This document shows, piece after piece, positions 1 through 64,000 of a stretch of 64,000 bases of DNA. The first letter of the stretch is position 1, and the number at the start of each line of letters is the position of its first letter. The DNA is from Paracoccus sp. SMMA_5_TC. GTDB lineage: Bacteria > Pseudomonadota > Alphaproteobacteria > Rhodobacterales > Rhodobacteraceae. The DNA is taken from positions 434,001 through 498,000 of the forward strand of contig NZ_CP102355.1 in the NCBI RefSeq assembly GCF_009696685.2, in the 5' to 3' direction. The position numbers were made by a program, and so were the translations under genes. The notes below the pieces were generated by a model. The model worked only from the letters and a program-made list of their open reading frames with translations. It was not told the origin of the DNA and searched no databases.

Positions 1-2025
1 CTTGCCCACCGGCAGGGTGGACATGGTGCCGGTATAGATCATGTCCAGGAACCGCCCGGCATCGGGGCCCTCGACGATGATCTTGCCCAGGGTCGAGGCA
101 TCCAGCGTCCCCACCCCGGCGCGCACCGCCCGCACCTCGCGCGCGACCGCCTCGGCATGGCTTTCGCCCGGTGCCGGGTAGCAATAGGGCCGCCGCCAAT
201 GACCCACGGGTTCGAAAAACGCGCCGCGCGCCTGGTGCCAGCCATGCATCGGCGTCTTGCGCAGCGGCTGGAACAGCTCGCCCCGGGCCTCGCCGGCGAT
301 GGTGCCCAGCGTCAGCGGCGTATAGGGCGGGCGGAAGGTGGTGGTGCCGGTCTGCGGGATCGGCTGGTTCAGCGCATTGGACAGCACCGCCAGGCCATTG
401 ATGTTGCTGACCTTGCCCTGGTCGGTGGCCATGCCCAAGGTGGTATAGCGCTTGGTGTGCTCGACGCTGTGATAGCCCTCTTGCGCGGCCAGTTCGACGT
501 CCGACACTTTCACGTCGTTCTGGAAATCCAGCCACATCTTGAACTTCATCTTCCGGGTGGCATGGGCGGGCATCACCCAGACCGGCATCACCGCAGCCTC
601 GTCCGCGGCCCCGGTCAGATCGGCCACCCGCAGGTCGCCGGCCGCCGCCCCCACGACCGAGGCCATGGCCCGCCCGTCGGCGCCGGTGGGCGGGCGGGTC
701 GGGTCGGGGGCGAACAAGCTGTCGGCATCCGACCAGGTCAGCTTGCCGCCGCAATGGCTCCACAGATGCACGACCGGCGACCAGCCGCCGGACATGGCGA
801 GGCAATCGGCCTCGACGATCTCGGTCACCTCGCCCGAGCCGGAATGTGCGCACAGCTTGACCGCCTCGACCGATTGGCCGCCCTTGACGCCGGCGATCGC
901 GCTGCCGGTCAGCACGCGGATGCCCAGCGCCCGCACCGCCGCCGGCAAGGCGCCATTGGCGTGGCTGCGGGCATCGATCACCGCCGCGACCGTCAGCCCG
1001 GCCTGATGCGCGACCAGCGCGGTGCGGTAGGCGTCATCGTTGTTCGTCACCACCACGATGCGCCGGCCGGGCGCCACGCCGTAATTGTCGATGTAATCGC
1101 GCACGGCCGAGGCCAGCATCACCCCCGGCACGTCATTGCCGGCAAAGCTCAGCGGCCGTTCCAGCGCGCCGGTGGCCACCACCACATGACCGGCGCGGAT
1201 GCGCCACAGCCGCTGGCGCGGCAGGCCGGCGTTGGGGTCGTGATCGGCCAGCGCCTCGCGCGCCAGCAGATAGCCGTGATCGTAAAGCCCGGTGGCCATG
1301 GTCGAGCGGCGCAACACTACCCCCGGCAGCGCCCGCAATTCCTGCAGCAAGGCATCGACGCGGGACTGGCCGTCGGCGTGGTCTGTCGGGGTGCGGCCGC
1401 CGAAATGCGGCGTCTGTTCCACCACCCAGACCGACTTGCCCGCGCGCGCCGCATCGCGCGCCGCGCTCAACCCGGCAATGCCGCCACCGACCACCACCAC
1501 ATCGACATGGGCATAGGCCTGTTCGTAGCGGTCGGGATCGGCCTCGGTCGGCGCCTTGCCCAGCCCGGCCGAACGGCGGATCACCGGCTCGAACACATGT
1601 TTCCAGAAGCCGCGCGGATGCATGAAGGTCTTGTAATAGAACCCGGCCGGAAAGAACCGATACAGCCAGTTGTTCACCGCCCCCACATCGGCGTTCAGGC
1701 TGGGCCAGCAGTTCTGCGGCATCGCCACCATGCCGCCGACCAGGGGCGTGGTGGTGGCGCGCTGGTTCGGTTCGAACCGGCCACCCTGCCCCAGACCCAG
1801 CAGGGCGTTGGGCTCCTCGACCCCCGAGGCGATCGGGCCGCGCGGTCGGTGATACTTGAAGCTGCGCCCCATCAGCAGCTGGCCGTTGGCCAGCAGGGCC
1901 GAGGCCAGCGTGTCGCCGACCAGGCCCCGCATCTGGCGCCCGTCAAAGCGGAAGGGCAGCTGATAGGCGCGGTCGATCAGGCGGCCGCCACGCGGCAGGC
2001 GAAAGGGTCCGGTCTGGGTGGTCAT
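1..2025 (-). CDS. soxA: Sarcosine oxidase alpha subunit (3' end outside window)
   Basis: Large subunit of heterotetrameric sarcosine oxidase, which oxidatively demethylates sarcosine to glycine in the cytoplasm and passes the one-carbon unit to tetrahydrofolate. The first 675 codons are visible and the gene runs off the left edge; the family is usually about 1000 residues. Reading from the ATG at 2025 there is an N-terminal ferredoxin-like segment with RLPRGGRLIDR, then a dinucleotide-binding loop VVGGGIAGLSAARDAARAG near residues 170-190, and near the window edge the start of the aminomethyltransferase-like folate domain (EVRAVRAGVGTLDASTLGKI). The start overlaps the soxD stop (ATGA), so the two are translationally coupled. 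soxG would be expected further left. Identification rests on recognisable family sequence plus the adjacent soxD and soxB. Confidence 0.95.
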   Translation of the reverse strand, partial: MTTQTGPFRLPRGGRLIDRAYQLPFRFDGRQMRGLVGDTLASALLANGQLLMGRSFKYHRPRGPIASGVEEPNALLGLGQGGRFEPNQRATTTPLVGGMVAMPQNCWPSLNADVGAVNNWLYRFFPAGFYYKTFMHPRGFWKHVFEPVIRRSAGLGKAPTEADPDRYEQAYAHVDVVVVGGGIAGLSAARDAARAGKSVWVVEQTPHFGGRTPTDHADGQSRVDALLQELRALPGVVLRRSTMATGLYDHGYLLAREALADHDPNAGLPRQRLWRIRAGHVVVATGALERPLSFAGNDVPGVMLASAVRDYIDNYGVAPGRRIVVVTNNDDAYRTALVAHQAGLTVAAVIDARSHANGALPAAVRALGIRVLTGSAIAGVKGGQSVEAVKLCAHSGSGEVTEIVEADCLAMSGGWSPVVHLWSHCGGKLTWSDADSLFAPDPTRPPTGADGRAMASVVGAAAGDLRVADLTGAADEAAVMPVWVMPAHATRKMKFKMWLDFQNDVKVSDVELAAQEGYHSVEHTKRYTTLGMATDQGKVSNINGLAVLSNALNQPIPQTGTTTFRPPYTPLTLGTIAGEARGELFQPLRKTPMHGWHQARGAFFEPVGHWRRPYCYPAPGESHAEAVAREVRAVRAGVGTLDASTLGKIIVEGPDAGRFLDMIYTGTMSTLPVGK

Positions 2026-2402
2026 GCGGTCAGGCTTTCGGCAGGGGTGTCGGCGGGGGCGTGCTCGGCGGCGGCTTCGGTCCAATCGGGCTGCCAGTCG
2101 GGGCGGCGCGCGCGGATGGCGGCAACCACTTCGGCCGGCGGGTGCGGCGTCTGGGCGGGATAGGTGGCAAACACCTCGAGCGTGGCGGTGTCACGCGCGG
2201 CCAGGAACCACTTTCCGCAGCCATAGGCATGGCGCCAGCGTTCGAAATGCACGCCTTTGGGGTTCTTGCGCGCGAACAGATAGGCCTCGAACTCGGCATC
2301 GGTCGATCCTGGGCCCGAGCGTTTCAGATGCGCCTCGCCGCCCGGGGCCAGTTCGGTTTCCTCGGCAGCAATGCCGCAATAGGGGCAGGTCAGGATCAGC
2401 AT
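2022..2402 (-). CDS. soxD: Sarcosine oxidase delta subunit
   Basis: Small zinc-binding subunit of heterotetrameric sarcosine oxidase, 126 residues, slightly longer than the usual ~100 because of an Ala/Glu-rich tail. The expected zinc ligands are visible: Cys6 and Cys9 in TCPYCG, and His58 and Cys62 in RWRHAYGCGKWF. It stabilises the alpha-beta complex rather than doing catalysis. Its stop overlaps the soxA start by four bases. Unusually it is not immediately behind soxB: a small membrane-protein gene and about 310 noncoding bases lie between them. Confidence 0.94.
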   Translation of the reverse strand: MLILTCPYCGIAAEETELAPGGEAHLKRSGPGSTDAEFEAYLFARKNPKGVHFERWRHAYGCGKWFLAARDTATLEVFATYPAQTPHPPAEVVAAIRARRPDWQPDWTEAAAEHAPADTPAESLTA

Positions 2403-2714
2403 CGGTCACTCCTTGGGCGGCAGGACAGGCCGTGGCGCAGCGGCCCGGACCCGCCGGGCGGGCACGTGCAGCACGGATCGCAAAGGGAAGGCGAAAGAAC
2501 AGCGCGCATCGACCGGGCCGCGCCGACTGTTGCCGGGGCGCGGGACGCGCAGGACGTTCCGGAGCAGGTATCAAGACTGCCGCGGCCCCCTGTCCGGGGA
2601 CGCGAACGACTGGGCTGGGGAAGAGTCCCCGCCAGTTCCGGGACTAATTCCGGGGGGATCCGATCCCCCCGGCACGGCATCACGCGGGCAGCGGCGGCTG
2701 CCCGCAGATCGGTA
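2403..2714. other. Noncoding gap inside the sox locus
   Basis: About 310 bases between soxD and the small membrane-protein gene. I find no convincing gene on either strand. It holds a strong inverted repeat near the small gene (see the terminator entry) and otherwise GC-rich sequence. The leader or promoter of soxDA(G) should lie here if the hairpin terminates upstream transcription. Confidence 0.5.
2650..2672 (-). terminator. Inverted repeat downstream of the small sox-locus gene
   Basis: Two perfect 11-base arms (CCGGGGGGATC and its complement) around a single base; sterically about 8 pairs with a 7-base loop. It lies about 40 bases after the stop of the small membrane protein gene and before soxD. 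There is no T-run, so it may be an attenuating or mRNA-stabilising hairpin rather than a full terminator. Confidence 0.45.
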
Positions 2715-2963
2715 TCAGTTGTTAGGTGCAGCCGGGGCCGCGGGCTCGGCCGGGGCGGTTGTGGCCGGAGCAGCAGGCTCGACGCTGACGGCGCCATCGG
2801 TGGTTGCCGGTTCAGCCGGCGCCGGGGTCGAGGTCGTTGCAGGCTCGGCCGGTGCGACCTGATCGGGCGCGGTGCCCGAGGACATGAACCACCAGATGAT
2901 GGCCAGCACCACGACGACGGCGCCAATGATAAGCCAGAGGTTGCTCTTGTTCTGTTCGGCCAT
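2715..2963 (-). CDS. Small single-pass membrane protein with Pro/Ala-rich tail
   Basis: 82-residue protein. I chose the ATG at 2963 because an AGGAGT Shine-Dalgarno sits just upstream (2971-2976); the longer frame extending into soxB lacks such support. Residues 1-8 are polar (MAEQNKSN), about 9-28 form one membrane helix (LWLIIGAVVVVLAIIWWFM), and the rest is low-complexity, built from repeated PAEPATT/PAEPAAP units and ending in PNN, probably periplasmic. No enzymatic motif is visible. It is codirectional between soxB and soxD, an unusual position, but nothing in the sequence shows that it acts on sarcosine oxidase. Function unknown. Confidence 0.75.
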   Translation of the reverse strand: MAEQNKSNLWLIIGAVVVVLAIIWWFMSSGTAPDQVAPAEPATTSTPAPAEPATTDGAVSVEPAAPATTAPAEPAAPAAPNN

Positions 2964-3114
2964 GAAGTAAACTCCTTGGTCATGGGGACGTGACCTAACA
3001 ATTCGCAAGTTGCGAAAGAGTTTCCCCCGACGCAAAGAAATTCCCGTTTCATCGCCGTGGCATAGGCGGAAATCGGCTGACCGGCCGACGTGTCTGCACG
3101 CAATCCGCCCAGCA

Positions 3115-4386
3115 TCAATGCGCCACCCCCGCGGCGACGCTTTCGTCGATGAAGCGGCCCTCGGCAAAGCGGTTCAGGCCAAAGGGGGCGGCCAGCGGTC
3201 CGGGTTGCCCCTTGGCCACCAGTTCCGCCATGGCCCAGCCAGAGCCGGGGATCGCCTTGAAGCCGCCGGTGCCCCAGCCGCAATTCACGAACAGGTTCTG
3301 CACCGGTGTCGTGGACAGGATCGGCGAGCGGTCTCCGGTCATGTCCACGATCCCGCCCCATTGCCGCAGCATCTTCAGCCGCGACAGCATCGGAAAGGTT
3401 TCGATCAGCGCGCGCACGGTTTCCTCGACATGATGCCAGGAACCGCGCTGGGTGTAGTTGTTGAAGCCGTCGGTGCCGCCGCCGATGACCATTTCGCCCT
3501 TGTCCGACTGTGACAGATAGCCGTGGACGGTATTGGCCATGATCACCAGATCGCAGCAGGGCTTGATCGGTTCGCTGACCAGCGCCTGCAGCGCCAGCGA
3601 TTCGATGGGCAGACGAAAGCCCGCCATCGCCGCCAGCACCGAGGAATGGCCCGCCGCCACCAGCGCCAGCTTGTCGCATTCGATGCGGCCCTTGCCGGTG
3701 TTGACGGCGCGCACCTGGCCGTTTTGGGTTTCGATCCCGGTCACTTCGCAATTCTGGATGATGTGCATGCCCATGGCGCTGCAGGCGCGGGCATAGCCCC
3801 AGGCCACGGCGTCATGGCGCGCGGTGCCGCCCCGTTCCTGATAAAGCCCCCCCAGCACCGGATAGCGCGGACCGTCGATATTGATGATGGGCAGCATGTC
3901 CTTGATCCGCTTGGGGCTGATCCATTCGGTGGCGACGCCCTGCAACTGGTTGGCATGGACCGTGCGCTTGTAGCCGCGCACCTCATGTTCGGTCTGGGCC
4001 AGCATCAGCAGCCCGCGCGGGCTGAACATGATGTTGTAATTCAGCTCTTGCGACAGGTTTTCATAAAGTTTCAGCGCCTTGTCATAGATCGCGGCCGAGG
4101 GATCCTGCAGGTAGTTCGAGCGGATGATGGTGGTGTTGCGCCCGGTATTGCCGCCGCCCAGCCAGCCCTTTTCGATGACGGCGACATCGGTGATGCCGAA
4201 ATTCCTGCCCAGGTAATAGGCGGTGGCCAGGCCGTGGCCGCCGGCGCCGACGATCACCACCTGGTATTTCCGCCTGGGCTCGGGACTGGCCCAGGCGCGT
4301 TTCCAGCCGGTGTGAAGGCGCAGCGCCTCGCGCGCGAGGGCAAAGACGGAATAGCGGCCGGTCTTGGCGCTGGCGGGGGCGGACAT
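3115..4386 (-). CDS. soxB: Sarcosine oxidase beta subunit
   Basis: Flavin-carrying catalytic subunit of heterotetrameric sarcosine oxidase, 423 residues, the normal family length. The Rossmann loop VVIVGAGGHGLATAYYLG starts near residue 43, followed by the family-typical EKGWLGGGNTGRNTTIIRSNY and a C-terminal FAD-binding stretch NCGWGTGGFKAIPGSGW. The ATG at 4386 gives the usual MS-start N-terminus; the frame is open 19 codons further but that part is unlike the family. It is divergent from ccmI across about 220 bases, which must hold its promoter, and is followed by the small membrane-protein gene and soxD-soxA. Confidence 0.95.
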   Translation of the reverse strand: MSAPASAKTGRYSVFALAREALRLHTGWKRAWASPEPRRKYQVVIVGAGGHGLATAYYLGRNFGITDVAVIEKGWLGGGNTGRNTTIIRSNYLQDPSAAIYDKALKLYENLSQELNYNIMFSPRGLLMLAQTEHEVRGYKRTVHANQLQGVATEWISPKRIKDMLPIINIDGPRYPVLGGLYQERGGTARHDAVAWGYARACSAMGMHIIQNCEVTGIETQNGQVRAVNTGKGRIECDKLALVAAGHSSVLAAMAGFRLPIESLALQALVSEPIKPCCDLVIMANTVHGYLSQSDKGEMVIGGGTDGFNNYTQRGSWHHVEETVRALIETFPMLSRLKMLRQWGGIVDMTGDRSPILSTTPVQNLFVNCGWGTGGFKAIPGSGWAMAELVAKGQPGPLAAPFGLNRFAEGRFIDESVAAGVAH

Positions 4387-4607
4387 GGCAAACCTCTTGC
4401 AACCTGTGGATCGCACAGTGTCGCGCCGGCCGATTCCCGGCAAGCCGGCTTGCGACGCGTCGGCGGTGAATTTGCGTCACCTTGGGGCGCATATCTCCTG
4501 CAAGGGCGAACAGCTGCGGGTGCCCGCGCTGGCCATTTGTCGCAGCCCTTTGACTTTTGCCCGCGGCGCAAAACCGCTATCACCGGCGCAGCCAACAGGG
4601 GAAGTCG

Positions 4608-5822
4608 ATGTTCTGGATGATCTGTGCCGGTCTGGCCGGTATCGTGGGCCTGGCCATTGCCGCGCCGCTCTTGCGCCGTGGCGCAGCCCCGAGCGACAGC
4701 GCCGCAGCCTATGACCTGCGCATCTATCGCGACCAATTGCGCGAGATCGGGCGCGATCAGGAGCGTGGCTTGCTGGACCCGGCCGATGCCGAACGCCTGC
4801 GGGTCGAGATCGGCCGCAAGGTACTGGCAGCAGATCGTGCGCTGAGCCGCATGCCGGCATCGCACCAGACCCGCGGCGGCTTTGCCGCGCTGCTGGTGCT
4901 GGGGTTGCTGCTGGTCAGCGCGCTGGGCCTGTATCTTTATTTGGGTCACCCCGACCGCCCCGACGAACCTCTGGCCCGACGTCTGGCGCAGGCCCAGGAA
5001 ATCTATGACAGCCGCCCCAGTCAGGCCGAAGCCGAGGCCCGGGCGACCGCGCCCGCGCGACCTGCCCCCGATGCCGATTATCTGGCGCTGATCGAACAGT
5101 TGCGCCAGGCCGTCGCCCGCAACCCGCAGGACATCCGCGGTCATGAGCTTCTGGCCCAGCACGAGGAACGGCTGGGCAATCTGGTCGCGGCCAGGCTGGC
5201 ACAGGCGCGGCTGATCGAACTGAAGGGCGCCGAGGCCAGCGCCGCCGACTGGGCGCGGCTGGCGGCGCTGGCCATCGAAGCCGCCGGCGGGCTGATCACC
5301 CGCGAGGGCGAGGCCGCGATCGCCCAGGCATTGCAGCATGATGCCCGCAATCCGCAGGCGCGGTTCATGTCGGGGCTGCTGCAACTGCAGAACGGCCGGC
5401 CGGACCGCGCCTTTCCGATCTGGGCGGCGCTGCTGGCCGAAGGCCCGGCCGACGCGCCCTGGATAGCGCCCATTCGCGCCGCCATTCCCGATCTGGCATG
5501 GCTGGCTGGCCAGCCGAATTATACCCCACCGGAACCCGCCGCCCTGCCCGGCCCGGATGCGCAGGCGATGGCCGCCGCCAAAGACATGACCCCCGAACAA
5601 CGCCAGCAGATGGTCGAGGGCATGGTCAAGAACCTCGAGGACCGGCTGGCCACCCAGGGCGGCACGCCCGAGGAATGGGCGCGGCTGATTTCCTCGTTGA
5701 TGGTGCTGGGCCAGGCCGACCATGCGCGCGACATCCTGGCCGAGGCGCGGCGGCTGTTTGCGACCGACACGGCGGGCCTTGCGCGGATCGATTCCGCGGC
5801 CGAACAGGCGGGGCTGAAATGA
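4608..5822 (+). CDS. ccmI: c-type cytochrome biogenesis protein CcmI
   Basis: Apocytochrome c chaperone of the Ccm (System I) maturation pathway, 404 residues, in the inner membrane and periplasm. Residues 1-22 form a first membrane helix ([22 protein letters not shown]), followed by the family [13 protein letters not shown]...RGLLD cytoplasmic segment, a second helix near residues 90-110 ([21 protein letters not shown]), and a periplasmic helical-repeat domain containing [18 protein letters not shown] and [17 protein letters not shown]. Start at 4608 follows a CAGGGGAAG Shine-Dalgarno. The stop overlaps the ruvX start (ATGA). Other ccm genes are not in the window. Confidence 0.92.
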
Positions 5823-6289
5823 TCTGCGCCAGCATCGAGGATTTCGCCGCCGAACTTCCCCGCAGCGGTGCCCTGGCCGGGCTGGACCTGGGAACCAAGA
5901 CCATTGGCGTGGCGGTCAGTGACGGGTTGCGCAGCGTGGCCACGCCCCTGACGGTGATCCGGCGTCAGAAGTTCACCCTGGATGCACAGGAACTGCTGCG
6001 AATCGTGCAGGATCGCGGCCTTGTCGGGCTGGTTCTGGGCCTGCCGCGCAATATGGATGGCAGCGAAGGTCCGCGTGCGCAGGCCACCCGCGCCTTTGCC
6101 CGCAATCTGGAGCGGTTGACCCCGCTGCCCATCGGCTTCTGGGACGAACGCCTGTCCACAGTCGCCGCCGAGCGCGCGCTGCTGGAGGGTGACACCTCGC
6201 GCAGGCGCCGGGCCGAGGTCATCGACCAGGTGGCCGCCGGCTATATCCTGCAAGGGGCGTTGGACCGGTTGGGATATCTGTCACGATGA
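5819..6289 (+). CDS. ruvX: Holliday junction resolvase-like protein (RuvX/YqgF)
   Basis: RNase H-fold nuclease family protein of 156 residues. Visible hallmarks are the acidic [15 protein letters not shown] strand with Asp23, the central [14 protein letters not shown] segment, [14 protein letters not shown], and the C-terminal [14 protein letters not shown]. In E. coli and relatives YqgF is linked to pre-16S rRNA 5'-end processing, so the resolvase name is historical. It is coupled to ccmI upstream and the DUF1289 gene downstream by four-base overlaps, indicating one transcript. Confidence 0.93.
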
Positions 6290-6495
6290 TCGCCAGCCCC
6301 TGTGTCAACATCTGCCAGATCGACCCTGTCAGCAGGCTGTGTCTTGGCTGCCGCCGCAGCCTGGACGAAATTGCCCGCTGGGCCTCGATGGCCCCTGCGG
6401 AACGGCAGAGGGTCATGGCAGAATTGCCCGGCCGGCCCTTGCCCAGCCCGGCGAAGCATCAGGCCCATGCCCGGAACGGCGGCGCAGCCGACTAA
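6286..6495 (+). CDS. DUF1289 family small Cys-rich protein
   Basis: 69-residue protein with the DUF1289 pattern: four cysteines at 6, 10, 19 and 22 (SPCVNIC then RLCLGCRRS), followed by the conserved [10 protein letters not shown]...[10 protein letters not shown]. The Cys spacing suggests metal binding, but the family function is not established. It overlaps ruvX by four bases and its last bases overlap tail-to-tail with the cbpM-like gene. Confidence 0.88.
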
Positions 6496-6839
6496 CGCAT
6501 CACCACCCGGATTTCGCGAATGGCGGTTTTCAGCCGCATCCTTGTTTCGACAGGTTCCTGCGCGACGGCGTCCAGAATGGCGCGCATGTCGCCACGCAAG
6601 CCGTGCAACTGATCGACAAGCGAAAGAACCAGAGAAAGCGCCTCTTCGTCGAGGTGATAACCTTCGGCCAGATCGACCACCAGATGCAGGCGGGCGATAT
6701 CCAGTTCCCGAAACAGCGGCCCATGTTCGGATTGCACCGGCACGACCACCCCGGCCTGGATGTATCGCTGCAGCTGGGCGGCGCTCAGATCGGGAACAGC
6801 CTGAAGAACCTGATCAAGCGTGTAATGACGTGAGGACAT
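6492..6839 (-). CDS. CbpM-like chaperone modulator
   Basis: 115-residue MerR-like/CbpM family protein. It begins with a helix-turn-helix-like segment (YTLDQVLQAVPDLSAAQLQRYIQAGVV) and has LFRELDIARLHLVVDLAEGY, as in modulators that bind the J domain of CbpA and inhibit its co-chaperone activity. It sits six bases downstream of the cbpA-like gene on the same strand, the standard cbpA-cbpM arrangement, which is the main support for the assignment. Confidence 0.75.
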   Translation of the reverse strand: MSSRHYTLDQVLQAVPDLSAAQLQRYIQAGVVVPVQSEHGPLFRELDIARLHLVVDLAEGYHLDEEALSLVLSLVDQLHGLRGDMRAILDAVAQEPVETRMRLKTAIREIRVVMR

Positions 6840-6845
6840 CGCTCC

Positions 6846-7745
6846 CTACCTCCGTGGGTCATAGGCATGGGTCCGGCGCCATTCGGCGATGAATTGCGCC
6901 AGTTCGTCGTCGATGCGGGGCGGCATGACAATCTTCAGCACCACATGCTGATCGCCGCGCCGCCCGCCTTCGCCGCGAATCCCGCGCCCCTTCAGGCGCA
7001 GCTTCTGGCCGGAGCTCGCGCCGCGCGGAATTGTCAGCATCACCGGCCCGTCGATGGTCGGGGCCTCGACCTTGCCGCCCAGGATCGCCTCGTCCAGGGT
7101 GATTGGCAGGGTGGTTTCGACATCATCCCCATCGCGACGCCAGTTCGGATCCTCGGCCACCACCAGGGACAGCAGCGCGTCGCCCGGCGGGCCCTCGCCC
7201 ATGCCGGGCCCGCCCTTGCCGCGCAGGCGGATCACCTGCCCGTCCCGGGCGCCTTCGGGGATCTTGACATCCAGAACGCTGCCATCGGGCATGGTGATGC
7301 GGGTCGAGCCGCCGCGCGCCGCGGTCATGAAATCGATTTCCATGGTGAAGCGCTGATCGGGCCCGCGCATGTCGAAACTGCGCGCCCCGCCGCCGCGCCG
7401 ACCGCCCTGGCGCCCGAACAGATCGGCAAAGACATCCGACAGATCCTCGAACCCGGCCTGCTGGCGATAGGGGTTGTCGCCGGCTTCGGCATATTCGCGG
7501 TAATAGTGCCGCTGCGGGCGTTCCTGCCCCTGGGCGTCGATTTCGCCGCGGTCGAAACGTGCCCGCTGCTCGGGATCCTTGAGCAGATCATAGGCCGAGG
7601 ACGCGGCCTTGAAACGCTCATGCGCCTTGGGATCGGGGTTCAGATCGGGATGATCGGTCTTGGCGATGCGTCGATAGGCTTTCTTGATCTCCTCTGCCGA
7701 GGCTGTCCTGTCCAATCCCAGCGCCTTGTATGGATCATCGGCCAT
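6846..7745 (-). CDS. cbpA: DnaJ/CbpA-type J-domain co-chaperone
   Basis: 299-residue class B Hsp40 that stimulates DnaK ATPase. The J domain spans about residues 3-70 with the essential His32-Pro33-Asp34 in KTDHPDLNPD. A Gly/Arg-rich linker (FGRQGGRRGGGARSF) follows, then two beta-barrel substrate-binding domains (DGQVIRLRGKGGPG, then GQKLRLKGRGIRG). There are no CxxCxGxG zinc repeats, which separates it from true DnaJ. The start at 7745 gives the standard MADDPYKALGL; a frame open further upstream has no support. Pairs with the downstream cbpM-like gene. Confidence 0.9.
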   Translation of the reverse strand: MADDPYKALGLDRTASAEEIKKAYRRIAKTDHPDLNPDPKAHERFKAASSAYDLLKDPEQRARFDRGEIDAQGQERPQRHYYREYAEAGDNPYRQQAGFEDLSDVFADLFGRQGGRRGGGARSFDMRGPDQRFTMEIDFMTAARGGSTRITMPDGSVLDVKIPEGARDGQVIRLRGKGGPGMGEGPPGDALLSLVVAEDPNWRRDGDDVETTLPITLDEAILGGKVEAPTIDGPVMLTIPRGASSGQKLRLKGRGIRGEGGRRGDQHVVLKIVMPPRIDDELAQFIAEWRRTHAYDPRR

Positions 7746-7871
7746 GGCCGTGCCCTTCCCTTTGTCCAAGCCATCGGCAGAACGCCGACAAGCCCTGCCG
7801 GTTTCCTGCCATTTCATCTCTGCCGATATCGGACAGCAGCCGCAAACCTTTGTCCAGTGCGGCGCGGCACC

Positions 7872-8420
7872 CTAGCCGCCCGGCCGGAACGCCTTGATGC
7901 GGCGGGGGTCGGTATCGATGCGCGCCGCGCCGATCAGGTCGAGGCAATAGGGCACGGCGGCAAAGACCGCGTTCAGGCAGGTGGCAATCGCCGACGGCTT
8001 GCCGGGAATGGTAATCATCAATGTGCGGCCGCGAATGCCGGCGGTCTGGCGCGACAGGATCGCGGTCGGCACTTCGGCCAGGCTGGCGCGGCGCATTTCC
8101 TCGCCAAAGCCGGGCAGTTCCTTTTCCATGACATCTGCCATCGCCTCGGGTGTCAGGTCGCGCGGCGCCGGGCCTGTGCCGCCGGTGATCAGGATCAGGT
8201 CGGCGCCGTCCTGATCGCAGAGCCGCCGCAGCGTCCCGGCCACTTCCTCGCGGCCGTCGGGAATGATCACACGGGTGATCTGCATGGGCGTGGTGATGGT
8301 GGCGCGCAGCCAGTCCTCGGCACCCGGTCCGCCCTTGTCGGGATATTCGCCGCGGCTGGCGCGGTCGGATACGGTGACAATCGCGATCTGGGCGGGGCGG
8401 TCTGCGCTGTTCTGGGTCAT
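7872..8420 (-). CDS. mogA: Molybdopterin adenylyltransferase
   Basis: Adenylates molybdopterin before molybdate insertion in molybdenum cofactor synthesis. 182 residues. Visible features are the N-terminal IAIVTVSDRASRGEYPDKGGPG, the nucleotide/molybdopterin loop ITGGTGPAPRDLTPEA, and IPGKPSAIATCLNAVF near the end, all typical of the MoaB/Mog fold. It is in the same direction as cbpA but separated by about 125 bases. The MoaB paralogue is the main alternative; the length and motif set fit MogA. Confidence 0.85.
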   Translation of the reverse strand: MTQNSADRPAQIAIVTVSDRASRGEYPDKGGPGAEDWLRATITTPMQITRVIIPDGREEVAGTLRRLCDQDGADLILITGGTGPAPRDLTPEAMADVMEKELPGFGEEMRRASLAEVPTAILSRQTAGIRGRTLMITIPGKPSAIATCLNAVFAAVPYCLDLIGAARIDTDPRRIKAFRPGG

Positions 8421-8461
8421 GGCCGCATCCTGACGTGCGCGCGCGGCAAAGAAAAGTGGCT

Positions 8462-8941
8462 TCAGCCGCGCCGGGCCGCGTCGATGGCCGCCACGTCGAT
8501 CTTGCGCATCGTCATCATCGCATCGAATGCCCGCCGGGCCTCGTCACCCCCCGCCGCCAGCGCCTCGAGCAGCGTGCGCGGAGTGATCTGCCAGGACACG
8601 CCCCAGCGATCCTTGCACCAGCCACAATCGCTTTCCTGCCCGCCATTGCCGACGATCGCGTTCCAGTAACGATCGGTTTCGGCCTGATCCTCGGTCGCGA
8701 CCTGGAACGAAAAGGATTCGTTGTGCGTGAACACCGGGCCGCCATTCAGGCCGACGCAGGGTATGCCCAGGACGGTGAATTCGACGATCAGCACATCGCC
8801 CGCCTTGCCCGAGGGGTAATCGGCGGGCGCGGTGCGCACAGCCTTGACCGCACTGTCGGGAAAGGTTTCGGCATAGAAGCGGGCCGCGGCCTCGGCTTCC
8901 GTGTCATACCAAAGGCAGATGCTTGTTTTCGGGATCATCAT
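8462..8941 (-). CDS. VOC/PhnB-like superfamily protein
   Basis: 159-residue protein of the vicinal oxygen chelate fold, of the type annotated as PhnB or 3-dmu-9_3-mt domain. Typical pieces are TSICLWYDTEAEAAARFYAETFPDS at the start, GIPCVGLNGGPVFTHNESFSFQV in the middle and CGWCKDRWGVSWQITP near the end. The family includes isomerases, dioxygenases and resistance proteins; no substrate can be inferred here. Two tandem ATGs (8941 and 8938) are possible starts. Confidence 0.8.
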   Translation of the reverse strand: MMIPKTSICLWYDTEAEAAARFYAETFPDSAVKAVRTAPADYPSGKAGDVLIVEFTVLGIPCVGLNGGPVFTHNESFSFQVATEDQAETDRYWNAIVGNGGQESDCGWCKDRWGVSWQITPRTLLEALAAGGDEARRAFDAMMTMRKIDVAAIDAARRG

Positions 8942-8947
8942 GGCCTC

Positions 8948-9032
8948 GCCCCCCTTGTGCGGGGGGCAACGCGCAGGGCGGCGACGGGTTCCGGCGGCGG
9001 CGCGACCGCGGCACCGGGCCGCGGCCGGAACG
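8948..9032 (-). terminator. Inverted repeats after argG
   Basis: The gap after argG holds a 7-base GC stem (8948-8954 with 8961-8967) and a longer interrupted dyad, GTTCCGG near 8988 pairing with CCGGAAC just before the argG stop. Both are GC-rich without a clear T-run, so this is a possible but not textbook terminator. Confidence 0.35.
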
Positions 9033-9035
9033 GCC

Positions 9036-10262
<1,227 letters not shown>

Positions 10263-10408
10263 GCGGTGACCCCTTTTGGATTTCGGGCAGGGAATAGGCC
10301 CATTCGCCGCCTGTCACAAGGGTGAAGGCACGTTCGGACCGCGCTGGCGGACCACACCGCCGCGCAGCCCGACTTGCCAAACGCCGGCTTTCGCGCCATT
10401 GCAGGACG

Positions 10409-11647
10409 ATGGAAACCTATGCTGCCTCTGTCCGTCTGGCCCAGGACGCGCTGCGCGACCTGTTCGAGCCGACGCCCTTGCAAAGAAACGACCACCTTTC
10501 GGCCCGTTACGGCGCCGAAATCTGGCTGAAACGCGAGGATCTGACGCCGGTGCGCAGCTACAAGCTGCGCGGCGCCTACAACGCCATGCGCAAGATCGGC
10601 GCCGGCGCCCAGGGGCATTTCGTCTGCGCCAGCGCCGGCAACCATGCCCAGGGCATGGCCTTTGCCTGCCGCCATTTCGGGGCGCGTGGCACCATCTTCA
10701 TGCCAGTGACCACGCCGCGGCAAAAGATCGACAAGACGCGCATCTTTGGCGGCGACTCGGTTCAGATCGTGCTGACCGGAGATTATTTCGACCAGACCCT
10801 GGCAGCCGCGCAGGGTTTTGCCCGCGACCAGGGCGCAACCTTCCTGTCGCCCTTTGACGATGCCGATATCATCGAGGGACAGGCGACCGTCGGGGCTGAA
10901 ATACTGCAACAGCTTGATTCGCCCCCGGATCTGGTGGTGCTGCCCGTGGGCGGCGGCGGGCTGGCGGCAGGCGTCACCCGCCTGCTGGCCGAACAGGCCC
11001 CGGCCACGCGCATCGCCTTTGCCGAACCGCTGGGCGGCCCCAGCCTGCACGAGGCGCTGCGCGCCGGCCATCCGGTCACCCTGCCCCATGTCGACAATTT
11101 CGTCGATGGCGCGGCCGTGGCGCGCATCGGCGATCTGCCGTTTCAGGCCCTTGGCCGCTTTTATCCCGATCAGGTGCATCTGGCGCCCGAGGACCGCATC
11201 TGCGGCACCATCCTGGAAATGCTGAACCTCGAAGGCATCGTGCTGGAACCGGCCGGCGCGCTGGCCATCGACGTGCTGCGCGACATCCCCGATCTGGCGG
11301 GCCAGCGCGTGGTCTGCGTCTGTTCGGGCGGGAATTTCGATTTCGAGCGCCTGCCGGAGGTCAAGGAGCGCGCGCAGCGGTTTTCCGGGTTGAAGCGCTA
11401 TTTCATCCTGCGCATGCCACAGCGGCCGGGGGCCTTGCGCGATTTCCTGCAACTGCTGGGCCCGGATGACGATATCGCGCGCTTCGAATATCTGAAAAAG
11501 ACCGCGCGCAACTTCGGCTCGGTCTTGATCGGCATCGAAACGACGGCGCCGGAAAATCTGGACCGTCTGCGCGAACGGCTGGACCAGGCCGGGATCGGCT
11601 ACCGCGACATCACCCACGATCCGGTCCTGGCCGAGTTCCTTATCTAG
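10409..11647 (+). CDS. ilvA: Threonine ammonia-lyase (threonine dehydratase)
   Basis: PLP enzyme converting threonine to 2-oxobutanoate, first committed step to isoleucine. 412 residues. The PLP lysine is Lys52 in RSYKLRGAYNAM; the phosphate-binding glycines are PVGGGGLAAG; the C-terminus has one ACT-like regulatory region (YFILRMPQRPGALRDFLQLL). A single such region fits the shorter IlvA type. The ATG at 10409 follows GCAGGACG; the frame is open upstream but unlike the family. It ends nine bases before the convergent Hpt gene. Confidence 0.93.
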   Translation: METYAASVRLAQDALRDLFEPTPLQRNDHLSARYGAEIWLKREDLTPVRSYKLRGAYNAMRKIGAGAQGHFVCASAGNHAQGMAFACRHFGARGTIFMPVTTPRQKIDKTRIFGGDSVQIVLTGDYFDQTLAAAQGFARDQGATFLSPFDDADIIEGQATVGAEILQQLDSPPDLVVLPVGGGGLAAGVTRLLAEQAPATRIAFAEPLGGPSLHEALRAGHPVTLPHVDNFVDGAAVARIGDLPFQALGRFYPDQVHLAPEDRICGTILEMLNLEGIVLEPAGALAIDVLRDIPDLAGQRVVCVCSGGNFDFERLPEVKERAQRFSGLKRYFILRMPQRPGALRDFLQLLGPDDDIARFEYLKKTARNFGSVLIGIETTAPENLDRLRERLDQAGIGYRDITHDPVLAEFLI

Positions 11648-11656
11648 GCCAGCGGA

Positions 11657-12007
11657 TCAGGCGCGGCGCGGCGTCTGACGACGCGTCTGCCCTGCCTGCA
11701 TATCCCGCATCAGCATCTGTTTCGATTCGGAATAGACCCGCAACAGTTCGTTGATGCAGATGTTGTCGCAATCGCGCGCCGCTGCATGCTGTTCGGCCCG
11801 ATCGCAAAGACGCCCGAATTCTGCAAAACCCAGGTTTGCCGCGCAGCCCTTGAGGAAATGCAGGTCCGTTTCAAGCCGCGCCGGATCACGACGCGACAGG
11901 CGCATCATCACGCCTTCGACTTCGTCGAGAAACAGTTCCAGGATCAGCTGGAACTCGTCGTCGCCAACCTCTTCGCGCAGTTCTTTGATGCGGTCCCAGT
12001 CCAGCAT
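11657..12007 (-). CDS. Hpt-domain histidine phosphotransfer protein
   Basis: 116-residue free-standing Hpt protein. The phosphoacceptor is His50 in DLHFLKGCAANLGF, within a four-helix bundle pattern. The ATG at 12007 has AAAGG upstream at good spacing. It is divergent from a response regulator-phosphatase across about 120 bases, suggesting that the two are phosphorelay partners, but no histidine kinase is encoded nearby. Partnership is inferred from position only. Confidence 0.85.
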   Translation of the reverse strand: MLDWDRIKELREEVGDDEFQLILELFLDEVEGVMMRLSRRDPARLETDLHFLKGCAANLGFAEFGRLCDRAEQHAAARDCDNICINELLRVYSESKQMLMRDMQAGQTRRQTPRRA

Positions 12008-12125
12008 TGGCAACCTTTGGCAGAATCACCCCACATGTTTAGCAGATAATTCTCCTCTGGCGGGTTAATGGGGACAATTTTCGCGATTAACGGAACTTTC
12101 AGTTCAGTTGGGCTACACCCATGCC

Positions 12126-13385
12126 ATGATGATCCTGGACGCCACGGCTGTGACCTCGATTCCGCAGAACTCGCGGCTAGTTCTGCTGGTCGACGACAGT
12201 CGGGCACAGCGGCGGACGCTGGCGGTGCAACTGATCCGCGCCGGCTATCATGTCGTCGAAGCCGCCAGCATCGACGAGGCGCTGGCGATCTGCCAGGAGC
12301 GCCGACCCGATATCGTGATCTCGGACTGGATGCCGGGCAGTGCGGGGCTGGAATTCTGCCGCCGCTTTCGCGAGATGCAGTCGGACCGCTATGGCTATTT
12401 CATCCTGCTGACATCGCGCAACGACAAGAAGGACGTGACCGCAGGATTGCGCGCGGGGGCCGACGAATTCCTGACCAAGCCGGTGTCGGGGGCCGAACTG
12501 CTGGCGCGGCTGTCGGCCAGCGAACGCATCCTGCGGATGGAAGAGCATCTGCGCAATGCCAATGCCCAGCTCAACGACACGCTGACGCGGCTGCGCGAAA
12601 CCCAAGCGGCCATCGACCGCGACCTGCGCGAGGCGCAGCGCCTGCAACAGGGGCTGGTGCGCGAACGCCAGGGTCATTTCGGCGATTTCGACCTGTCGCT
12701 GCTGATGCGCCCAGCCGGACATATCGGCGGCGATCTGGTCGGCTTCTTTCCCATCACGGCGCAGCGTGTGGGAATCTTCGCGCTGGATGTCGCGGGGCAT
12801 GGCGTGGCCGCCGCGCTGCTCAGCGCGCGGCTGGCAGCATTGCTGTCGGTATCGCCCGATCACAATATCGCGCTGCGCCAGACCGATCGCGGCGAGACCG
12901 ACGGCCACCCCCCGGCCGAGGTGCTGCGCATGCTCAATGCGCTGATGCTCGACGAAATCCGGACCGATTCCTACTTCACCATGGTCTATGGCGACCTTGA
13001 CCACACGACCGGACGGCTGCGGCTGGCTCAGGCGGGGCACCCCTACCCGATCCTGCAGCGCCACAACGGCACCATCGAGCGCATCGGTCGCGGAGGCTTG
13101 CCCGTGGGCGTGTTCCCCAACGCGGATTACGAAGAGGTGCAGCTGGATCTTGCCCCCGGGGATCGCCTTTTCATTACCTCCGACGGTTTGATCGAGGCAG
13201 AGAATCCGCGTGGCGAGCCCTTGGGCGAAGAGGGGCTAGAGGCGATCCTGCGCATCAATGCCAGCCTGCATGGCGACGCGCTGCTGGAATCGATCTGCTG
13301 GTCGGCGATGAACTATGCCGGCGGGCAGCGCAGCGACGATATCTCGATCGTTCTGGTCGCCCGTCGTCCCGGCGCGCCGGGCTAG
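12126..13385 (+). CDS. Response regulator with PP2C/SpoIIE phosphatase output
   Basis: 419-residue two-domain signalling protein. Residues about 18-135 are a receiver domain with acidic pocket Asp23-Asp24, phosphorylation site Asp67 (VISDWMP), Thr96 and Lys118 (FLTKPVSG). A coiled-coil linker (about 140-190; RNANAQLNDTLTRLRETQAAI) leads to an RsbU/SpoIIE-type serine phosphatase (HIGGDLVGFF, ALDVAGHGVAAALLSARLA, FITSDGLIEAEN, GGQRSDDISIVLV). Such proteins usually act on an anti-sigma-factor antagonist in partner-switching. ATG 12126 or 12129 is preferred over an upstream TTG. The divergent Hpt protein could phosphorylate it. Confidence 0.9.
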   Translation: MMILDATAVTSIPQNSRLVLLVDDSRAQRRTLAVQLIRAGYHVVEAASIDEALAICQERRPDIVISDWMPGSAGLEFCRRFREMQSDRYGYFILLTSRNDKKDVTAGLRAGADEFLTKPVSGAELLARLSASERILRMEEHLRNANAQLNDTLTRLRETQAAIDRDLREAQRLQQGLVRERQGHFGDFDLSLLMRPAGHIGGDLVGFFPITAQRVGIFALDVAGHGVAAALLSARLAALLSVSPDHNIALRQTDRGETDGHPPAEVLRMLNALMLDEIRTDSYFTMVYGDLDHTTGRLRLAQAGHPYPILQRHNGTIERIGRGGLPVGVFPNADYEEVQLDLAPGDRLFITSDGLIEAENPRGEPLGEEGLEAILRINASLHGDALLESICWSAMNYAGGQRSDDISIVLVARRPGAPG

Positions 13386-13399
13386 CGCGCCGATCAGGG

Positions 13400-13837
13400 T
13401 CATCGGGCAAGCAACCACGACACAAGCGCCCGCGCCCCCGGGTCTGCCAGCAGATCGGCGACATCGCCCAGCGCGACCCAGTGGGCGCTGTGATGCGGTT
13501 CCATCGGCGGGCCGCGGCGCAGGATCGGCCGGGCCAACCAGACGTGGCACAGCTTTTCGGCCCAGAGACCATATTCCGGCATGAAACAGAACCGCCGGTA
13601 AGTGCCCAGGTGCCGAGCATTGCCCAGGGTCCAGCCGGTTTCCTCGGCCACTTCGCGATGCAGCGCGACCAGTTGCGATTCGCCCGAATCGATCCCGCCG
13701 CCGGGCAGCTGATACTCGGGCTGGGGCTGGTGCTGCAGCGTCAGCAGCGCCCGCCCGCCGCGCAGCAACAGGCCATAGACGCCGGGGCGCAGCCGGTAAC
13801 GCTGTCTTTGGGGCGGGGGTCCGTATCGGCGGATCAT
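13400..13837 (-). CDS. Nudix hydrolase
   Basis: 145-residue Nudix protein. The Nudix box occupies about residues 47-69, with the GGGIDSGES start and REVAEETGW end matching the G-x5-E-x7-REUxEExGU pattern needed for Mg binding and pyrophosphate hydrolysis. The family cleaves nucleoside diphosphates linked to another moiety; the substrate cannot be told from sequence. It lies downstream of the tRNA-Leu terminator on the same strand. Confidence 0.88.
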   Translation of the reverse strand: MIRRYGPPPQRQRYRLRPGVYGLLLRGGRALLTLQHQPQPEYQLPGGGIDSGESQLVALHREVAEETGWTLGNARHLGTYRRFCFMPEYGLWAEKLCHVWLARPILRRGPPMEPHHSAHWVALGDVADLLADPGARALVSWLLAR

Positions 13838-13879
13838 GCGGCTTCATGCACCTGCAAGAAGAACGATTGGTCAGAAACG

Positions 13880-13917
13880 CAAAACGCGCGCAAGCCCATG
13901 GACTTGCGCGCGTTTTG
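13880..13917 (-). terminator. Rho-independent terminator of tRNA-Leu
   Basis: Perfect 15-base inverted repeat (13880-13894 pairing with 13903-13917, arm CTTGCGCGCGTTTTG) with an 8-base loop, followed on the minus strand by further T-rich sequence. It starts four bases beyond the tRNA CCA end. This is the clearest intrinsic terminator in the window. Confidence 0.88.
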
Positions 13918-13920
13918 TTT

Positions 13921-14005
13921 TGGTGCCCAGGAGAGGACTCGAACCTCCACGCCTTGCGGCACACGGACCTGAACCGTGCGCGTCTACCAATTCCGCCACC
14001 TGGGC
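13921..14005 (-). tRNA. tRNA-Leu (anticodon CAG)
   Basis: 85 bases including an encoded CCA end. The acceptor arms GCCCAGG (14005-13999) and CCTGGGC (13931-13925) pair perfectly. The D-loop has the class II GGAATTGGTAGACGC form; the anticodon arm is CACGG-TTCAGGT-CCGTG, giving CAG; the variable arm is long (TGCCGCAAGGCG), as expected for Leu; the T-loop is GGTTCGAGTCC. CUG is the dominant Leu codon in this genome, so this should be a major species. Confidence 0.97.
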
Positions 14006-14022
14006 AGGTCGCGTGAGCCGGG

Positions 14023-14051
14023 TGATTAAGCCCAGTCGCGGGGGGTGTCAA
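14023..14051 (-). promoter_or_regulatory. Sigma-70-type promoter of tRNA-Leu
   Basis: On the minus strand a perfect TTGACA (14051-14046) and TAATCA (14028-14023) are separated by exactly 17 bases, ending 17 bases before the mature tRNA 5' end. Sequence match and position both fit. Confidence 0.75.
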
Positions 14052-14253
14052 CGGCGATTGACGAAAAATTTTTGCCCCATTGTCGTTTTTTGTTTTGACC
14101 CCACCGGCGGGCTTTGGCTGACGTCTGGTGCCGCACGGATTTGTGGCCTACACAACCGTGACGAAAGGCGCGATAATCCGCCGCAGCCAAGACGCCTTTC
14201 CGCGACAAGTCGTTCAGCCAGCGCAAAAACCATACAGAAAAGCATCGAACTCC

Positions 14254-15852
14254 ATGGACGACATCAGAGCCCGCGATTGGGATGCGATCGTCATCGGCAC
14301 CGGTATCGGCGGCGGCACTGCGGGGCGCAGGCTGGCCGAAGCCGGGCTTTCGGTGCTGTTTGTGGAAAAGGGCCCAGATCTGGGCGACACGGCGATGCCT
14401 GCGCTGAACATGGATGCGCGCCAGCCGGCAGATCGCCTGGCCCGGGGGGCCTGGCCGCGGTTGCTCGAGGCCGAACTCGACGGCCGCTGGTATGAGCTGG
14501 ACGGCATGATCGGCGCCGGCGTCGGCGGCACCTCGGCCTATTACGCCGCTACGCTGGAGCGCCCCGAACGGCATGATCTGGACGATTCGCCGGAACAACC
14601 GCATCCGACGGGCGGCTGGCCCGTGGGCTATGATGCGATGGAGCCCTGGTTCCGCCTGGCCGAGGACTATTTTCACATCAACGGCGAGGCCGATCCCCTG
14701 GCCCCGAACGGCGCCTGCCTGCGCCCGCCGGCACAGCCGCTGACCGCCTCGGACGCGGCGCTGATGGACCAGCTAAGACGGTCGGGGCTGCATCCGTATC
14801 GGACGCATATGGCGGCGCGCTTTCTGCCCGGTTGCGAAAGCTGCTTCGGCCGCCGCTGCCCGCGGCGCTGCAAGATGGACGGGCGATCGGCCGGCGTGCT
14901 GCCCGCGCTTGAGACCGGGCGCGCGGCGTTGCTGGACCGCTGTTCCGTCATCAGGATCGAGGCCGATGCCCAGGGCGTCACCGGACTGCTCTGCCAGCGC
15001 GACGGGCATCGCTTCACCCTGCGGGCGCGCCGGTATGTGCTGGCCGCGGGCGGGCTGGGTTCGCCGGCGCTGCTGCTGCATTCCGCCAGCGATCTGTGGC
15101 CGCAGGGCCTGGGCAATCGCAACGGTCTGGTCGGACGCAACCTGATGTTCCACCTCAGCGAGATCATCGCCATATGGGCCGGCCATGGGCGGCAGAACGA
15201 AGGGCCGTCCCGCTCGATCAGCCTGCGCGATCTGTATTTCATGGGCGGCCAGCGTTTCGGCACCGTGCAGTCGATGGGCCTCAGCGCCGGTTACGGCGAA
15301 ATCCTGCATTCGTTGAACGGGCATTTCGACCAGTCGCGGCTGCGGCGGCTGCGGCCGCTGCGGCACGGATTGCGGCTGCCGGCGCTGGCGGCGGCGCGGC
15401 TGCTCGGCCGGGCAAAGCTGTTTGTCGGCGTGCTCGAGGATCTGCCCTATCTGCACAATCGCCTGCTGCCCGATCCCGCCGATCCCGAAAGGCTGCGCTT
15501 TCATTACGACATATCGGACGAGCTGCGCCAGCGTCGCGCCGCCTTTCGCAAGGCGATCCGCGCCGCCTTCCGGCCGCACCGGGCCCTGTTCATGGGCGCC
15601 GCGCCACAGCTGAACTTTGCCCATCCCTGCGGCACGCTGCGCTTTGGCGACGACCCGAACACAAGTGTGCTGGACCGCGATTGCCGGATGCACGGCCTGT
15701 CGAACCTCTATGTGGCCGATTCGTCCTTCATGCCGACCTCGAACGGGGTCAATCCCAGCCTGACGATCGCCGCCAATGCGCTGCGCGTGGCGGACCGGCT
15801 GGCGCAGGGCCTGCACGCCCGGCTTGCCGCTGGCGGCCAGCTTGGCTATTGA
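14254..15852 (+). CDS. GMC-family FAD oxidoreductase
   Basis: 532-residue flavoprotein of the glucose-methanol-choline family. The FAD loop is at residues 11-30 ([20 protein letters not shown]), and the C-terminal GMC signature is [20 protein letters not shown] followed by [13 protein letters not shown]. It acts on an alcohol or sugar; the substrate is unknown. An unusual four-Cys group, Cys194, Cys197, Cys202 and Cys206 ([14 protein letters not shown]), sits between the FAD region and the substrate domain. The ATG at 14254 directly precedes the flavin motif. It is followed 31 bases later by the NDUFA9-like gene. Confidence 0.85.
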
Positions 15853-15883
15853 GCGCATGAGCACCCACGAACAGGAGCGAGCG

Positions 15884-16876
15884 ATGTCGGCACCCAAGCT
15901 TGTCACGATCTACGGCGGCTCTGGTTTCCTGGGCCGGCAGATCGCCCGCATCATGGCCGCCGAGGGCTGGCGCGTGCGCGTTGCCGTCCGCCGCCCCAAC
16001 CTGGCGGGCGTTGTGCGCACCTATGGCAATCCCGGTCAGGTCGAGCCGGTCCCCTGCAATGTGCGCGACGATGTGTCCGTTGCCGCCTGCATGGCCGAAG
16101 CCGATGCCGTCATCAATTGCGTGGGCATCCTGGTGCGCGAGGGCAAGAATACCTTCGACGCCATTCACGAAGAAGCCGCAGGACGCATCGCCCGGATTTC
16201 CGCCGAAACCGGCGTCGCGCATATGGTGCATGTCTCGGCCTTGGGCGCCGATCCCGATTCGCCCAGCCGCTATGCCGCCTCCAAGGCACGGGGCGAGGCC
16301 GAGGTGCTGCGTTATCGCCCCGATGCGGTGATCCTGCGGCCTTCGGTCATTTTCGGTTCCGACGACAACTTCTACAACCGCATCGCCGCGATGACGCGAC
16401 TGGGGCCGGTGCTGGTCGTCCCGGGCGCCGATACACCTTTGCAGCCGGTCTATGTGATCGATGTCGCGCGTGCCGCCGCCATGGGCGCCAAGGGCGAGGC
16501 TGCCCCCGGCATCTACGAACTGGGCGGCCCCGAGATCCTGACCATGCGCCAGATCGCCCGGCAGGTTCTTGAGGCAACCGGACGCCGGCGCCTGATCCTG
16601 GGCCTGCCGCACGCCCTTGCCGGACTGATGGGGGGGGTGCTGGATGCCGTGCAGGTGGTGTCGGGCGGTCTGCTGACCAATCGCATCATCACCCGTGACC
16701 AGACGCGCAGCCTACGCCAGCCGAACACCGTCGGCAGCGGCGTCAAGACCTTCGCCGATCTGGGAATCGTGCCGACCTCGGCGCCTGCGGTCATCGGCGA
16801 CTATCTGTGGCGCTTCCGTCCCGCGGGTCAGTATGAGGCCATTACCGCCTCGGCCAAGAACCTGCGCAGCAACTGA
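15884..16876 (+). CDS. NDUFA9-like NAD(P)-binding protein (complex I-associated family)
   Basis: 330-residue atypical short-chain dehydrogenase of the NDUFA9/39-kDa complex I accessory subunit type. The nucleotide loop is [15 protein letters not shown] near residues 10-24; other parts are [38 protein letters not shown] (active-site-like Tyr/Lys) and [19 protein letters not shown] chose the ATG at 15884 because CAGGAG lies 8-13 bases upstream; the ATG at 15857 is in frame but less supported. Stop and uppP start overlap by one base (TGATG). Confidence 0.85.
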
Positions 16877-17679
16877 TGGACCACAACACGATTGTCGCGG
16901 CCCTGCTGGGGCTGCTCGAAGGGCTGACCGAGTTCATCCCGGTGTCCTCGACCGGCCATGTGCTGCTGGCCGGACATTTCCTTGGCTTTGATTCGCCCGG
17001 CCGCGCCTTCGAGGTGCTGATCCAGCTGGGTGCCATCCTGGCGATCCTGGGACTTTATGCAGGGCGGCTGTGGCGGATATGTCGCGACGCGCCGACGGAT
17101 CCGCGCGCACGGTGGTTCATCGCGGCGGTGCTGCTGGCCTTTCTGCCGGCGGCGGTCATCGGGGTGCTGGCGCATCGGCTGATCAAGGAGGTGTTCTTTG
17201 AAACGCCGGTGCTCATCGCCTCGATGCTGATCCTGGGCGGGGTGGTGCTGCTGTTCGTCGATCGCATGGCCCGCCAGCCGCGCTATTTCGCGGCCGAGGA
17301 CATCCCGCTGTCGGCCGCCTTCAGGATCGGGCTGATCCAGTGCCTGGCGATGATCCCCGGCGTGTCGCGATCGGGGGCCACCATCGTGGGCGCGCTGCTG
17401 CTGGGGGCCGACAAGCGCTCGGCGGCCGAGTTCAGCTTTTTCCTGTCGATGCCGACGATGCTGGGCGCCTTTGTCTATGACCTCTACAAGAACCGCGACA
17501 TCCTGGACGCTGCCGCGACCGGCAATATCTTGGTTGGCTTTGTCTGCGCCTTTCTGGCGGCGGTGGTCGTGGTGCGCTGGCTGCTGGGCTATGTTTCGGC
17601 CCATGGTTATGCGCTGTTTGCCTGGTGGCGGATCGGTCTGGGAGCCGTTGTCTTGCTGGCTTTGCAGGTTATTGGGTAA
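16876..17679 (+). CDS. uppP: Undecaprenyl-diphosphate phosphatase
   Basis: Integral membrane phosphatase (BacA/UppP family) that recycles the lipid carrier for peptidoglycan synthesis, 267 residues with about eight membrane helices. Both catalytic signatures are present: [14 protein letters not shown] near the N-terminus and [10 protein letters not shown] near residue 160. Translationally coupled to the preceding NDUFA9-like gene. Its stop codon lies within a 17-base palindrome that begins the gltD upstream region. Confidence 0.95.
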
Positions 17680-17691
17680 GTATTACTTACC
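17675..17691. promoter_or_regulatory. 17-base palindrome upstream of gltD
   Basis: GGTAAGTATTACTTACC is a perfect palindrome around a central T, overlapping the uppP stop. A further half-site GGTAAG occurs at 17749-17754, closer to gltD. The AT-rich palindrome stands out in GC-rich surroundings and looks like an operator for a dimeric regulator of the glt operon; no regulator can be named. Confidence 0.4.
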
Positions 17692-17828
17692 TTATTTCCG
17701 GCGATACTCGCCGCATCAGGCTTCTGCCGGACGAAAAATCATCAAATAGGTAAGCCCTACTGACTTTTATTTGGCTGCGGCCTGTTCTATCAGGCCTCGA
17801 CACCCTCGCCAGCGAAGGACGCGCAGCC

Positions 17829-19322
17829 ATGGCCACGCAAAAAATGCTCAGATTCGTCTCGATACCGCGCGAGATGCCCGAGAAGCGCGATGCCACCGCG
17901 CGGTCCGAGGATTTTCACGAAATCTACCGCGAATTTGCCGATGCCAAGGCCCGCGAGCAGGCCAGCCGGTGCAGCCAGTGCGGCGTGCCCTATTGTCAAA
18001 GCCATTGCCCGCTGCACAACAACATCCCCGACTGGCTGCGCCTGACGGCCGAGGGCCGGTTGCAGGAAGCCTATGCCCGCAGCCAGGAAACCAATACCTT
18101 CCCCGAGATCTGCGGCCGCATCTGCCCGCAGGACCGGCTGTGCGAAGGCAATTGCGTCATCGAGCAATCCGGCCACGGCACCGTCACCATCGGCGCCATC
18201 GAAAAATACATCACCGACACAGCCTGGGAAAACGGCTGGGTGCAGCCGGCGACCCCGGTGCAGGAACGTCCCGAGTCGGTCGGCATCATCGGCGCCGGCC
18301 CGGGCGGGCTGGCAGCGGCCGAGCGCCTGCGGCGCCTGGGCTTTCAGGTCACCGTCTATGACCGCCATGATCGCGCCGGCGGGCTGCTGATCTATGGCAT
18401 CCCGGGTTTCAAGCTGGAAAAGGACGTTGTCGAACGCCGCACCCGTCTGCTGATCGACAGCGGCGTGGAATTCGTGCTGAACACCGATGTCGGCCGGGAC
18501 ATCAGCTTTGACGCCATCCGCGGCCGGCATGACGCGGTGCTGATCGCGACAGGCGTCTACAAGACCCGCGATCTCGACATCGACAATGCCGCCGCCAAGG
18601 GGGTGGTGCGCGCGCTGGACTACCTGACCGCCTCGAACCGGGTCGATCTGGGCGACGATATCCCCGATTACGAGGACGGCGAGCTGAACGCCCGCGGCAA
18701 GCGCGTGGTCGTGATCGGTGGCGGCGATACGGCGATGGATTGCGTGCGCACCGCCATTCGCCAGGGCGCACAATCGGTCAAATGCCTGTATCGCCGCGAC
18801 CGCGCCAACATGCCCGGCAGCCAGCGCGAGGTCCAGAACGCCGAGGAAGAGGGCGTCGAATTCGTGTGGCTGTCGGCGCCGGGCGCCTTCAGCGGCCATG
18901 TCACCGGCGAGGCCCGCACCGCCCAGGAACGCGACGTGGACGACACCGGCGAGGTGCCGACCATCAGCGCGGTGCGGGTGCAGCGCATGCGTCTGGGGGC
19001 ACCTGATGTCAGCGGTCGGCAGTCGCCCGAACTGATCGAAGGCGCCGATTACGACGAGCCGGCGGATCTGGTCATCAAGGCCCTGGGCTTCGAGCCAGAG
19101 GATCTGCCGCGCCTGTGGGGGGTCGAAGGGCTCGAAGTCACGCGCTGGGGCACGATCCGCGCCGACTATCAGACCCATCAGACCAGCCTGCCGGGCGTCT
19201 TTGCCGTGGGCGACATCGTGCGCGGGGCCAGCCTGGTCGTCTGGGCGATCCGCGACGGGCGCGAGGCCGCCGACAGCATCGCCAGCTATCTGTCGGGCGC
19301 GGCCCGTGTCGCTGCCGAATAG
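17829..19322 (+). CDS. gltD: Glutamate synthase (NADPH) small chain
   Basis: Beta subunit of GOGAT, 497 residues, passing electrons from NADPH via FAD and two [4Fe-4S] clusters to the large subunit. N-terminal cluster ligands are CSQCGVPYCQSHCPLHNN and CGRICPQDRLCEGNC; the FAD loop is IIGAGPGGLAAAERLRR and the NADPH loop VVVIGGGDTAMDCVRTA; the C-terminal FAD motif is GVFAVGDIVRGASLVVWAI. It is first in a gltD-secreted protein-gltB run. The 150 bases upstream hold the palindrome and likely regulation. Confidence 0.96.
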   Translation: MATQKMLRFVSIPREMPEKRDATARSEDFHEIYREFADAKAREQASRCSQCGVPYCQSHCPLHNNIPDWLRLTAEGRLQEAYARSQETNTFPEICGRICPQDRLCEGNCVIEQSGHGTVTIGAIEKYITDTAWENGWVQPATPVQERPESVGIIGAGPGGLAAAERLRRLGFQVTVYDRHDRAGGLLIYGIPGFKLEKDVVERRTRLLIDSGVEFVLNTDVGRDISFDAIRGRHDAVLIATGVYKTRDLDIDNAAAKGVVRALDYLTASNRVDLGDDIPDYEDGELNARGKRVVVIGGGDTAMDCVRTAIRQGAQSVKCLYRRDRANMPGSQREVQNAEEEGVEFVWLSAPGAFSGHVTGEARTAQERDVDDTGEVPTISAVRVQRMRLGAPDVSGRQSPELIEGADYDEPADLVIKALGFEPEDLPRLWGVEGLEVTRWGTIRADYQTHQTSLPGVFAVGDIVRGASLVVWAIRDGREAADSIASYLSGAARVAAE

Positions 19323-19332
19323 GGGCGATGCG

Positions 19333-20075
19333 ATGTCCGCCCCCAGACCTTTCCGCTTCCGGCCCATGGCGGTCGCCGCTTGGCTGAGCCTTGCCGCCGG
19401 CGCCGCCCAGGCGGCAGGCTTCACCCCGCCCAAGGGCTGCACGCTGGACATGACCGTGCAGAACCGCAGCTGCACCGTCAGCCAGCATTACCGTTGCGCC
19501 CAGGACAAGCCCGGCGACCAGTGGGTGGTCTATTTCGATCGGGACGGCGCCAGCTATCGTTCGCGCATCGATCGCGAAACCCGCTGGATGGAAAGCACCG
19601 ATCTGCGCACCGGGCTGACCGATGTGCTCGAGGATCAGGCCCGCGACCATGCATCTTTCAGCACGCTGTTGAAAAACGGCCGCGACGATTTCGATTTCTG
19701 GACGCGCGCCGACAGCGGCGAAAGGCTGCGCCATGTCGGCCACGACGTGCTGACCGGCCAGAAGGTGCAGATCGACGGCGTCACCCTGGAGGTGACGCAG
19801 TTCGAGCTGACCACCTTCAGCGAAGGCGGCGAGGTGCTGATCCAGCGGCGCGGCCAGCAATTCGTCAGCCGCGACCACGGACGGTTCTATGGCGGCATCG
19901 AACAATCCAGCGACTGGACCGGCACGGCCCAGGAAACCAACGACAGCCCGGTCACCTTTGCCTTTCCCGGCCAGCCCGGGTTCGGCGCGGTAACACCGGA
20001 ATATGATTGCGACCTGCAGATGGTGCGCGGCCGGGGCGCCGACATCCTGAGGCAGCTTTTCGAGGAGGCACGGAC

Positions 20076-20079
<4 letters not shown>
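19333..20079 (+). CDS. Secreted protein of unknown function between gltD and gltB
   Basis: 248 residues with a clear signal peptide (residues 1-27, MAVAAWLSLAAGAAQA core, cleavage after AQA). The mature part contains four N-terminal-half cysteines (GCTLDM, RSCTVS, YRCAQD) plus one near the C-terminus (YDCDLQM), and is predicted mostly beta (VEYF-like strands, VTQFELTTFSEGGEVLIQRRG). I recognise no named domain. It starts 10 bases after gltD and its stop overlaps the gltB GTG, so it is translated with glutamate synthase although it should be periplasmic. Why a periplasmic protein sits inside this cytoplasmic enzyme operon is not evident. Confidence 0.8.
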
Positions 20080-24626
<4,547 letters not shown>

Positions 24627-25327
24627 CCCCGCCGCCGCGAGCCCTGCAGCCGGGCGACACCCACCCGTCGGGCCGCCCGCCCAGGTTGGCCGCGCTGCGG
24701 CCAACCTTTCCCGCATCTGCATGTGCGGGACCGGGCCTCGGGGGAGGTTTGGGGTAAAGTCTTGCGCATCCTTTCGACGGTCGAAGAACCGGCCCGGCCG
24801 CCCCCGTTCCCTTCTCGGGTCGAATCTGGATCTGCACGGCACCCCGACCTGCACCTCTGATGACAGCCCCCTGGCCTTTCGCCGCCTGTTGGCGCGAAGC
24901 CGCGCGCAGGATGCCCGTGCCGGAACCGCCTCATGTCCTGACGCTGGTTCTTGTGCAACACAGCGCCGGGCGGTGGGCCCGGGGATGCGCGCGGGCTGGA
25001 CATGATCCTGGCCGCGCGGCGTGCAATTGCTGTCCGCCCCCGCCTTGCAACCGGATCCGCTTTGCTGCCGGGACCGATGCTGCGCCGCACTGGTGCCTTG
25101 GGCAGCCCCCCTACACCCCACGAACCAGGGATCGCGGGAATCTTGCGTTCTTGCCACAATTGCGGCGACAGAAGGCCCGCCGCCGACCCCGCAGCCGTCG
25201 CGCTACGGAAAGAGCGTCCTCTCCCGACCGCCAGCCGATCGCAGGAATATCTCCTTTTGCATGCTTTTCCCGTCACGCATTCCCCGCTAGAAAGCGGCGG
25301 CGCCGGCCAGCCAAGAGGAGCCCGACG
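24627..25327. other. About 700 bases without a supported gene
   Basis: Between gltB and the CDF exporter. It begins with the gltB terminator hairpin and a second short dyad (CCCGCA/TGCGGG near 24710-24729). Open frames on both strands here encode Arg/Pro/Cys-rich sequence without domain character. The end carries the exporter ribosome site AAGAGGAG. I see nothing else that I can support; it may be decayed coding sequence. Confidence 0.5.
24683..24707 (+). terminator. gltB terminator
   Basis: Perfect 11-base inverted repeat (AGGTTGGCCGC, loop GCT, GCGGCCAACCT) about 55 bases after the gltB stop, followed by TT. Stable stem and position support intrinsic termination, although the T-run is short. 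Confidence 0.7.
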
Positions 25328-26215
25328 ATGTCCCGCACCGAAAAGATCGCTATCGGCAGCATCGTCGTCGGCCTGGTGGTGCTGGCCTTGAAGGCCGCGG
25401 CCTGGTGGCTGACCGGGTCGGTGGCCCTGCTGTCGGATGCGATGGAAAGCACAGTCAATGTCGCCACCGCCATCGCCGCGCTGATTGCCATTCGTATCGC
25501 CGCCAAGCCCGCCGACAAGGATCACCCTTACGGCCATCACAAGGCCGAATTCTTCAGTGCGGTGCTGGAAGGTGTCATGATCATTGTGGCCGCGCTGCTG
25601 ATCCTGCGCGAGGCATGGGCAGCCTTTCAGGCGCCGCGAATGCTGGATGCCCCGATCGAAGGGCTGCTGATAAACGTCACGGCCAGCGTGCTGAACGGAT
25701 TGTGGTGTTGGGTGCTGATTTCCCGGGGCCGGCAACTGCGCTCGCCAGCACTGGTTGCCGATGGCCGGCACCTGCTATCGGATGTCATCAGCTCCGTGGG
25801 CGTCGTGATCGGGGTGGCCCTGGCGCTCGTCACAGGCTGGGCTGTGCTGGATCCGGCCCTGGCGGCGCTGGTTGCGGTCAATATCCTGTGGTCGGGTTGG
25901 AAGGTGATGACCAGTTCGCTCTCTGGACTGATGGACGAAGCCGTTTCCGAGGCAACCCTGGACGAGATCCGGGCGACCATCTCGGACACCGCCACCGGCG
26001 CGATCGAGGCGCATGATCTGCGCACTCGCCATGCCGGCCAGCGAACCTTCATCGACTTTCATCTGGTCGTCGACGGTCAGACCACGGTGGATCAGGCCCA
26101 TGATATTTGTGATCGTGTCGAACAGGCCTTGAAATCGCGCTTGCCTGGCGCCCAGATCACCATCCATGTCGAGCCGGAACACAAGGCCAAGCATTCGGGC
26201 GTCCTGGTGATCTGA
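25328..26215 (+). CDS. Cation diffusion facilitator (CDF) metal exporter
   Basis: 295-residue inner-membrane divalent metal/proton antiporter. Six membrane helices are evident in residues 1-205 (IGSIVVGLVVLALKAAAWWL; MIIVAALLILREAW; VVIGVALALVTGW). The transport-site aspartates are in LLSDAMEST and around the HLLSDVISS segment, and the loop DHPYGHHKAEFF is typical of the family. The C-terminal cytoplasmic domain (about 210-295) has metal-type His/Asp positions (EAHDLRTRHAG, IDFHLVVDGQTTVDQAHD). Zn, Fe, Mn or Co cannot be distinguished. Start 25328 follows AAGAGGAG. Single gene. Confidence 0.9.
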   Translation: MSRTEKIAIGSIVVGLVVLALKAAAWWLTGSVALLSDAMESTVNVATAIAALIAIRIAAKPADKDHPYGHHKAEFFSAVLEGVMIIVAALLILREAWAAFQAPRMLDAPIEGLLINVTASVLNGLWCWVLISRGRQLRSPALVADGRHLLSDVISSVGVVIGVALALVTGWAVLDPALAALVAVNILWSGWKVMTSSLSGLMDEAVSEATLDEIRATISDTATGAIEAHDLRTRHAGQRTFIDFHLVVDGQTTVDQAHDICDRVEQALKSRLPGAQITIHVEPEHKAKHSGVLVI

Positions 26216-26613
26216 ACGCAGCGTTTGCCGGTAGGCTTGGCCCCCGCCCAAGAGCCTGCATGCGCAGCGCTTTTCACGGACATCGCCCCGTTGGCCGCCC
26301 GATGCGCCATCCATTTCGCAGCAACCGGCGCTATTGACCGCTAAAGTGAATGAAAGCCATAGTTTCGGGCCAGAAGCCGTTAAGCGACCGATTGGTCAGC
26401 ACTGACGGATCTGGCCAATGACATCGCCTGCTGCTGGATTTACCTGGATATGATCGCGGCGATGCCTGCTTCAGCATGTCCAGGGCCGGTCTCCATCGAG
26501 CATCCGCGCGCGACCTCTCGCAGACTCCGCAAGATGATAACCGACGAGCGTCCCTTGCTTGCTGGGCAAGGCACAGATGGTCCGAGAAAATTGTCGCCAT
26601 TTTGAGCTGCTTT
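26216..26613. other. Noncoding stretch before the IS cluster
   Basis: About 400 bases after the CDF gene and before the terminal repeat of an IS3 remnant. Frames here are short and lack domain features. I see no gene, tRNA or strong hairpin; it may include decayed mobile-element sequence. Confidence 0.4.
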
Positions 26614-26834
26614 TGACCTGCCACGGGTCTTTCATCCAGCCACGACCAGAGCCCTGTGGTCATTTACGCCTGTTGGCGCGGGTTGAGCAATCGCTCGGCG
26701 CGCGGAACTCTCATCGCGTGCCGCGGGTCGGGCGATTGCGGTTGTCAGATGCAGGGCGAAACCTGCGGGGGTCTGGTAGCCAAGGGCCGAGTGGGGCCGC
26801 GCGGTGTTGTAGTAGGTCACCCAGGCGGTGATCA
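26614..26834 (-). mobile_element. IS3-family remnant, 3' end only
   Basis: Right-end fragment of an IS3-family element. It holds the last part of an OrfB transposase and ends at about 26614 with TGACCTGCCACGGGTCTTTC, resembling a terminal repeat immediately after the OrfB stop. It is cut at 26834/26835 exactly where the neighbouring IS3 element begins. Confidence 0.65.
26632..26834 (-). pseudogene. IS3 OrfB C-terminal fragment
   Basis: Encodes LITAWVTYYNTARPHSALGY and then about 45 further residues ending VVAG-stop. The YNTARPHSALGY motif is the C-terminal hallmark of IS3 OrfB integrase-like transposases. The catalytic domain and N-terminus are absent, so it is nonfunctional. Confidence 0.8.
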
Positions 26835-26873
26835 GGTAATCCTCCCCGTATTAACGGGACGCGAGCGTAGCAC

Positions 26874-27208
26874 TCACGCAGCCATTTTCAGCTTCATGGG
26901 GGGGGTGTGGCCACCGATGCTCATGCTGGGGCGGTCGTTGTTGTAGGTCCATAGCCATTCGGTGGCGTTCTGCTGCACTTCTTCGATGGTTTCAAAGATG
27001 TAGAGGTCCAGCCATTCGTGGCGGACCGTCCGGTTATAGCGCTCGACATAGGCGTTCTGCTGGGGCTTGCCGGACTGGATGCAGGTCAGGACGATGCCCT
27101 GCTTCTCAGCCCAGATCGTCAGCGTTGAACTGACATATTCGGGGCCGTTGTCGACCCTGATCGCCAATGGCTTCCCAGCCAGCTCGCGACGCTGATCTGG
27201 CCGTGTCA
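26874..27208 (-). pseudogene. IS3 OrfB with large internal deletion
   Basis: Reads VTRPDQRRELA, the usual OrfB beginning, directly joined in frame to GKPLAIRVDNGPEYVS, which normally lies roughly 190 residues further on. The second catalytic Asp (RVDNGPEY) and the Glu (NAYVERYNRTVRHEWLD) of the DDE triad remain, but the first Asp and the whole helix-turn-helix part are lost. It ends with TPPMKLKMAA like full-length relatives. A product would be made by -1 frameshift from orfA but cannot be an active transposase. Confidence 0.82.
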
Positions 27209-27469
27209 CTTTTTTCCTAGAGCCTTTCGCAGCAGATCGGCCTGCATGCTCAGGTCGGCGAACATACGCTTCAGCCGCCGGTTCTCATCTTCGAGCGACT
27301 TCATCTGGCTCATCATGGATGCATCCATGCCGCCATACTTGGCCCGCCACTTGTAGAACGTCACGCTGCTGATCCCATGATCGCAGCACAGCCCGGGCAC
27401 GGGCATCCCGCCCTTCGCCTGGCGCAACACGCCCATGATCTGGGCTTCAGTGAAACGGATCTTCTTCAT
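27206..27469 (-). CDS. IS3-family OrfA
   Basis: 87-residue DNA-binding transposase subunit, apparently intact. KKIRFTEAQIMGVLRQA and HGISSVTFYKWRAKYGGMD form the helix-turn-helix, and LEDENRRLKRMFADLSMQAD is the leucine-zipper-like coiled coil used for oligomerisation. ATG 27469 has GAGGAG six bases upstream; ATG 27487 is also in frame. The 3' end contains AAAAAAG, the typical site for frameshifting into OrfB. Without an intact OrfB it may only act as an inhibitor. Confidence 0.85.
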   Translation of the reverse strand: MKKIRFTEAQIMGVLRQAKGGMPVPGLCCDHGISSVTFYKWRAKYGGMDASMMSQMKSLEDENRRLKRMFADLSMQADLLRKALGKK

Positions 27470-27539
27470 CGGAATCTCCTCGTTCATCTTGACGAGAAAA
27501 TTCTACTTCCGCATCCCCTTGACCATGGGGAGGATTACC

Positions 27540-27582
27540 GCTCCTTCTGCGCATCCGTTAGCCAGAACAAGTTACTCATCAT
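27540..27582 (-). pseudogene. N-terminal stub of an IS5-family transposase
   Basis: Fifteen codons only (MMSNLFWLTDAQKER), preceded by GGGGGCA. Truncated by the adjacent IS3 element, where a stop follows immediately. Recognised from the LFWLTDAQ motif; too short for certainty. Confidence 0.6.
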
Positions 27583-27640
27583 TGCCCCCGTCAGTTCGGG
27601 AGCTTGACTCACGCAGCCCGGGCAGTCTCAAGCAGATCAA
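27540..27640 (-). mobile_element. IS5-type remnant, 5' end only
   Basis: The minus strand reads ATGATGAGTAACTTGTTCTG, giving MMSNLFWLTDAQKER before it is cut by the IS3 end at 27539. This matches the N-terminus of IS5-family (IS427-like) transposases, which start with close variants of MSxLFWLTDAQ. The sequence just upstream (about 27600-27640) would be the IS terminal region; its outer limit is uncertain. Confidence 0.6.
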
Positions 27641-27660
27641 TCGGGCCTGAGCCTAGTTAT

Positions 27661-27674
27661 GGGGAGGATTATCC
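27661..27674 (-). repeat. Extra copy of the IS3 terminal sequence
   Basis: GGGGAGGATTATCC repeats the right end of the deleted IS3 element (ATGGGGAGGATTA shared, 27526-27537 versus 27660-27671). It lies about 120 bases outside the element with no transposase attached, suggesting a solo end left by a deletion or earlier insertion. Confidence 0.45.
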
Positions 27675-27889
27675 ACTCGACCAACCCAACCGTAATATTC
27701 TTCAGCCGGCTCTGGTATCACCCGGAGGAGCTTGGGTAATAGGCAAAGAGCGAGCAGAAGCTGATCCCCATATCGCGAAATATCAGGCGATTAATCAAGC
27801 AAGTCACGCAGCAGAGAATAAATAGCAGAATTCGGTATTCCGGATTAAAATTTTCGCTGTGTTGCGCATCCACGTTTACACCCGTGCTA
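27675..27889. other. AT-richer noncoding stretch between IS cluster and flagellar genes
   Basis: Visibly less GC-rich than the rest of the window, with no supported gene. It is the spacer between the mobile-element mosaic and the last flagellar gene of the minus-strand run. Confidence 0.5.
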
Positions 27890-28666
27890 TTACCCCCGGA
27901 ACAGGGCAAGTATCGGTGCCTCTCTGCGGCCATCTTCTGAGTTCTGCTGCATCACAAGGTATCGTGTCAGCAATTTGTCCAGATTTTCCGGGAGAGCAAG
28001 CCTGGACAGATCGCTGGTGCCAAAAAACCTTTCGCTAGCATTTTTAACCTCTGCCAGTTGCCGGTCTATGGGCAATCGCATGAACTGCGCCGACCATCCA
28101 AAGGCACCCTCGAATACCTTTCGTAACGGTTTGGACGCCAGTATCTGATACCATTTGGCGTCGTTGCTTGAAGCAGACTTCGCCATTTCCGGAAGTTCGC
28201 GTTGTGCGTTCATTGCAAGCTCAATCTCCGAATGATTCTTTCCAACCGCCTTTTCGAATAACCTCTGCTGAAACTTTTCAGAAATATCGAGTATCTGTCT
28301 TGAGGAAAATCCTGAAAAATCGCTTCGCCACAGACCCAATTCCCGACTCAAGTTGGCATATCTTTTATCCGACAATCGGCCAGCAAGACTGGTCCGGTCG
28401 TCAGGATTGGACTCCAGAACCTTCTTGACAAAGTATCGGTTGTTGATATCATCCGCGAGACCGAATGCAGTCAATATCACCGAGCGCAATCGGTAATCGC
28501 CGAGGATATCATCTGCGCTTCCAATTCGTGAAGCATTATCCGAGAAATATCTGATGTCGCCCTGAATTTGTCGGTTGGCCGAAAACATGGCGTTCTGCTG
28601 CGGCATCGTTCTTTGCAGCATTTTCCAGCCAGCATAGCCGCCTTGTGCCAATCTGACTTGATACAT
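27890..28666 (-). CDS. DUF1217 family flagellar protein
   Basis: 258 residues matching DUF1217 proteins found in flagellar clusters of alphaproteobacteria: RLRSVILTAFGLADDINNRYFVKKVLES is the core, followed by DKRYANLSRELGLW and a C-terminal LLTRYLVMQQ...PILALFRG. No enzymatic motif or signal peptide. The role in flagellar assembly is not established. It lies 47 bases downstream of flaF in the place where flbT is often found. Codon use and base composition are less GC-rich than neighbours outside the flagellar block. Confidence 0.85.
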   Translation of the reverse strand: MYQVRLAQGGYAGWKMLQRTMPQQNAMFSANRQIQGDIRYFSDNASRIGSADDILGDYRLRSVILTAFGLADDINNRYFVKKVLESNPDDRTSLAGRLSDKRYANLSRELGLWRSDFSGFSSRQILDISEKFQQRLFEKAVGKNHSEIELAMNAQRELPEMAKSASSNDAKWYQILASKPLRKVFEGAFGWSAQFMRLPIDRQLAEVKNASERFFGTSDLSRLALPENLDKLLTRYLVMQQNSEDGRREAPILALFRG

Positions 28667-28713
28667 CTATTTCACCGGAACTTGTCAGGGCAATGGTTTT
28701 TTGGCTTCACCGA

Positions 28714-29076
28714 TTATTCCAGGTTACCGCGCAAACCCTTCATTATTGCCAGGTTGATATCCACAAGAACATCTGCATCTGCGACGCCGTCAAACACCAA
28801 GCTGCCGTGCCTGAGCGAAAACCGGGCCAATGAAAGCAAGGATATTTTTAAATCCTGCGGCAGCCTATTCCCCGCAGCCAACAGGTCATCCTGAAAGCGT
28901 GACCACAGCCTGTTGTTGGCATCTATCGCTTTCACCAATAACAAGCGGTCGTCCTGTCGAATGGCGGTTTGCAGTTCCCGGGTAATTCCCGCGATTACCT
29001 TGTATTCGATTTCACGATAGGTGCCGATGCCGCTATTGGCATCCCGAAAGGCGTCCGCGGCGGAAAGGAACGACAA
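28714..29076 (-). CDS. flaF: Flagellar biosynthesis regulator FlaF
   Basis: 120 residues of the FlaF family, needed for flagellin synthesis or secretion in Caulobacter and relatives: YREIEYKVIAGITRELQTA, AIDANNRLWSRFQDDLLAAGNRLP and LISLARFSLRH-like SLLSLARFSLRHG. The frame begins with TTG at 29076; the only later Met codon is near the C-terminus, and GTGAGG lies seven bases upstream, so TTG is the likely start. It lies 55 bases after the flagellin gene, its normal partner. The usual antagonist flbT is not adjacent. Confidence 0.88.
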   Translation of the reverse strand: MSFLSAADAFRDANSGIGTYREIEYKVIAGITRELQTAIRQDDRLLLVKAIDANNRLWSRFQDDLLAAGNRLPQDLKISLLSLARFSLRHGSLVFDGVADADVLVDINLAIMKGLRGNLE

Positions 29077-29131
29077 GGCGCAACCTCACTAAGAGAAAGT
29101 TATGGCGGGCGCTTGCGCGCCCGCTCCAAAA

Positions 29132-29974
29132 TCACTTGAAGAGCGACAGGATCGTTTGCGGCGCCTGATTGGCGATCGACAGGGCCTGAACGCCCAATTG
29201 CTGTTGCGTCTGCAGGGCTTGAAGGCGCGCCGAAGCTTCTTCCATGTCGGCGTCAACTAGGGCGCCAATACCGGACTTCAGCGAGTCTGCCAGTTTGGAG
29301 ACGAAATCGGACTGCTGGTTGATCTGTTTGGCCGCAGTGCCCAAAGCGGCGGCCTGTGTATTGACGATATCCAGCAAGTCTTCGATTTCCCCGATCGCCG
29401 TTTGGGCGGTCGTGCTGTCGGTAATCGTGGTGATCGTAGCACCCTCGATATCGGTCTCGAAATCGGCAGAGTTGATGGTGATCGAGTTCTTGGATGTTTG
29501 CACCGTACCGGAGGTGCGATCCAGCGAGGCCAGAACGGTGAAGGTGGTCTGGCCAGGAACAGGGTTGGTCTTGAGCAGGTTGACCCCATTCATTTGCGAA
29601 CCGTCGATGATCTGAGTGATCTGGTTCTTCAACGAAACAATCTGATCGTTGATGGTGCCGAAATCGTTGGCATCGCTGCCGGCGCCGATTGCCAGGTTCT
29701 TCATCTCGACCAGACGCTTCTGGATTTCCTCGGCACCGCTGCGTGCCGTGGCCACAACAGCCTCGGCGAGTTTCAGGTTGCTCTGCACGGCCTTGAAGGC
29801 CGATTCGTCGCTTTCCATCACTTTCGAGATTGCCCAGACGGCGGCATTGTCCTGGGCGGTGGCGACCTTCTTGCCGGTCGAAATTTCATCCTGGGTCTTG
29901 GCCAGGTTGGCGTTGATCCCCTTCAGCGTCTGAAGCGCGACCATCGCACTGTTGTTCGTCAGGATACTGGACAT
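29132..29974 (-). CDS. fliC: Flagellin
   Basis: 280-residue flagellin. The N-terminal D0/D1 helix (SILTNNSAMVALQTLKGINANLAKTQ with STGKKVATAQDNAAVWAIS) and C-terminal D0 helix (ASARLQALQTQQQLGVQALS, then IANQAPQTILSLFK) are intact, and the variable centre is short, as in alphaproteobacterial flagellins. I prefer the second of two adjacent ATGs (29974), since GGAGGT sits at a good distance. A weak sigma-28-like match (TTAAAT near 30101-30106 and GCCATGAG near 30080-30087) lies about 110 bases upstream. Confidence 0.95.
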   Translation of the reverse strand: MSSILTNNSAMVALQTLKGINANLAKTQDEISTGKKVATAQDNAAVWAISKVMESDESAFKAVQSNLKLAEAVVATARSGAEEIQKRLVEMKNLAIGAGSDANDFGTINDQIVSLKNQITQIIDGSQMNGVNLLKTNPVPGQTTFTVLASLDRTSGTVQTSKNSITINSADFETDIEGATITTITDSTTAQTAIGEIEDLLDIVNTQAAALGTAAKQINQQSDFVSKLADSLKSGIGALVDADMEEASARLQALQTQQQLGVQALSIANQAPQTILSLFK

Positions 29975-30119
29975 CATTTACCTCCGAAAGAAATGAGATT
30001 TGCTGCGGTCGAACATTTGACGCGGCAAGGCATTGGCGGGTTTGTCGTGCCGGCCTGCCATGGCTGGATCAAGGCATGACTCATGGCCGGAAGGCAAACG
30101 ATTTAATCCAGCAGATTTC

Positions 30120-30440
30120 TTAAAATCCTTTCCTTTGAACCTGCCGGACAGGATGACGACAAACCTTGCCGAGATCATCGTAAACACGCATCTCTGCATG
30201 GTCTGATCTGATCTCCTGGATGTTGGCCAATGCCTGGCGAAAAGCTGCATCCAGAAAGATTGCCCGCGTCTTAATATCGCGCAACAGACCAGCCAATGGG
30301 CTGCCTTCGTCCCTGCTTATTTCAGGAATCGGCAATCTGGCAAGTTCCTCGATCCAGATCGCGGCATCTTCATGCTTGCCCTCGATCTGGGCTTTCTGAA
30401 CCTGACTGGCGATGGATAGCGGATTCCTGATTCGAGCCAT
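30120..30440 (-). CDS. Small protein of unknown function in the flagellar cluster
   Basis: 106 residues, mostly helical and charged, with no signal peptide, membrane segment or known motif. It starts two bases beyond the stop of the CheL-like gene, so they are surely cotranscribed, and precedes the flagellin gene. By position it may be a flagellar chaperone or assembly factor, but sequence alone does not show this. Confidence 0.65.
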   Translation of the reverse strand: MARIRNPLSIASQVQKAQIEGKHEDAAIWIEELARLPIPEISRDEGSPLAGLLRDIKTRAIFLDAAFRQALANIQEIRSDHAEMRVYDDLGKVCRHPVRQVQRKGF

Positions 30441-30442
30441 GA

Positions 30443-30646
30443 TCAGACCAGACCTAGATCTATCCGCGCTGCAAGCATCTGTGCGTATCGCTCTATCAAT
30501 AACGAAGAAAATTGACCGCCGTTGAAGTCTTCAGCGGCTGTGCATTTAAGCATCTCGGCCAGAAATACCTGCTCCAGCCCGTCCGCGGAAGCCCGAGCGG
30601 ACCGGACATTGGCTGTCGTCGGCGCAGAAGTTTCCACAATTTTCAT
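30443..30646 (-). CDS. CheL/FlgJ-type rod-binding protein (short)
   Basis: 67 residues resembling the rod-binding domain: LEQVFLAEMLKCTAAEDF and GGQFSSLLIERYAQMLAARI match the conserved FLxxMLK...Q....L...YAxxLA pattern of CheL and the FlgJ N-terminus. Shorter than the usual ~100 residues and without the peptidoglycan hydrolase domain. AAGGAG lies eight bases upstream of the ATG. It is the first gene of the minus-strand run, divergent from fliK across about 97 bases that must contain promoters both ways. Confidence 0.7.
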   Translation of the reverse strand: MKIVETSAPTTANVRSARASADGLEQVFLAEMLKCTAAEDFNGGQFSSLLIERYAQMLAARIDLGLV

Positions 30647-30742
30647 GATTTTCTCCTTTCACAGGGAAAAATACAGCCGAACAGTAAATATTTGGTAATG
30701 ATGCCAAGGCATGCTGAGGGCAGATTTCCCAGGACAGACCCG

Positions 30743-31849
30743 ATGCCGTTTGCGTTCATGATTTCCCGGCTTGCTCCGTTGCCGATCGCCCCAGATCCCT
30801 GCGCCCCGGCGGATACCGCATCCGTCCAGGGTTCAAGTGAGCTGGCCGACGCATTCCTGCGCCAGGTCGAGGCGCCGAGCGGCTGCCCCAAGGACGTAGG
30901 CAGGCTTGACCACCCGCGAATGCAGGATCAGACCGAGGATCAGGATGCCCCACCCTTGGGTGGCACAGCAGACCAGCAATCCGACGCGCTGGGGCAAGCT
31001 GCAGCACCTGCATCCCAAGGTGCCACTGGCGATCCGGAACCGCAGGCGCAGGGCGAAAGCAGTCTTGATGTGCAGGTATCCGCTGAGAGTGAGGCTGCCA
31101 TCGCTGCGGCGCCTTCCCTTGCCAAGCCTGCCGCCGAACCCATCGCGGCCAGACATGACCGTGCGGGAGGCGAATCGATATCGACGACGCCTGCGGCCTC
31201 GGGGCCGCTTTCATCCCCCCTGGGCGGGTTTGCCGCATCCAGGGCAGAAGCCATTGGCACGCAGGCTGTGGTCACAGACCCTCAAGGCGCCGAAGCGGAA
31301 AATGATGCCGAGCACAGTCTTCCCGCGCCCATGATCGCATCGGTCCTTGACGGGCCCGCTCTGCTCGATCAGTTCGCCGCCGCAGTGGCCGAGATCACCG
31401 CCCCCTTGCCGTCACCGGACCGACAACCGCCGCCTGCGCACTCTGCCCCTGCACAGCTGCATTCCGACGAACGTCCTGCCGTGCCAATCCATCGGCCCGA
31501 AGAGATGAATCTGCAACCACTTCATGGCGCCGAACTGACCTTCGACGCCGATGATCTTGGCCTTATACGAATGGCCATAAATCGATTTGACGATGGCACC
31601 ATTACGGTCATGTCGGATCGGCAAGAGGTTCTGGAGTTCTTGCGACGCAATTCGGAAATCCTGCACGCCGAGTTGAAGCAGGGCGGCAGCGAAGCGCAGG
31701 TGGTCTTTTCCAACGGAATGGGCGGTGGTCGTCGCGATCAGCACCGCGCCGGCAGCGGGCGAGGCGACGCCGTGACGGTTGCCCCCGAACCGGTCGCCAC
31801 GCCTGCCACACCGCCGGTTTCATTCACACGAATCAGTCTGAGGTACTGA
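30743..31849 (+). CDS. fliK: Flagellar hook-length control protein FliK
   Basis: 368-residue secreted ruler/switch protein. The N-terminal two-thirds is low-complexity (Ala, Pro, Gln, Glu), typical of FliK; the C-terminal domain near residues 255-330 has ELTFDADDLGLIRMAINRF, ITVMSDRQEVLEFLRRNSEIL and HAELKQGG, corresponding to the substrate-specificity switch domain. ATG 30743 follows AGGACA at good spacing; ATGs at 30698 and 30701 are alternatives. Followed one base later by flgD. Confidence 0.85.
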   Translation: MPFAFMISRLAPLPIAPDPCAPADTASVQGSSELADAFLRQVEAPSGCPKDVGRLDHPRMQDQTEDQDAPPLGGTADQQSDALGQAAAPASQGATGDPEPQAQGESSLDVQVSAESEAAIAAAPSLAKPAAEPIAARHDRAGGESISTTPAASGPLSSPLGGFAASRAEAIGTQAVVTDPQGAEAENDAEHSLPAPMIASVLDGPALLDQFAAAVAEITAPLPSPDRQPPPAHSAPAQLHSDERPAVPIHRPEEMNLQPLHGAELTFDADDLGLIRMAINRFDDGTITVMSDRQEVLEFLRRNSEILHAELKQGGSEAQVVFSNGMGGGRRDQHRAGSGRGDAVTVAPEPVATPATPPVSFTRISLRY

Positions 31850-31850
31850 C

Positions 31851-32519
31851 TTGTCCACCATCGAATCACTCCTGTCGACGCCACGCAGCAGCAGCCCATC
31901 ACTCGGCACCGGCACGGTAACATCAGCCGCCACCGGCCAGTTTGAAACCTTTCTGAAGATGCTTACTGCCCAGATAAAAAATCAGGATCCGCTCAATCCG
32001 ATGCAAAGCACCGATTTCGCGGTGCAACTGGCGACATTTTCGGGTGTCGAACAGCAGGTGCGCACCAATCAGTTGCTGGAAAGCCTGCTGGCAGGCAGCC
32101 AATCCGACCTTGCGGCCTTTTCATCCTGGATCGGGATGCAGGCCCGGACGACCGCACCGGTGGCAGTCGCGGATGAGGAAATTACCCTTGAACATGGCGA
32201 TATCAGGGCCGGGGACGAGGCCTGGCTGCTGGTGCTTGATAGTCAGGGCAAGGAGGTGGCGCGCAGTCAGGTCAGGCGTGAACAGACAAGCATGGTCTGG
32301 TCACGGCTCGACCACGCCGATACCAACCTGCCCGCCGGGAAATACGCCTTCCGGATCGAGATGCGGCAAGGCGGCGATGTCATCGGTTACAGGCCTGTTT
32401 CCGTTCCGACCGTCATCACCGGGGTCGAGGCGACCGACACCGGCGTAAACCTGCTGCTGCAAGGCGGCGGCAGCGCACGACCGGCCGAGATCACGCGACT
32501 GACAGGGCGCAGCCCGTAA
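31851..32519 (+). CDS. flgD: Flagellar hook assembly (capping) protein FlgD
   Basis: 222 residues. The N-terminal FlgD signature is FLKMLTAQIKNQDPLNPMQS with TDFAVQLATFSGVEQQVRTNQLL; the C-terminal part forms the Tudor/FnIII-like hook cap (GDEAWLLVLDSQGKEV, LPAGKYAFRIE). The start is the TTG at 31851: it follows GAGGT by six bases and the fliK stop by one base, while the first ATG would delete part of the conserved N-terminal motif. It ends the flagellar block; no flgE or other hook gene follows. Confidence 0.93.
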   Translation: MSTIESLLSTPRSSSPSLGTGTVTSAATGQFETFLKMLTAQIKNQDPLNPMQSTDFAVQLATFSGVEQQVRTNQLLESLLAGSQSDLAAFSSWIGMQARTTAPVAVADEEITLEHGDIRAGDEAWLLVLDSQGKEVARSQVRREQTSMVWSRLDHADTNLPAGKYAFRIEMRQGGDVIGYRPVSVPTVITGVEATDTGVNLLLQGGGSARPAEITRLTGRSP

Positions 32520-32631
32520 ACAAGGCAGGCTTTCTGACGACCCATGCTTCCGCTTCGGGTCAGCCTCCGCGAATTTACATTGATGCGCCCGTCCCTTCTG
32601 CCTATCGTCCTGTCTGACCAGTAAGGGGGGC

Positions 32632-33513
32632 ATGGAAATGGCGATTCAATCGGTGGGCGTTATCGGCGCCGGTCAGATGGGTAATGGCATCGCCCATGTC
32701 TTTGCCCTGTCGGGCTATGATGTCGTCTTGACCGATATTTCTCGCGACGCCTTGGACAAGGCTCTGGCCCATATCGAACGCAATCTCGATCGCCAGGTCA
32801 GCCGCGGCAAGATCAGCGCCGAGGAAAAGGCCGCCGCCATGCGTCGCATCACGACCACCATGTCGCTGGCCGATATCGGCAAGACCGATCTGGTGATCGA
32901 AGCGGCCACCGAACGCGAAACCGTGAAACAGGCGATCTTCGAGGACCTGCTGCCGCATCTGAAGCCCGAAACCATCCTGACCTCGAACACCTCCTCGATC
33001 TCGATCACGCGTCTGGCCAGCCGCACCGATCGACCGGAACGTTTCATGGGCTTTCATTTCATGAACCCGGTGCCGGTGATGCAGCTGGTCGAACTGATCC
33101 GCGGCATCGCCACGAACGAGGAAACCTACAAGGCTCTGGTCGAGGTGGTGGAGCGTATCGGCAAGACCTCCGCCAGCGCCGAGGATTTTCCGGCCTTCAT
33201 CGTCAACCGCATCCTGATGCCGATGATCAACGAGGCGGTCTATACGCTTTATGAGGGCGTCGGCTCGGTGCGCTCGATCGATCAATCGATGAAGCTGGGG
33301 GCGAACCATCCCATGGGGCCGCTGGAACTGGCCGATTTCATCGGCCTGGACACCTGCCTTGCGATCATGAACGTGCTGCACGAAGGCCTGGCCGACACCA
33401 AGTATCGCCCCTGCCCGCTTCTGGTGAAATATGTCGAGGCTGGCTGGCTGGGACGCAAGACCGGCCGCGGTTTCTACGACTATTCTGGCGAAGAGCCGGT
33501 GCCGACCCGCTAG
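32632..33513 (+). CDS. hbd: 3-hydroxybutyryl-CoA dehydrogenase
   Basis: NAD-dependent oxidation of 3-hydroxyacyl-CoA, 293 residues. The Rossmann loop [16 protein letters not shown] is at residues 8-23; the catalytic His lies in [17 protein letters not shown] and the Glu in [13 protein letters not shown]; the C-terminal dimer domain includes [23 protein letters not shown] precedes the start. It stands alone between the flagellar block and convergent plsY. Roles in butyrate/PHB metabolism or beta-oxidation are both possible. Confidence 0.94.
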
Positions 33514-33516
33514 GCC

Positions 33517-33545
33517 GGGCCCGCAGGGCCGCGCCGCGCGGGCCC
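33517..33545. terminator. Hairpin between convergent hbd and plsY
   Basis: Eight-base arms GGGCCCGC and GCGGGCCC with a 13-base GC-rich loop, in the 66-base gap between two convergent stops. It could terminate both genes; no T-run is present. Confidence 0.45.
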
Positions 33546-33579
33546 CTCGATGGGGCGCGTGCGGCGCGCCGGTCCGGAC

Positions 33580-34164
33580 TTATCCCTTGCGGCCGATGCG
33601 CGGCTCTGTTCCCGCCAGAATCCTGCGGATGTTTGCGTGATGGCGCAGAAAGATCAGCGCCGCCATGAAACCTGTCACCGCCGCCATCGCGCCGCCCTGC
33701 AACCACCAGGCAAAGGCCGGGGTCAGCGCGGCCGCAACCAGCGCCGACAACGACGAAATGCGACCCACCGCCGCTGTCAGCAGCCACAGCCCACAGGCGA
33801 TCAGCCCCAGCCGCCAGTCCAGCGCCAGCAACGTGCCCAGAAAAGTCGCAACGCCCTTGCCGCCGCGAAAGCCCAGCCAGACCGGGAACAGATGCCCCAG
33901 GAACGCGGCCGCCCCGGCCAGCATCGCCGCATCCGGCCCCGCCATCGCCCGCGCCAGCAGCACCGCGATCGCGCCCTTGCCCGAATCCAGCAACAACGTC
34001 GCCAGTGCCGCCGGCTTGTGGCCGGTGCGCAGCACATTGGTCGCGCCGATATTGCCCGAGCCGATCTGGCGCAGATCGCCCAGGCCCAGGGCGCGGGCAA
34101 TCACCAGTCCAAAGGGCACCGACCCCAGAAGATAGCCGACGCCGGCCCATAGGATCAGCGTCAT
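33580..34164 (-). CDS. plsY: Glycerol-3-phosphate acyltransferase PlsY
   Basis: Membrane acyltransferase that uses acyl-phosphate to make lysophosphatidic acid, 194 residues with several membrane helices. The three family motifs are present: GSVPFGL...RQIGSGNIGATNVLR, FRGGKGVATFLG and RHHANIRRILAGTEPRIG. Its start overlaps the stop of the pyrC-like gene, so it is the last gene of a pyrB-pyrC-plsY operon. Confidence 0.95.
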   Translation of the reverse strand: MTLILWAGVGYLLGSVPFGLVIARALGLGDLRQIGSGNIGATNVLRTGHKPAALATLLLDSGKGAIAVLLARAMAGPDAAMLAGAAAFLGHLFPVWLGFRGGKGVATFLGTLLALDWRLGLIACGLWLLTAAVGRISSLSALVAAALTPAFAWWLQGGAMAAVTGFMAALIFLRHHANIRRILAGTEPRIGRKG

Positions 34165-35432
34165 GGTTGGCCCCCGAACACGCAGCGGCCGCCGACCCAG
34201 GTGCCCAGCACCCGGCCCTGCATCCGCGCGCCGTCAAAAGGCGTGTTCTTCGATTTCGACAGCAGCGCGAAACGGTCCAGGACAAAAGGCGCATCGGCAT
34301 CGAACCAGACCAGATCGGCTGGGGCACCGGGGCTCAGCCGGCCGGCTTCCAGCCCCAGCCGCCGCGCCGGGTTCAGCGACATTGCCCGCCACAGCTGCGC
34401 CAGCCCCAGCCCGCCACCGTGATAAAGCCGCAGCGCCGCCGGCAGCAGCGTCTGCAATCCGACCGCCCCCGGGGCCGCCTCGGCAAAGGGCAGGCGCTTG
34501 GATTCCTCGTCCTGCGGGGTGTGAAAGCTGGCGATCACCTCGATCAGCCCCTCGGCCACGGCCTCGATCATTGCCAATCGGTCGTCCTCGGCGCGCAGGG
34601 GCGGTGTAAAGCGGAAAAAGGTGCGATAGCCACCGATGTCGTATTCGTTCAGCGTCAGGTGGTGGATCGAAGTGCCGGCGCTGACATCCAGCCCCGCCGC
34701 CCGTGCCCGGCGCAGCGCCGGCAGGCTGGCCGCCACGGTGATCTGGTCGGCGTGATAGCGCACGCCGGTCATCGCCACCAAAGCCAGATCGCGATCCAGC
34801 CCCATCACCTCGGCCATGGGCGACACCGCCGGCAAACCGTAAAGCGAGGCGAACTTGCCGCTGGTCGCCGCCGCACCCGCCGACAGCCCCGGATCCTGCG
34901 GATGGCCGACGATCAGCGCCCCCAGCCCACGGGCATAGCCCATGCAGCGCGCCATCAGCCGGCTGTCGGCGACAACGCGCACGCCATCGGTAAAGGCAAC
35001 GGCGCCGGCGTCGCGCAGAAAGCCCATCTCGACCATCTCGCGGCCGCTGCGACCCTTGGTCAGGGCCGCCATGTGGCGGATGTTCACCGGCGCATCGGCG
35101 GCGCGCCGGGTGGCGAATTCCAGCGATTCGGGGGCGTCGATGGGCGGCTGCGTGTCGGGTCGGGCGATGATCGTGGTCACCCCGCCGGCGGCGGCGGCCA
35201 GCCCGGCACTGCGAAAGCTTTCCTTGTGCCGCTCTCCGGGTTCGCCGATCTTGACGCCCCAATCGACCAGACCGGGGGCCAGGTGGCGGTCGCCGCAATC
35301 GATCAGCTGCGCCCCCGCCGGGGCCTCGGCCCCCACCGCATCGATGCGGTCATCGCGCACGGTCAGGCTGGCGGGCTCGACGGTCAGCGTCTCGGGATCG
35401 ACCAGGCGGGCGTTCTGGAAATGCAGGATCAT
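34161..35432 (-). CDS. pyrC: Dihydroorotase-like protein, probably inactive (PyrC')
   Basis: 423-residue amidohydrolase-fold protein of the dihydroorotase family. The expected metal and substrate motif PGxxDxHxHxREPG reads [14 protein letters not shown] at residues 53-66: both histidines are Gly59 and Lys61 and the substrate Arg is Gly63. The catalytic DHAPH motif near the C-terminal third reads FHTPQD. The rest ([54 protein letters not shown]) is intact. Inactive PyrC' proteins are known as structural partners of PyrB in several bacteria, which fits the four-base overlap with pyrB. A catalytic dihydroorotase should be elsewhere in the genome. Confidence 0.88.
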
Positions 35433-36388
35433 GCCATCATCTCCGCCGCGCGGGCACCGCGTTCGGCCCGAAGGTTGCGCGCCAGCAGGTCCATGGCGGC
35501 CATGCGCACCGCCACCCCCATTTCCACCTGATCCTGGATCACGCTGCGGTTGATGTCGTCGGCGATGGTGCCGTCGATTTCCACGCCGCGGTTCATCGGC
35601 CCGGGATGCATGACGATGGCATCGGGCGCCGCCAGCGCCAGCTTTTCGGCATCAAGGCCCCAGCGGTGGTAATATTCGCGCTCGGAGGGGATGAAACCGC
35701 CGTCCATCCGCTCTTTCTGCAAGCGCAGCATCATCACCACATCGGCGCCCTTCAGCCCCTCGCGCATGTCCTCATGCACCTCGCAACCCCAATCCGCCGC
35801 GCCCGAGGGCATCAGCGTCGCCGGCCCGACCAGCCGCAGCCGGTTTTCCATCTTGCCCAGAAGCAACATGTTCGACCGCGCCACGCGGCTGTGGGCGATA
35901 TCGCCGCAGATGGCGATGGTCAGCCGGTGCAGACGGCCCTTGGCGCGACGAATGGTCAGCGCATCCAGCAGCGCCTGGGTCGGGTGTTCGTGCCGACCGT
36001 CGCCGGCGTTCACCACCGCGCAATTGACCTTTTGCGCCAGCAGATCGACCGCGCCCGATTGCGGATGGCGCACCACCAGCAGATCGGGGCGCATGGCGTT
36101 CAGCGTCAGCGCGGTGTCGATCAGCGTCTCGCCCTTCTTGACCGATGACGACGCCACCGACATGTTCATCACATCCGCCCCCAGACGCTTGCCGGCCAGT
36201 TCGAAACTGGCCTGGGTGCGGGTCGAATTCTCGAAGAACATGTTGATCTGGGTCATGCCCGCCAGCGCATCGGCATGTTTCACCGTGCGCCGGTTCAGAT
36301 CGACATAGGTTTCGGCCAGGTCAAGCAGGGTGGTGATCTCGGCCGGGGCCAGCGGCTCGATCCCCAGAAGATGGCGGGCGCGGAACAT
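35429..36388 (-). CDS. pyrB: Aspartate carbamoyltransferase
   Basis: Catalytic subunit that makes carbamoyl aspartate in pyrimidine synthesis, 319 residues. The carbamoyl phosphate site [29 protein letters not shown], and the aspartate-binding region [12 protein letters not shown] are all intact. No regulatory pyrI gene adjoins it. It is first in the pyrB-pyrC'-plsY operon, with the next gene overlapping by four bases; the companion dihydroorotase-like protein lacks catalytic residues and probably forms a complex with it. Confidence 0.96.
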
Positions 36389-36489
36389 GGTCTGGATCCC
36401 CCGGTTCGGTCGCGCCCTCTATCGCAAATGCGCGTCGGCGCGGCAAGCAGCCCCTTGCCTTCACGCGGAAATTGCCGCATCGCCACAGC

Positions 36490-37230
36490 ATGACCAGCAG
36501 CGGCCATGTCAGTTTCGTTTCCTCTGGCCCGGGCGATCCCGACCTGTTGACGCTGCGCGCGCTGCAGCGGCTGCAGACCTGCGACGTGGTGCTTTATGAC
36601 GATCTGGCCTCGGGGCCGGTGCTGGAGCGCGCCCACCCGCAGGCGCTGCGCATCGCGGTGGGCAAGCGCGCCGGCCGCCCCTCGGCCAAGCAAGAGGCGG
36701 TGAACGCGGCCCTGATCGAACACGCCCGCGCCGGACGTCATGTGGTGCGGCTGAAATCGGGCGATTCCGGGGTTTTCGGCCGTCTGGAAGAGGAACTGAC
36801 CGCGCTGCGCCAGGCGGGCATCGCCTATGAGATCGTGCCCGGCGTGCCCTCGGCCATGGCGGCGGCCGCGGTCGCCGGGCTGCCGCTGACACGACGACTG
36901 ACGGCACGACGGCTGCAATTCGTCACCGGCGCCGATGTGACCGGCGGCTTGCCGCAGGACCAGAACTGGGCCGCGCTGGCCGATGCCCAGGCCACGACCG
37001 TGGTGTTCATGGGCCAGCGCACCTTTCCGGCGATGGCGGCCGGGCTGATTGCCCATGGCCTGCCGCCCGACACCCCCGCATTGCTGGCCGAGGCGGTCGG
37101 CCACCCGCATCAACGGCTGCTGCGCACCACCGTCGCCGGCCTGGCGGCGCTGCTGGCCGCCGAAGGCCCCAGCCCGCACCCGGCGCTGATCCTTTACGGA
37201 CCGCTTGCCGCCGGTGACAAGGGTCTCTAG
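36490..37230 (+). CDS. cobA: Uroporphyrinogen-III C-methyltransferase
   Basis: SAM-dependent methylation of uroporphyrinogen III to precorrin-2, at the branch to siroheme and cobalamin; 246 residues. SSGPGDPDLLTLRALQ at the start, DVVLYDDLAS, VRLKSGDSGVFGRLEEE and VPGVPSAMAAAAVAGLPLT are family signatures. It is the stand-alone SUMT form without CysG dehydrogenase/chelatase domains. ATG 36490 gives the usual N-terminus. Heads a run with DUF2478 and a TusA-like gene. Confidence 0.92.
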   Translation: MTSSGHVSFVSSGPGDPDLLTLRALQRLQTCDVVLYDDLASGPVLERAHPQALRIAVGKRAGRPSAKQEAVNAALIEHARAGRHVVRLKSGDSGVFGRLEEELTALRQAGIAYEIVPGVPSAMAAAAVAGLPLTRRLTARRLQFVTGADVTGGLPQDQNWAALADAQATTVVFMGQRTFPAMAAGLIAHGLPPDTPALLAEAVGHPHQRLLRTTVAGLAALLAAEGPSPHPALILYGPLAAGDKGL

Positions 37231-37283
37231 CCGCTTGCACCGCTCTGGTGGCGGTTTATGCTGTTCGGACAAGGGATGAGGAC

Positions 37284-37802
37284 ATGATGCTGGCCTATCT
37301 GACCTGCCAGGACGCGGCACCGGGGGCTGCCGATCTGCTGATTGCGCAAGCCGTCGCGGAGCTTGAGGCGCGCGGCTTGCGGCTGGCCGGGGCCGTCCAG
37401 CACAATATCGATCGCGGCGCAGACCGCGACTGCGACATGGAGCTGCGGATCCTGGGTGACACCGGCTCAGCGGTGCGGATATCCCAGTCGCTGGGCACCT
37501 GTTCCCAGGGCTGCCGCCTGGATACGCAGGCGCTTGCCGAAGCCGTCGCCCGCACCGAGGCTGCCTTGGCGCGGGGCGCCGATCTGCTGGTGGTGAACAA
37601 GTTCGGCAAGCAGGAAAGCAGCGGCGGTGGCTTTCGCGACACCATTGCCCGGGCCCTGACCCAGGGGATTCCGGTGCTGCTGCATGTGCCGGCCGAACAG
37701 ATGCCGGCCTTTCATGAATTTGCTCATGATCTGGCGCAGCCGTTGACTGCCGAGGATCTGCCGGACTGGTGCGCGGCCCTGGCCCTGCGGGCCCCGGCAT
37801 GA
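37284..37802 (+). CDS. DUF2478 family protein
   Basis: 172 residues. MMLAYLTCQDAAPGAADLLIAQAV at the start, CDMELRILGDTGSAVRISQSLG, SQGCRLDTQALAEAV and ADLLVVNKFGKQESSGGGFRD are typical of DUF2478, a family resembling nucleotide-binding proteins and often found near molybdate-related genes. Several conserved Cys and the NKFGKQE stretch suggest ligand binding; function is not established. ATG 37284 follows GAGG. Its stop overlaps the TusA-like start. Confidence 0.8.
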   Translation: MMLAYLTCQDAAPGAADLLIAQAVAELEARGLRLAGAVQHNIDRGADRDCDMELRILGDTGSAVRISQSLGTCSQGCRLDTQALAEAVARTEAALARGADLLVVNKFGKQESSGGGFRDTIARALTQGIPVLLHVPAEQMPAFHEFAHDLAQPLTAEDLPDWCAALALRAPA

Positions 37803-38056
37803 CCCCCGATCCTGTCATCGACGCGCGCGGCCTGCTGTGTCCGTTGCCGGTCCTGCGGTTGCGCAAGCGGTTGCAGGCGCTGGCGCCGGGCAGCCGGGTG
37901 GTGCTGCTGGCCACCGATCCGGCGGCGGCGATCGATGTGCCGCATTTCTGTGCCCAGTCGGGGCATAGATTGCTGGCGAGCCACCCCCAGGCCGAAGGTG
38001 CAACCGCCTTCACCGTCGAGCGGGGGCCCGCCTGCGCCATGAAGGCAGGCGTCTGA
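37799..38056 (+). CDS. TusA/SirA-family sulfur carrier protein
   Basis: 85 residues with the family CPxP motif (DARGLLCPLPVLRLRK, active Cys14) and the two-layer alpha/beta fold pattern; a second Cys lies in PHFCAQSGH and a third near the end. Such proteins carry persulfide for tRNA thiolation, molybdenum cofactor or sulfur oxidation. Four-base overlap with the DUF2478 gene implies a joint role, and the upstream cobA suggests a link to siroheme or molybdenum enzymes, but this is inference. Confidence 0.85.
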   Translation: MTPDPVIDARGLLCPLPVLRLRKRLQALAPGSRVVLLATDPAAAIDVPHFCAQSGHRLLASHPQAEGATAFTVERGPACAMKAGV

Positions 38057-38131
38057 CCGAACGACCCGGCCCCGGGCTGGACGCCGGTGCTACCAGCCCC
38101 TATTCCTGCTGCAACTGGTATGGAGCCCGCG

Positions 38132-38929
38132 ATGACCGATCTGACCGAATTGCGCCTGTCAAACCTTCTGGTCGCCCTGGACGGCGATGGCGTTGCCACC
38201 GTAACGCTGAACCGCGCCGCCAAGCGCAATGCGCTCAGCGCCGAAACCATCGAGGAACTGGTGACGGTGTTTTCGGCGATGCCGACATCGGGCGCGCGGG
38301 CGGTGGTGCTGCGGGCCGAGGGCCCGCATTTCTGCGCCGGTCTGGATCTGGTCGAACACGGGCGCGAAGGCCGCAGCCCGGCCGAATTCATGCGCATCTG
38401 CCTGCGCTGGCACGAGGCGTTCAACAAGATTGAATATGGCGGCATCCCGGTCATCGCCGCGCTGAAGGGCGCGGTGGTGGGCGGCGGGCTGGAGCTGGCC
38501 TCCTCTGTGCATATCCGGGTGATGGACGAAACCACCTATTTCGGCCTGCCCGAGGGGCAGCGCGGCCTGTTTACCGGCGGCGGCGCAACCATTCGTGTGC
38601 CGCGTCTGATCGGTCAGGCGCGCATGGTGGACATGATGCTGACCGGACGGCTGTACTCGGGGGACGAGGCGGTGGCCGTGGGTCTGGCACAATATCGCAC
38701 CGCCGACAGCGAGGCGCTGGCCTATGACCTGGCGCGGCGCGCGGCCCAGAACACGCCGCTGTCGAACTTTGCCATCTGTTCCGGTATCTCGCACATGCAG
38801 AACATGTCCGGCCTGGATGCTGCCTATGCCGAGGCAACGCTGGCCGGCATCGTCAACACCCAGGACGCGGCCAAGGGACGTCTGGACAGTTTTGCCCAGG
38901 GCACTGCCGTCAAGATCAAACCCGAATAG
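38132..38929 (+). CDS. Enoyl-CoA hydratase/isomerase family protein
   Basis: 265-residue crotonase-fold protein. The oxyanion-hole segments are [17 protein letters not shown] and [16 protein letters not shown], and [23 protein letters not shown] matches the region that carries catalytic acids in family members. ATG 38132 follows GGAG with six-base spacing; ATG 38120 is an in-frame alternative. The exact substrate is unclear. A terminator-like hairpin lies about 70 bases downstream. Confidence 0.88.
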
Positions 38930-38999
38930 GCGTCGCCCGACAGCACGCTTGCACGAACGGGACGGTTTCCGGTCACGGCAACCGACTTGCGGTGTCTTG

Positions 39000-39023
39000 C
39001 CCTGTCGCGGCTCTGCGACAGGG
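39000..39023 (+). terminator. Terminator-like hairpin after the enoyl-CoA hydratase gene
   Basis: Nine-base perfect stem CCCTGTCGC/GCGACAGGG with a six-base loop, followed by TTCT, in the intergenic gap. It separates the hydratase gene from the exbB promoter. Confidence 0.6.
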
Positions 39024-39067
39024 TTCTGCCTGCGCGCGGGCATGAAACCCTCGGGACGCGAGAATAG

Positions 39068-39096
39068 TTGACAGTTTTACCTTGTTGTTGTTTACC
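39068..39096 (+). promoter_or_regulatory. Possible exbB-exbD-tonB promoter
   Basis: Perfect TTGACA at 39068-39073, a 17-base AT-rich spacer and TTTACC at 39091-39096, about 75 bases before the exbB start. The -10 match is weak. Expected Fur/RirA/Irr control cannot be confirmed by eye. Confidence 0.4.
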
Positions 39097-39172
39097 ACCC
39101 GCCAACCGGCGTGGTGCGGTTCGCGCCCTGTCGCAACAGCACCGCAGCCCAAGGCCGCAAGGACAGACACGC

Positions 39173-40081
39173 ATGACGCCTTCCCCGTTCCTCCGCACGC
39201 TTGGTCTCGCCATACTGATGGTCGCAGCCCCCGTCCTGGCGATACCGGCCGGCGCACAACAGGCCGTGGGCGAGCCCGTGGCGCAGCAGGCGTCACCGGC
39301 AGGGCCCGCCGAACCCCAGGGCATTGCGCCATCGGCCACCGCGCCCGCAGCCCTGGCCACGCCGGAAAGCGGCGCGGTCGAACGCGACGCAACCCTGCCG
39401 CACGACCTGTCACCGCGCGGCATGTTTCTGGCGGCCGATCCGGTGGTCAAGGCCGTGATGATCGGACTGGCCTTCGCCTCTGTGGTCACATGGACGGTGT
39501 TTGTGGCAAAGCTGATCGAGCTGTGGACCGCCGGGCGGCGGCTGACCGGCGGCATCCTGCGGTTGGAACGGGCCGCCGACCTGCCCGGCGCGCTGGCCGC
39601 CTGCGCGCTGCGCCGCGACCCTGCCGCCCGCATGATGCGCATGGCCGCCGCAGAATACGATCGCGCAGGCCCCCGCCCCCTGGCCGATGGCGTCAAGGAA
39701 CGTGTCGCCTCGCATCTGGATCAGATCCAGGCGGTCGAAGCCCGCCGCATGACCCGAGGCACCGGGGTTCTGGCCACCATCGGCTCGACCGCGCCTTTCG
39801 TGGGGTTGTTCGGCACGGTCTGGGGCATCATGAACAGCTTTATCGGCATTTCCCAGGCTCAGACCACCAACCTGGCGGTTGTCGCCCCCGGCATCGCCGA
39901 GGCGCTTCTGGCCACCGCGCTGGGGCTGGTGGCGGCGATTCCTGCGGTGGTGGTCTACAATCTGCTGGTGCGCGTGATCGCCGGTTATCGGCTGCATCTG
40001 GCCAACGCCGCTGCGGCCACCAGACGATTGGTCAGCCTTGCGCTCGACAGCCGGTCCGGCAGCGCCCAGACCGAAGGTTGA
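39173..40081 (+). CDS. exbB: TonB-system energiser ExbB
   Basis: 302-residue inner-membrane proton-channel subunit. It has a signal-like N-terminus ([23 protein letters not shown]), a Pro/Ala-rich periplasmic stretch to about residue 80, then three membrane helices: [49 protein letters not shown] and [24 protein letters not shown]. The N-terminal extension is common in alphaproteobacterial ExbB. Start follows AAGGACA. First of an exbB-exbD-tonB operon. Confidence 0.93.
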
Positions 40082-40084
40082 GCC

Positions 40085-40522
40085 ATGGCGGGCGGGCTGC
40101 ATGATCCAGACGATCTGGTGGAAAACCACGAAATCAACGTCACACCATTCATCGACGTGATGCTGGTGCTGCTCATCATCTTCATGGTCGCGGCGCCGCT
40201 GGCCACGGTGGATGTCAATGTCGATCTGCCGGTCTCGAACGCAACGCCGGCACAGCGCCCGGATCGGCCCGTCTTTCTGAGCGTCAAGTCAGACCTCAGC
40301 CTTGCCCTGGGCGACAGCCCGGTGGCTCTGCCGGATCTGGCAGCTGCCCTGGCCACGGCAACCGGTGACGACCGCGAACAGCGCATCTTTCTGCGCGCCG
40401 ACCGGACGGTCAGCTATGGCGACCTGATGGAGGTCATGAATCGCCTGCGCGAGCAGGGTTATCTGAAGATTGCACTGGTCGGGCTGGAGACCACCTCCGC
40501 GCCCGCCACCGTCGCACCATGA
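40085..40522 (+). CDS. exbD: TonB-system energiser ExbD
   Basis: 145-residue partner of ExbB. One N-terminal membrane helix carries the proton-binding Asp in INVTPFIDVMLVLLIIFMVA, and the periplasmic domain has LRADRTVSYGDLMEVMNRLREQGYLKIALV. It follows exbB by three bases and overlaps tonB by four. Confidence 0.95.
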   Translation: MAGGLHDPDDLVENHEINVTPFIDVMLVLLIIFMVAAPLATVDVNVDLPVSNATPAQRPDRPVFLSVKSDLSLALGDSPVALPDLAAALATATGDDREQRIFLRADRTVSYGDLMEVMNRLREQGYLKIALVGLETTSAPATVAP

Positions 40523-41451
40523 TCCCCCCTGCATCACGACCCATAGCCGGTGACGGCATGCTGCGCCAGGTAGGGTTGTGGGGCGGCACGGCGGCCGTGG
40601 TGCTGGCACTGCACCTTGGGGTTGTCGGCTGGCTCTTCGACAGCGATGCAGTCCCGCCCCCCAGCGGGCTGCCACAGGCCATCATGATCGACCTGGCGCC
40701 GCTGCCGGTGGCCCCGCCCGCCGCGCCGGACAATCAGGATTCCGATGCGATGCCGCCGCCGGCCCCCCGGGCCGAGTCCCAGCCTGATCCAGAGCCGGCG
40801 CCCGAACCCGAGCCCGAGCCGGCCCCCTCGGAACAGGGGAACATGCAGCAGGATCCAGCGCTGCCTGAACTGCCCGAACTGCCCGAGCTGCCACCGATCG
40901 AACAGATGAACAGCCTGTTTGCGCCGCCGCAGGCGGTGGCCCTGCCGCAATCGGCCCGCCCGCGCCCTCGTCCCGTGGCCCAGACCCAGACCCAGACCGA
41001 GTCCCAGCGCAAGACCCGGATCACGCAGGACAGAGAGCCGCAACGTCAGACAAAAGCCGCGGCCGAACCCCCGTCCACGCCAGCGTCGGACCAGCCTGCC
41101 CGGCGCCAGACTACAGCCTTGCGCGCCCCCACAGCCCCACAAGGCGCCGCGCCACCCGCTGGCGCACCCGCCCCCAGCGCGCGGCAGATGGCAAGCTGGC
41201 AGGCGCGGGTCAATGCGGCGGTGGCGCGGCATATGCGGCGCACCCGGCTGTCGATGCGCGACAGCGCCACCATCACCATTCGCTTCACCCTGCTGCCCAA
41301 CGGTCAGGTGTCAGGCGCACAGCTGATGGGCAGCACCGGAGACCCCGGCAATGACGCGGCGCTGAACCGACAGGCGGCCCGGCTGCCGCGCCTGCCCCCG
41401 CCCCCCTCGGGGCAAAGCGCAACCCTGATCCTGCCCGTGCGGATCAACTAG
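40519..41451 (+). CDS. tonB: TonB protein
   Basis: 310-residue energy-coupling protein for outer-membrane siderophore and cobalamin receptors. A membrane anchor near residues 18-38 (LWGGTAAVVLALHLGVVGWLF), a long Pro/Glu-rich periplasmic spacer (EPAPEPEPEPAP, then LPELPELPELPP), and a C-terminal domain from about residue 220 (VNAAVARHMRR, ATITIRFTLLPNGQVSGAQL, LPRLPPPPSG). Its last 8 bases overlap tail-to-tail with oxyR. Confidence 0.93.
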   Translation: MIPPASRPIAGDGMLRQVGLWGGTAAVVLALHLGVVGWLFDSDAVPPPSGLPQAIMIDLAPLPVAPPAAPDNQDSDAMPPPAPRAESQPDPEPAPEPEPEPAPSEQGNMQQDPALPELPELPELPPIEQMNSLFAPPQAVALPQSARPRPRPVAQTQTQTESQRKTRITQDREPQRQTKAAAEPPSTPASDQPARRQTTALRAPTAPQGAAPPAGAPAPSARQMASWQARVNAAVARHMRRTRLSMRDSATITIRFTLLPNGQVSGAQLMGSTGDPGNDAALNRQAARLPRLPPPPSGQSATLILPVRIN

Positions 41452-42376
41452 CCTGCCCGGGCAAGGGGGAAACACCCAGCACCGGGGCCAGGCCCCGCAC
41501 CACCGCCGCCAGCGCACGGGCATCGGCGCCGGCGTCGCCCTTGCGCCGCCAGACCACCGCAAGATCGCGCGAGGGCGCAGGGCTGGCAAAGGGCAGAACC
41601 CGCAGCCGGCCGTCGCGGGTTTCCTCGGCCACGGCAAGGCGCGGGATCAGCGTCATTCCCATTCCGCTGGCAACCATGCGCAGCAGGGTCGGCATCGAGG
41701 CTGCCTCGAGGTTCAGCTTGCGGCGCGGGCTGTTGAGGCCGCAGACCGCCAGCGCCTGATCCCGCAGGCAATGGCCTTCGGCCAGCAGCAACAGCCGTTC
41801 CGGCTGAATGCCATCCGGATGCACCGGATCGGCAGGGCCTGCCGGATCCTGATCGGACAGGGCCACCAGAAAATCGTCGCGCAACACCGGCTCGGCCTGA
41901 AGCGCATCATGCGTGGCCGGCAAGGCGACAATGCCGGCGTCGAAGCGGTCGCTGGCCAGACCCGAGAGGATCTCGGCTGTCACGCCCTCATGAAGCTCCA
42001 GCATCGCCAGCGGATAGTCGCGGCGCAGGGCCGTCACCAGATGCGACAGCAGATAGGGCGCGACCGTCGGGATCATCGCCAGCCGCAACCGTCCGGTCAG
42101 CGGCTTGCGCTCGACCCGGGCCAGGGCCTGCAACCGCCGCGCGCTGTCCATCACCTCTTCCGCCACCGGCAGCAGCCGCTCGCCCAGCGCGGTCAGCCGC
42201 ACCGTGCCGGCCCCGGCGCTGCGATGAAACAGCGCCCCGCCCAGATGCGCCTCGAGCTGGGCGATCTGACTGGACAGGCCGGGCTGCGACACGTGAACGG
42301 TTTCGGCCGCGCGACCGAAACTTCCCTGTCTGGCCACGGCAAGAAAATATGCGATCTGGCGCAGGGTGAACTTCAT
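41444..42376 (-). CDS. oxyR: OxyR-type LysR regulator
   Basis: 310-residue LysR-family activator of peroxide defence. The N-terminal helix-turn-helix is LRQIAYFLAVARQGSFGRAAETVHVSQPGLSSQIAQLE. Both redox cysteines of OxyR are conserved in GHCLRDQALAVC (spacing of nine residues, as in Cys199/Cys208), which supports OxyR rather than another LysR. Typical target genes (catalase, ahp) are not adjacent. It converges on tonB with an 8-base overlap of coding ends. Confidence 0.9.
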   Translation of the reverse strand: MKFTLRQIAYFLAVARQGSFGRAAETVHVSQPGLSSQIAQLEAHLGGALFHRSAGAGTVRLTALGERLLPVAEEVMDSARRLQALARVERKPLTGRLRLAMIPTVAPYLLSHLVTALRRDYPLAMLELHEGVTAEILSGLASDRFDAGIVALPATHDALQAEPVLRDDFLVALSDQDPAGPADPVHPDGIQPERLLLLAEGHCLRDQALAVCGLNSPRRKLNLEAASMPTLLRMVASGMGMTLIPRLAVAEETRDGRLRVLPFASPAPSRDLAVVWRRKGDAGADARALAAVVRGLAPVLGVSPLPGQAS

Positions 42377-42431
42377 GCCTGACAGTTAGGTGGGCCACAT
42401 GAATTGACAAGCCCGACGGCGGCCAGCCGCG

Positions 42432-43712
42432 TCACTCCCGCGCCTCGCGTGAAATCAGCAGCTTGTCGATGCGCCGGCCGTCCATATCCACCACCTCGAT
42501 GCGCCAGTCCTGCCAGACGACCACATCCCCCGCCTGCGGCAGCGAGCCGGTGATGTCCAGGATCAGCCCCGCCACCGTCGAATAATCCGGGTCCGGTGGC
42601 AGGGTCACCCCGAAGCGGTCGGCAAATTCGTCCACAGGCATCCAGCCCGCAACCAGCATGCTGCCGTCCTCGCGCACGACGACCTTGGGTTCGTCATCGT
42701 CCACCCCGGCAAATTCCCCGGTGATCGCTTCCAGCACGTCCATCGGCGTCACCACGCCCTCGAAATGGCCGTATTCGTCATAGACCAGCAGCATCTGGCC
42801 GGGCGCGGCGCGCAGCCGGGCGATCACCTCGGGCGCGTCCATGGTCTCGGGGATGATGGGCGCGGGCTGCATCACCTCGCGCAGGTCCAATCGCCCTGAC
42901 AGCCGCTGCGGCAGCAGATCGACGCTGGCCACCACGCCGATCAGATTGTTGGGATCGCCGTCCTTGACCGGCAGACGCGTGCGGCGCGCAGCCGCAAATC
43001 GTGCCGAAACGGTATCCCAGTCGTCAGAGATGTCGATGGCCTCGATCTCGCGCCGGGGGGTCATCAGCCCGCGGGCTGATCGGTCGGCGATACGCATGAC
43101 GCCGGCAATCATTTCGGTTTCGGCGCGGTGAATGACGCCGGCGGTCTCGGCCTCGGAAATGACCAGGCGGATTTCCTCGTCGCTGATGGTCTGCTTGTCG
43201 TCGCCGGACTGGCGCAGCAGGGCCAGAACCAGCTTGCCTGACCGGTCGAGCAGCCAGACCAGCGGCGCGGCCGCCCTGGAAATCATCTGCATCAGCGGCG
43301 CCACCCTGGCGGCGACCTTTTCGGGGTTCTTCAGCGCCAGCTGCTTGGGCACCAGTTCGCCGACGATCAGCGAAAGATAGGTGATGGCCACCACCACGCT
43401 GCCCATGCCCAGGGGCTGCGCCAGCGAGGCGGGAACCCCCCAGCCGGGCAGCGCAGCCGCCAGCCGCGCCCCCAGCGTGGCCCCCGAAAACGCACCCGAG
43501 AGCACGCCCACAAGGGTAATGCCGATCTGGACCGAGCTGAGAAACCGTCCCGGCTGCTCCGCCAGCGCCAAGGCCGTCTGCGCACCGCGATCGCCGCGTT
43601 CGGCCTGAACCTTCAGCCGTGCCGGCCGGGCCGAGACGATCGCCAGCTCCGACATCGCCAACAGCCCGTTGACCAGGGTCAGCACGAAAACAATCAGGAT
43701 CTCGATCCACAT
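42432..43712 (-). CDS. CNNM/CorC (HlyC) family membrane protein
   Basis: 426 residues. An N-terminal DUF21/CNNM membrane domain (MWIEILIVFVLTLVNGLLAMSELAIVSARPARL, SSVQIGITLVGVLSGAFSGA, TYLSLIVGELVPKQLALKNP), then a pair of CBS domains (about 205-320: LMTPRREIEAIDIS, RRTRLPVKDGDPNNLIGVV, MLLVYDEYGHFEGVVTPMDVLEAI) and a C-terminal CorC_HlyC domain. The family is linked to Mg and Co efflux or ion homeostasis; the haemolysin label is historical. ATG 43712 starts the first membrane helix; the frame is open upstream without support. Confidence 0.9.
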   Translation of the reverse strand: MWIEILIVFVLTLVNGLLAMSELAIVSARPARLKVQAERGDRGAQTALALAEQPGRFLSSVQIGITLVGVLSGAFSGATLGARLAAALPGWGVPASLAQPLGMGSVVVAITYLSLIVGELVPKQLALKNPEKVAARVAPLMQMISRAAAPLVWLLDRSGKLVLALLRQSGDDKQTISDEEIRLVISEAETAGVIHRAETEMIAGVMRIADRSARGLMTPRREIEAIDISDDWDTVSARFAAARRTRLPVKDGDPNNLIGVVASVDLLPQRLSGRLDLREVMQPAPIIPETMDAPEVIARLRAAPGQMLLVYDEYGHFEGVVTPMDVLEAITGEFAGVDDDEPKVVVREDGSMLVAGWMPVDEFADRFGVTLPPDPDYSTVAGLILDITGSLPQAGDVVVWQDWRIEVVDMDGRRIDKLLISREARE

Positions 43713-43931
43713 CGGCGGGCTCGCTGGAGGTCGGGAAGATGCCAAAGTCGGACAGGACGCGGCAGGCCGCATCGGTCGGATAAGTCGTCCATCATGCGCT
43801 AATCGGCAGCTTTCTCCGGCTATGTCCGCCCTTCCTATAACGAGCGGGCGCACGAAGCAATGCCGCGGCGATGCAAAGACCGTGCCGCCGCGTCCGGGGA
43901 CGCGGCGGTTTGGCGGCGCTGTCGGCAGGAA

Positions 43932-44702
<771 letters not shown>

Positions 44703-44705
44703 CGC

Positions 44706-45368
44706 TCAGGTCCTTTCGATCAGATGTTTGGTGATACGGGTTTCCAGCCGGCGTCCCACCCGGCTGATGGTTTCGACCAGCAGCCAGAAGAACAGCGCCA
44801 GCACCACATTGGCCTCCAGATAGCGGAAGGTCTCGGTGGACATGCGGCTGACCTGATACATCAGCTCGGGCACGGTGATGATCGACAGGATCACCGTTTC
44901 CTTGGTCAGGATGATCGAGAAATTGACCAGCGCCGGCAGCGCCGACACCAGACCCAGCGGCAGCAGGATGCGCCGCACGATGGTCGGTTCGGTCATGCCG
45001 ATGCTGCGCGCGGCCTCGATCTGGCCATGCGGCACCGCCCGAAAGCCCGAGCGGAAGATTTCCGCGAAATAGGGGCTGCCATAGATGGTCAGGCCCAGCA
45101 GGCCCGCCGGCAGCGCGTCCAGCCGCAGCCCGATCAGCGGCCCGCCGTAATACAGCACGAACAGCTGCACCAGGAACGGGGTGCCGCGGATGATCTCGAT
45201 ATAGGCCTGGATCAGCCAGCGCAGCCAGCGCGGGCCATAGCGCTGCATCAGCGCGATGATCAGACCCAGCGCCATGGAAAAGATCGTGCCCAGGATCCAG
45301 CACAGGATGGTGACGCCAAAGCCGCGCAGCAATGCGGGGCCGTATTGCTGAAAGATGCCCAGTTCCAT
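44706..45368 (-). CDS. Polar amino acid-type ABC transporter, permease 2
   Basis: 220-residue inner-membrane permease with about five helices and the coupling EAA-like loop (GQIEAARSIGMTEPTIVRRILLPLGL). Belongs to the HisMQ type (LIQAYIEIIRGTPFLVQLFVLYYG). The ATG at 45368 overlaps the last base of the preceding permease stop, and the ATPase start lies three bases downstream. Confidence 0.92.
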   Translation of the reverse strand: MELGIFQQYGPALLRGFGVTILCWILGTIFSMALGLIIALMQRYGPRWLRWLIQAYIEIIRGTPFLVQLFVLYYGGPLIGLRLDALPAGLLGLTIYGSPYFAEIFRSGFRAVPHGQIEAARSIGMTEPTIVRRILLPLGLVSALPALVNFSIILTKETVILSIITVPELMYQVSRMSTETFRYLEANVVLALFFWLLVETISRVGRRLETRITKHLIERT

Positions 45369-46015
45369 CACACCGCCGTCCTGTGTTCCAGATAACGTCC
45401 CAGCGCCGCCAGGCACAGGTTGATCGCCAGATAGATGCAGGCGGCGGCGATATAGACCTCGAGCGGGCGGAAGGTGGTCGCGGCCTGCGCCTGGCTGGCG
45501 CGGGTGATTTCCAGGATGCCGACCACCGACACCAGCGAACTGGCCTTGACCAGCAGGATCAGTTCGTTGACCAGCGCAGGCAGCGACATGCCGAAGGCCT
45601 GCGGCAGGATGATGCGGGTCCAGACGTCGCGCGGACCCATGCCGATGGCCACCGCCGCCTCGGTCTGGCCGCGCGGCAGGGCGGCGATGGCGCCGCGCCA
45701 GATTTCGGAAATATAGGCGCTGGCGCAGATACCCACCGAAATCACCGCCGCGGCGATGGGCGGGATGTCGATGCCGATCACCGGCAGCGAATAATAGAAC
45801 ACCAGCAGTTGCACCAAGAGCGGCACCCCGCGCAGGAAACTGACCCAGACCCCGGCAAAGCGGCGCAAGAGCGCATAGGGCGACAGCCGCGCCGCGCAGA
45901 TCAGCGTGCCGATCACCAGCCCCAGCGCGATTCCCAGCACCGAAATCAGCAGCGTGTAGCGGGCCGCCATCAGCAGGGGCCAGAAACTTTCCAGAAAGAC
46001 GGGGACAGAGAACAT
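45368..46015 (-). CDS. Polar amino acid-type ABC transporter, permease 1
   Basis: 215-residue permease of the same HisMQ type (FAGVWVSFLRGVPLLVQLLVFYYS, and the loop GQTEAAVAIGMGPRDVWTRIILPQAFGMS). Presumably forms a heterodimer with permease 2. ATG 46015 matches the usual N-terminus; the frame upstream is not supported. It begins about 60 bases after the binding-protein gene. Confidence 0.92.
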   Translation of the reverse strand: MFSVPVFLESFWPLLMAARYTLLISVLGIALGLVIGTLICAARLSPYALLRRFAGVWVSFLRGVPLLVQLLVFYYSLPVIGIDIPPIAAAVISVGICASAYISEIWRGAIAALPRGQTEAAVAIGMGPRDVWTRIILPQAFGMSLPALVNELILLVKASSLVSVVGILEITRASQAQAATTFRPLEVYIAAACIYLAINLCLAALGRYLEHRTAV

Positions 46016-46076
46016 GCGCGCCTCGACTTGGCCGGTCAGGATGGGCGGGCGGGGCCGCGACCCCGCCCGCCTGCGA

Positions 46077-46895
46077 TCATTCGGTCGGAACTTCGCGCGG
46101 CAGTTCGGTATAGGTGCCCAGCCACTTTTCCTGGATGGCCTTGACGCGGCCGTCATCGGTCATCTTCAGCAGGGCATCGTTGATTGCCTTGGCCAGGGTT
46201 TCGCTGTCGGCTTCCTTGCGCAGCACCCAGGCGAAGTATTTCGGCTCGCCGAACTGGGCGGGCTCGAACAGGGCAAAGGTCTCGGGCCGGTTCTTGACCA
46301 GATAGGTCAGGTTCGGCAGCGATCCGGCCACCGCGTCCAGCCGGCCGGCGGCCAGGTCGGCATAGGCTTCATCGGTGGTGCCGTATTCCTTGATGGTGAT
46401 GCCGCCCAGCTTTTCGCCATAGGCCTGCAACTGCTTGAACTGCGCGGTGCCCTGCTGCACGCCGACGGTCTTGCCCTTGATGTCCTCGGGCTTGGTCAGA
46501 TCGGCATTGGCCGCGGCCTTGACCAGCGACACGGTGGCATCGGCGATCGGCAGGGTGAAGGTATAGCGCTCGAGCCGCTCGGGGGTGATGGTCACCGGCG
46601 CGATCACGATGTCGAACTTCTTCACCTCAAGGCCGGGCAGTTCGGCCGGCCAGGGAATGTCCTGATAGACCGGGGTGACGCCCAGTTCCTTGGTCACCTC
46701 GTCGAACAGGTCCTTGGTCATGCCTTCGTAGGTGCCGTTGTTCAGCATGTCGAAGGGCGCGTAATGCATGTCGGTGGCGGTGACGATCTTGCCCGCCGCC
46801 TTGATGTCGGCCAGCTGATCGGCCTGGGCGGCGCTGCCCAGCGCCAGGGCGGTCAGGCCGAACAGCGCGGCCTTGAGGCTGTGGGAAAACTTCAT
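46077..46895 (-). CDS. ABC transporter solute-binding protein, unusual ligand pocket
   Basis: 272-residue periplasmic family 3 binding protein with signal peptide 1-25 (LFGLTALALGSAAQA). Compared by eye with HisJ, the carboxylate-binding Arg is kept (Arg107, TITPERLERYTF) and the hinge GVQQGTAQ is present, but the Asp that binds the alpha-amino group (IDAAFQD in HisJ) aligns without gaps to Ser192 in LDAVAGSLPN. This suggests a ligand with a carboxylate but without an alpha-amino group, for instance urocanate or imidazole propionate. Located 76 bases downstream of hutU. Ligand is inferred; histidine is not excluded. Confidence 0.9.
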   Translation of the reverse strand: MKFSHSLKAALFGLTALALGSAAQADQLADIKAAGKIVTATDMHYAPFDMLNNGTYEGMTKDLFDEVTKELGVTPVYQDIPWPAELPGLEVKKFDIVIAPVTITPERLERYTFTLPIADATVSLVKAAANADLTKPEDIKGKTVGVQQGTAQFKQLQAYGEKLGGITIKEYGTTDEAYADLAAGRLDAVAGSLPNLTYLVKNRPETFALFEPAQFGEPKYFAWVLRKEADSETLAKAINDALLKMTDDGRVKAIQEKWLGTYTELPREVPTE

Positions 46896-46971
46896 CTTCG
46901 GTTGCTCCTTGTTGGACGGAGGGGTTTGTCTGGGCGCGGCGCCGGTGCGTTGCGACCCCGCGCCCCTTTGA

Positions 46972-48636
46972 TCAAAGGATCGCGGGCAGATTCAAGCCAT
47001 GCTCGCGCGCGCAGTCCAGCGCGATCGCATAGCCCGCATCGGCGTGCCGCATGACGCCGGTGGCAGGATCGTTCCACAGCACCCGGGCAATGCGACGGTC
47101 GGCATCTTCGCTGCCGTCGCAGCAAATGACCATCCCCGAATGCTGCGAAAAGCCCATGCCGACGCCGCCGCCATGGTGCAGCGACACCCAGGTCGCCCCC
47201 GAGGCGGTGTTCAGCAGCGCGTTCAGCAGCGGCCAGTCGCTGACCGCGTCAGAGCCGTCCTGCATCGCCTCGGTCTCGCGGTTGGGCGAGGCGACGCTGC
47301 CGCTGTCGAGATGGTCGCGGCCGATGACGATGGGCGCCTTCAGCTCGCCCGTGCGCACCATTTCGTTGAAGGCCAGCCCCAGCTTGTGCCGCAGCCCCAG
47401 CCCCACCCAGCAGATGCGCGCCGGCAGGCCCTGGAAGCTGATGCGCTCGCGTGCCATGTCCAGCCAGTTGTGCAGATGCGGGTCATTGACCAGTTCCTTG
47501 ACCTTCTGGTCGGTCTTGTAGATGTCCTCGGGGTCGCCCGACAGCGCCGCCCAGCGGAACGGCCCGATGCCGCGGCAGAACAGCGGCCGGATATAGGCGG
47601 GCACGAAGCCCGGAAAGGCAAAGGCGCGGGTAAAGCCTTCCTCCAGCGCCATCTGGCGGATGTTGTTGCCGTAATCGACGGTGGGGATGCCGGCATCGGC
47701 AAAGGCCACCATCGCCTCGACCTGCAGCCGCATCGAGGCGCGGGCCGCCTTTTCCACCGCCTTGGGGTCGCTTTCCTGTTTCGCGCGCCATTCGGCCACG
47801 GTCCAGCCGACCGGCAGATAGCCATGCACCGGGTCATGGGCGCTGGTCTGGTCGGTGACGATGTCGGGGCGCACGCCTCGGCGCACAAGTTCGGGAAACA
47901 CCTCGGCCGCATTGCCGATCAGCGCCACCGATTTCGCCTCGCCCGCCTTGGTCCAGCGGTCGATCATCGCCAGCGCCTCGTCAAGGTCGTGGGTCTTTTC
48001 GTCGACATAGCGGGTGCGCAGGCGGAAATCGGCGCTGGCCTCGTTGCATTCGACCGCCAGGCAGCAGGCGCCGGCCATCACCGCGGCCAGCGGCTGGGCG
48101 CCGCCCATGCCGCCCAGACCGCCGGTCAGGATCCACTTGCCCTTCAGGTTGCCGCCGTAATGCTGGCGCCCGGCCTCGACAAAGGTTTCGTAGGTGCCCT
48201 GCACGATCCCCTGCGAGCCGATATAGATCCAGGATCCGGCGGTCATCTGACCATACATGGCCAGGCCCTTGCGATCCAGCTCGTTGAAATGATCCCAGGT
48301 TGCCCAATGCGGCACCAGGTTGGAATTGGCGATCAGCACCCGCGGCGCGTCCTTGTGGGTCTTGAACACGCCGACGGGCTTGCCGGATTGCACCAGCAGG
48401 GTTTCGTCGTCCTCGAGCCGCTTCAGGCTGTCCACGATCAGGTCGAAATCCTTCCAGGTGCGGGCGGCCCGGCCGATGCCGCCATAGACCACCAGCTCAT
48501 GCGGGTTTTCGGCGACGTCGGGATGCAGGTTGTTCATCAGCATCCGCATCGGCGCCTCGGTCAGCCAGCTCTTGGCGGTGATCTCGGGGCCGGTGGGGGG
48601 ATAGATGTCGCGGATATTGTGACGGGGATTTTCCAT
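46972..48636 (-). CDS. hutU: Urocanate hydratase
   Basis: 554-residue NAD-dependent lyase converting urocanate to imidazolonepropionate. Recognisable regions include [39 protein letters not shown] and [21 protein letters not shown] (NAD site), [20 protein letters not shown], and [22 protein letters not shown]. Full length. It follows the acyl-CoA dehydrogenase gene by 12 bases and is last of the enzyme genes before the ABC transporter. Confidence 0.97.
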
Positions 48637-48648
48637 GTCTGTCTCCGT

Positions 48649-49806
48649 TCAGGCCAGCATGTTGCCGGAAATGATGGTGCGTTGGATTTCCGATGAACCT
48701 TCGTAGATGCGCATGATCCGCAGGTCGCGGCAGATGCGCTCGACGGGAAAGTCGCGGGTATAGCCATAGCCGCCGTGCAGTTGCAGCGCGGTGTCGGCGA
48801 TGCGTCCGGCGGCCTCGGATGCGGCCAGCTTGGCCATGCTGGCGGCCAGCGAAAAGCGCCCGCCGCCGCCGTCGTGGGCCGCCTGGCGCTGGCGCGCCGC
48901 GTCCTGTGCCAGCAGCAGGGCCGCGCGATAGGCCACGCCCATGTCGGCGATCATCCAGCGGATGCCCTGGCGGTCGGTCAGCGGCATGCCGCCGATCACG
49001 CGCTGGCGGGCATAGTCGATGGCCGCGGTCATTGCCGCCTGCGCCATGCCCAGGCATTGCGCCGCGACCTCGATGCGGCCGTTGTCCAGCACCTGCATGG
49101 CGGTGCGAAAGCCGCGGCCTTCCTCGCCCAGCAGCGCCTCGGGTGGCAGGTGGCAGTCGATGTTGAGCGTGAACACATGCCCGCCGCGCAGCCCCATGGT
49201 GCGTTCGGCCGATCCCGCCTGCAGCCCCGGCGTGCCCCTAGGCAGGATGAAGGCGGAAATGCCGCGATGGCCCAGCGCCGGGTCGGTCACCGCATAAACC
49301 ACGATGAAATCCGCCACCCCGCCGTTCGAGATGAAGCATTTCGTGCCCTTGAGGTGCCAGCCCTCGGCGGTGCGGCGGGCGCGGGTCTGCATGTCGGCGG
49401 GATCAGAGCCGGCGGTGGGCTCGGTCAGGGCAAAGGCGCCCAGCGCCGCGCCCTCGGCCGCGGGCGGCAGCCAATGCTGCCGTTGCGCCTCGGTCCCGCC
49501 GATCAGGATGGAATCGGTGGCCAGGTAATGCGCCGTCAGCGCCGATGCGGTCGAGCCGCAGGCCCCCGCCACGATCGCCACCGCAGACAGCAGCGCCGGT
49601 GCCGAGATGCCCGAACCGCCATAGGCTTCGGGCAGGTTCGCGCCCATCATCCCGGCCTGGCCCAGGATCGCCAGCTGATCGTGGACGAAACGCCCGCTTT
49701 CGTCGGTTTCGGCGGCGCGCGGCGCGATCTGTTCGGCGCAGATGCGGCCCAGCACGTCGCAAAACAGCCGCTCTTCCTCGGCCAGCATGTGCCAATCGTC
49801 ATTCAT
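48649..49806 (-). CDS. Acyl-CoA dehydrogenase embedded in the hut operon
   Basis: 385-residue FAD enzyme of the short/medium-chain acyl-CoA dehydrogenase family. The FAD signature FALTEPTAGSDPADMQTRA is near residue 125, HLKGTKCFISNGGVADF follows, and the catalytic base is Glu369 in RIYEGSSEIQR. It would introduce a 2,3-double bond into an acyl-CoA. It overlaps the CoA-transferase gene by eight bases and sits between hutG and hutU. Imidazolepropionyl-CoA to urocanoyl-CoA is an attractive reaction, since urocanate is the substrate of the next enzyme, HutU; this is inferred from context. Confidence 0.92.
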   Translation of the reverse strand: MNDDWHMLAEEERLFCDVLGRICAEQIAPRAAETDESGRFVHDQLAILGQAGMMGANLPEAYGGSGISAPALLSAVAIVAGACGSTASALTAHYLATDSILIGGTEAQRQHWLPPAAEGAALGAFALTEPTAGSDPADMQTRARRTAEGWHLKGTKCFISNGGVADFIVVYAVTDPALGHRGISAFILPRGTPGLQAGSAERTMGLRGGHVFTLNIDCHLPPEALLGEEGRGFRTAMQVLDNGRIEVAAQCLGMAQAAMTAAIDYARQRVIGGMPLTDRQGIRWMIADMGVAYRAALLLAQDAARQRQAAHDGGGGRFSLAASMAKLAASEAAGRIADTALQLHGGYGYTRDFPVERICRDLRIMRIYEGSSEIQRTIISGNMLA

Positions 49807-50953
49807 GGGTCGCCTCCTTCAGTCCGAACATGCGCAGGATCGCCGCGCGGTCTGCCCCGAGCTGCGGCGCCGATGTCGCCGCCAGCGGCTTGTCGCCATC
49901 AAAGCGCACCGGCTGGCCGACGACGGGCGCCCGACCCAGCACCGGATGCGGCAGGTCCTGCACCAGACGCCGTGCGCGGGCGTGCTCGCTGCCTGCCGCC
50001 TGGGCGATGTCCCAGATCGGCGCCGCCGGCAGGCCCGCGCCGGCAAGCGCGGCCACCGCCTGTTCGGTCTCGAGCCCCCGCGACCAGGTCTCGATCAGCG
50101 CCTTCAGCGCCGGTTCATGGGTGGTGCGGCTTTCGTCGCTGGCAAAGCGCGGGTCGTCGGCCGCCTCGGGGGCGCCGATCAGCGTGGCCAGCGCCGCGAA
50201 CTGCCGCCCCGACAGCACCGCGATCACCACCTGGCCGTCGCGGGTGGCAAAGCAGCCGAAGGGCGTGGACAGCGGATGGCGGTTGCCCACCCGCTGCGGC
50301 AGCAGCCCTGCATACAGGTGCAACGCATGGCTGGTGGTCAGCATGGAAAACAGCGCGTCATACATGGCCACATCCAGCACCGCCCCCTGCCCCGAGCGGT
50401 CGCGCCCCACCAGGGCCGCCAGGATCGACCAGCTTGCAAACAGCCCCGCGATCAGGTCGGCGATGCTTTCGCCGGTTTTCAGCGGCGCGCCGCCTTCCTC
50501 GCCGGTGCCGGCCATCAGCCCCGACATCGCCTGCACGACCAGGTCATAGGCCGGCAGGTCGCGAAACGGCCCCTGCTGCCCAAAGCCCGAGATCGAGCAA
50601 TAGATCAGCCGCGGATTGGCCGCGCGCAGCTGATCGGCGCCCAGCCCCAGCCTGGCGGCAACACCGGGGCGAAAGTTTTCGACCACCACATCGACGCGCG
50701 CGGCCAGATCGCGGGCCAGCGCCAGATCCTTGGGCTGCTTCAGATCCAGGACCAGGCTGTGCTTGCCGCGGTTGTTCAGGGTGAACAGCGCGCTTTCGCC
50801 GTCGCGGAACGGGCCGATATGGCGGTAGTCATCGCCCGCAGGCGGCTCGATCTTGATGATGCGCGCGCCCAGATCGGCCAGCAGAGCCGTGCAATAGGGA
50901 CCGGCCAGCACCCGCGACAGGTCCAGAACGGTGATGCCCTCGAGCGGCTTCAT
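49799..50953 (-). CDS. CaiB/BaiF class III CoA-transferase embedded in the hut operon
   Basis: 384 residues of the formyl-CoA/carnitine CoA-transferase family. PLEGITVLDLSRVLAGPYCTALLADLGA opens the protein; NNRGKHSLVLDLKQ and VVVENFRPGVAARLGLG are family-typical, and Asp166 in GESIADLIAGLFA is in the position of the catalytic Asp. It transfers CoA between carboxylic acids. Four-base overlap with hutG and eight-base overlap with the acyl-CoA dehydrogenase place it firmly in the operon. Likely acceptor here: an imidazole acid such as imidazole propionate, with urocanoyl-CoA as possible donor (inferred). Confidence 0.92.
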   Translation of the reverse strand: MKPLEGITVLDLSRVLAGPYCTALLADLGARIIKIEPPAGDDYRHIGPFRDGESALFTLNNRGKHSLVLDLKQPKDLALARDLAARVDVVVENFRPGVAARLGLGADQLRAANPRLIYCSISGFGQQGPFRDLPAYDLVVQAMSGLMAGTGEEGGAPLKTGESIADLIAGLFASWSILAALVGRDRSGQGAVLDVAMYDALFSMLTTSHALHLYAGLLPQRVGNRHPLSTPFGCFATRDGQVVIAVLSGRQFAALATLIGAPEAADDPRFASDESRTTHEPALKALIETWSRGLETEQAVAALAGAGLPAAPIWDIAQAAGSEHARARRLVQDLPHPVLGRAPVVGQPVRFDGDKPLAATSAPQLGADRAAILRMFGLKEATHE

Positions 50954-51741
50954 GGCCGAACCTCGGGCGCCAGTGCGGCCAGGCGTTCCAGGATCGCGCG
51001 CAGCGCGTCGCGCAGCGGCTCGGCCCGGGCGGGGTCATAGGCAAAGGGCGGGGCCTCGCTGGCCAGATGCGTGGATTGCGCCAGCTCCATCTGGATCGCA
51101 TGCACGCCCTGGGCCGGCTGACCGTAATGGCGCGTGGTCCAGCCGCCCTTGAAGCGCCCATTCAGCACATGGCTGCGGCCGGTGGCGGCGCAGAGTTGCA
51201 GCGCCGCCGCCTCGATGCGCGGGTCGCAGGACTGGCCGCTGTTGGTGCCGATGTTGAAATCGGGCAGCGTGCCCTCGAACAGGAACGGGATGTGGCTGCG
51301 GATCGAATGGCAATCATACAGGATCGCCACCCCGTGCCGGGCCTTGACGCGCGCGATCTCGGCCGCCAGCGCGGCGTGATAGGGGGCGTGGAACCGGGCC
51401 TTGCGGGCCGCGATATCGTCGGCGGTCGGCGGCTGGGTCCAGATCGGCTGGCCGTCGAAATCGGTCAGCGGCACCAGCCCGGTGGTGTTCTGCCCCGGAT
51501 ACAGGCTGGCATCGTCGGGCCCGCGGTTGGCATCGATGACATAGCGGTGGAAGGTGGCGCGCACCGTGGTCGCGCCGGGCAGCAGGCCGTCATAAAGCCG
51601 CTCGATATGCCAGTCGGTGTCGGCCAGGATCTGGCCGCGATCATTCAGCCGGGCGCGGATGTCGTCGGGCAGCCAGGTGCCGGTATGGGGCAGGCCCAGG
51701 ATGACCGGGCCATCGCCGCGGCTGACCTCAACCGGGGTCAC
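50950..51741 (-). CDS. hutG: N-formylglutamate deformylase
   Basis: Last step of the five-step route: N-formylglutamate to glutamate and formate; 263 residues. Metal-site regions include [42 protein letters not shown] and [16 protein letters not shown] [13 protein letters not shown] chose the GTG at 51741 overlapping the hutH stop (GTGA); it gives a family-typical N-terminus and the longer open frame is an overlap with hutH. Goes with HutF, which makes the formylglutamate. Confidence 0.93.
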
Positions 51742-53279
51742 GGCCGCACCTCGGCCAGCAGATCGGCCGGAACCGCGGCCACCAGTTCGCCCTCGCGGAT
51801 CAGCCGCGCGGCCTCGACCAGGTCGGGGGCCATGTAGCGGTCCTGGTCCAGCGCCGGAATCGTCCGGCGCAGCGTGGCGATCACCGCCTGCAGCGGCGCC
51901 GAGGTTTTCAGCGGCGCGCGAAACTCGACCCCGGCGGCGGCGCACAGCGCCTCGATGCCCAGGATATTCGCCAGGTTGGCATTCATCCGCTTCAGCCGCC
52001 GCGCGCCATGGGCGGCCATGCTGACGTGGTCTTCCTGATTGGCGCTGGTCGGGGTGGAATCGGTCGAACAGGGCGTCGCCAGATGCTTGTTTTCGCTCAT
52101 CAGCGCGGCCGAGGTCACCTCGGCGATCATCATGCCGCTGTTCAGTCCCGGATCGGGGGTCAGGAACGGCGGCAGATCATGGCTGAGCGCGGGGTCCACC
52201 ATCAGCGCAATGCGGCGCTGGGAAATGGCGCCGATTTCGGCGATGGCCAGCGCGATCTGGTCGGCGGCAAAGGCCACCGGCTCGGCATGGAAGTTCCCGC
52301 CCGAGACGATCGCCCCCGCCTCGGTCAAGACCAGCGGGTTGTCGGTGGCGGCATTGGCCTCGATTTCCAGGGTGCGGGCGGCCTGGGACAGCAGGTCGAT
52401 GCAGGCGCCCGTCACCTGCGGCTGGCAGCGGATGCAATAGGGATCCTGCACCCGGCTGTCGTCGGTGCGATGGCTTTCGCGGATCTCGGACCCCTGCATC
52501 AGCCCGCGAATGGCGGCGGCGGCGACGATCTGCCCGCGATGCCCGCGCAGGCTGTGGATTTCCGCAAGAAACGGCGCGGTCGAGCCCATGATCGCATCGG
52601 TCGACAGCGACGAGGTGACCAGCGCCGCCCGCGCGGCGGCAAACGCATCGAACAGCCCCGCCAGCGCGAATGCGGTCGAAGCCTGGGTGCCGTTGATCAG
52701 CGCCAGCCCCTCTTTGGCGGCCAGCACCACCGGGCGCAGGCCGGCGGCGGCCAAGGCCTCGGCCCCCGACATCTCGCGGCCCTGCCATGTGGCGCGGCCC
52801 TCGCCCAGCATGGCGGCGGCCATATGCGCCAGCGGCGCCAGATCGCCCGAGGCGCCGACCGAGCCCTGCGCCGGGATGACCGGCAGCACGCCCTGCGCCA
52901 GCATGCCCTCGATCAGGGCGATGACCTCGGGGCGGATGCCCGAGGCGCCGCGCCCCAGCGACAAAAGCTTCAGAACCATCATCAGCCGCACGGTCTGCGG
53001 CTCGACCGCCTCGCCCACGCCGCAGCAATGCGACAGGATCAGGTTGCGTTGCAGCGTCGCGGTGTCCTCGGCCCGGATCTTGATCGAGGCCAGCTTGCCG
53101 AAGCCGGTATTGACGCCATAGACCGGAACCTCGCCATTGGCGGCGGCGCTGACGCGCGCGGCCGAGGCGGCAATGGCCGGCCGGGCGCTGTCGGCCAGAC
53201 GCACGGCCAGGCCTTCGCGCCAGACGCGCTGCAACTGTTCAAGCGTGGTTTCGCCGGGGGTCAGGATCAGTTCAGACAA
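51738..53279 (-). CDS. hutH: Histidine ammonia-lyase
   Basis: Converts histidine to urocanate, 513 residues. The MIO-forming Ala-Ser-Gly is at residues 143-145 ([12 protein letters not shown]), with [12 protein letters not shown] upstream and [13 protein letters not shown] downstream. I prefer the TTG at 53279 as start: GGAGG lies five bases before it and the resulting [13 protein letters not shown]-terminus is the usual one. The in-frame ATG at 53303 has no ribosome site and lies inside hutI. Start overlaps the hutI end by 8 bases. Confidence 0.95.
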
Positions 53280-54474
53280 GGGCGCCTCCGAAGATGCGGG
53301 CATGAAGGGGGTTGAAGCCGATGCGATAGCTCAGCTCGGCCGGGTGCTGGACGTTCCAGACCGCAAGGTCGGCGCGCATGCCCGCGGCGATGCGGCCGCG
53401 ATCGGCCAGGCCCAGGGCGCGGGCGGCGTGCCAGGTCACGCCCGCCAGACATTCGGCGGGCGTCAGCCGGAACAGGGTGGCGCCCATGTTCATCGTCAGC
53501 AGCAGCGATGTCAGCGGCGAGGTGCCAGGGTTGCAATCGGTGGCCAGAGCCATCGGCACGCCCGCATCGCGCAGCGCCTGCACCGGCGGCAGCCGGGTTT
53601 CGCGCAGCGCATAGAAGGCGCCGGGCAGCAGCACCGCGATGGTGCCGGCGGCGGCCATCGCGTCGATACCGTCCTGACCCAGATATTCCAGATGGTCGGC
53701 CGACAGCGCCCCGCGCCCCGCCGCCATCGCCGCCCCGCCCAGGTCCGACAGCTGTTCGGCATGCAGCTTGATCGGCAGGCCAAGCTGGCGGGCATGGTCG
53801 AAGATCGCGGCCATTTCCGCGCGCGAAAAGGCGATGCCTTCGCAAAAGCCGTCCACGGCGTCGATCAGATCCTCGGCATGGGCGGCATCCATGCCGGCGA
53901 TGACCACGTCGCGGATATAGGCCTGGCGGTCGCTGGCGTATTCGGGCGGCAGCGCATGGGCCGCAAGCCAGGTGGTTTCGACGTGAATGTCGCGCCGTTC
54001 CGCGATCAGTCGGGCGACGCGCAGCATCTTCAACTCGCTGGCCAGATCCAGGCCATAGCCCGACTTGACCTCGATCGTGGTCGCGCCTTCGGCGATCAGA
54101 TGATCGACCCGCGCCAGCGCCATGCGCAGCAGCTGCGCCTCGTCGGCGGCGCGGGTAGCGCGCACGGTGGACAGGATGCCGCCGCCGGCGCGGGCGATAT
54201 CCTCATAGCTGGCGCCCTCCAGCCGCATCTCGAATTCGCGGGCGCGGTCGCCGCCAAAGACGACATGGGTGTGGCAATCGATCAGCCCCGGCGTCACCAA
54301 CCGCCCGCCCATGTCCCGGCGCGGGCCCGCGGCATGACGTTCGGGCAGTTCTGCAACCGGACCGACCCAGCTGATTCGGTCATCCTCGATCACCAGGGCA
54401 CCCTGGTCGATCAGGCCATAACCGGCTGTGTTTTCGTCGATCGTGGCGATCTGGGCATTGGTCAGAATCTGCAT
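53272..54474 (-). CDS. hutI: Imidazolonepropionase
   Basis: Opens the imidazolone ring to formiminoglutamate; 400 residues, full length. The metal motif is [19 protein letters not shown], with [30 protein letters not shown] and [12 protein letters not shown] further on. ATG 54474 is preferred, with GGGGA upstream; ATG 54501 lacks a ribosome site. First gene of the long hutIHG-CoA-transferase-dehydrogenase-hutU run, divergent from hutF. Confidence 0.95.
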
Positions 54475-54507
54475 CCCCGCCGGTCCCCGATTGATTTTCA
54501 TTGCGTC

Positions 54508-54524
54508 TATGTCTAAACTTATTT
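54508..54524. promoter_or_regulatory. Probable HutC operator, copy 1
   Basis: TATGTCTAAACTTATTT, an imperfect palindrome (TAnGTnTAnACnTA core), in the divergent hutI-hutF gap. HutC-type GntR repressors bind short AT-rich palindromes of this kind. Identical to copy 2. Confidence 0.65.
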
Positions 54525-54530
54525 CAACGC

Positions 54531-54547
54531 TATGTCTAAACTTATTT
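54531..54547. promoter_or_regulatory. Probable HutC operator, copy 2
   Basis: Exact second copy of the 17-base site, 23 bases downstream of the first (about two helical turns), ending 18 bases before the hutF start. Placement on one face of the helix suits cooperative binding and control of both divergent promoters. Confidence 0.65.
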
Positions 54548-54565
54548 TGCCGGAAAGGGCGCGCG

Positions 54566-55927
54566 ATGGAAACGATCTGGGCACAGTGGGCCTTGCTGCC
54601 GCAGGGCTGGGCGCGGAATGTTCGGGTAACGCTGGACCAGGGTCGCATCACCGGCGTGGACAGCGACCAGCCCGAACAGGGGCACCGGGTGCCGCTGCTG
54701 CTGCCGGCACTGGTCAATCTGCACAGCCATGCCTTTCAGCGCGCCATGGCCGGCCTGTCCGAGGCGCGCGGGCCGCATCCGCGCGACACCTTCTGGACCT
54801 GGCGCCAGATCATGTATCGCTTCCTGGACCACCTCGAGCCCGATGACATCGAAACCATCGCCGCGCTGGTGCAGATGGAGATGCTCGAAGCGGGCTATGC
54901 CACCAATGTCGAGTTTCACTATCTGCACCATGCCCCCGGCGGCCGGCCCTACGCCGATATCGCGGAAATGGCCTGCCGCATCGCCGCCGCGGCCGCCCGC
55001 AGCGGCATCGGCCTGACCCTGCTGCCGGTGCATTACCAGTTCGGCGGCACCGACCGGCGGGCGCTGGTGTCGGGCCAGGATCGGTTCGGCACCACGCCCG
55101 AGCAGTTCCAGCACCTGCTCGAGGCATCCGAGGCCGCCTTGGCCGCCCTGCCCGCCGATACCGGCATCGGTGTCGCGCCCCATTCGCTGCGCGCCGTTTC
55201 GCCCGAGGGGCTGGCGCTGTGCGCGGCGCTGCGCCCCGACCGGCCGCTGCATATGCATCTGGCCGAGCAGATCCCCGAGATCGAGGAGATCAGCGCCGCC
55301 TATGGCCGCCGGCCGGTCGAATGGCTGCTGGATCATCACCAGCCCGACAGGCGCTGGACGCTGATCCACCTGACCCACATGACCGAGGACGAAAACCGCC
55401 GCCTTGCCGCCACCGGCGCCACCGCGGGCCTGTGCCCGATCACCGAGGCCAGCCTGGGCGACGGCATCTTCGACGCCACCACCTGGCGCGAGGCCGGCGG
55501 GCGGCTGGGCTTTGGTTCGGACAGCAATATCCGGATCACCCTGACCGAGGAACTGCGCGCCCTGGAATACAGCCAGCGCCTGCGCGACCGTGGCCGCGCC
55601 ATACTGGCCAGCCGCGAACATTCGACCGGCAGGGTGCTGTATCAGGCAGGGCTGGACGGCGGCGCCACCGCGGCCGGCCGCGACACCGGCGCCATCCGCG
55701 CCGGGCTGTGGGCCGACCTGGTCGCCATCGATCTGGACAATACCGTCATGGCCGGGCGCGAGGGCGATCAATTGCTGGACAGTCTGATCTTTGCCGGCCA
55801 TGACCGGCTGATCCGCGATGTCTGGGCAGCCGGCCGCCATGTGGTCCGCGACGGCCGCCATATGGACCGCGACCGCATCATCGCCGATTATCTGCGCACC
55901 ATTGCCCGGCTACAGGACCGCATGTGA
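54566..55927 (+). CDS. hutF: Formimidoylglutamate deiminase
   Basis: Hydrolyses N-formiminoglutamate to N-formylglutamate and ammonia, defining the five-step hut pathway with HutG. 453-residue amidohydrolase: [17 protein letters not shown] carries the HxH, followed by [41 protein letters not shown] and [23 protein letters not shown] 54566 follows GGAAAGGG. Divergent from hutI and overlapping hutC by four bases. Confidence 0.95.
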
Positions 55928-56625
55928 CCGAAAGATCCGCCAGCAAGGCCCAGGCCATCATCGCCGAGGTGCGCCGCCGCATCGTCGACCGCGAATGGCG
56001 TCAGGGCGATCGCATCCCCGACGAGGCCGAGCTGGCGGTCGAGTTCGGCGTCGCCCGCGCCACGGTGAACAAGGCCCTGCAGACCCTGGCCGAGGAAGGC
56101 CTGCTGGACCGCAAGCGGCGCGCGGGCACCCATGTGACCGTCAACCCCGCGCGCAAGGCCACGCTGACCATTCCCATCGTGCGCGAACAGATCGAACAGG
56201 CGGGGATGGTCTACAGCCACCGGCTGGTGGCGCAGCGGCGCAGCCCGCTGCCCGCCGATGTCGCCCGGCGCATGGCCCTGCCGCAGGGCCAGCCGCTGAT
56301 CCATCTGCGCACCGTTCATTTCGGCGATGACCGCCCGTTCCAGATCGAGGACCGCTGGCTGAACCCCGAGGCTGCGCCGGGCAGCGACGCGGTCGATTTC
56401 CAGCGCATAAATGCCAACGAATGGCTGGTGCGCAACTTTCCATGGTCGCGCGCCGACATGGCGTTTTCGGCCGAAAACGCCAATGCCCGCGATGCGCGGT
56501 TGCTGGATACCCGTCCGGGCACCGCGCTGCTGATCCTGGAACGCACGACCTGGAACGACCTGGGGGCGATCACCTCGGTCAGGCTGGCCTTTCACCCCGG
56601 ATATCGGCTGATCGCCACGCCCTGA
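55924..56625 (+). CDS. hutC: Histidine utilisation repressor (GntR family)
   Basis: 233 residues. N-terminal winged helix (QGDRIPDEAELAVEFGVARATVNKALQTLAEEGLL) and a C-terminal UTRA ligand-binding domain (YSHRLVAQRRSPLP; HLRTVHFGDDRPFQIEDRW; LLILERTTWNDLGAITSVRLAFHPG). HutC binds urocanate as inducer in other bacteria. GTG start at 55924 overlaps the hutF stop. The paired 17-base sites upstream of hutF are its likely operators. Confidence 0.95.
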   Translation: MTERSASKAQAIIAEVRRRIVDREWRQGDRIPDEAELAVEFGVARATVNKALQTLAEEGLLDRKRRAGTHVTVNPARKATLTIPIVREQIEQAGMVYSHRLVAQRRSPLPADVARRMALPQGQPLIHLRTVHFGDDRPFQIEDRWLNPEAAPGSDAVDFQRINANEWLVRNFPWSRADMAFSAENANARDARLLDTRPGTALLILERTTWNDLGAITSVRLAFHPGYRLIATP

Positions 56626-56690
56626 GCCTGCGACTTCACTTTCGGCCGCGCTTGTCCTAAACGGGGGCCAATCCCCAAAAAGGAAACCCC

Positions 56691-57479
56691 ATGGCCAGCG
56701 CCAATCTCAACATCATGATCAAGGCCGCGCGCAAGGCGGGCCGCAGCCTCGTCAAGGATTTCCGCGAGGTGGAAAACCTGCAGGTCTCGGTCAAGGGCGC
56801 GGGCGATTTCGTCAGCCGCGCCGACCGCGAGGCAGAACGCATCATCAAGGAAGAACTGCGCGGCGCGCGGCCGAACTATGGCTGGATCGGCGAGGAGACC
56901 GGCGAAGAGGCCGGCGAGGATCCGACCCGGCGCTGGATCGTCGATCCGCTCGACGGCACCACCAACTTCCTGCACGGCCTGCCGCATTGGGCGGTCAGCA
57001 TCGCGCTCGAGCACAAGGGCGAGATCGTGGCGGCGGTGGTGTTCGATCCGGCCAAGGATGAACTGTTCACCGCCGAAAAGGGCGATGGCGCCTTTCTGAA
57101 CGATCGCCGCATCCGGGTGTCGGCCCGCCGCCAGATGATCGAATCGATCTTTGCCACCGGCGTGCCCTTTGGCGGCCGCGGCACGCTGCCCGCGACGCTG
57201 CGCGACCTGTCGCGGCTGATGCCGGTGACCGCCGGCGTGCGGCGCTGGGGCGCGGCCTCGCTGGACATGGCCTATGTCGCCGCCGGCCGCTACGAAGGTT
57301 ATTGGGAACGCGGCATCAAGTCCTGGGACGTTGCCGCCGGCATCCTTCTGGTCAAGGAGGCAGGCGGATTCGCCGAATCGATCCGCAGCGACGCCAGCCC
57401 CATCGAATCGGGCAGCATCCTGGCCGCCAACCCGCAGGTCTTCGACGAATTCGCCGGCATCCTGCGCAGCGCCGACTGA
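56691..57479 (+). CDS. suhB: Inositol monophosphatase family protein (SuhB-like)
   Basis: 262-residue Mg-dependent phosphatase. Motifs: GWIGEETGEE, the metal/phosphate site WIVDPLDGTTNFLHGLPHWAVSIA, RRWGAASLDMAYVAAGRYEGYWE and KSWDVAAGILLVKEAGG. SuhB also takes part in rRNA antitermination in E. coli; that role cannot be judged here. AAAAAGGAAAC precedes the start. Single gene converging on the lytic transglycosylase gene, 30 bases away. Confidence 0.92.
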   Translation: MASANLNIMIKAARKAGRSLVKDFREVENLQVSVKGAGDFVSRADREAERIIKEELRGARPNYGWIGEETGEEAGEDPTRRWIVDPLDGTTNFLHGLPHWAVSIALEHKGEIVAAVVFDPAKDELFTAEKGDGAFLNDRRIRVSARRQMIESIFATGVPFGGRGTLPATLRDLSRLMPVTAGVRRWGAASLDMAYVAAGRYEGYWERGIKSWDVAAGILLVKEAGGFAESIRSDASPIESGSILAANPQVFDEFAGILRSAD

Positions 57480-57509
57480 TTCCGCATCCGGCCCGTTGTC
57501 GTCACGCCG

Positions 57510-59672
57510 TCATTGCGTGACAGTGCCGGGCGGGCTGGCCTTTTCGGCCTCGGCCGCCGCGGTCTGTTCGGCTGCGGGCGGCCCCAGCACCTCGGCCAGG
57601 ACACCGCCGGCTGCATAATGGCGCAGGGCGCGTGCCGACAGCATCGGCCGGGCCGAAACCGCCAGCCGCACCGGCGGCGCCGGCGGGGCCGGGCGGATGC
57701 CGCCGCCGGTCAAGTCCCAGCTGGGCACCAGCGGCACCGGCGCCCCCTTGATGCGGGCGCGATAGATCGGCAGCGATTCGGCCACGCGCATCACGTAATT
57801 GCGGGTTTCGTCAAAGGGGATCATCTCGACCCAGTCGACAGGATCCACGCTGTCGCGCAGATCGCCAAAATCCTGCAACCAGCGCGCCGAACGGCCGGGC
57901 CCGGCGTTATAGCCCGCCGCCACCAGCGCGATCGAGGGGCCGAAACGTTCACGCAACCCGCGCAGATAGGCCGCGCCCAGCCGCGCGTTATAGGCCCCGT
58001 CCCGCGTCAGCCGCGCCTGGTCGAAAGGCTCGCCCAGACGCCGGGCCATGGCCCGGGCGGTGTCGGGCATCACCTGCATCAGCCCCAGCGCCCCGGCATG
58101 TGACGCCACCGTCGGGTTGAACTCGCTTTCGCGGCGGGCAATGGCCATGACCAGTTCCGGCGGCAGGTCCAGCTCCTGCTGTTCCAGGCCGGTCAGCGGG
58201 AAATAGGCGGCGGGATAGACCACGCCCTTGGCGGCGGCGGCCTTGGCCAGGCGCAGCGCATGCCAGGGCAGACGCATTTCCAGCATCAGCCGCGCCATGC
58301 GGCCGATATCCTCGGGCGCGGCCGTTTCCGCCAGATGCAGAAAGAACCTCTGGCCCTGATCGGGCTGTCCGGCGGCCATCAACCACACGCCAGCCTGCCA
58401 GATGCGATCATTGCGCAGGGCCGCGCCGCGCCATTCCGGCAAGCTGTCCCAGCCCTGGCCGGGCAGCGCCAGCTCGGCCTGCATCCCCAGCCCCAGCCGC
58501 TCGGCGGCCAATTGGCCATACCAGGCCGATTGCCAGCCCGCCGCACGTCCGAAGGCCGCCTCTGCCTCGGCCGCGCGGCCAGCCCGCTCATGCGCCCGGC
58601 CTTGCCAGTAAAGCGCCCGCGACAGCGAGATCGGACTGGCCGAGGCACGCTCAAGCCGCTGGAAATGCGTCAGCGCACGGTCGGCCGCACCTGCGCGCAG
58701 CGCGCCATAGCCGGCCAGCCATTCCAGATCCAGAAAGGCCTCGCTGCCCTCGGGCAGGAAATGCGCGCCCGCCAGCCGCTCGGCCAGCGCCCAATCGCCA
58801 CGGCGCAGGGCAGCACGGGCATAATCGGCACGTTTTCCCGCCCAGGCGGCCGGGTCGCGCAGCGCCTCGGCGCTGGTCGAGCGTTCCAGCATCAGATCGC
58901 GCGCCAGGTCGGGCAGCTTGGCCCATACCCGCCAGCGAAACCGGTCGAGCGCCAGGCCGGCATCGGCCTGCTGCGCGGCGGGCAGCGCCAGGATCAGCGC
59001 ATCCACCCCGGCCTGCCCCGATTGCAGTGCCAGCCGCGCCCTGCCCAATGCCTGCGCCGCGGGCGAGGCCATGGGCAGCACCACCTGCGCGGCCTGCCAT
59101 TCCCCCAGATCCAGCAAATGCGCCAGCCGCGCATCGTGCAGGTCGGCCACATCTTCGCCATGCGCGGCCAGAAACTGCTGCGCATCCGCCGCGGTCAGCG
59201 GCTGTTCCTGCCAGAAACGCCGCGCGGCCTGACGCCCGGCCTCGGCATCCGTGGCCTTCAGCGCCGCGACCAGCGCCAGCGCCCCGTTCACCGTATCGGG
59301 CGCGCGCGTTCCGAACCAGGCGATCACCTCGGCCGGCGGCAGGTCGGGGCGCAGCAGCGCATCGCCGCGGCGCCAGAACAGCGCCATTCCCGGCCAGTCG
59401 GCATTGCGGGCGGCAAAATCGCGATACTCGGCCCAACTGCCCTGGCCCGCACGCAGGCGCTGCCACAGCACCAGATCGGTGGCGATGGGTCCGGATTGCG
59501 CCGCCAGCCGACCGGCCTGTTCCCAGTCGCGCGCGCCCGCAGCCGCCAGGGCACGCGACAGCGCCCCCAGATCCTCGGCCGCCGCCGGCGGCGTGGCCAG
59601 CGCCAGCAGCAAGGCCAGCATCGGCATCAGGCGCCCCAGGCGCAGCGTGCTGTCACGCAAAGGATACATCAT
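57510..59672 (-). CDS. slt: Soluble-type lytic murein transglycosylase
   Basis: 720-residue periplasmic Slt70-like enzyme that cleaves peptidoglycan glycan strands. Signal peptide about 1-33 ([18 protein letters not shown]). A long helical U-shaped domain follows (about 40-480, many Ala/Leu-rich helix pairs), then the catalytic SLT domain: [38 protein letters not shown] with the catalytic Glu in RRESEF, and [16 protein letters not shown]. Two adjacent ATGs (59672, 59669) are possible starts. Divergent from dapA. Confidence 0.92.
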
Positions 59673-59775
59673 GGCTTCATTTCTGCGTGGTTGCGGGCGC
59701 CGCCGCAACTCACATCCTTGGCAAGCGGCGGCGCTGGATGTAAGGCCATGCGGCAATCAATGTCAGGATAAGCAG

Positions 59776-60651
59776 ATGTTCAAAGGCTCCATGCCCGCGC
59801 TGGTCACGCCATTCACCCCGGATGGGGAACTGGATCTTCCCGCGCTGCGAAAGCTTGTGGACTGGCATATCGAGCAGGGTTCTCACGGATTGGTGCCGGT
59901 GGGCACCACCGGCGAAAGCCCGACGCTGAGCCACGAAGAACACCGCCTGGTCATCGAAGAGGTCGTGCGCATCACCGCCGGCAGGGTGCCGGTGATCGCC
60001 GGTGCGGGGTCGAACTCGACCCGCGAGGGGATCGGGCTGGTCCAGCATGCGCAAAAGGCCGGAGCCGATGCGGCGCTGGTCGTCACCCCCTATTACAACA
60101 AGCCTACCCAGCAGGGGCTGATCGCGCATTACACCGCCCTGCACGATGCCAGCGACCTGCCCATCATCATCTACAACATCCCCGGACGCTCGGTCATCGA
60201 CATGACGCCCGAAACCATGGGCGAACTGGCACGACTGCCGCGCATCGTCGGCGTCAAGGATGCTACCGGCAAGCTGGAGCGGGTGTCGATGCAACGCGCC
60301 AGCTGCGGCCCTGACTTCATCCAGCTGTCGGGCGAGGATGCCACCGCGCTGGGCTTCAACGCCCATGGCGGGGTCGGCTGCATTTCGGTCACCGCCAATG
60401 TGGCCCCGCGGCTATGCGCCGAGTTCCAGCAGGCGACGCTGGCCGGGGATTACGCCAAGGCGCTGGAATACCAGGACCGGCTGATGCCGCTGCATGTGGC
60501 CATTTTCCTTGAACCCGGTGTCGCCGGGGCAAAATACGCCCTGTCGCGTCTGGGCATGTGCGACGAACGCGTGCGCCTGCCGCTTGTCGGGCTGTCGGAC
60601 CAGACCCGCGGGCGGATCGACGAAGCCATGGCGCATGCCGGCCTGATCTAG
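59776..60651 (+). CDS. dapA: 4-hydroxy-tetrahydrodipicolinate synthase
   Basis: Condenses pyruvate with aspartate semialdehyde in lysine and diaminopimelate synthesis; 291 residues. [33 protein letters not shown] (Tyr of the triad) and the Schiff-base Lys in [13 protein letters not shown] are all present. ATG 59776 follows AGGATAAG. Pairing with a murein transglycosylase on the other strand fits a cell-wall theme but they are divergent. Confidence 0.96.
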
Positions 60652-60719
60652 GGCCGGCTCCGCGACAGACCCGTCGGCGCGCGGATGCTGTCTGCAATCA
60701 GCGCGCAGGTTTCAAGACA

Positions 60720-61088
60720 CTAGCGCGGCAGGTCCGGCTTTTCCGGATCGTCGAACACGGTCCAGACCCGGCCATGGGGCGGCGGCGGCAGTTCGCGCCG
60801 CTTCCATCCCAGGTGCATATGCGCCTTGGCGATGAAATAACCGGTCACCGGCGCGGTGATGAACAGAAACAGCGTGATCAGCAGCTCATGCCAGGTGATT
60901 CGGCCCAGGTGGGTCGGAAACCAGATCATCGAGGCGATCAGCGTCGTGCCTACCCCCAGCGTCGCCGCCTTGGTCGGGGCGTGCAGGCGCGTCATCGGAT
61001 CGGGCAGCTTGACCAGGCCATAGGATCCGACCAGCCCGAATATCCCGCCGATGACCAGCAGCGCGGAAACAACGATCTCGGCGATCAT
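60720..61088 (-). CDS. mrpG: Mrp/Pha cation:proton antiporter subunit G
   Basis: 122-residue membrane subunit with three helices (SALLVIGGIFGLVGSYGLVKLPDPMTRLHAPTKAATLGVG is the family core). Essential small subunit of the multi-component Na/H or K/H antiporter. It begins 11 bases after mrpF and ends the operon. Confidence 0.92.
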   Translation of the reverse strand: MIAEIVVSALLVIGGIFGLVGSYGLVKLPDPMTRLHAPTKAATLGVGTTLIASMIWFPTHLGRITWHELLITLFLFITAPVTGYFIAKAHMHLGWKRRELPPPPHGRVWTVFDDPEKPDLPR

Positions 61089-61099
61089 GTCCTATCCCC

Positions 61100-61369
61100 C
61101 TATTCGATGATGTCGCCGCGCAGGACGAATTTCGCATAGGCCACGGTCGACACGAATCCCATCATCGCAAACAGCAGCGAGGCCTCGAAATAGATTGCGG
61201 TGCCGCGATCGATGCCAAAGATGGTCAGCAGAGCGATCATGTTGATCGCCATCGTATCCAGCGCCAGAACCCGGTCCGACAGACCCGGCGCCACCACCAC
61301 CCGATACAGGCAGAAAAGCTGCGCCAGCCCGAAACAACCGTAGGCAAAGCTCAGGGCAAGCTCGATCAT
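61100..61369 (-). CDS. mrpF: Mrp/Pha cation:proton antiporter subunit F
   Basis: 89-residue membrane subunit with three helices; DRVLALDTMAINMIALLTIFG carries the conserved acidic region. Start overlaps mrpE by four bases. Confidence 0.92.
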   Translation of the reverse strand: MIELALSFAYGCFGLAQLFCLYRVVVAPGLSDRVLALDTMAINMIALLTIFGIDRGTAIYFEASLLFAMMGFVSTVAYAKFVLRGDIIE

Positions 61370-61857
61370 TCGAAAATCTCCTTCAACCTGGCCTCGTATC
61401 GCGTCTTGATGTCATGCAGCACCGCATCCGGATCGGGGGCGTGCATGGCATGGACGAGCAGCGCGCGCCCATCGTCGGACATGTCGCAGCTGACAGTGCC
61501 CGGGGTCAGCGTGATGGTCGACGCAAGCGTGACGATCGCCTCGGGCCGGGTCAGGTCCAGCGGCACAACGATCCAGGCCGGGCGCAGCGCATGACGCGGC
61601 GTGAACAGAACGATTCGCGCCACGGTGAAATTGGCCCGCACAATGTCCCACAACACCAGGGCGACATAGGCCGGCACCTTGCCCGGTCGGGTCAACCCCC
61701 GCGCGCCGGGCCAATAGGGCGCGGTCAACCACGGCACCACCAGCCCCAGCATCGCGGCAAAGATCAGCGAACCCACCGACCAGCCATTCACCAGCAGCAG
61801 CCAGGTCGCCGTCAGCACCAGCGACAGCCAGGGATGGGGGAACAGACGGCGCATCAT
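61366..61857 (-). CDS. mrpE: Mrp/Pha cation:proton antiporter subunit E
   Basis: 163 residues: two N-terminal membrane helices (LSLVLTATWLLLVNGWSVGSLIFAAMLGLVVPWL) and a cytoplasmic domain with ITLTPGTVSCDMSDDGRALLVHAM, typical of MnhE. Start overlaps mrpD by four bases. Confidence 0.92.
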   Translation of the reverse strand: MMRRLFPHPWLSLVLTATWLLLVNGWSVGSLIFAAMLGLVVPWLTAPYWPGARGLTRPGKVPAYVALVLWDIVRANFTVARIVLFTPRHALRPAWIVVPLDLTRPEAIVTLASTITLTPGTVSCDMSDDGRALLVHAMHAPDPDAVLHDIKTRYEARLKEIFE

Positions 61858-63353
61858 TTCGTGCCCTCCTGTTGCAGCAGGACGGCGGGCAGGTAGCTGT
61901 CGGGATCATGCAGCTGCGCCGCGGTCTGGCTGGCAAAGCGCATTGCCGGCTGCGCAAGCAGGCTCAGCGCCACCAGACCCGCCAGCAGCAGCCCCACGGC
62001 CAGAACCGCCAGTGGCGGCATCGGTTCGCCCGTCGCCGGCCCGTCGCTTTTCCAGAACAGCAACGAGCCGGCACGGCTGAACCCGTAGATCGCCACCAGC
62101 GAGGTGACCAGGATTACCGTCCATATCCAGACGACCGCAGGCGATTGCAGGCTGGCCTGCATCACCAGCAGCTTGCCGATAAAACCCGACAGCGGCGGCA
62201 TCCCGGCAACGGCGATGGCGCTGACAAAGAACAGTGCCGCCAGCGCGCCCGGCAGCCGGGCGCCCGGACGCAGCCACAGATCGCCGCGACGCTGGCCGAT
62301 CAGATCCACCACCAGGAACAGCGCCGCGCCTGCCAGGGTGGAATGGACAAGGTAATAGATCGCCGCCGCCGTGGCCTGCGGCGTGAACTGGGCCACCGCG
62401 ATCACCAGCGTGCCGACCGAACCGATGATGGCAAAGGCCGCCATCCGCCCCAGGTGCCGCGCGCCCAGAATCCCGAACTGGCCAATGACCAGCGTGAACA
62501 GCGCCGCCGGCAGCAACAGGTCCGCGACCACCGTCTCGATCACCGCGTCGCGGGGAAATACCATGGTGAAGAAGCGGATGATGCCATAGACGCCCACCTT
62601 GGTCATGATCGCAAACAGCGCCGTCACCGGTCCCGGCGCGTTCGCATAGGTCGAGGGCAGCCAGAAATGCAGCGGCACCAGCGCCGCCTTGATGGCAAAC
62701 ATCAGCATCAGCAGCACCGCCCCCACCCGCAGCAGGGCAGTGTCCTGGGCGGGCATCTCGGCCACGCGCTGCGCCATGTCGGCCATGTTCAGCGTTCCCG
62801 TGACCGCGTAAAGCACGCCCAGCGCCGCCAGGAACAGGGTCGAGCCGGCCAGGTTGAAGGCGATGTATTGCACCCCGGCGCGCAGCCGCATCTCGCCGCC
62901 GCCATGGATCATCAGCCCGTAGCTGGCGATCAGCAGCACCTCGAAGAACACGAACAGGTTGAAGGCGTCCCCGGTCAGGAAGGCGCCGCAGACACCCATC
63001 AGCTGGAATTGCCACAGCGCATGGAAATGCCGGCCGCGCCGGTCCCAGCCAGCGCCGATTGCATAGATCAGCACCACCAGCGCCAGCAGCGCCGTCAGCG
63101 CCACCATCAGCGCCGCCAGCCGGTCCAGCATCAGCACGATCCCGAAAGGCGCTGCCCAGTTGCCCAGGCGATAGACATGCACCTGTCCGCCATGCGCCTG
63201 CGCCAGCAGCATCCCCCCCAGCAGCAGCAGCAGCGCGGTGCCGGTCAGCGACAGCAGCCGCTGGCCGCGCAGATCCTCGCGCAGGGTCAGGATGATCAAC
63301 GATCCCATCACCGCCGGCAACAGCACCGGCGCGATCAGCACGTGATCCATCAT
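61854..63353 (-). CDS. mrpD: Mrp/Pha cation:proton antiporter subunit D
   Basis: 499-residue proton-translocating subunit homologous to NuoN/NuoM of complex I, about 14 membrane helices. LFVFFEVLLIASYGLMIHGG contains the conserved Glu, ALVPLHFWLPSTYANAPGPVTALFAIMTKVGVYGI the Lys and discontinuous helix. Overlaps mrpC and mrpE by four bases each. Confidence 0.94.
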   Translation of the reverse strand: MMDHVLIAPVLLPAVMGSLIILTLREDLRGQRLLSLTGTALLLLLGGMLLAQAHGGQVHVYRLGNWAAPFGIVLMLDRLAALMVALTALLALVVLIYAIGAGWDRRGRHFHALWQFQLMGVCGAFLTGDAFNLFVFFEVLLIASYGLMIHGGGEMRLRAGVQYIAFNLAGSTLFLAALGVLYAVTGTLNMADMAQRVAEMPAQDTALLRVGAVLLMLMFAIKAALVPLHFWLPSTYANAPGPVTALFAIMTKVGVYGIIRFFTMVFPRDAVIETVVADLLLPAALFTLVIGQFGILGARHLGRMAAFAIIGSVGTLVIAVAQFTPQATAAAIYYLVHSTLAGAALFLVVDLIGQRRGDLWLRPGARLPGALAALFFVSAIAVAGMPPLSGFIGKLLVMQASLQSPAVVWIWTVILVTSLVAIYGFSRAGSLLFWKSDGPATGEPMPPLAVLAVGLLLAGLVALSLLAQPAMRFASQTAAQLHDPDSYLPAVLLQQEGTK

Positions 63354-63697
63354 GCGCGGTCCTCCGGCTCGCGGTCGGCGCGGGGCATGTCGACCCGGTC
63401 ATCGCCGCCTTCAAGGAACGCGCCCAGGGCCATCATCACCAGAACCGCGGTCATGCCAAAGGAGATCACGATGGCGGTCAGCACCAGCGCCTGCGGCAAA
63501 GGGTCGCTGTGGGGCGCGCCCTCGACCAGGATCGGCGGCGCCCCGACCATCAGCCGGCCCGAAGAGAACAGGAACAGGTTGATCGCATAGCTGAGCATGG
63601 TCATGCCCAGCACCACCGCAAAGCTGCGCCGACGCAGGATCAGATAGATGCCGGCAGCCGTCATCATCCCGATCGCACTGGAAATCAGCAGTTCCAT
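63350..63697 (-). CDS. mrpC: Mrp/Pha cation:proton antiporter subunit C
   Basis: 115-residue NuoK homologue with three helices (SSAIGMMTAAGIYLILRRRSFAVVLGMTMLSYAINLFLF). ATG 63697 overlaps the stop of the upstream A/B subunit (ATGA). The frame open further upstream lies inside that gene and is not used. Confidence 0.92.
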   Translation of the reverse strand: MELLISSAIGMMTAAGIYLILRRRSFAVVLGMTMLSYAINLFLFSSGRLMVGAPPILVEGAPHSDPLPQALVLTAIVISFGMTAVLVMMALGAFLEGGDDRVDMPRADREPEDRA

Positions 63698-64000
63698 CAG
63701 CGCACCTCCGCCTCGCCGCGCGCCTGCCGCGCGATCCGCGCCAGCGAGTTCAGCGCCAGCATCACCGCGCCCAGCACGCACAGAAAAACGCCCAGGTCGA
63801 AGCCCATGGCCGAGGCCAGTTCGAACTTCTCGATCCCGGGCAGCTTCACATAGCCGAAGGCCGAGGTCAGGAACGGCCGGTCGAAGAACCATGCCCCGAT
63901 GCCGGTCACCCCCGCAGCGATCACCCCCGCCCCGATCAGCGCGTGGTAATTGATGCGCTGGCGCTGTTCGGCCCATTCATAGCCCGAGGCCATGTATTGC
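63697..64000 (-). CDS. mrpA: Mrp/Pha antiporter subunit A, C-terminal MnhB-like part (5' end outside window)
   Basis: The last 100 codons of a gene entering from the right edge. It reads QYMASGYEWAEQRQRINYHALIG, then two membrane helices (ALIGAGVIAAGVTGIGAWFF; MGFDLGVFLCVLGAVMLALNSLARIA). The text matches the MnhB-type C-terminus of the fused PhaA/MrpA(B) subunit found in alphaproteobacteria, and no separate mrpB exists before mrpC. The internal Met at 63993 is not a start. Confidence 0.85.
   Translation of the reverse strand, partial: QYMASGYEWAEQRQRINYHALIGAGVIAAGVTGIGAWFFDRPFLTSAFGYVKLPGIEKFELASAMGFDLGVFLCVLGAVMLALNSLARIARQARGEAEVR

Follow-up and report, generated by a model that had tools for sequence, protein, structure and literature searches.

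In Paracoccus sp. SMMA_5_TC, the genes for a class III CoA-transferase (CoAT) and an acyl-CoA dehydrogenase (ACAD) that lie among the histidine utilisation (hut) genes very probably form, with an ABC transporter as the most likely third component, a side branch of the histidine pathway that starts from imidazole propionate (dihydrourocanate), or from an imidazolyl-propionate very similar to it, and joins the pathway at urocanate. The window analysed is the whole 64,000-nucleotide stretch of contig NZ_CP102355.1 from 434,001 to 498,000, forward strand. A route from imidazole propionate to urocanate had been suggested in the initial annotation of this DNA; the comparison of gene contexts supports and extends it, and the identity of the substrate is what we infer.

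Gene run and enzyme families

The initial annotation placed a CoAT with Asp166 and an ACAD with Glu369 between hutG and hutU, and this arrangement holds in full: CoAT overlaps hutG by 4 bases and ACAD overlaps CoAT by 8 bases on the minus strand, and a gap of 12 bases separates ACAD from hutU (Table 1). The transporter genes (46895-43932, minus strand) extend the run past hutU, outside the span described there. HutI, HutH, HutG, HutU, HutF and HutC of the window all pass their NCBIfam cut-offs.

Table 1 Features of the hut region in the window.
Feature	Position	Strand	Basis
ABC transporter ATPase	43932..44702	-	PF00005 135.7 bits; equivalent position in other loci
ABC permease 2, likely start 45368	44706..45368	-	ORF; equivalent position in other loci; pAMI6 annotation agrees
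ABC permease 1, likely start 46015	45368..46015	-	ORF; homologue adjoins CoAT-ACAD in other loci
Family-3 solute-binding protein (SBP), ABC importer	46077..46895	-	PF00497
hutU, urocanate hydratase	46972..48636	-	TIGR01228 944.6 bits, cut-off 375
ACAD, 385 aa	48649..49806	-	ORF, Pfam, residue Glu369
CoAT, class III (CaiB/BaiF, PF02515), 384 aa	49799..50953	-	ORF, Pfam, residue Asp166
hutG, N-formylglutamate deformylase, probable GTG start 51741	50950..51741	-	TIGR02017 382.7 bits, cut-off 278.75
hutH, histidine ammonia-lyase	51738..53303	-	TIGR01225 697.1 bits, cut-off 539.15
hutI, imidazolonepropionase, start 54501 or 54474	53272..54501	-	TIGR01224 462.6 bits, cut-off 298.15
Operator-like palindrome, two copies (54508-54521 and 54531-54544), TATGTCTAAACTTA	54508..54544	.	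One mismatch each versus TATGTNTANACATA
hutF, formimidoylglutamate deiminase, start 54566 or 54509	54566..55927	+	TIGR02022 539 bits, cut-off 413.05
hutC, GntR/UTRA histidine-utilisation repressor	55924..56625	+	TIGR02018 260 bits, cut-off 220

CoAT matches PF02515 (CoA_transf_3) with 422.6 bits, against a curated cut-off of 23.3, and its Asp166 sits in the segment GESIADLIAG and is aligned with the Asp of YfdE (4hl6). The role of this catalytic Asp in class III CoA-transferases is known from formyl-CoA transferase. ACAD scores above cut-off for the Pfam domains Acyl-CoA_dh_N, _M and _1 (83.7, 81.4 and 149.5 bits), and its Glu369, located in the motif RIYEGSSE of the C-terminal domain, is kept in all 100 aligned rows. 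ACAD also carries the signature H93-x-L-x-T-D98, of which Asp98, a candidate contact for the imidazole substrate, is present in 96 of the 100 rows versus none of the five best PDB relatives; the four rows without it are actinobacterial. Neither protein meets an NCBIfam equivalog cut-off, the best models being CoA:oxalate CoA-transferase for CoAT (303.5 bits versus 522) and acryloyl-CoA reductase AcrC for ACAD (354 bits versus 640). As every equivalog cut-off was missed, a named equivalog was rejected for both. From sequence, CoAT is proposed to be a urocanoyl-CoA:imidazole propionate CoA-transferase and ACAD an imidazolepropionyl-CoA dehydrogenase.

Association with hut genes, transporter and operator

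The best 80 loci were retained from 522 CoAT relatives, with tblastn used for high-GC loci; 50 of them have a CoAT at least 60.5% identical to that of the window (close loci, many of them close kin within Paracoccus) and 30 fall below this value. ACAD is present in all 50 close loci. The search for homologues in hut clusters suggested by the initial annotation found hut structural genes in 41 of these, and the nine exceptions, which are CoAT-ACAD-ABC transporter modules unlinked from hut, carry the operator that occurs at hut promoters. Below 60.5% identity, hut structural genes lie near only 11 of the 30 loci; of the 19 others, 16 also lack the transporter and the operator, some contigs being short. 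The linkage of CoAT with ACAD recurs in Rhodobacterales, Hyphomicrobiales, Comamonadaceae and Marinobacter, and since it is found in many genera within hut clusters or same-operator modules, the arrangement is not attributable to chance. The laboratory strain of Paracoccus denitrificans has the complete arrangement. In three of the five non-self loci of the class draw, ACAD is the sole marker beside CoAT; in one more, which lies on a contig of 3 kb, there is none.

At the level of whole genomes, hutU occurs in 6/6 CoAT carriers versus 110/387 class genomes overall (p 4.8e-4, or 1.7e-3 without the window genome) and in 16/17 carriers versus 147/290 family genomes (p 1.2e-4, kinship ignored); 44 of the 45 carriers searched have hutU. 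That the pair might accompany hutU rather than hutH, as raised in the initial annotation, is borne out by Marinobacter lipolyticus SM19. Its locus comprises CoAT, ACAD, the transporter, hutI, an arginase-type hutG, hutU and hutC, and no histidase (hutH) was detected in its genome; therefore, another source of urocanate is needed. Among 100 Marinobacter genomes, hutU is found in two and a CoAT of the present type in one. A cluster without hutH was rejected as sufficient proof on its own, as five of 40 hut loci of genomes that lack a close CoAT (L145, L149, L156, L157 and L170) have neither hutH nor the pair; the genomes of all five have a strong PF00221 match elsewhere.

The transporter, the stand-alone modules and the operator are observations beyond the scope of the initial annotation. 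The same 40 comparison loci, all of them hut loci of genomes within the family that have no close CoAT, were scored for SBP and the first permease. The SBP gene is present in 35 of the 50 close CoAT loci versus none of these 40 (p 3e-13, kinship ignored), in which neither SBP nor the first permease was found; the transporter is absent from 15 close loci. This distribution indicates that the transporter follows CoAT-ACAD rather than hut, and a general histidine importer of the hut system was rejected on the same count. Most likely, as judged from gene context, the transporter belongs to the CoAT-ACAD branch and imports its substrate. In amino-acid SBPs an Arg contacts the carboxylate and an acidic residue the alpha-amino group. 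In the SBP family of the window, Arg107 is kept in 42/42 aligned rows, and Ser192, also in 42/42, occupies a position that is acidic in six domains of five aligned amino-acid-binder chains. The missing amine-binding acid was downgraded as proof of a ligand other than an amino acid after a control within the same genome, in which only one of four other aligned family-3 SBPs has Asp at this position. Permease 2 is annotated as such in pAMI6, and plasmid records name the genes only as 'CoA transferase', 'acyl-CoA dehydrogenase family protein' and 'amino acid ABC transporter'.

The two operator-like palindromes of the window sit in the hutF/hutI promoter. With the consensus derived from sequence within the present analysis, the operator was found in 40 of the 50 close CoAT loci and was absent from 10. 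The stand-alone CoAT-ACAD-transporter modules have a predicted operator in 9/9 cases and a HutC paralogue in 8/9, and HutC may thus regulate CoAT-ACAD through the common operator.

Proposed route and alternative readings

In the proposed route, the ABC transporter would bring in imidazole propionate, and CoAT would move CoA from urocanoyl-CoA to it, freeing urocanate and yielding imidazolepropionyl-CoA; for the first round, the CoA donor would be another acyl-CoA. ACAD would then remove two hydrogens, with Glu369 as the base and FAD as the acceptor, regenerating urocanoyl-CoA for the next round, and ETF and then ETF:quinone oxidoreductase would carry the electrons from ACAD on to the respiratory chain. 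The net reaction would be imidazole propionate plus oxidised ETF to urocanate plus reduced ETF, CoA being catalytic. HutU, HutI, HutF and HutG would complete the conversion to glutamate, under HutC.

The same chemistry might act on a modified imidazolyl-propionate, such as a 2-thio- or N-methyl- compound derived from ergothioneine or methylhistidine; imidazole propionate would then be only a side substrate. One genome does have a CoAT of the same clade whose locus also contains thiourocanate hydratase, ErtD and ErtE, and this Ert ergothioneine utilisation system shares a urocanase-type step with the hut pathway. However, the Ert-locus CoAT lies on a long separate branch of the tree (whose 13 outgroup loci span about 1.5 kb per side, so that more distant hut genes would escape), and its ACADs differ, with 26% identity for the one aligned. 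The Ert substrates are thio-compounds, whereas the window clade accompanies ordinary hutU, hutI and hutG. HutU of the window, at 663 bits against the cut-off of 930 for NF058530 (thiourocanate hydratase), is by NCBIfam an ordinary urocanase. A modified substrate is therefore considered unlikely. The breakdown of another saturated acid, for example a glutarate-like acid or imidazolone propionate, merely co-regulated with hut, is quite unlikely. It would agree with the 19 lower-identity loci without hut structural genes and with the 295 bits of CoAT against the succinate-glutarate CoA-transferase model, a score under the cut-off of 750. The glutaryl-CoA dehydrogenase model (cut-off 470), however, gives ACAD no more than 205 bits, and the pair is linked to urocanate by its place ahead of hutU as well as by the operator and the HutC paralogue. 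The histidase-free cluster needs a different urocanate source.

The chemistry is reversible and the best NCBIfam model for ACAD, although below cut-off, is a reductase; the pair might thus run in reverse, with urocanate serving as an electron sink and being reduced to imidazole propionate, in the manner of Clostridium FldA/AcdA. This direction is very unlikely. In one lineage, Zobellella and a gammaproteobacterial MAG, the gene order is CoAT-ACAD-EtfB-EtfA-transporter-ETF-QO (families confirmed for Zobellella), and the fact that genes for ETF and ETF:ubiquinone oxidoreductase follow the pair points to oxidation. The SBP-type importer, the co-localisation with a complete catabolic hut set and the presence of the cluster in a genome without detectable histidase likewise argue against reduction. 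That the pair are passenger genes, metabolically unconnected to histidine, is extremely unlikely: 131 of the 147 hutU-bearing family genomes do lack a CoAT that is at least about 50% identical, but the linkage recurs in the four groups named above and the operator is the same even where the pair is unlinked from hut.

Significance and relation to known systems

Gut bacteria convert urocanate into imidazole propionate, a compound linked to type 2 diabetes. Comamonas testosteroni, then assigned to Pseudomonas, reportedly uses imidazolylpropionate, according to work of 1973; in the Comamonas genomes examined, the pair lies near hutH and hutC. We lean towards the wider reading that importer, CoAT and ACAD constitute a portable module, sometimes plasmid-borne and HutC-controlled via the common operator with or without nearby hut genes, which would replace histidase as the urocanate entry in some bacteria, would account genetically for the 1973 observation and would be a candidate sink for the gut metabolite. 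If so, the genes would reveal which organisms can remove imidazole propionate, sensors or degrading enzymes for it would become testable, two genes and a transporter with generic labels in plasmid records would gain functions, and 'histidine utilisation' clusters could serve a different substrate.

The window shares the cluster, regulator type and downstream steps of the hut pathway (hutHUIFG, hutC), to which it would add a second, histidase-bypassing entry at urocanate. As a departure from the CoAT-ACAD pairing, loci L119-L121 combine CoAT with a second HutU and a quinone oxidoreductase, without ACAD. The carnitine system CaiB/CaiA is alike in having a class III CoA-transferase that adjoins an ACAD, CoA recycling between product and substrate and a catalytic Asp; the similarity of CaiB (1xk6) to the window CoAT is weak (84 bits), and CaiA works as a reductase, whereas the window pair is proposed to oxidise an imidazolyl acid. 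Clostridium FldA, a CoA-transferase, and AcdA, an aryl-acryloyl-CoA reductase, act between aryl-acrylate and aryl-propionate derived from an aromatic amino acid, and thus resemble the pair in enzyme families and in the type and origin of the acids. In contrast to the pair, they are reductive and anaerobic, act on phenyl or indolyl acids and have no hut cluster. Caffeyl-CoA reductase-Etf (CarC, 6fah) is an electron-bifurcating reductase of an anaerobe, unlike the proposed dehydrogenase, but belongs to the ACAD family, acts on an aryl-acryloyl/propionyl-CoA pair and scores 229.8 bits to the window ACAD.

Operon layout and hut linkage of the CoA-transferase and dehydrogenase genes

The minus-strand run comprises hutI, hutH, hutG, the class III CoA-transferase (CoAT), the acyl-CoA dehydrogenase (ACAD), hutU, a binding protein, two permeases and an ATPase, in that order, and hutF and hutC lie on the plus strand beyond a short divergent promoter opposite hutI. 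The ORF coordinates bear out the gene overlaps and the 12-base gap ahead of hutU described in the initial annotation, and its catalytic residues, Asp166 (CoAT) and Glu369 (ACAD), were both confirmed. The genome measures 3.12 Mb in 3 contigs, and the nearest named relatives of the CoAT belong to Paracoccus. Neither CoAT nor ACAD reached an NCBIfam equivalog cut-off. A GC-rich stem-loop without a T-run (-31.4 kcal/mol, z -1.97) lies in the gap separating hutU from the binding-protein gene.

Coordinates of features in the window and in related loci
Feature	Coordinates	Strand	Content
CoAT	49799-50953	-	
ACAD	48649-49806	-	
ABC importer genes after hutU	46895-43932	-	
Stem-loop	46890-46975	-	
Zobellella run	L067:6969-15229		LysR, CoAT, ACAD, EtfB, EtfA, Gate-domain transporter, ETF:ubiquinone oxidoreductase, one run; Pfam confirms families
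Gammaproteobacterial MAG run	L052:206-8669		Same genes and order as Zobellella
Ergothioneine-utilisation locus (L127)	G114:C145:5000-23000		Thiourocanate hydratase, ErtD and ErtE over cut-off
Start of the stand-alone module, Paracoccus alkanivorans (L028)	L028:7449-7933		Two operators, then a 140-aa amino-terminal HutI fragment

CoAT was used in a pattern scan across genome contigs to collect relatives; the best 80 of 522 were kept, and their neighbouring genes were located by tblastn with the window proteins. ACAD is present in all 50 close loci (at least 60.5% CoAT identity; many are Paracoccus). A check for the pair inside hut clusters of other genomes, as initially proposed, was largely positive: hut structural genes are found in 41 of the close loci, mostly in the window order, and in 11 of the 30 loci below 60.5%. 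Another 3 of these 30 have transporter, HutC and operator, and 16 have neither that set nor hut structural genes, with ACAD retained in 14 of the 16. The pair lies near hutH and hutC in two C. testosteroni genomes (L057, L061) and in three more Comamonas loci (L060, L062, L066). Coote and Hassall (Biochem J 1973) reportedly observed that Pseudomonas testosteroni uses imidazolylpropionate.

All nine close loci devoid of hut structural genes carry CoAT, ACAD, binding protein, permeases and ATPase as a stand-alone module. Eight adjoin a HutC paralogue (L006 Shinella, L016, L019 Sinorhizobium, L021, L025, L027, L029, L030 Phyllobacterium); the ninth, L028, has no HutC. Relative to the window HutC, the module paralogues show 63-69% identity and the hut-cluster HutC of six of these eight genomes (L172, L173, L175, L176, L178, L179) shows 35-43%; none was found at hut cluster L174, and the comparison leaves out G301, the cluster of the ninth genome. 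Since the HutI fragment of L028 immediately precedes CoAT, it looks like a trace of the module's origin from a hut operon.

Putative hut operator and importer

A palindrome, TATGTNTANACATA, is common to the divergent promoters; this consensus was derived here from those same promoters, and one mismatch was tolerated in matching. It is present in 40 of the 50 close loci (three of the ten lacking it are short contigs). It precedes hutI in 32 of 40 hut loci taken from family genomes that lack a close CoAT, appears two times in the window hutF/hutI promoter and lies upstream of CoAT in 9/9 stand-alone close modules. Two copies start the L028 module, 529-552 bases upstream of CoAT and ahead of the HutI fragment. 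Loci L053-L055, with a divergent binding-protein gene, and the Mesorhizobium plasmid module also contain it. A few matches fall elsewhere (e.g. L056, L098/L125, L137), and mononucleotide-shuffled copies of 60 loci gave zero.

The binding protein is encoded in 35 of the 50 close loci, versus none of 40 hut loci whose genomes lack a close CoAT (Fisher p 3e-13, uncorrected for relatedness), so the importer travels with CoAT-ACAD. Those 40 loci likewise lack the first permease. In eight genomes with the module elsewhere, the hut clusters (L172-L179) showed no binding protein except one 31% match in L172. Arg107 and Ser192 of the binding protein are both conserved in 42/42 rows (window row counted twice). 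Ser192 aligns to an acidic residue in solved amino-acid binders; given that just one of four other aligned family-3 binding proteins, from the same genome, has Asp there, Ser192 is a weak argument for a ligand other than an amino acid.

Proposed reaction and co-occurrence with hutU

The pair quite probably converts imidazole propionate to urocanate via CoA esters, as initially proposed, and most likely has its own importer and hut control; we infer both the import and the precise identity of the substrate. The dedicated importer would bring the substrate into the cell, and CoAT and ACAD, expressed under hut control, would form CoA esters and then urocanate. EtfB, EtfA and ETF:ubiquinone oxidoreductase genes after the pair in Zobellella and the MAG point to oxidation of the substrate, with ubiquinone receiving the ACAD electrons.

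In a class draw of 387 genomes, all six with CoAT have hutU, versus 110/387 overall (p 4.8e-4; 1.7e-3 without the window's own genome). In the family, 17/295 genomes carry a CoAT at roughly 50% identity or above, and hutU is listed for 16 of these 17 versus 147/290; the remaining carrier, G273, is a 73%-complete MAG. A search of 45 hand-picked carriers at E <= 1e-100 detected hutU in 44 (43 over cut-off), the exception being a Pseudophaeobacter MAG (L080), and hutH in 43 (41 over cut-off). Co-occurrence with hutU rather than hutH, the pattern that the initial annotation proposed to test, is seen in Marinobacter lipolyticus SM19 (assembly completeness unreported), whose run holds CoAT, ACAD, transporter, hutI, arginase-type hutG and hutU with hutC convergent. 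No hutH was found there or in a Modestobacter MAG at E <= 1e-100, nor any PF00221 match at E <= 1e-10. Among 100 Marinobacter genomes, hutU occurs in two, PF00221 in ten (SM19 not among these) and this CoAT in one. hutH is absent from five of the 40 hut loci of genomes without a close CoAT (L145, L149, L156, L157, L170), with a PF00221 match of at least 589 bits elsewhere in every one of the five genomes.

CoAT clade and plasmid copies

A quick tree built from 107 CoAT rows, to which long-branch warnings apply, places all rows with hut, HutC or ACAD neighbours, plus two others, in one 94-row group (SH-aLRT 94); the 13 outside rows (42-47% identical) have no such neighbours within ~1.5 kb per side. 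Within the clade, the ergothioneine-utilisation locus L127 is perhaps a thio-imidazolepropionate entry, and L119-L121, where a second HutU and a PIG3-like quinone oxidoreductase replacing ACAD accompany CoAT, may be a variant of the system. Each of these two settings connects the clade with urocanase-type enzymes. A TRAP transporter is encoded in all of these loci and also in L122 and L123, whose CoATs likewise belong to the clade. In L127 it is joined by two distant acyl-CoA dehydrogenases, in L119, L120 and L121 by an IclR-type regulator, and in L122 and L123 by two distant acyl-CoA dehydrogenases together with a HutC-like regulator. ACAD Asp98 is conserved in 96/100 rows (82/85 distinct), the four exceptions being actinobacterial, and the corresponding residues in the five best PDB relatives are W, M, N, G and G; Asp98 is a candidate imidazole contact.

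CoAT also resides on 13 plasmid records, 11 predicted non-mobilizable and two mobilizable. P. aminophilus pAMI6 carries the whole operon, Mesorhizobium pMspAR02a the stand-alone module, and P. yeei pTT13-5 LysR-CoAT-ACAD, which on a mobilizable Leisingera plasmid (L211) adjoins type IV secretion genes. On these four plasmids the genes are annotated merely as CoA transferase and acyl-CoA dehydrogenase family protein.
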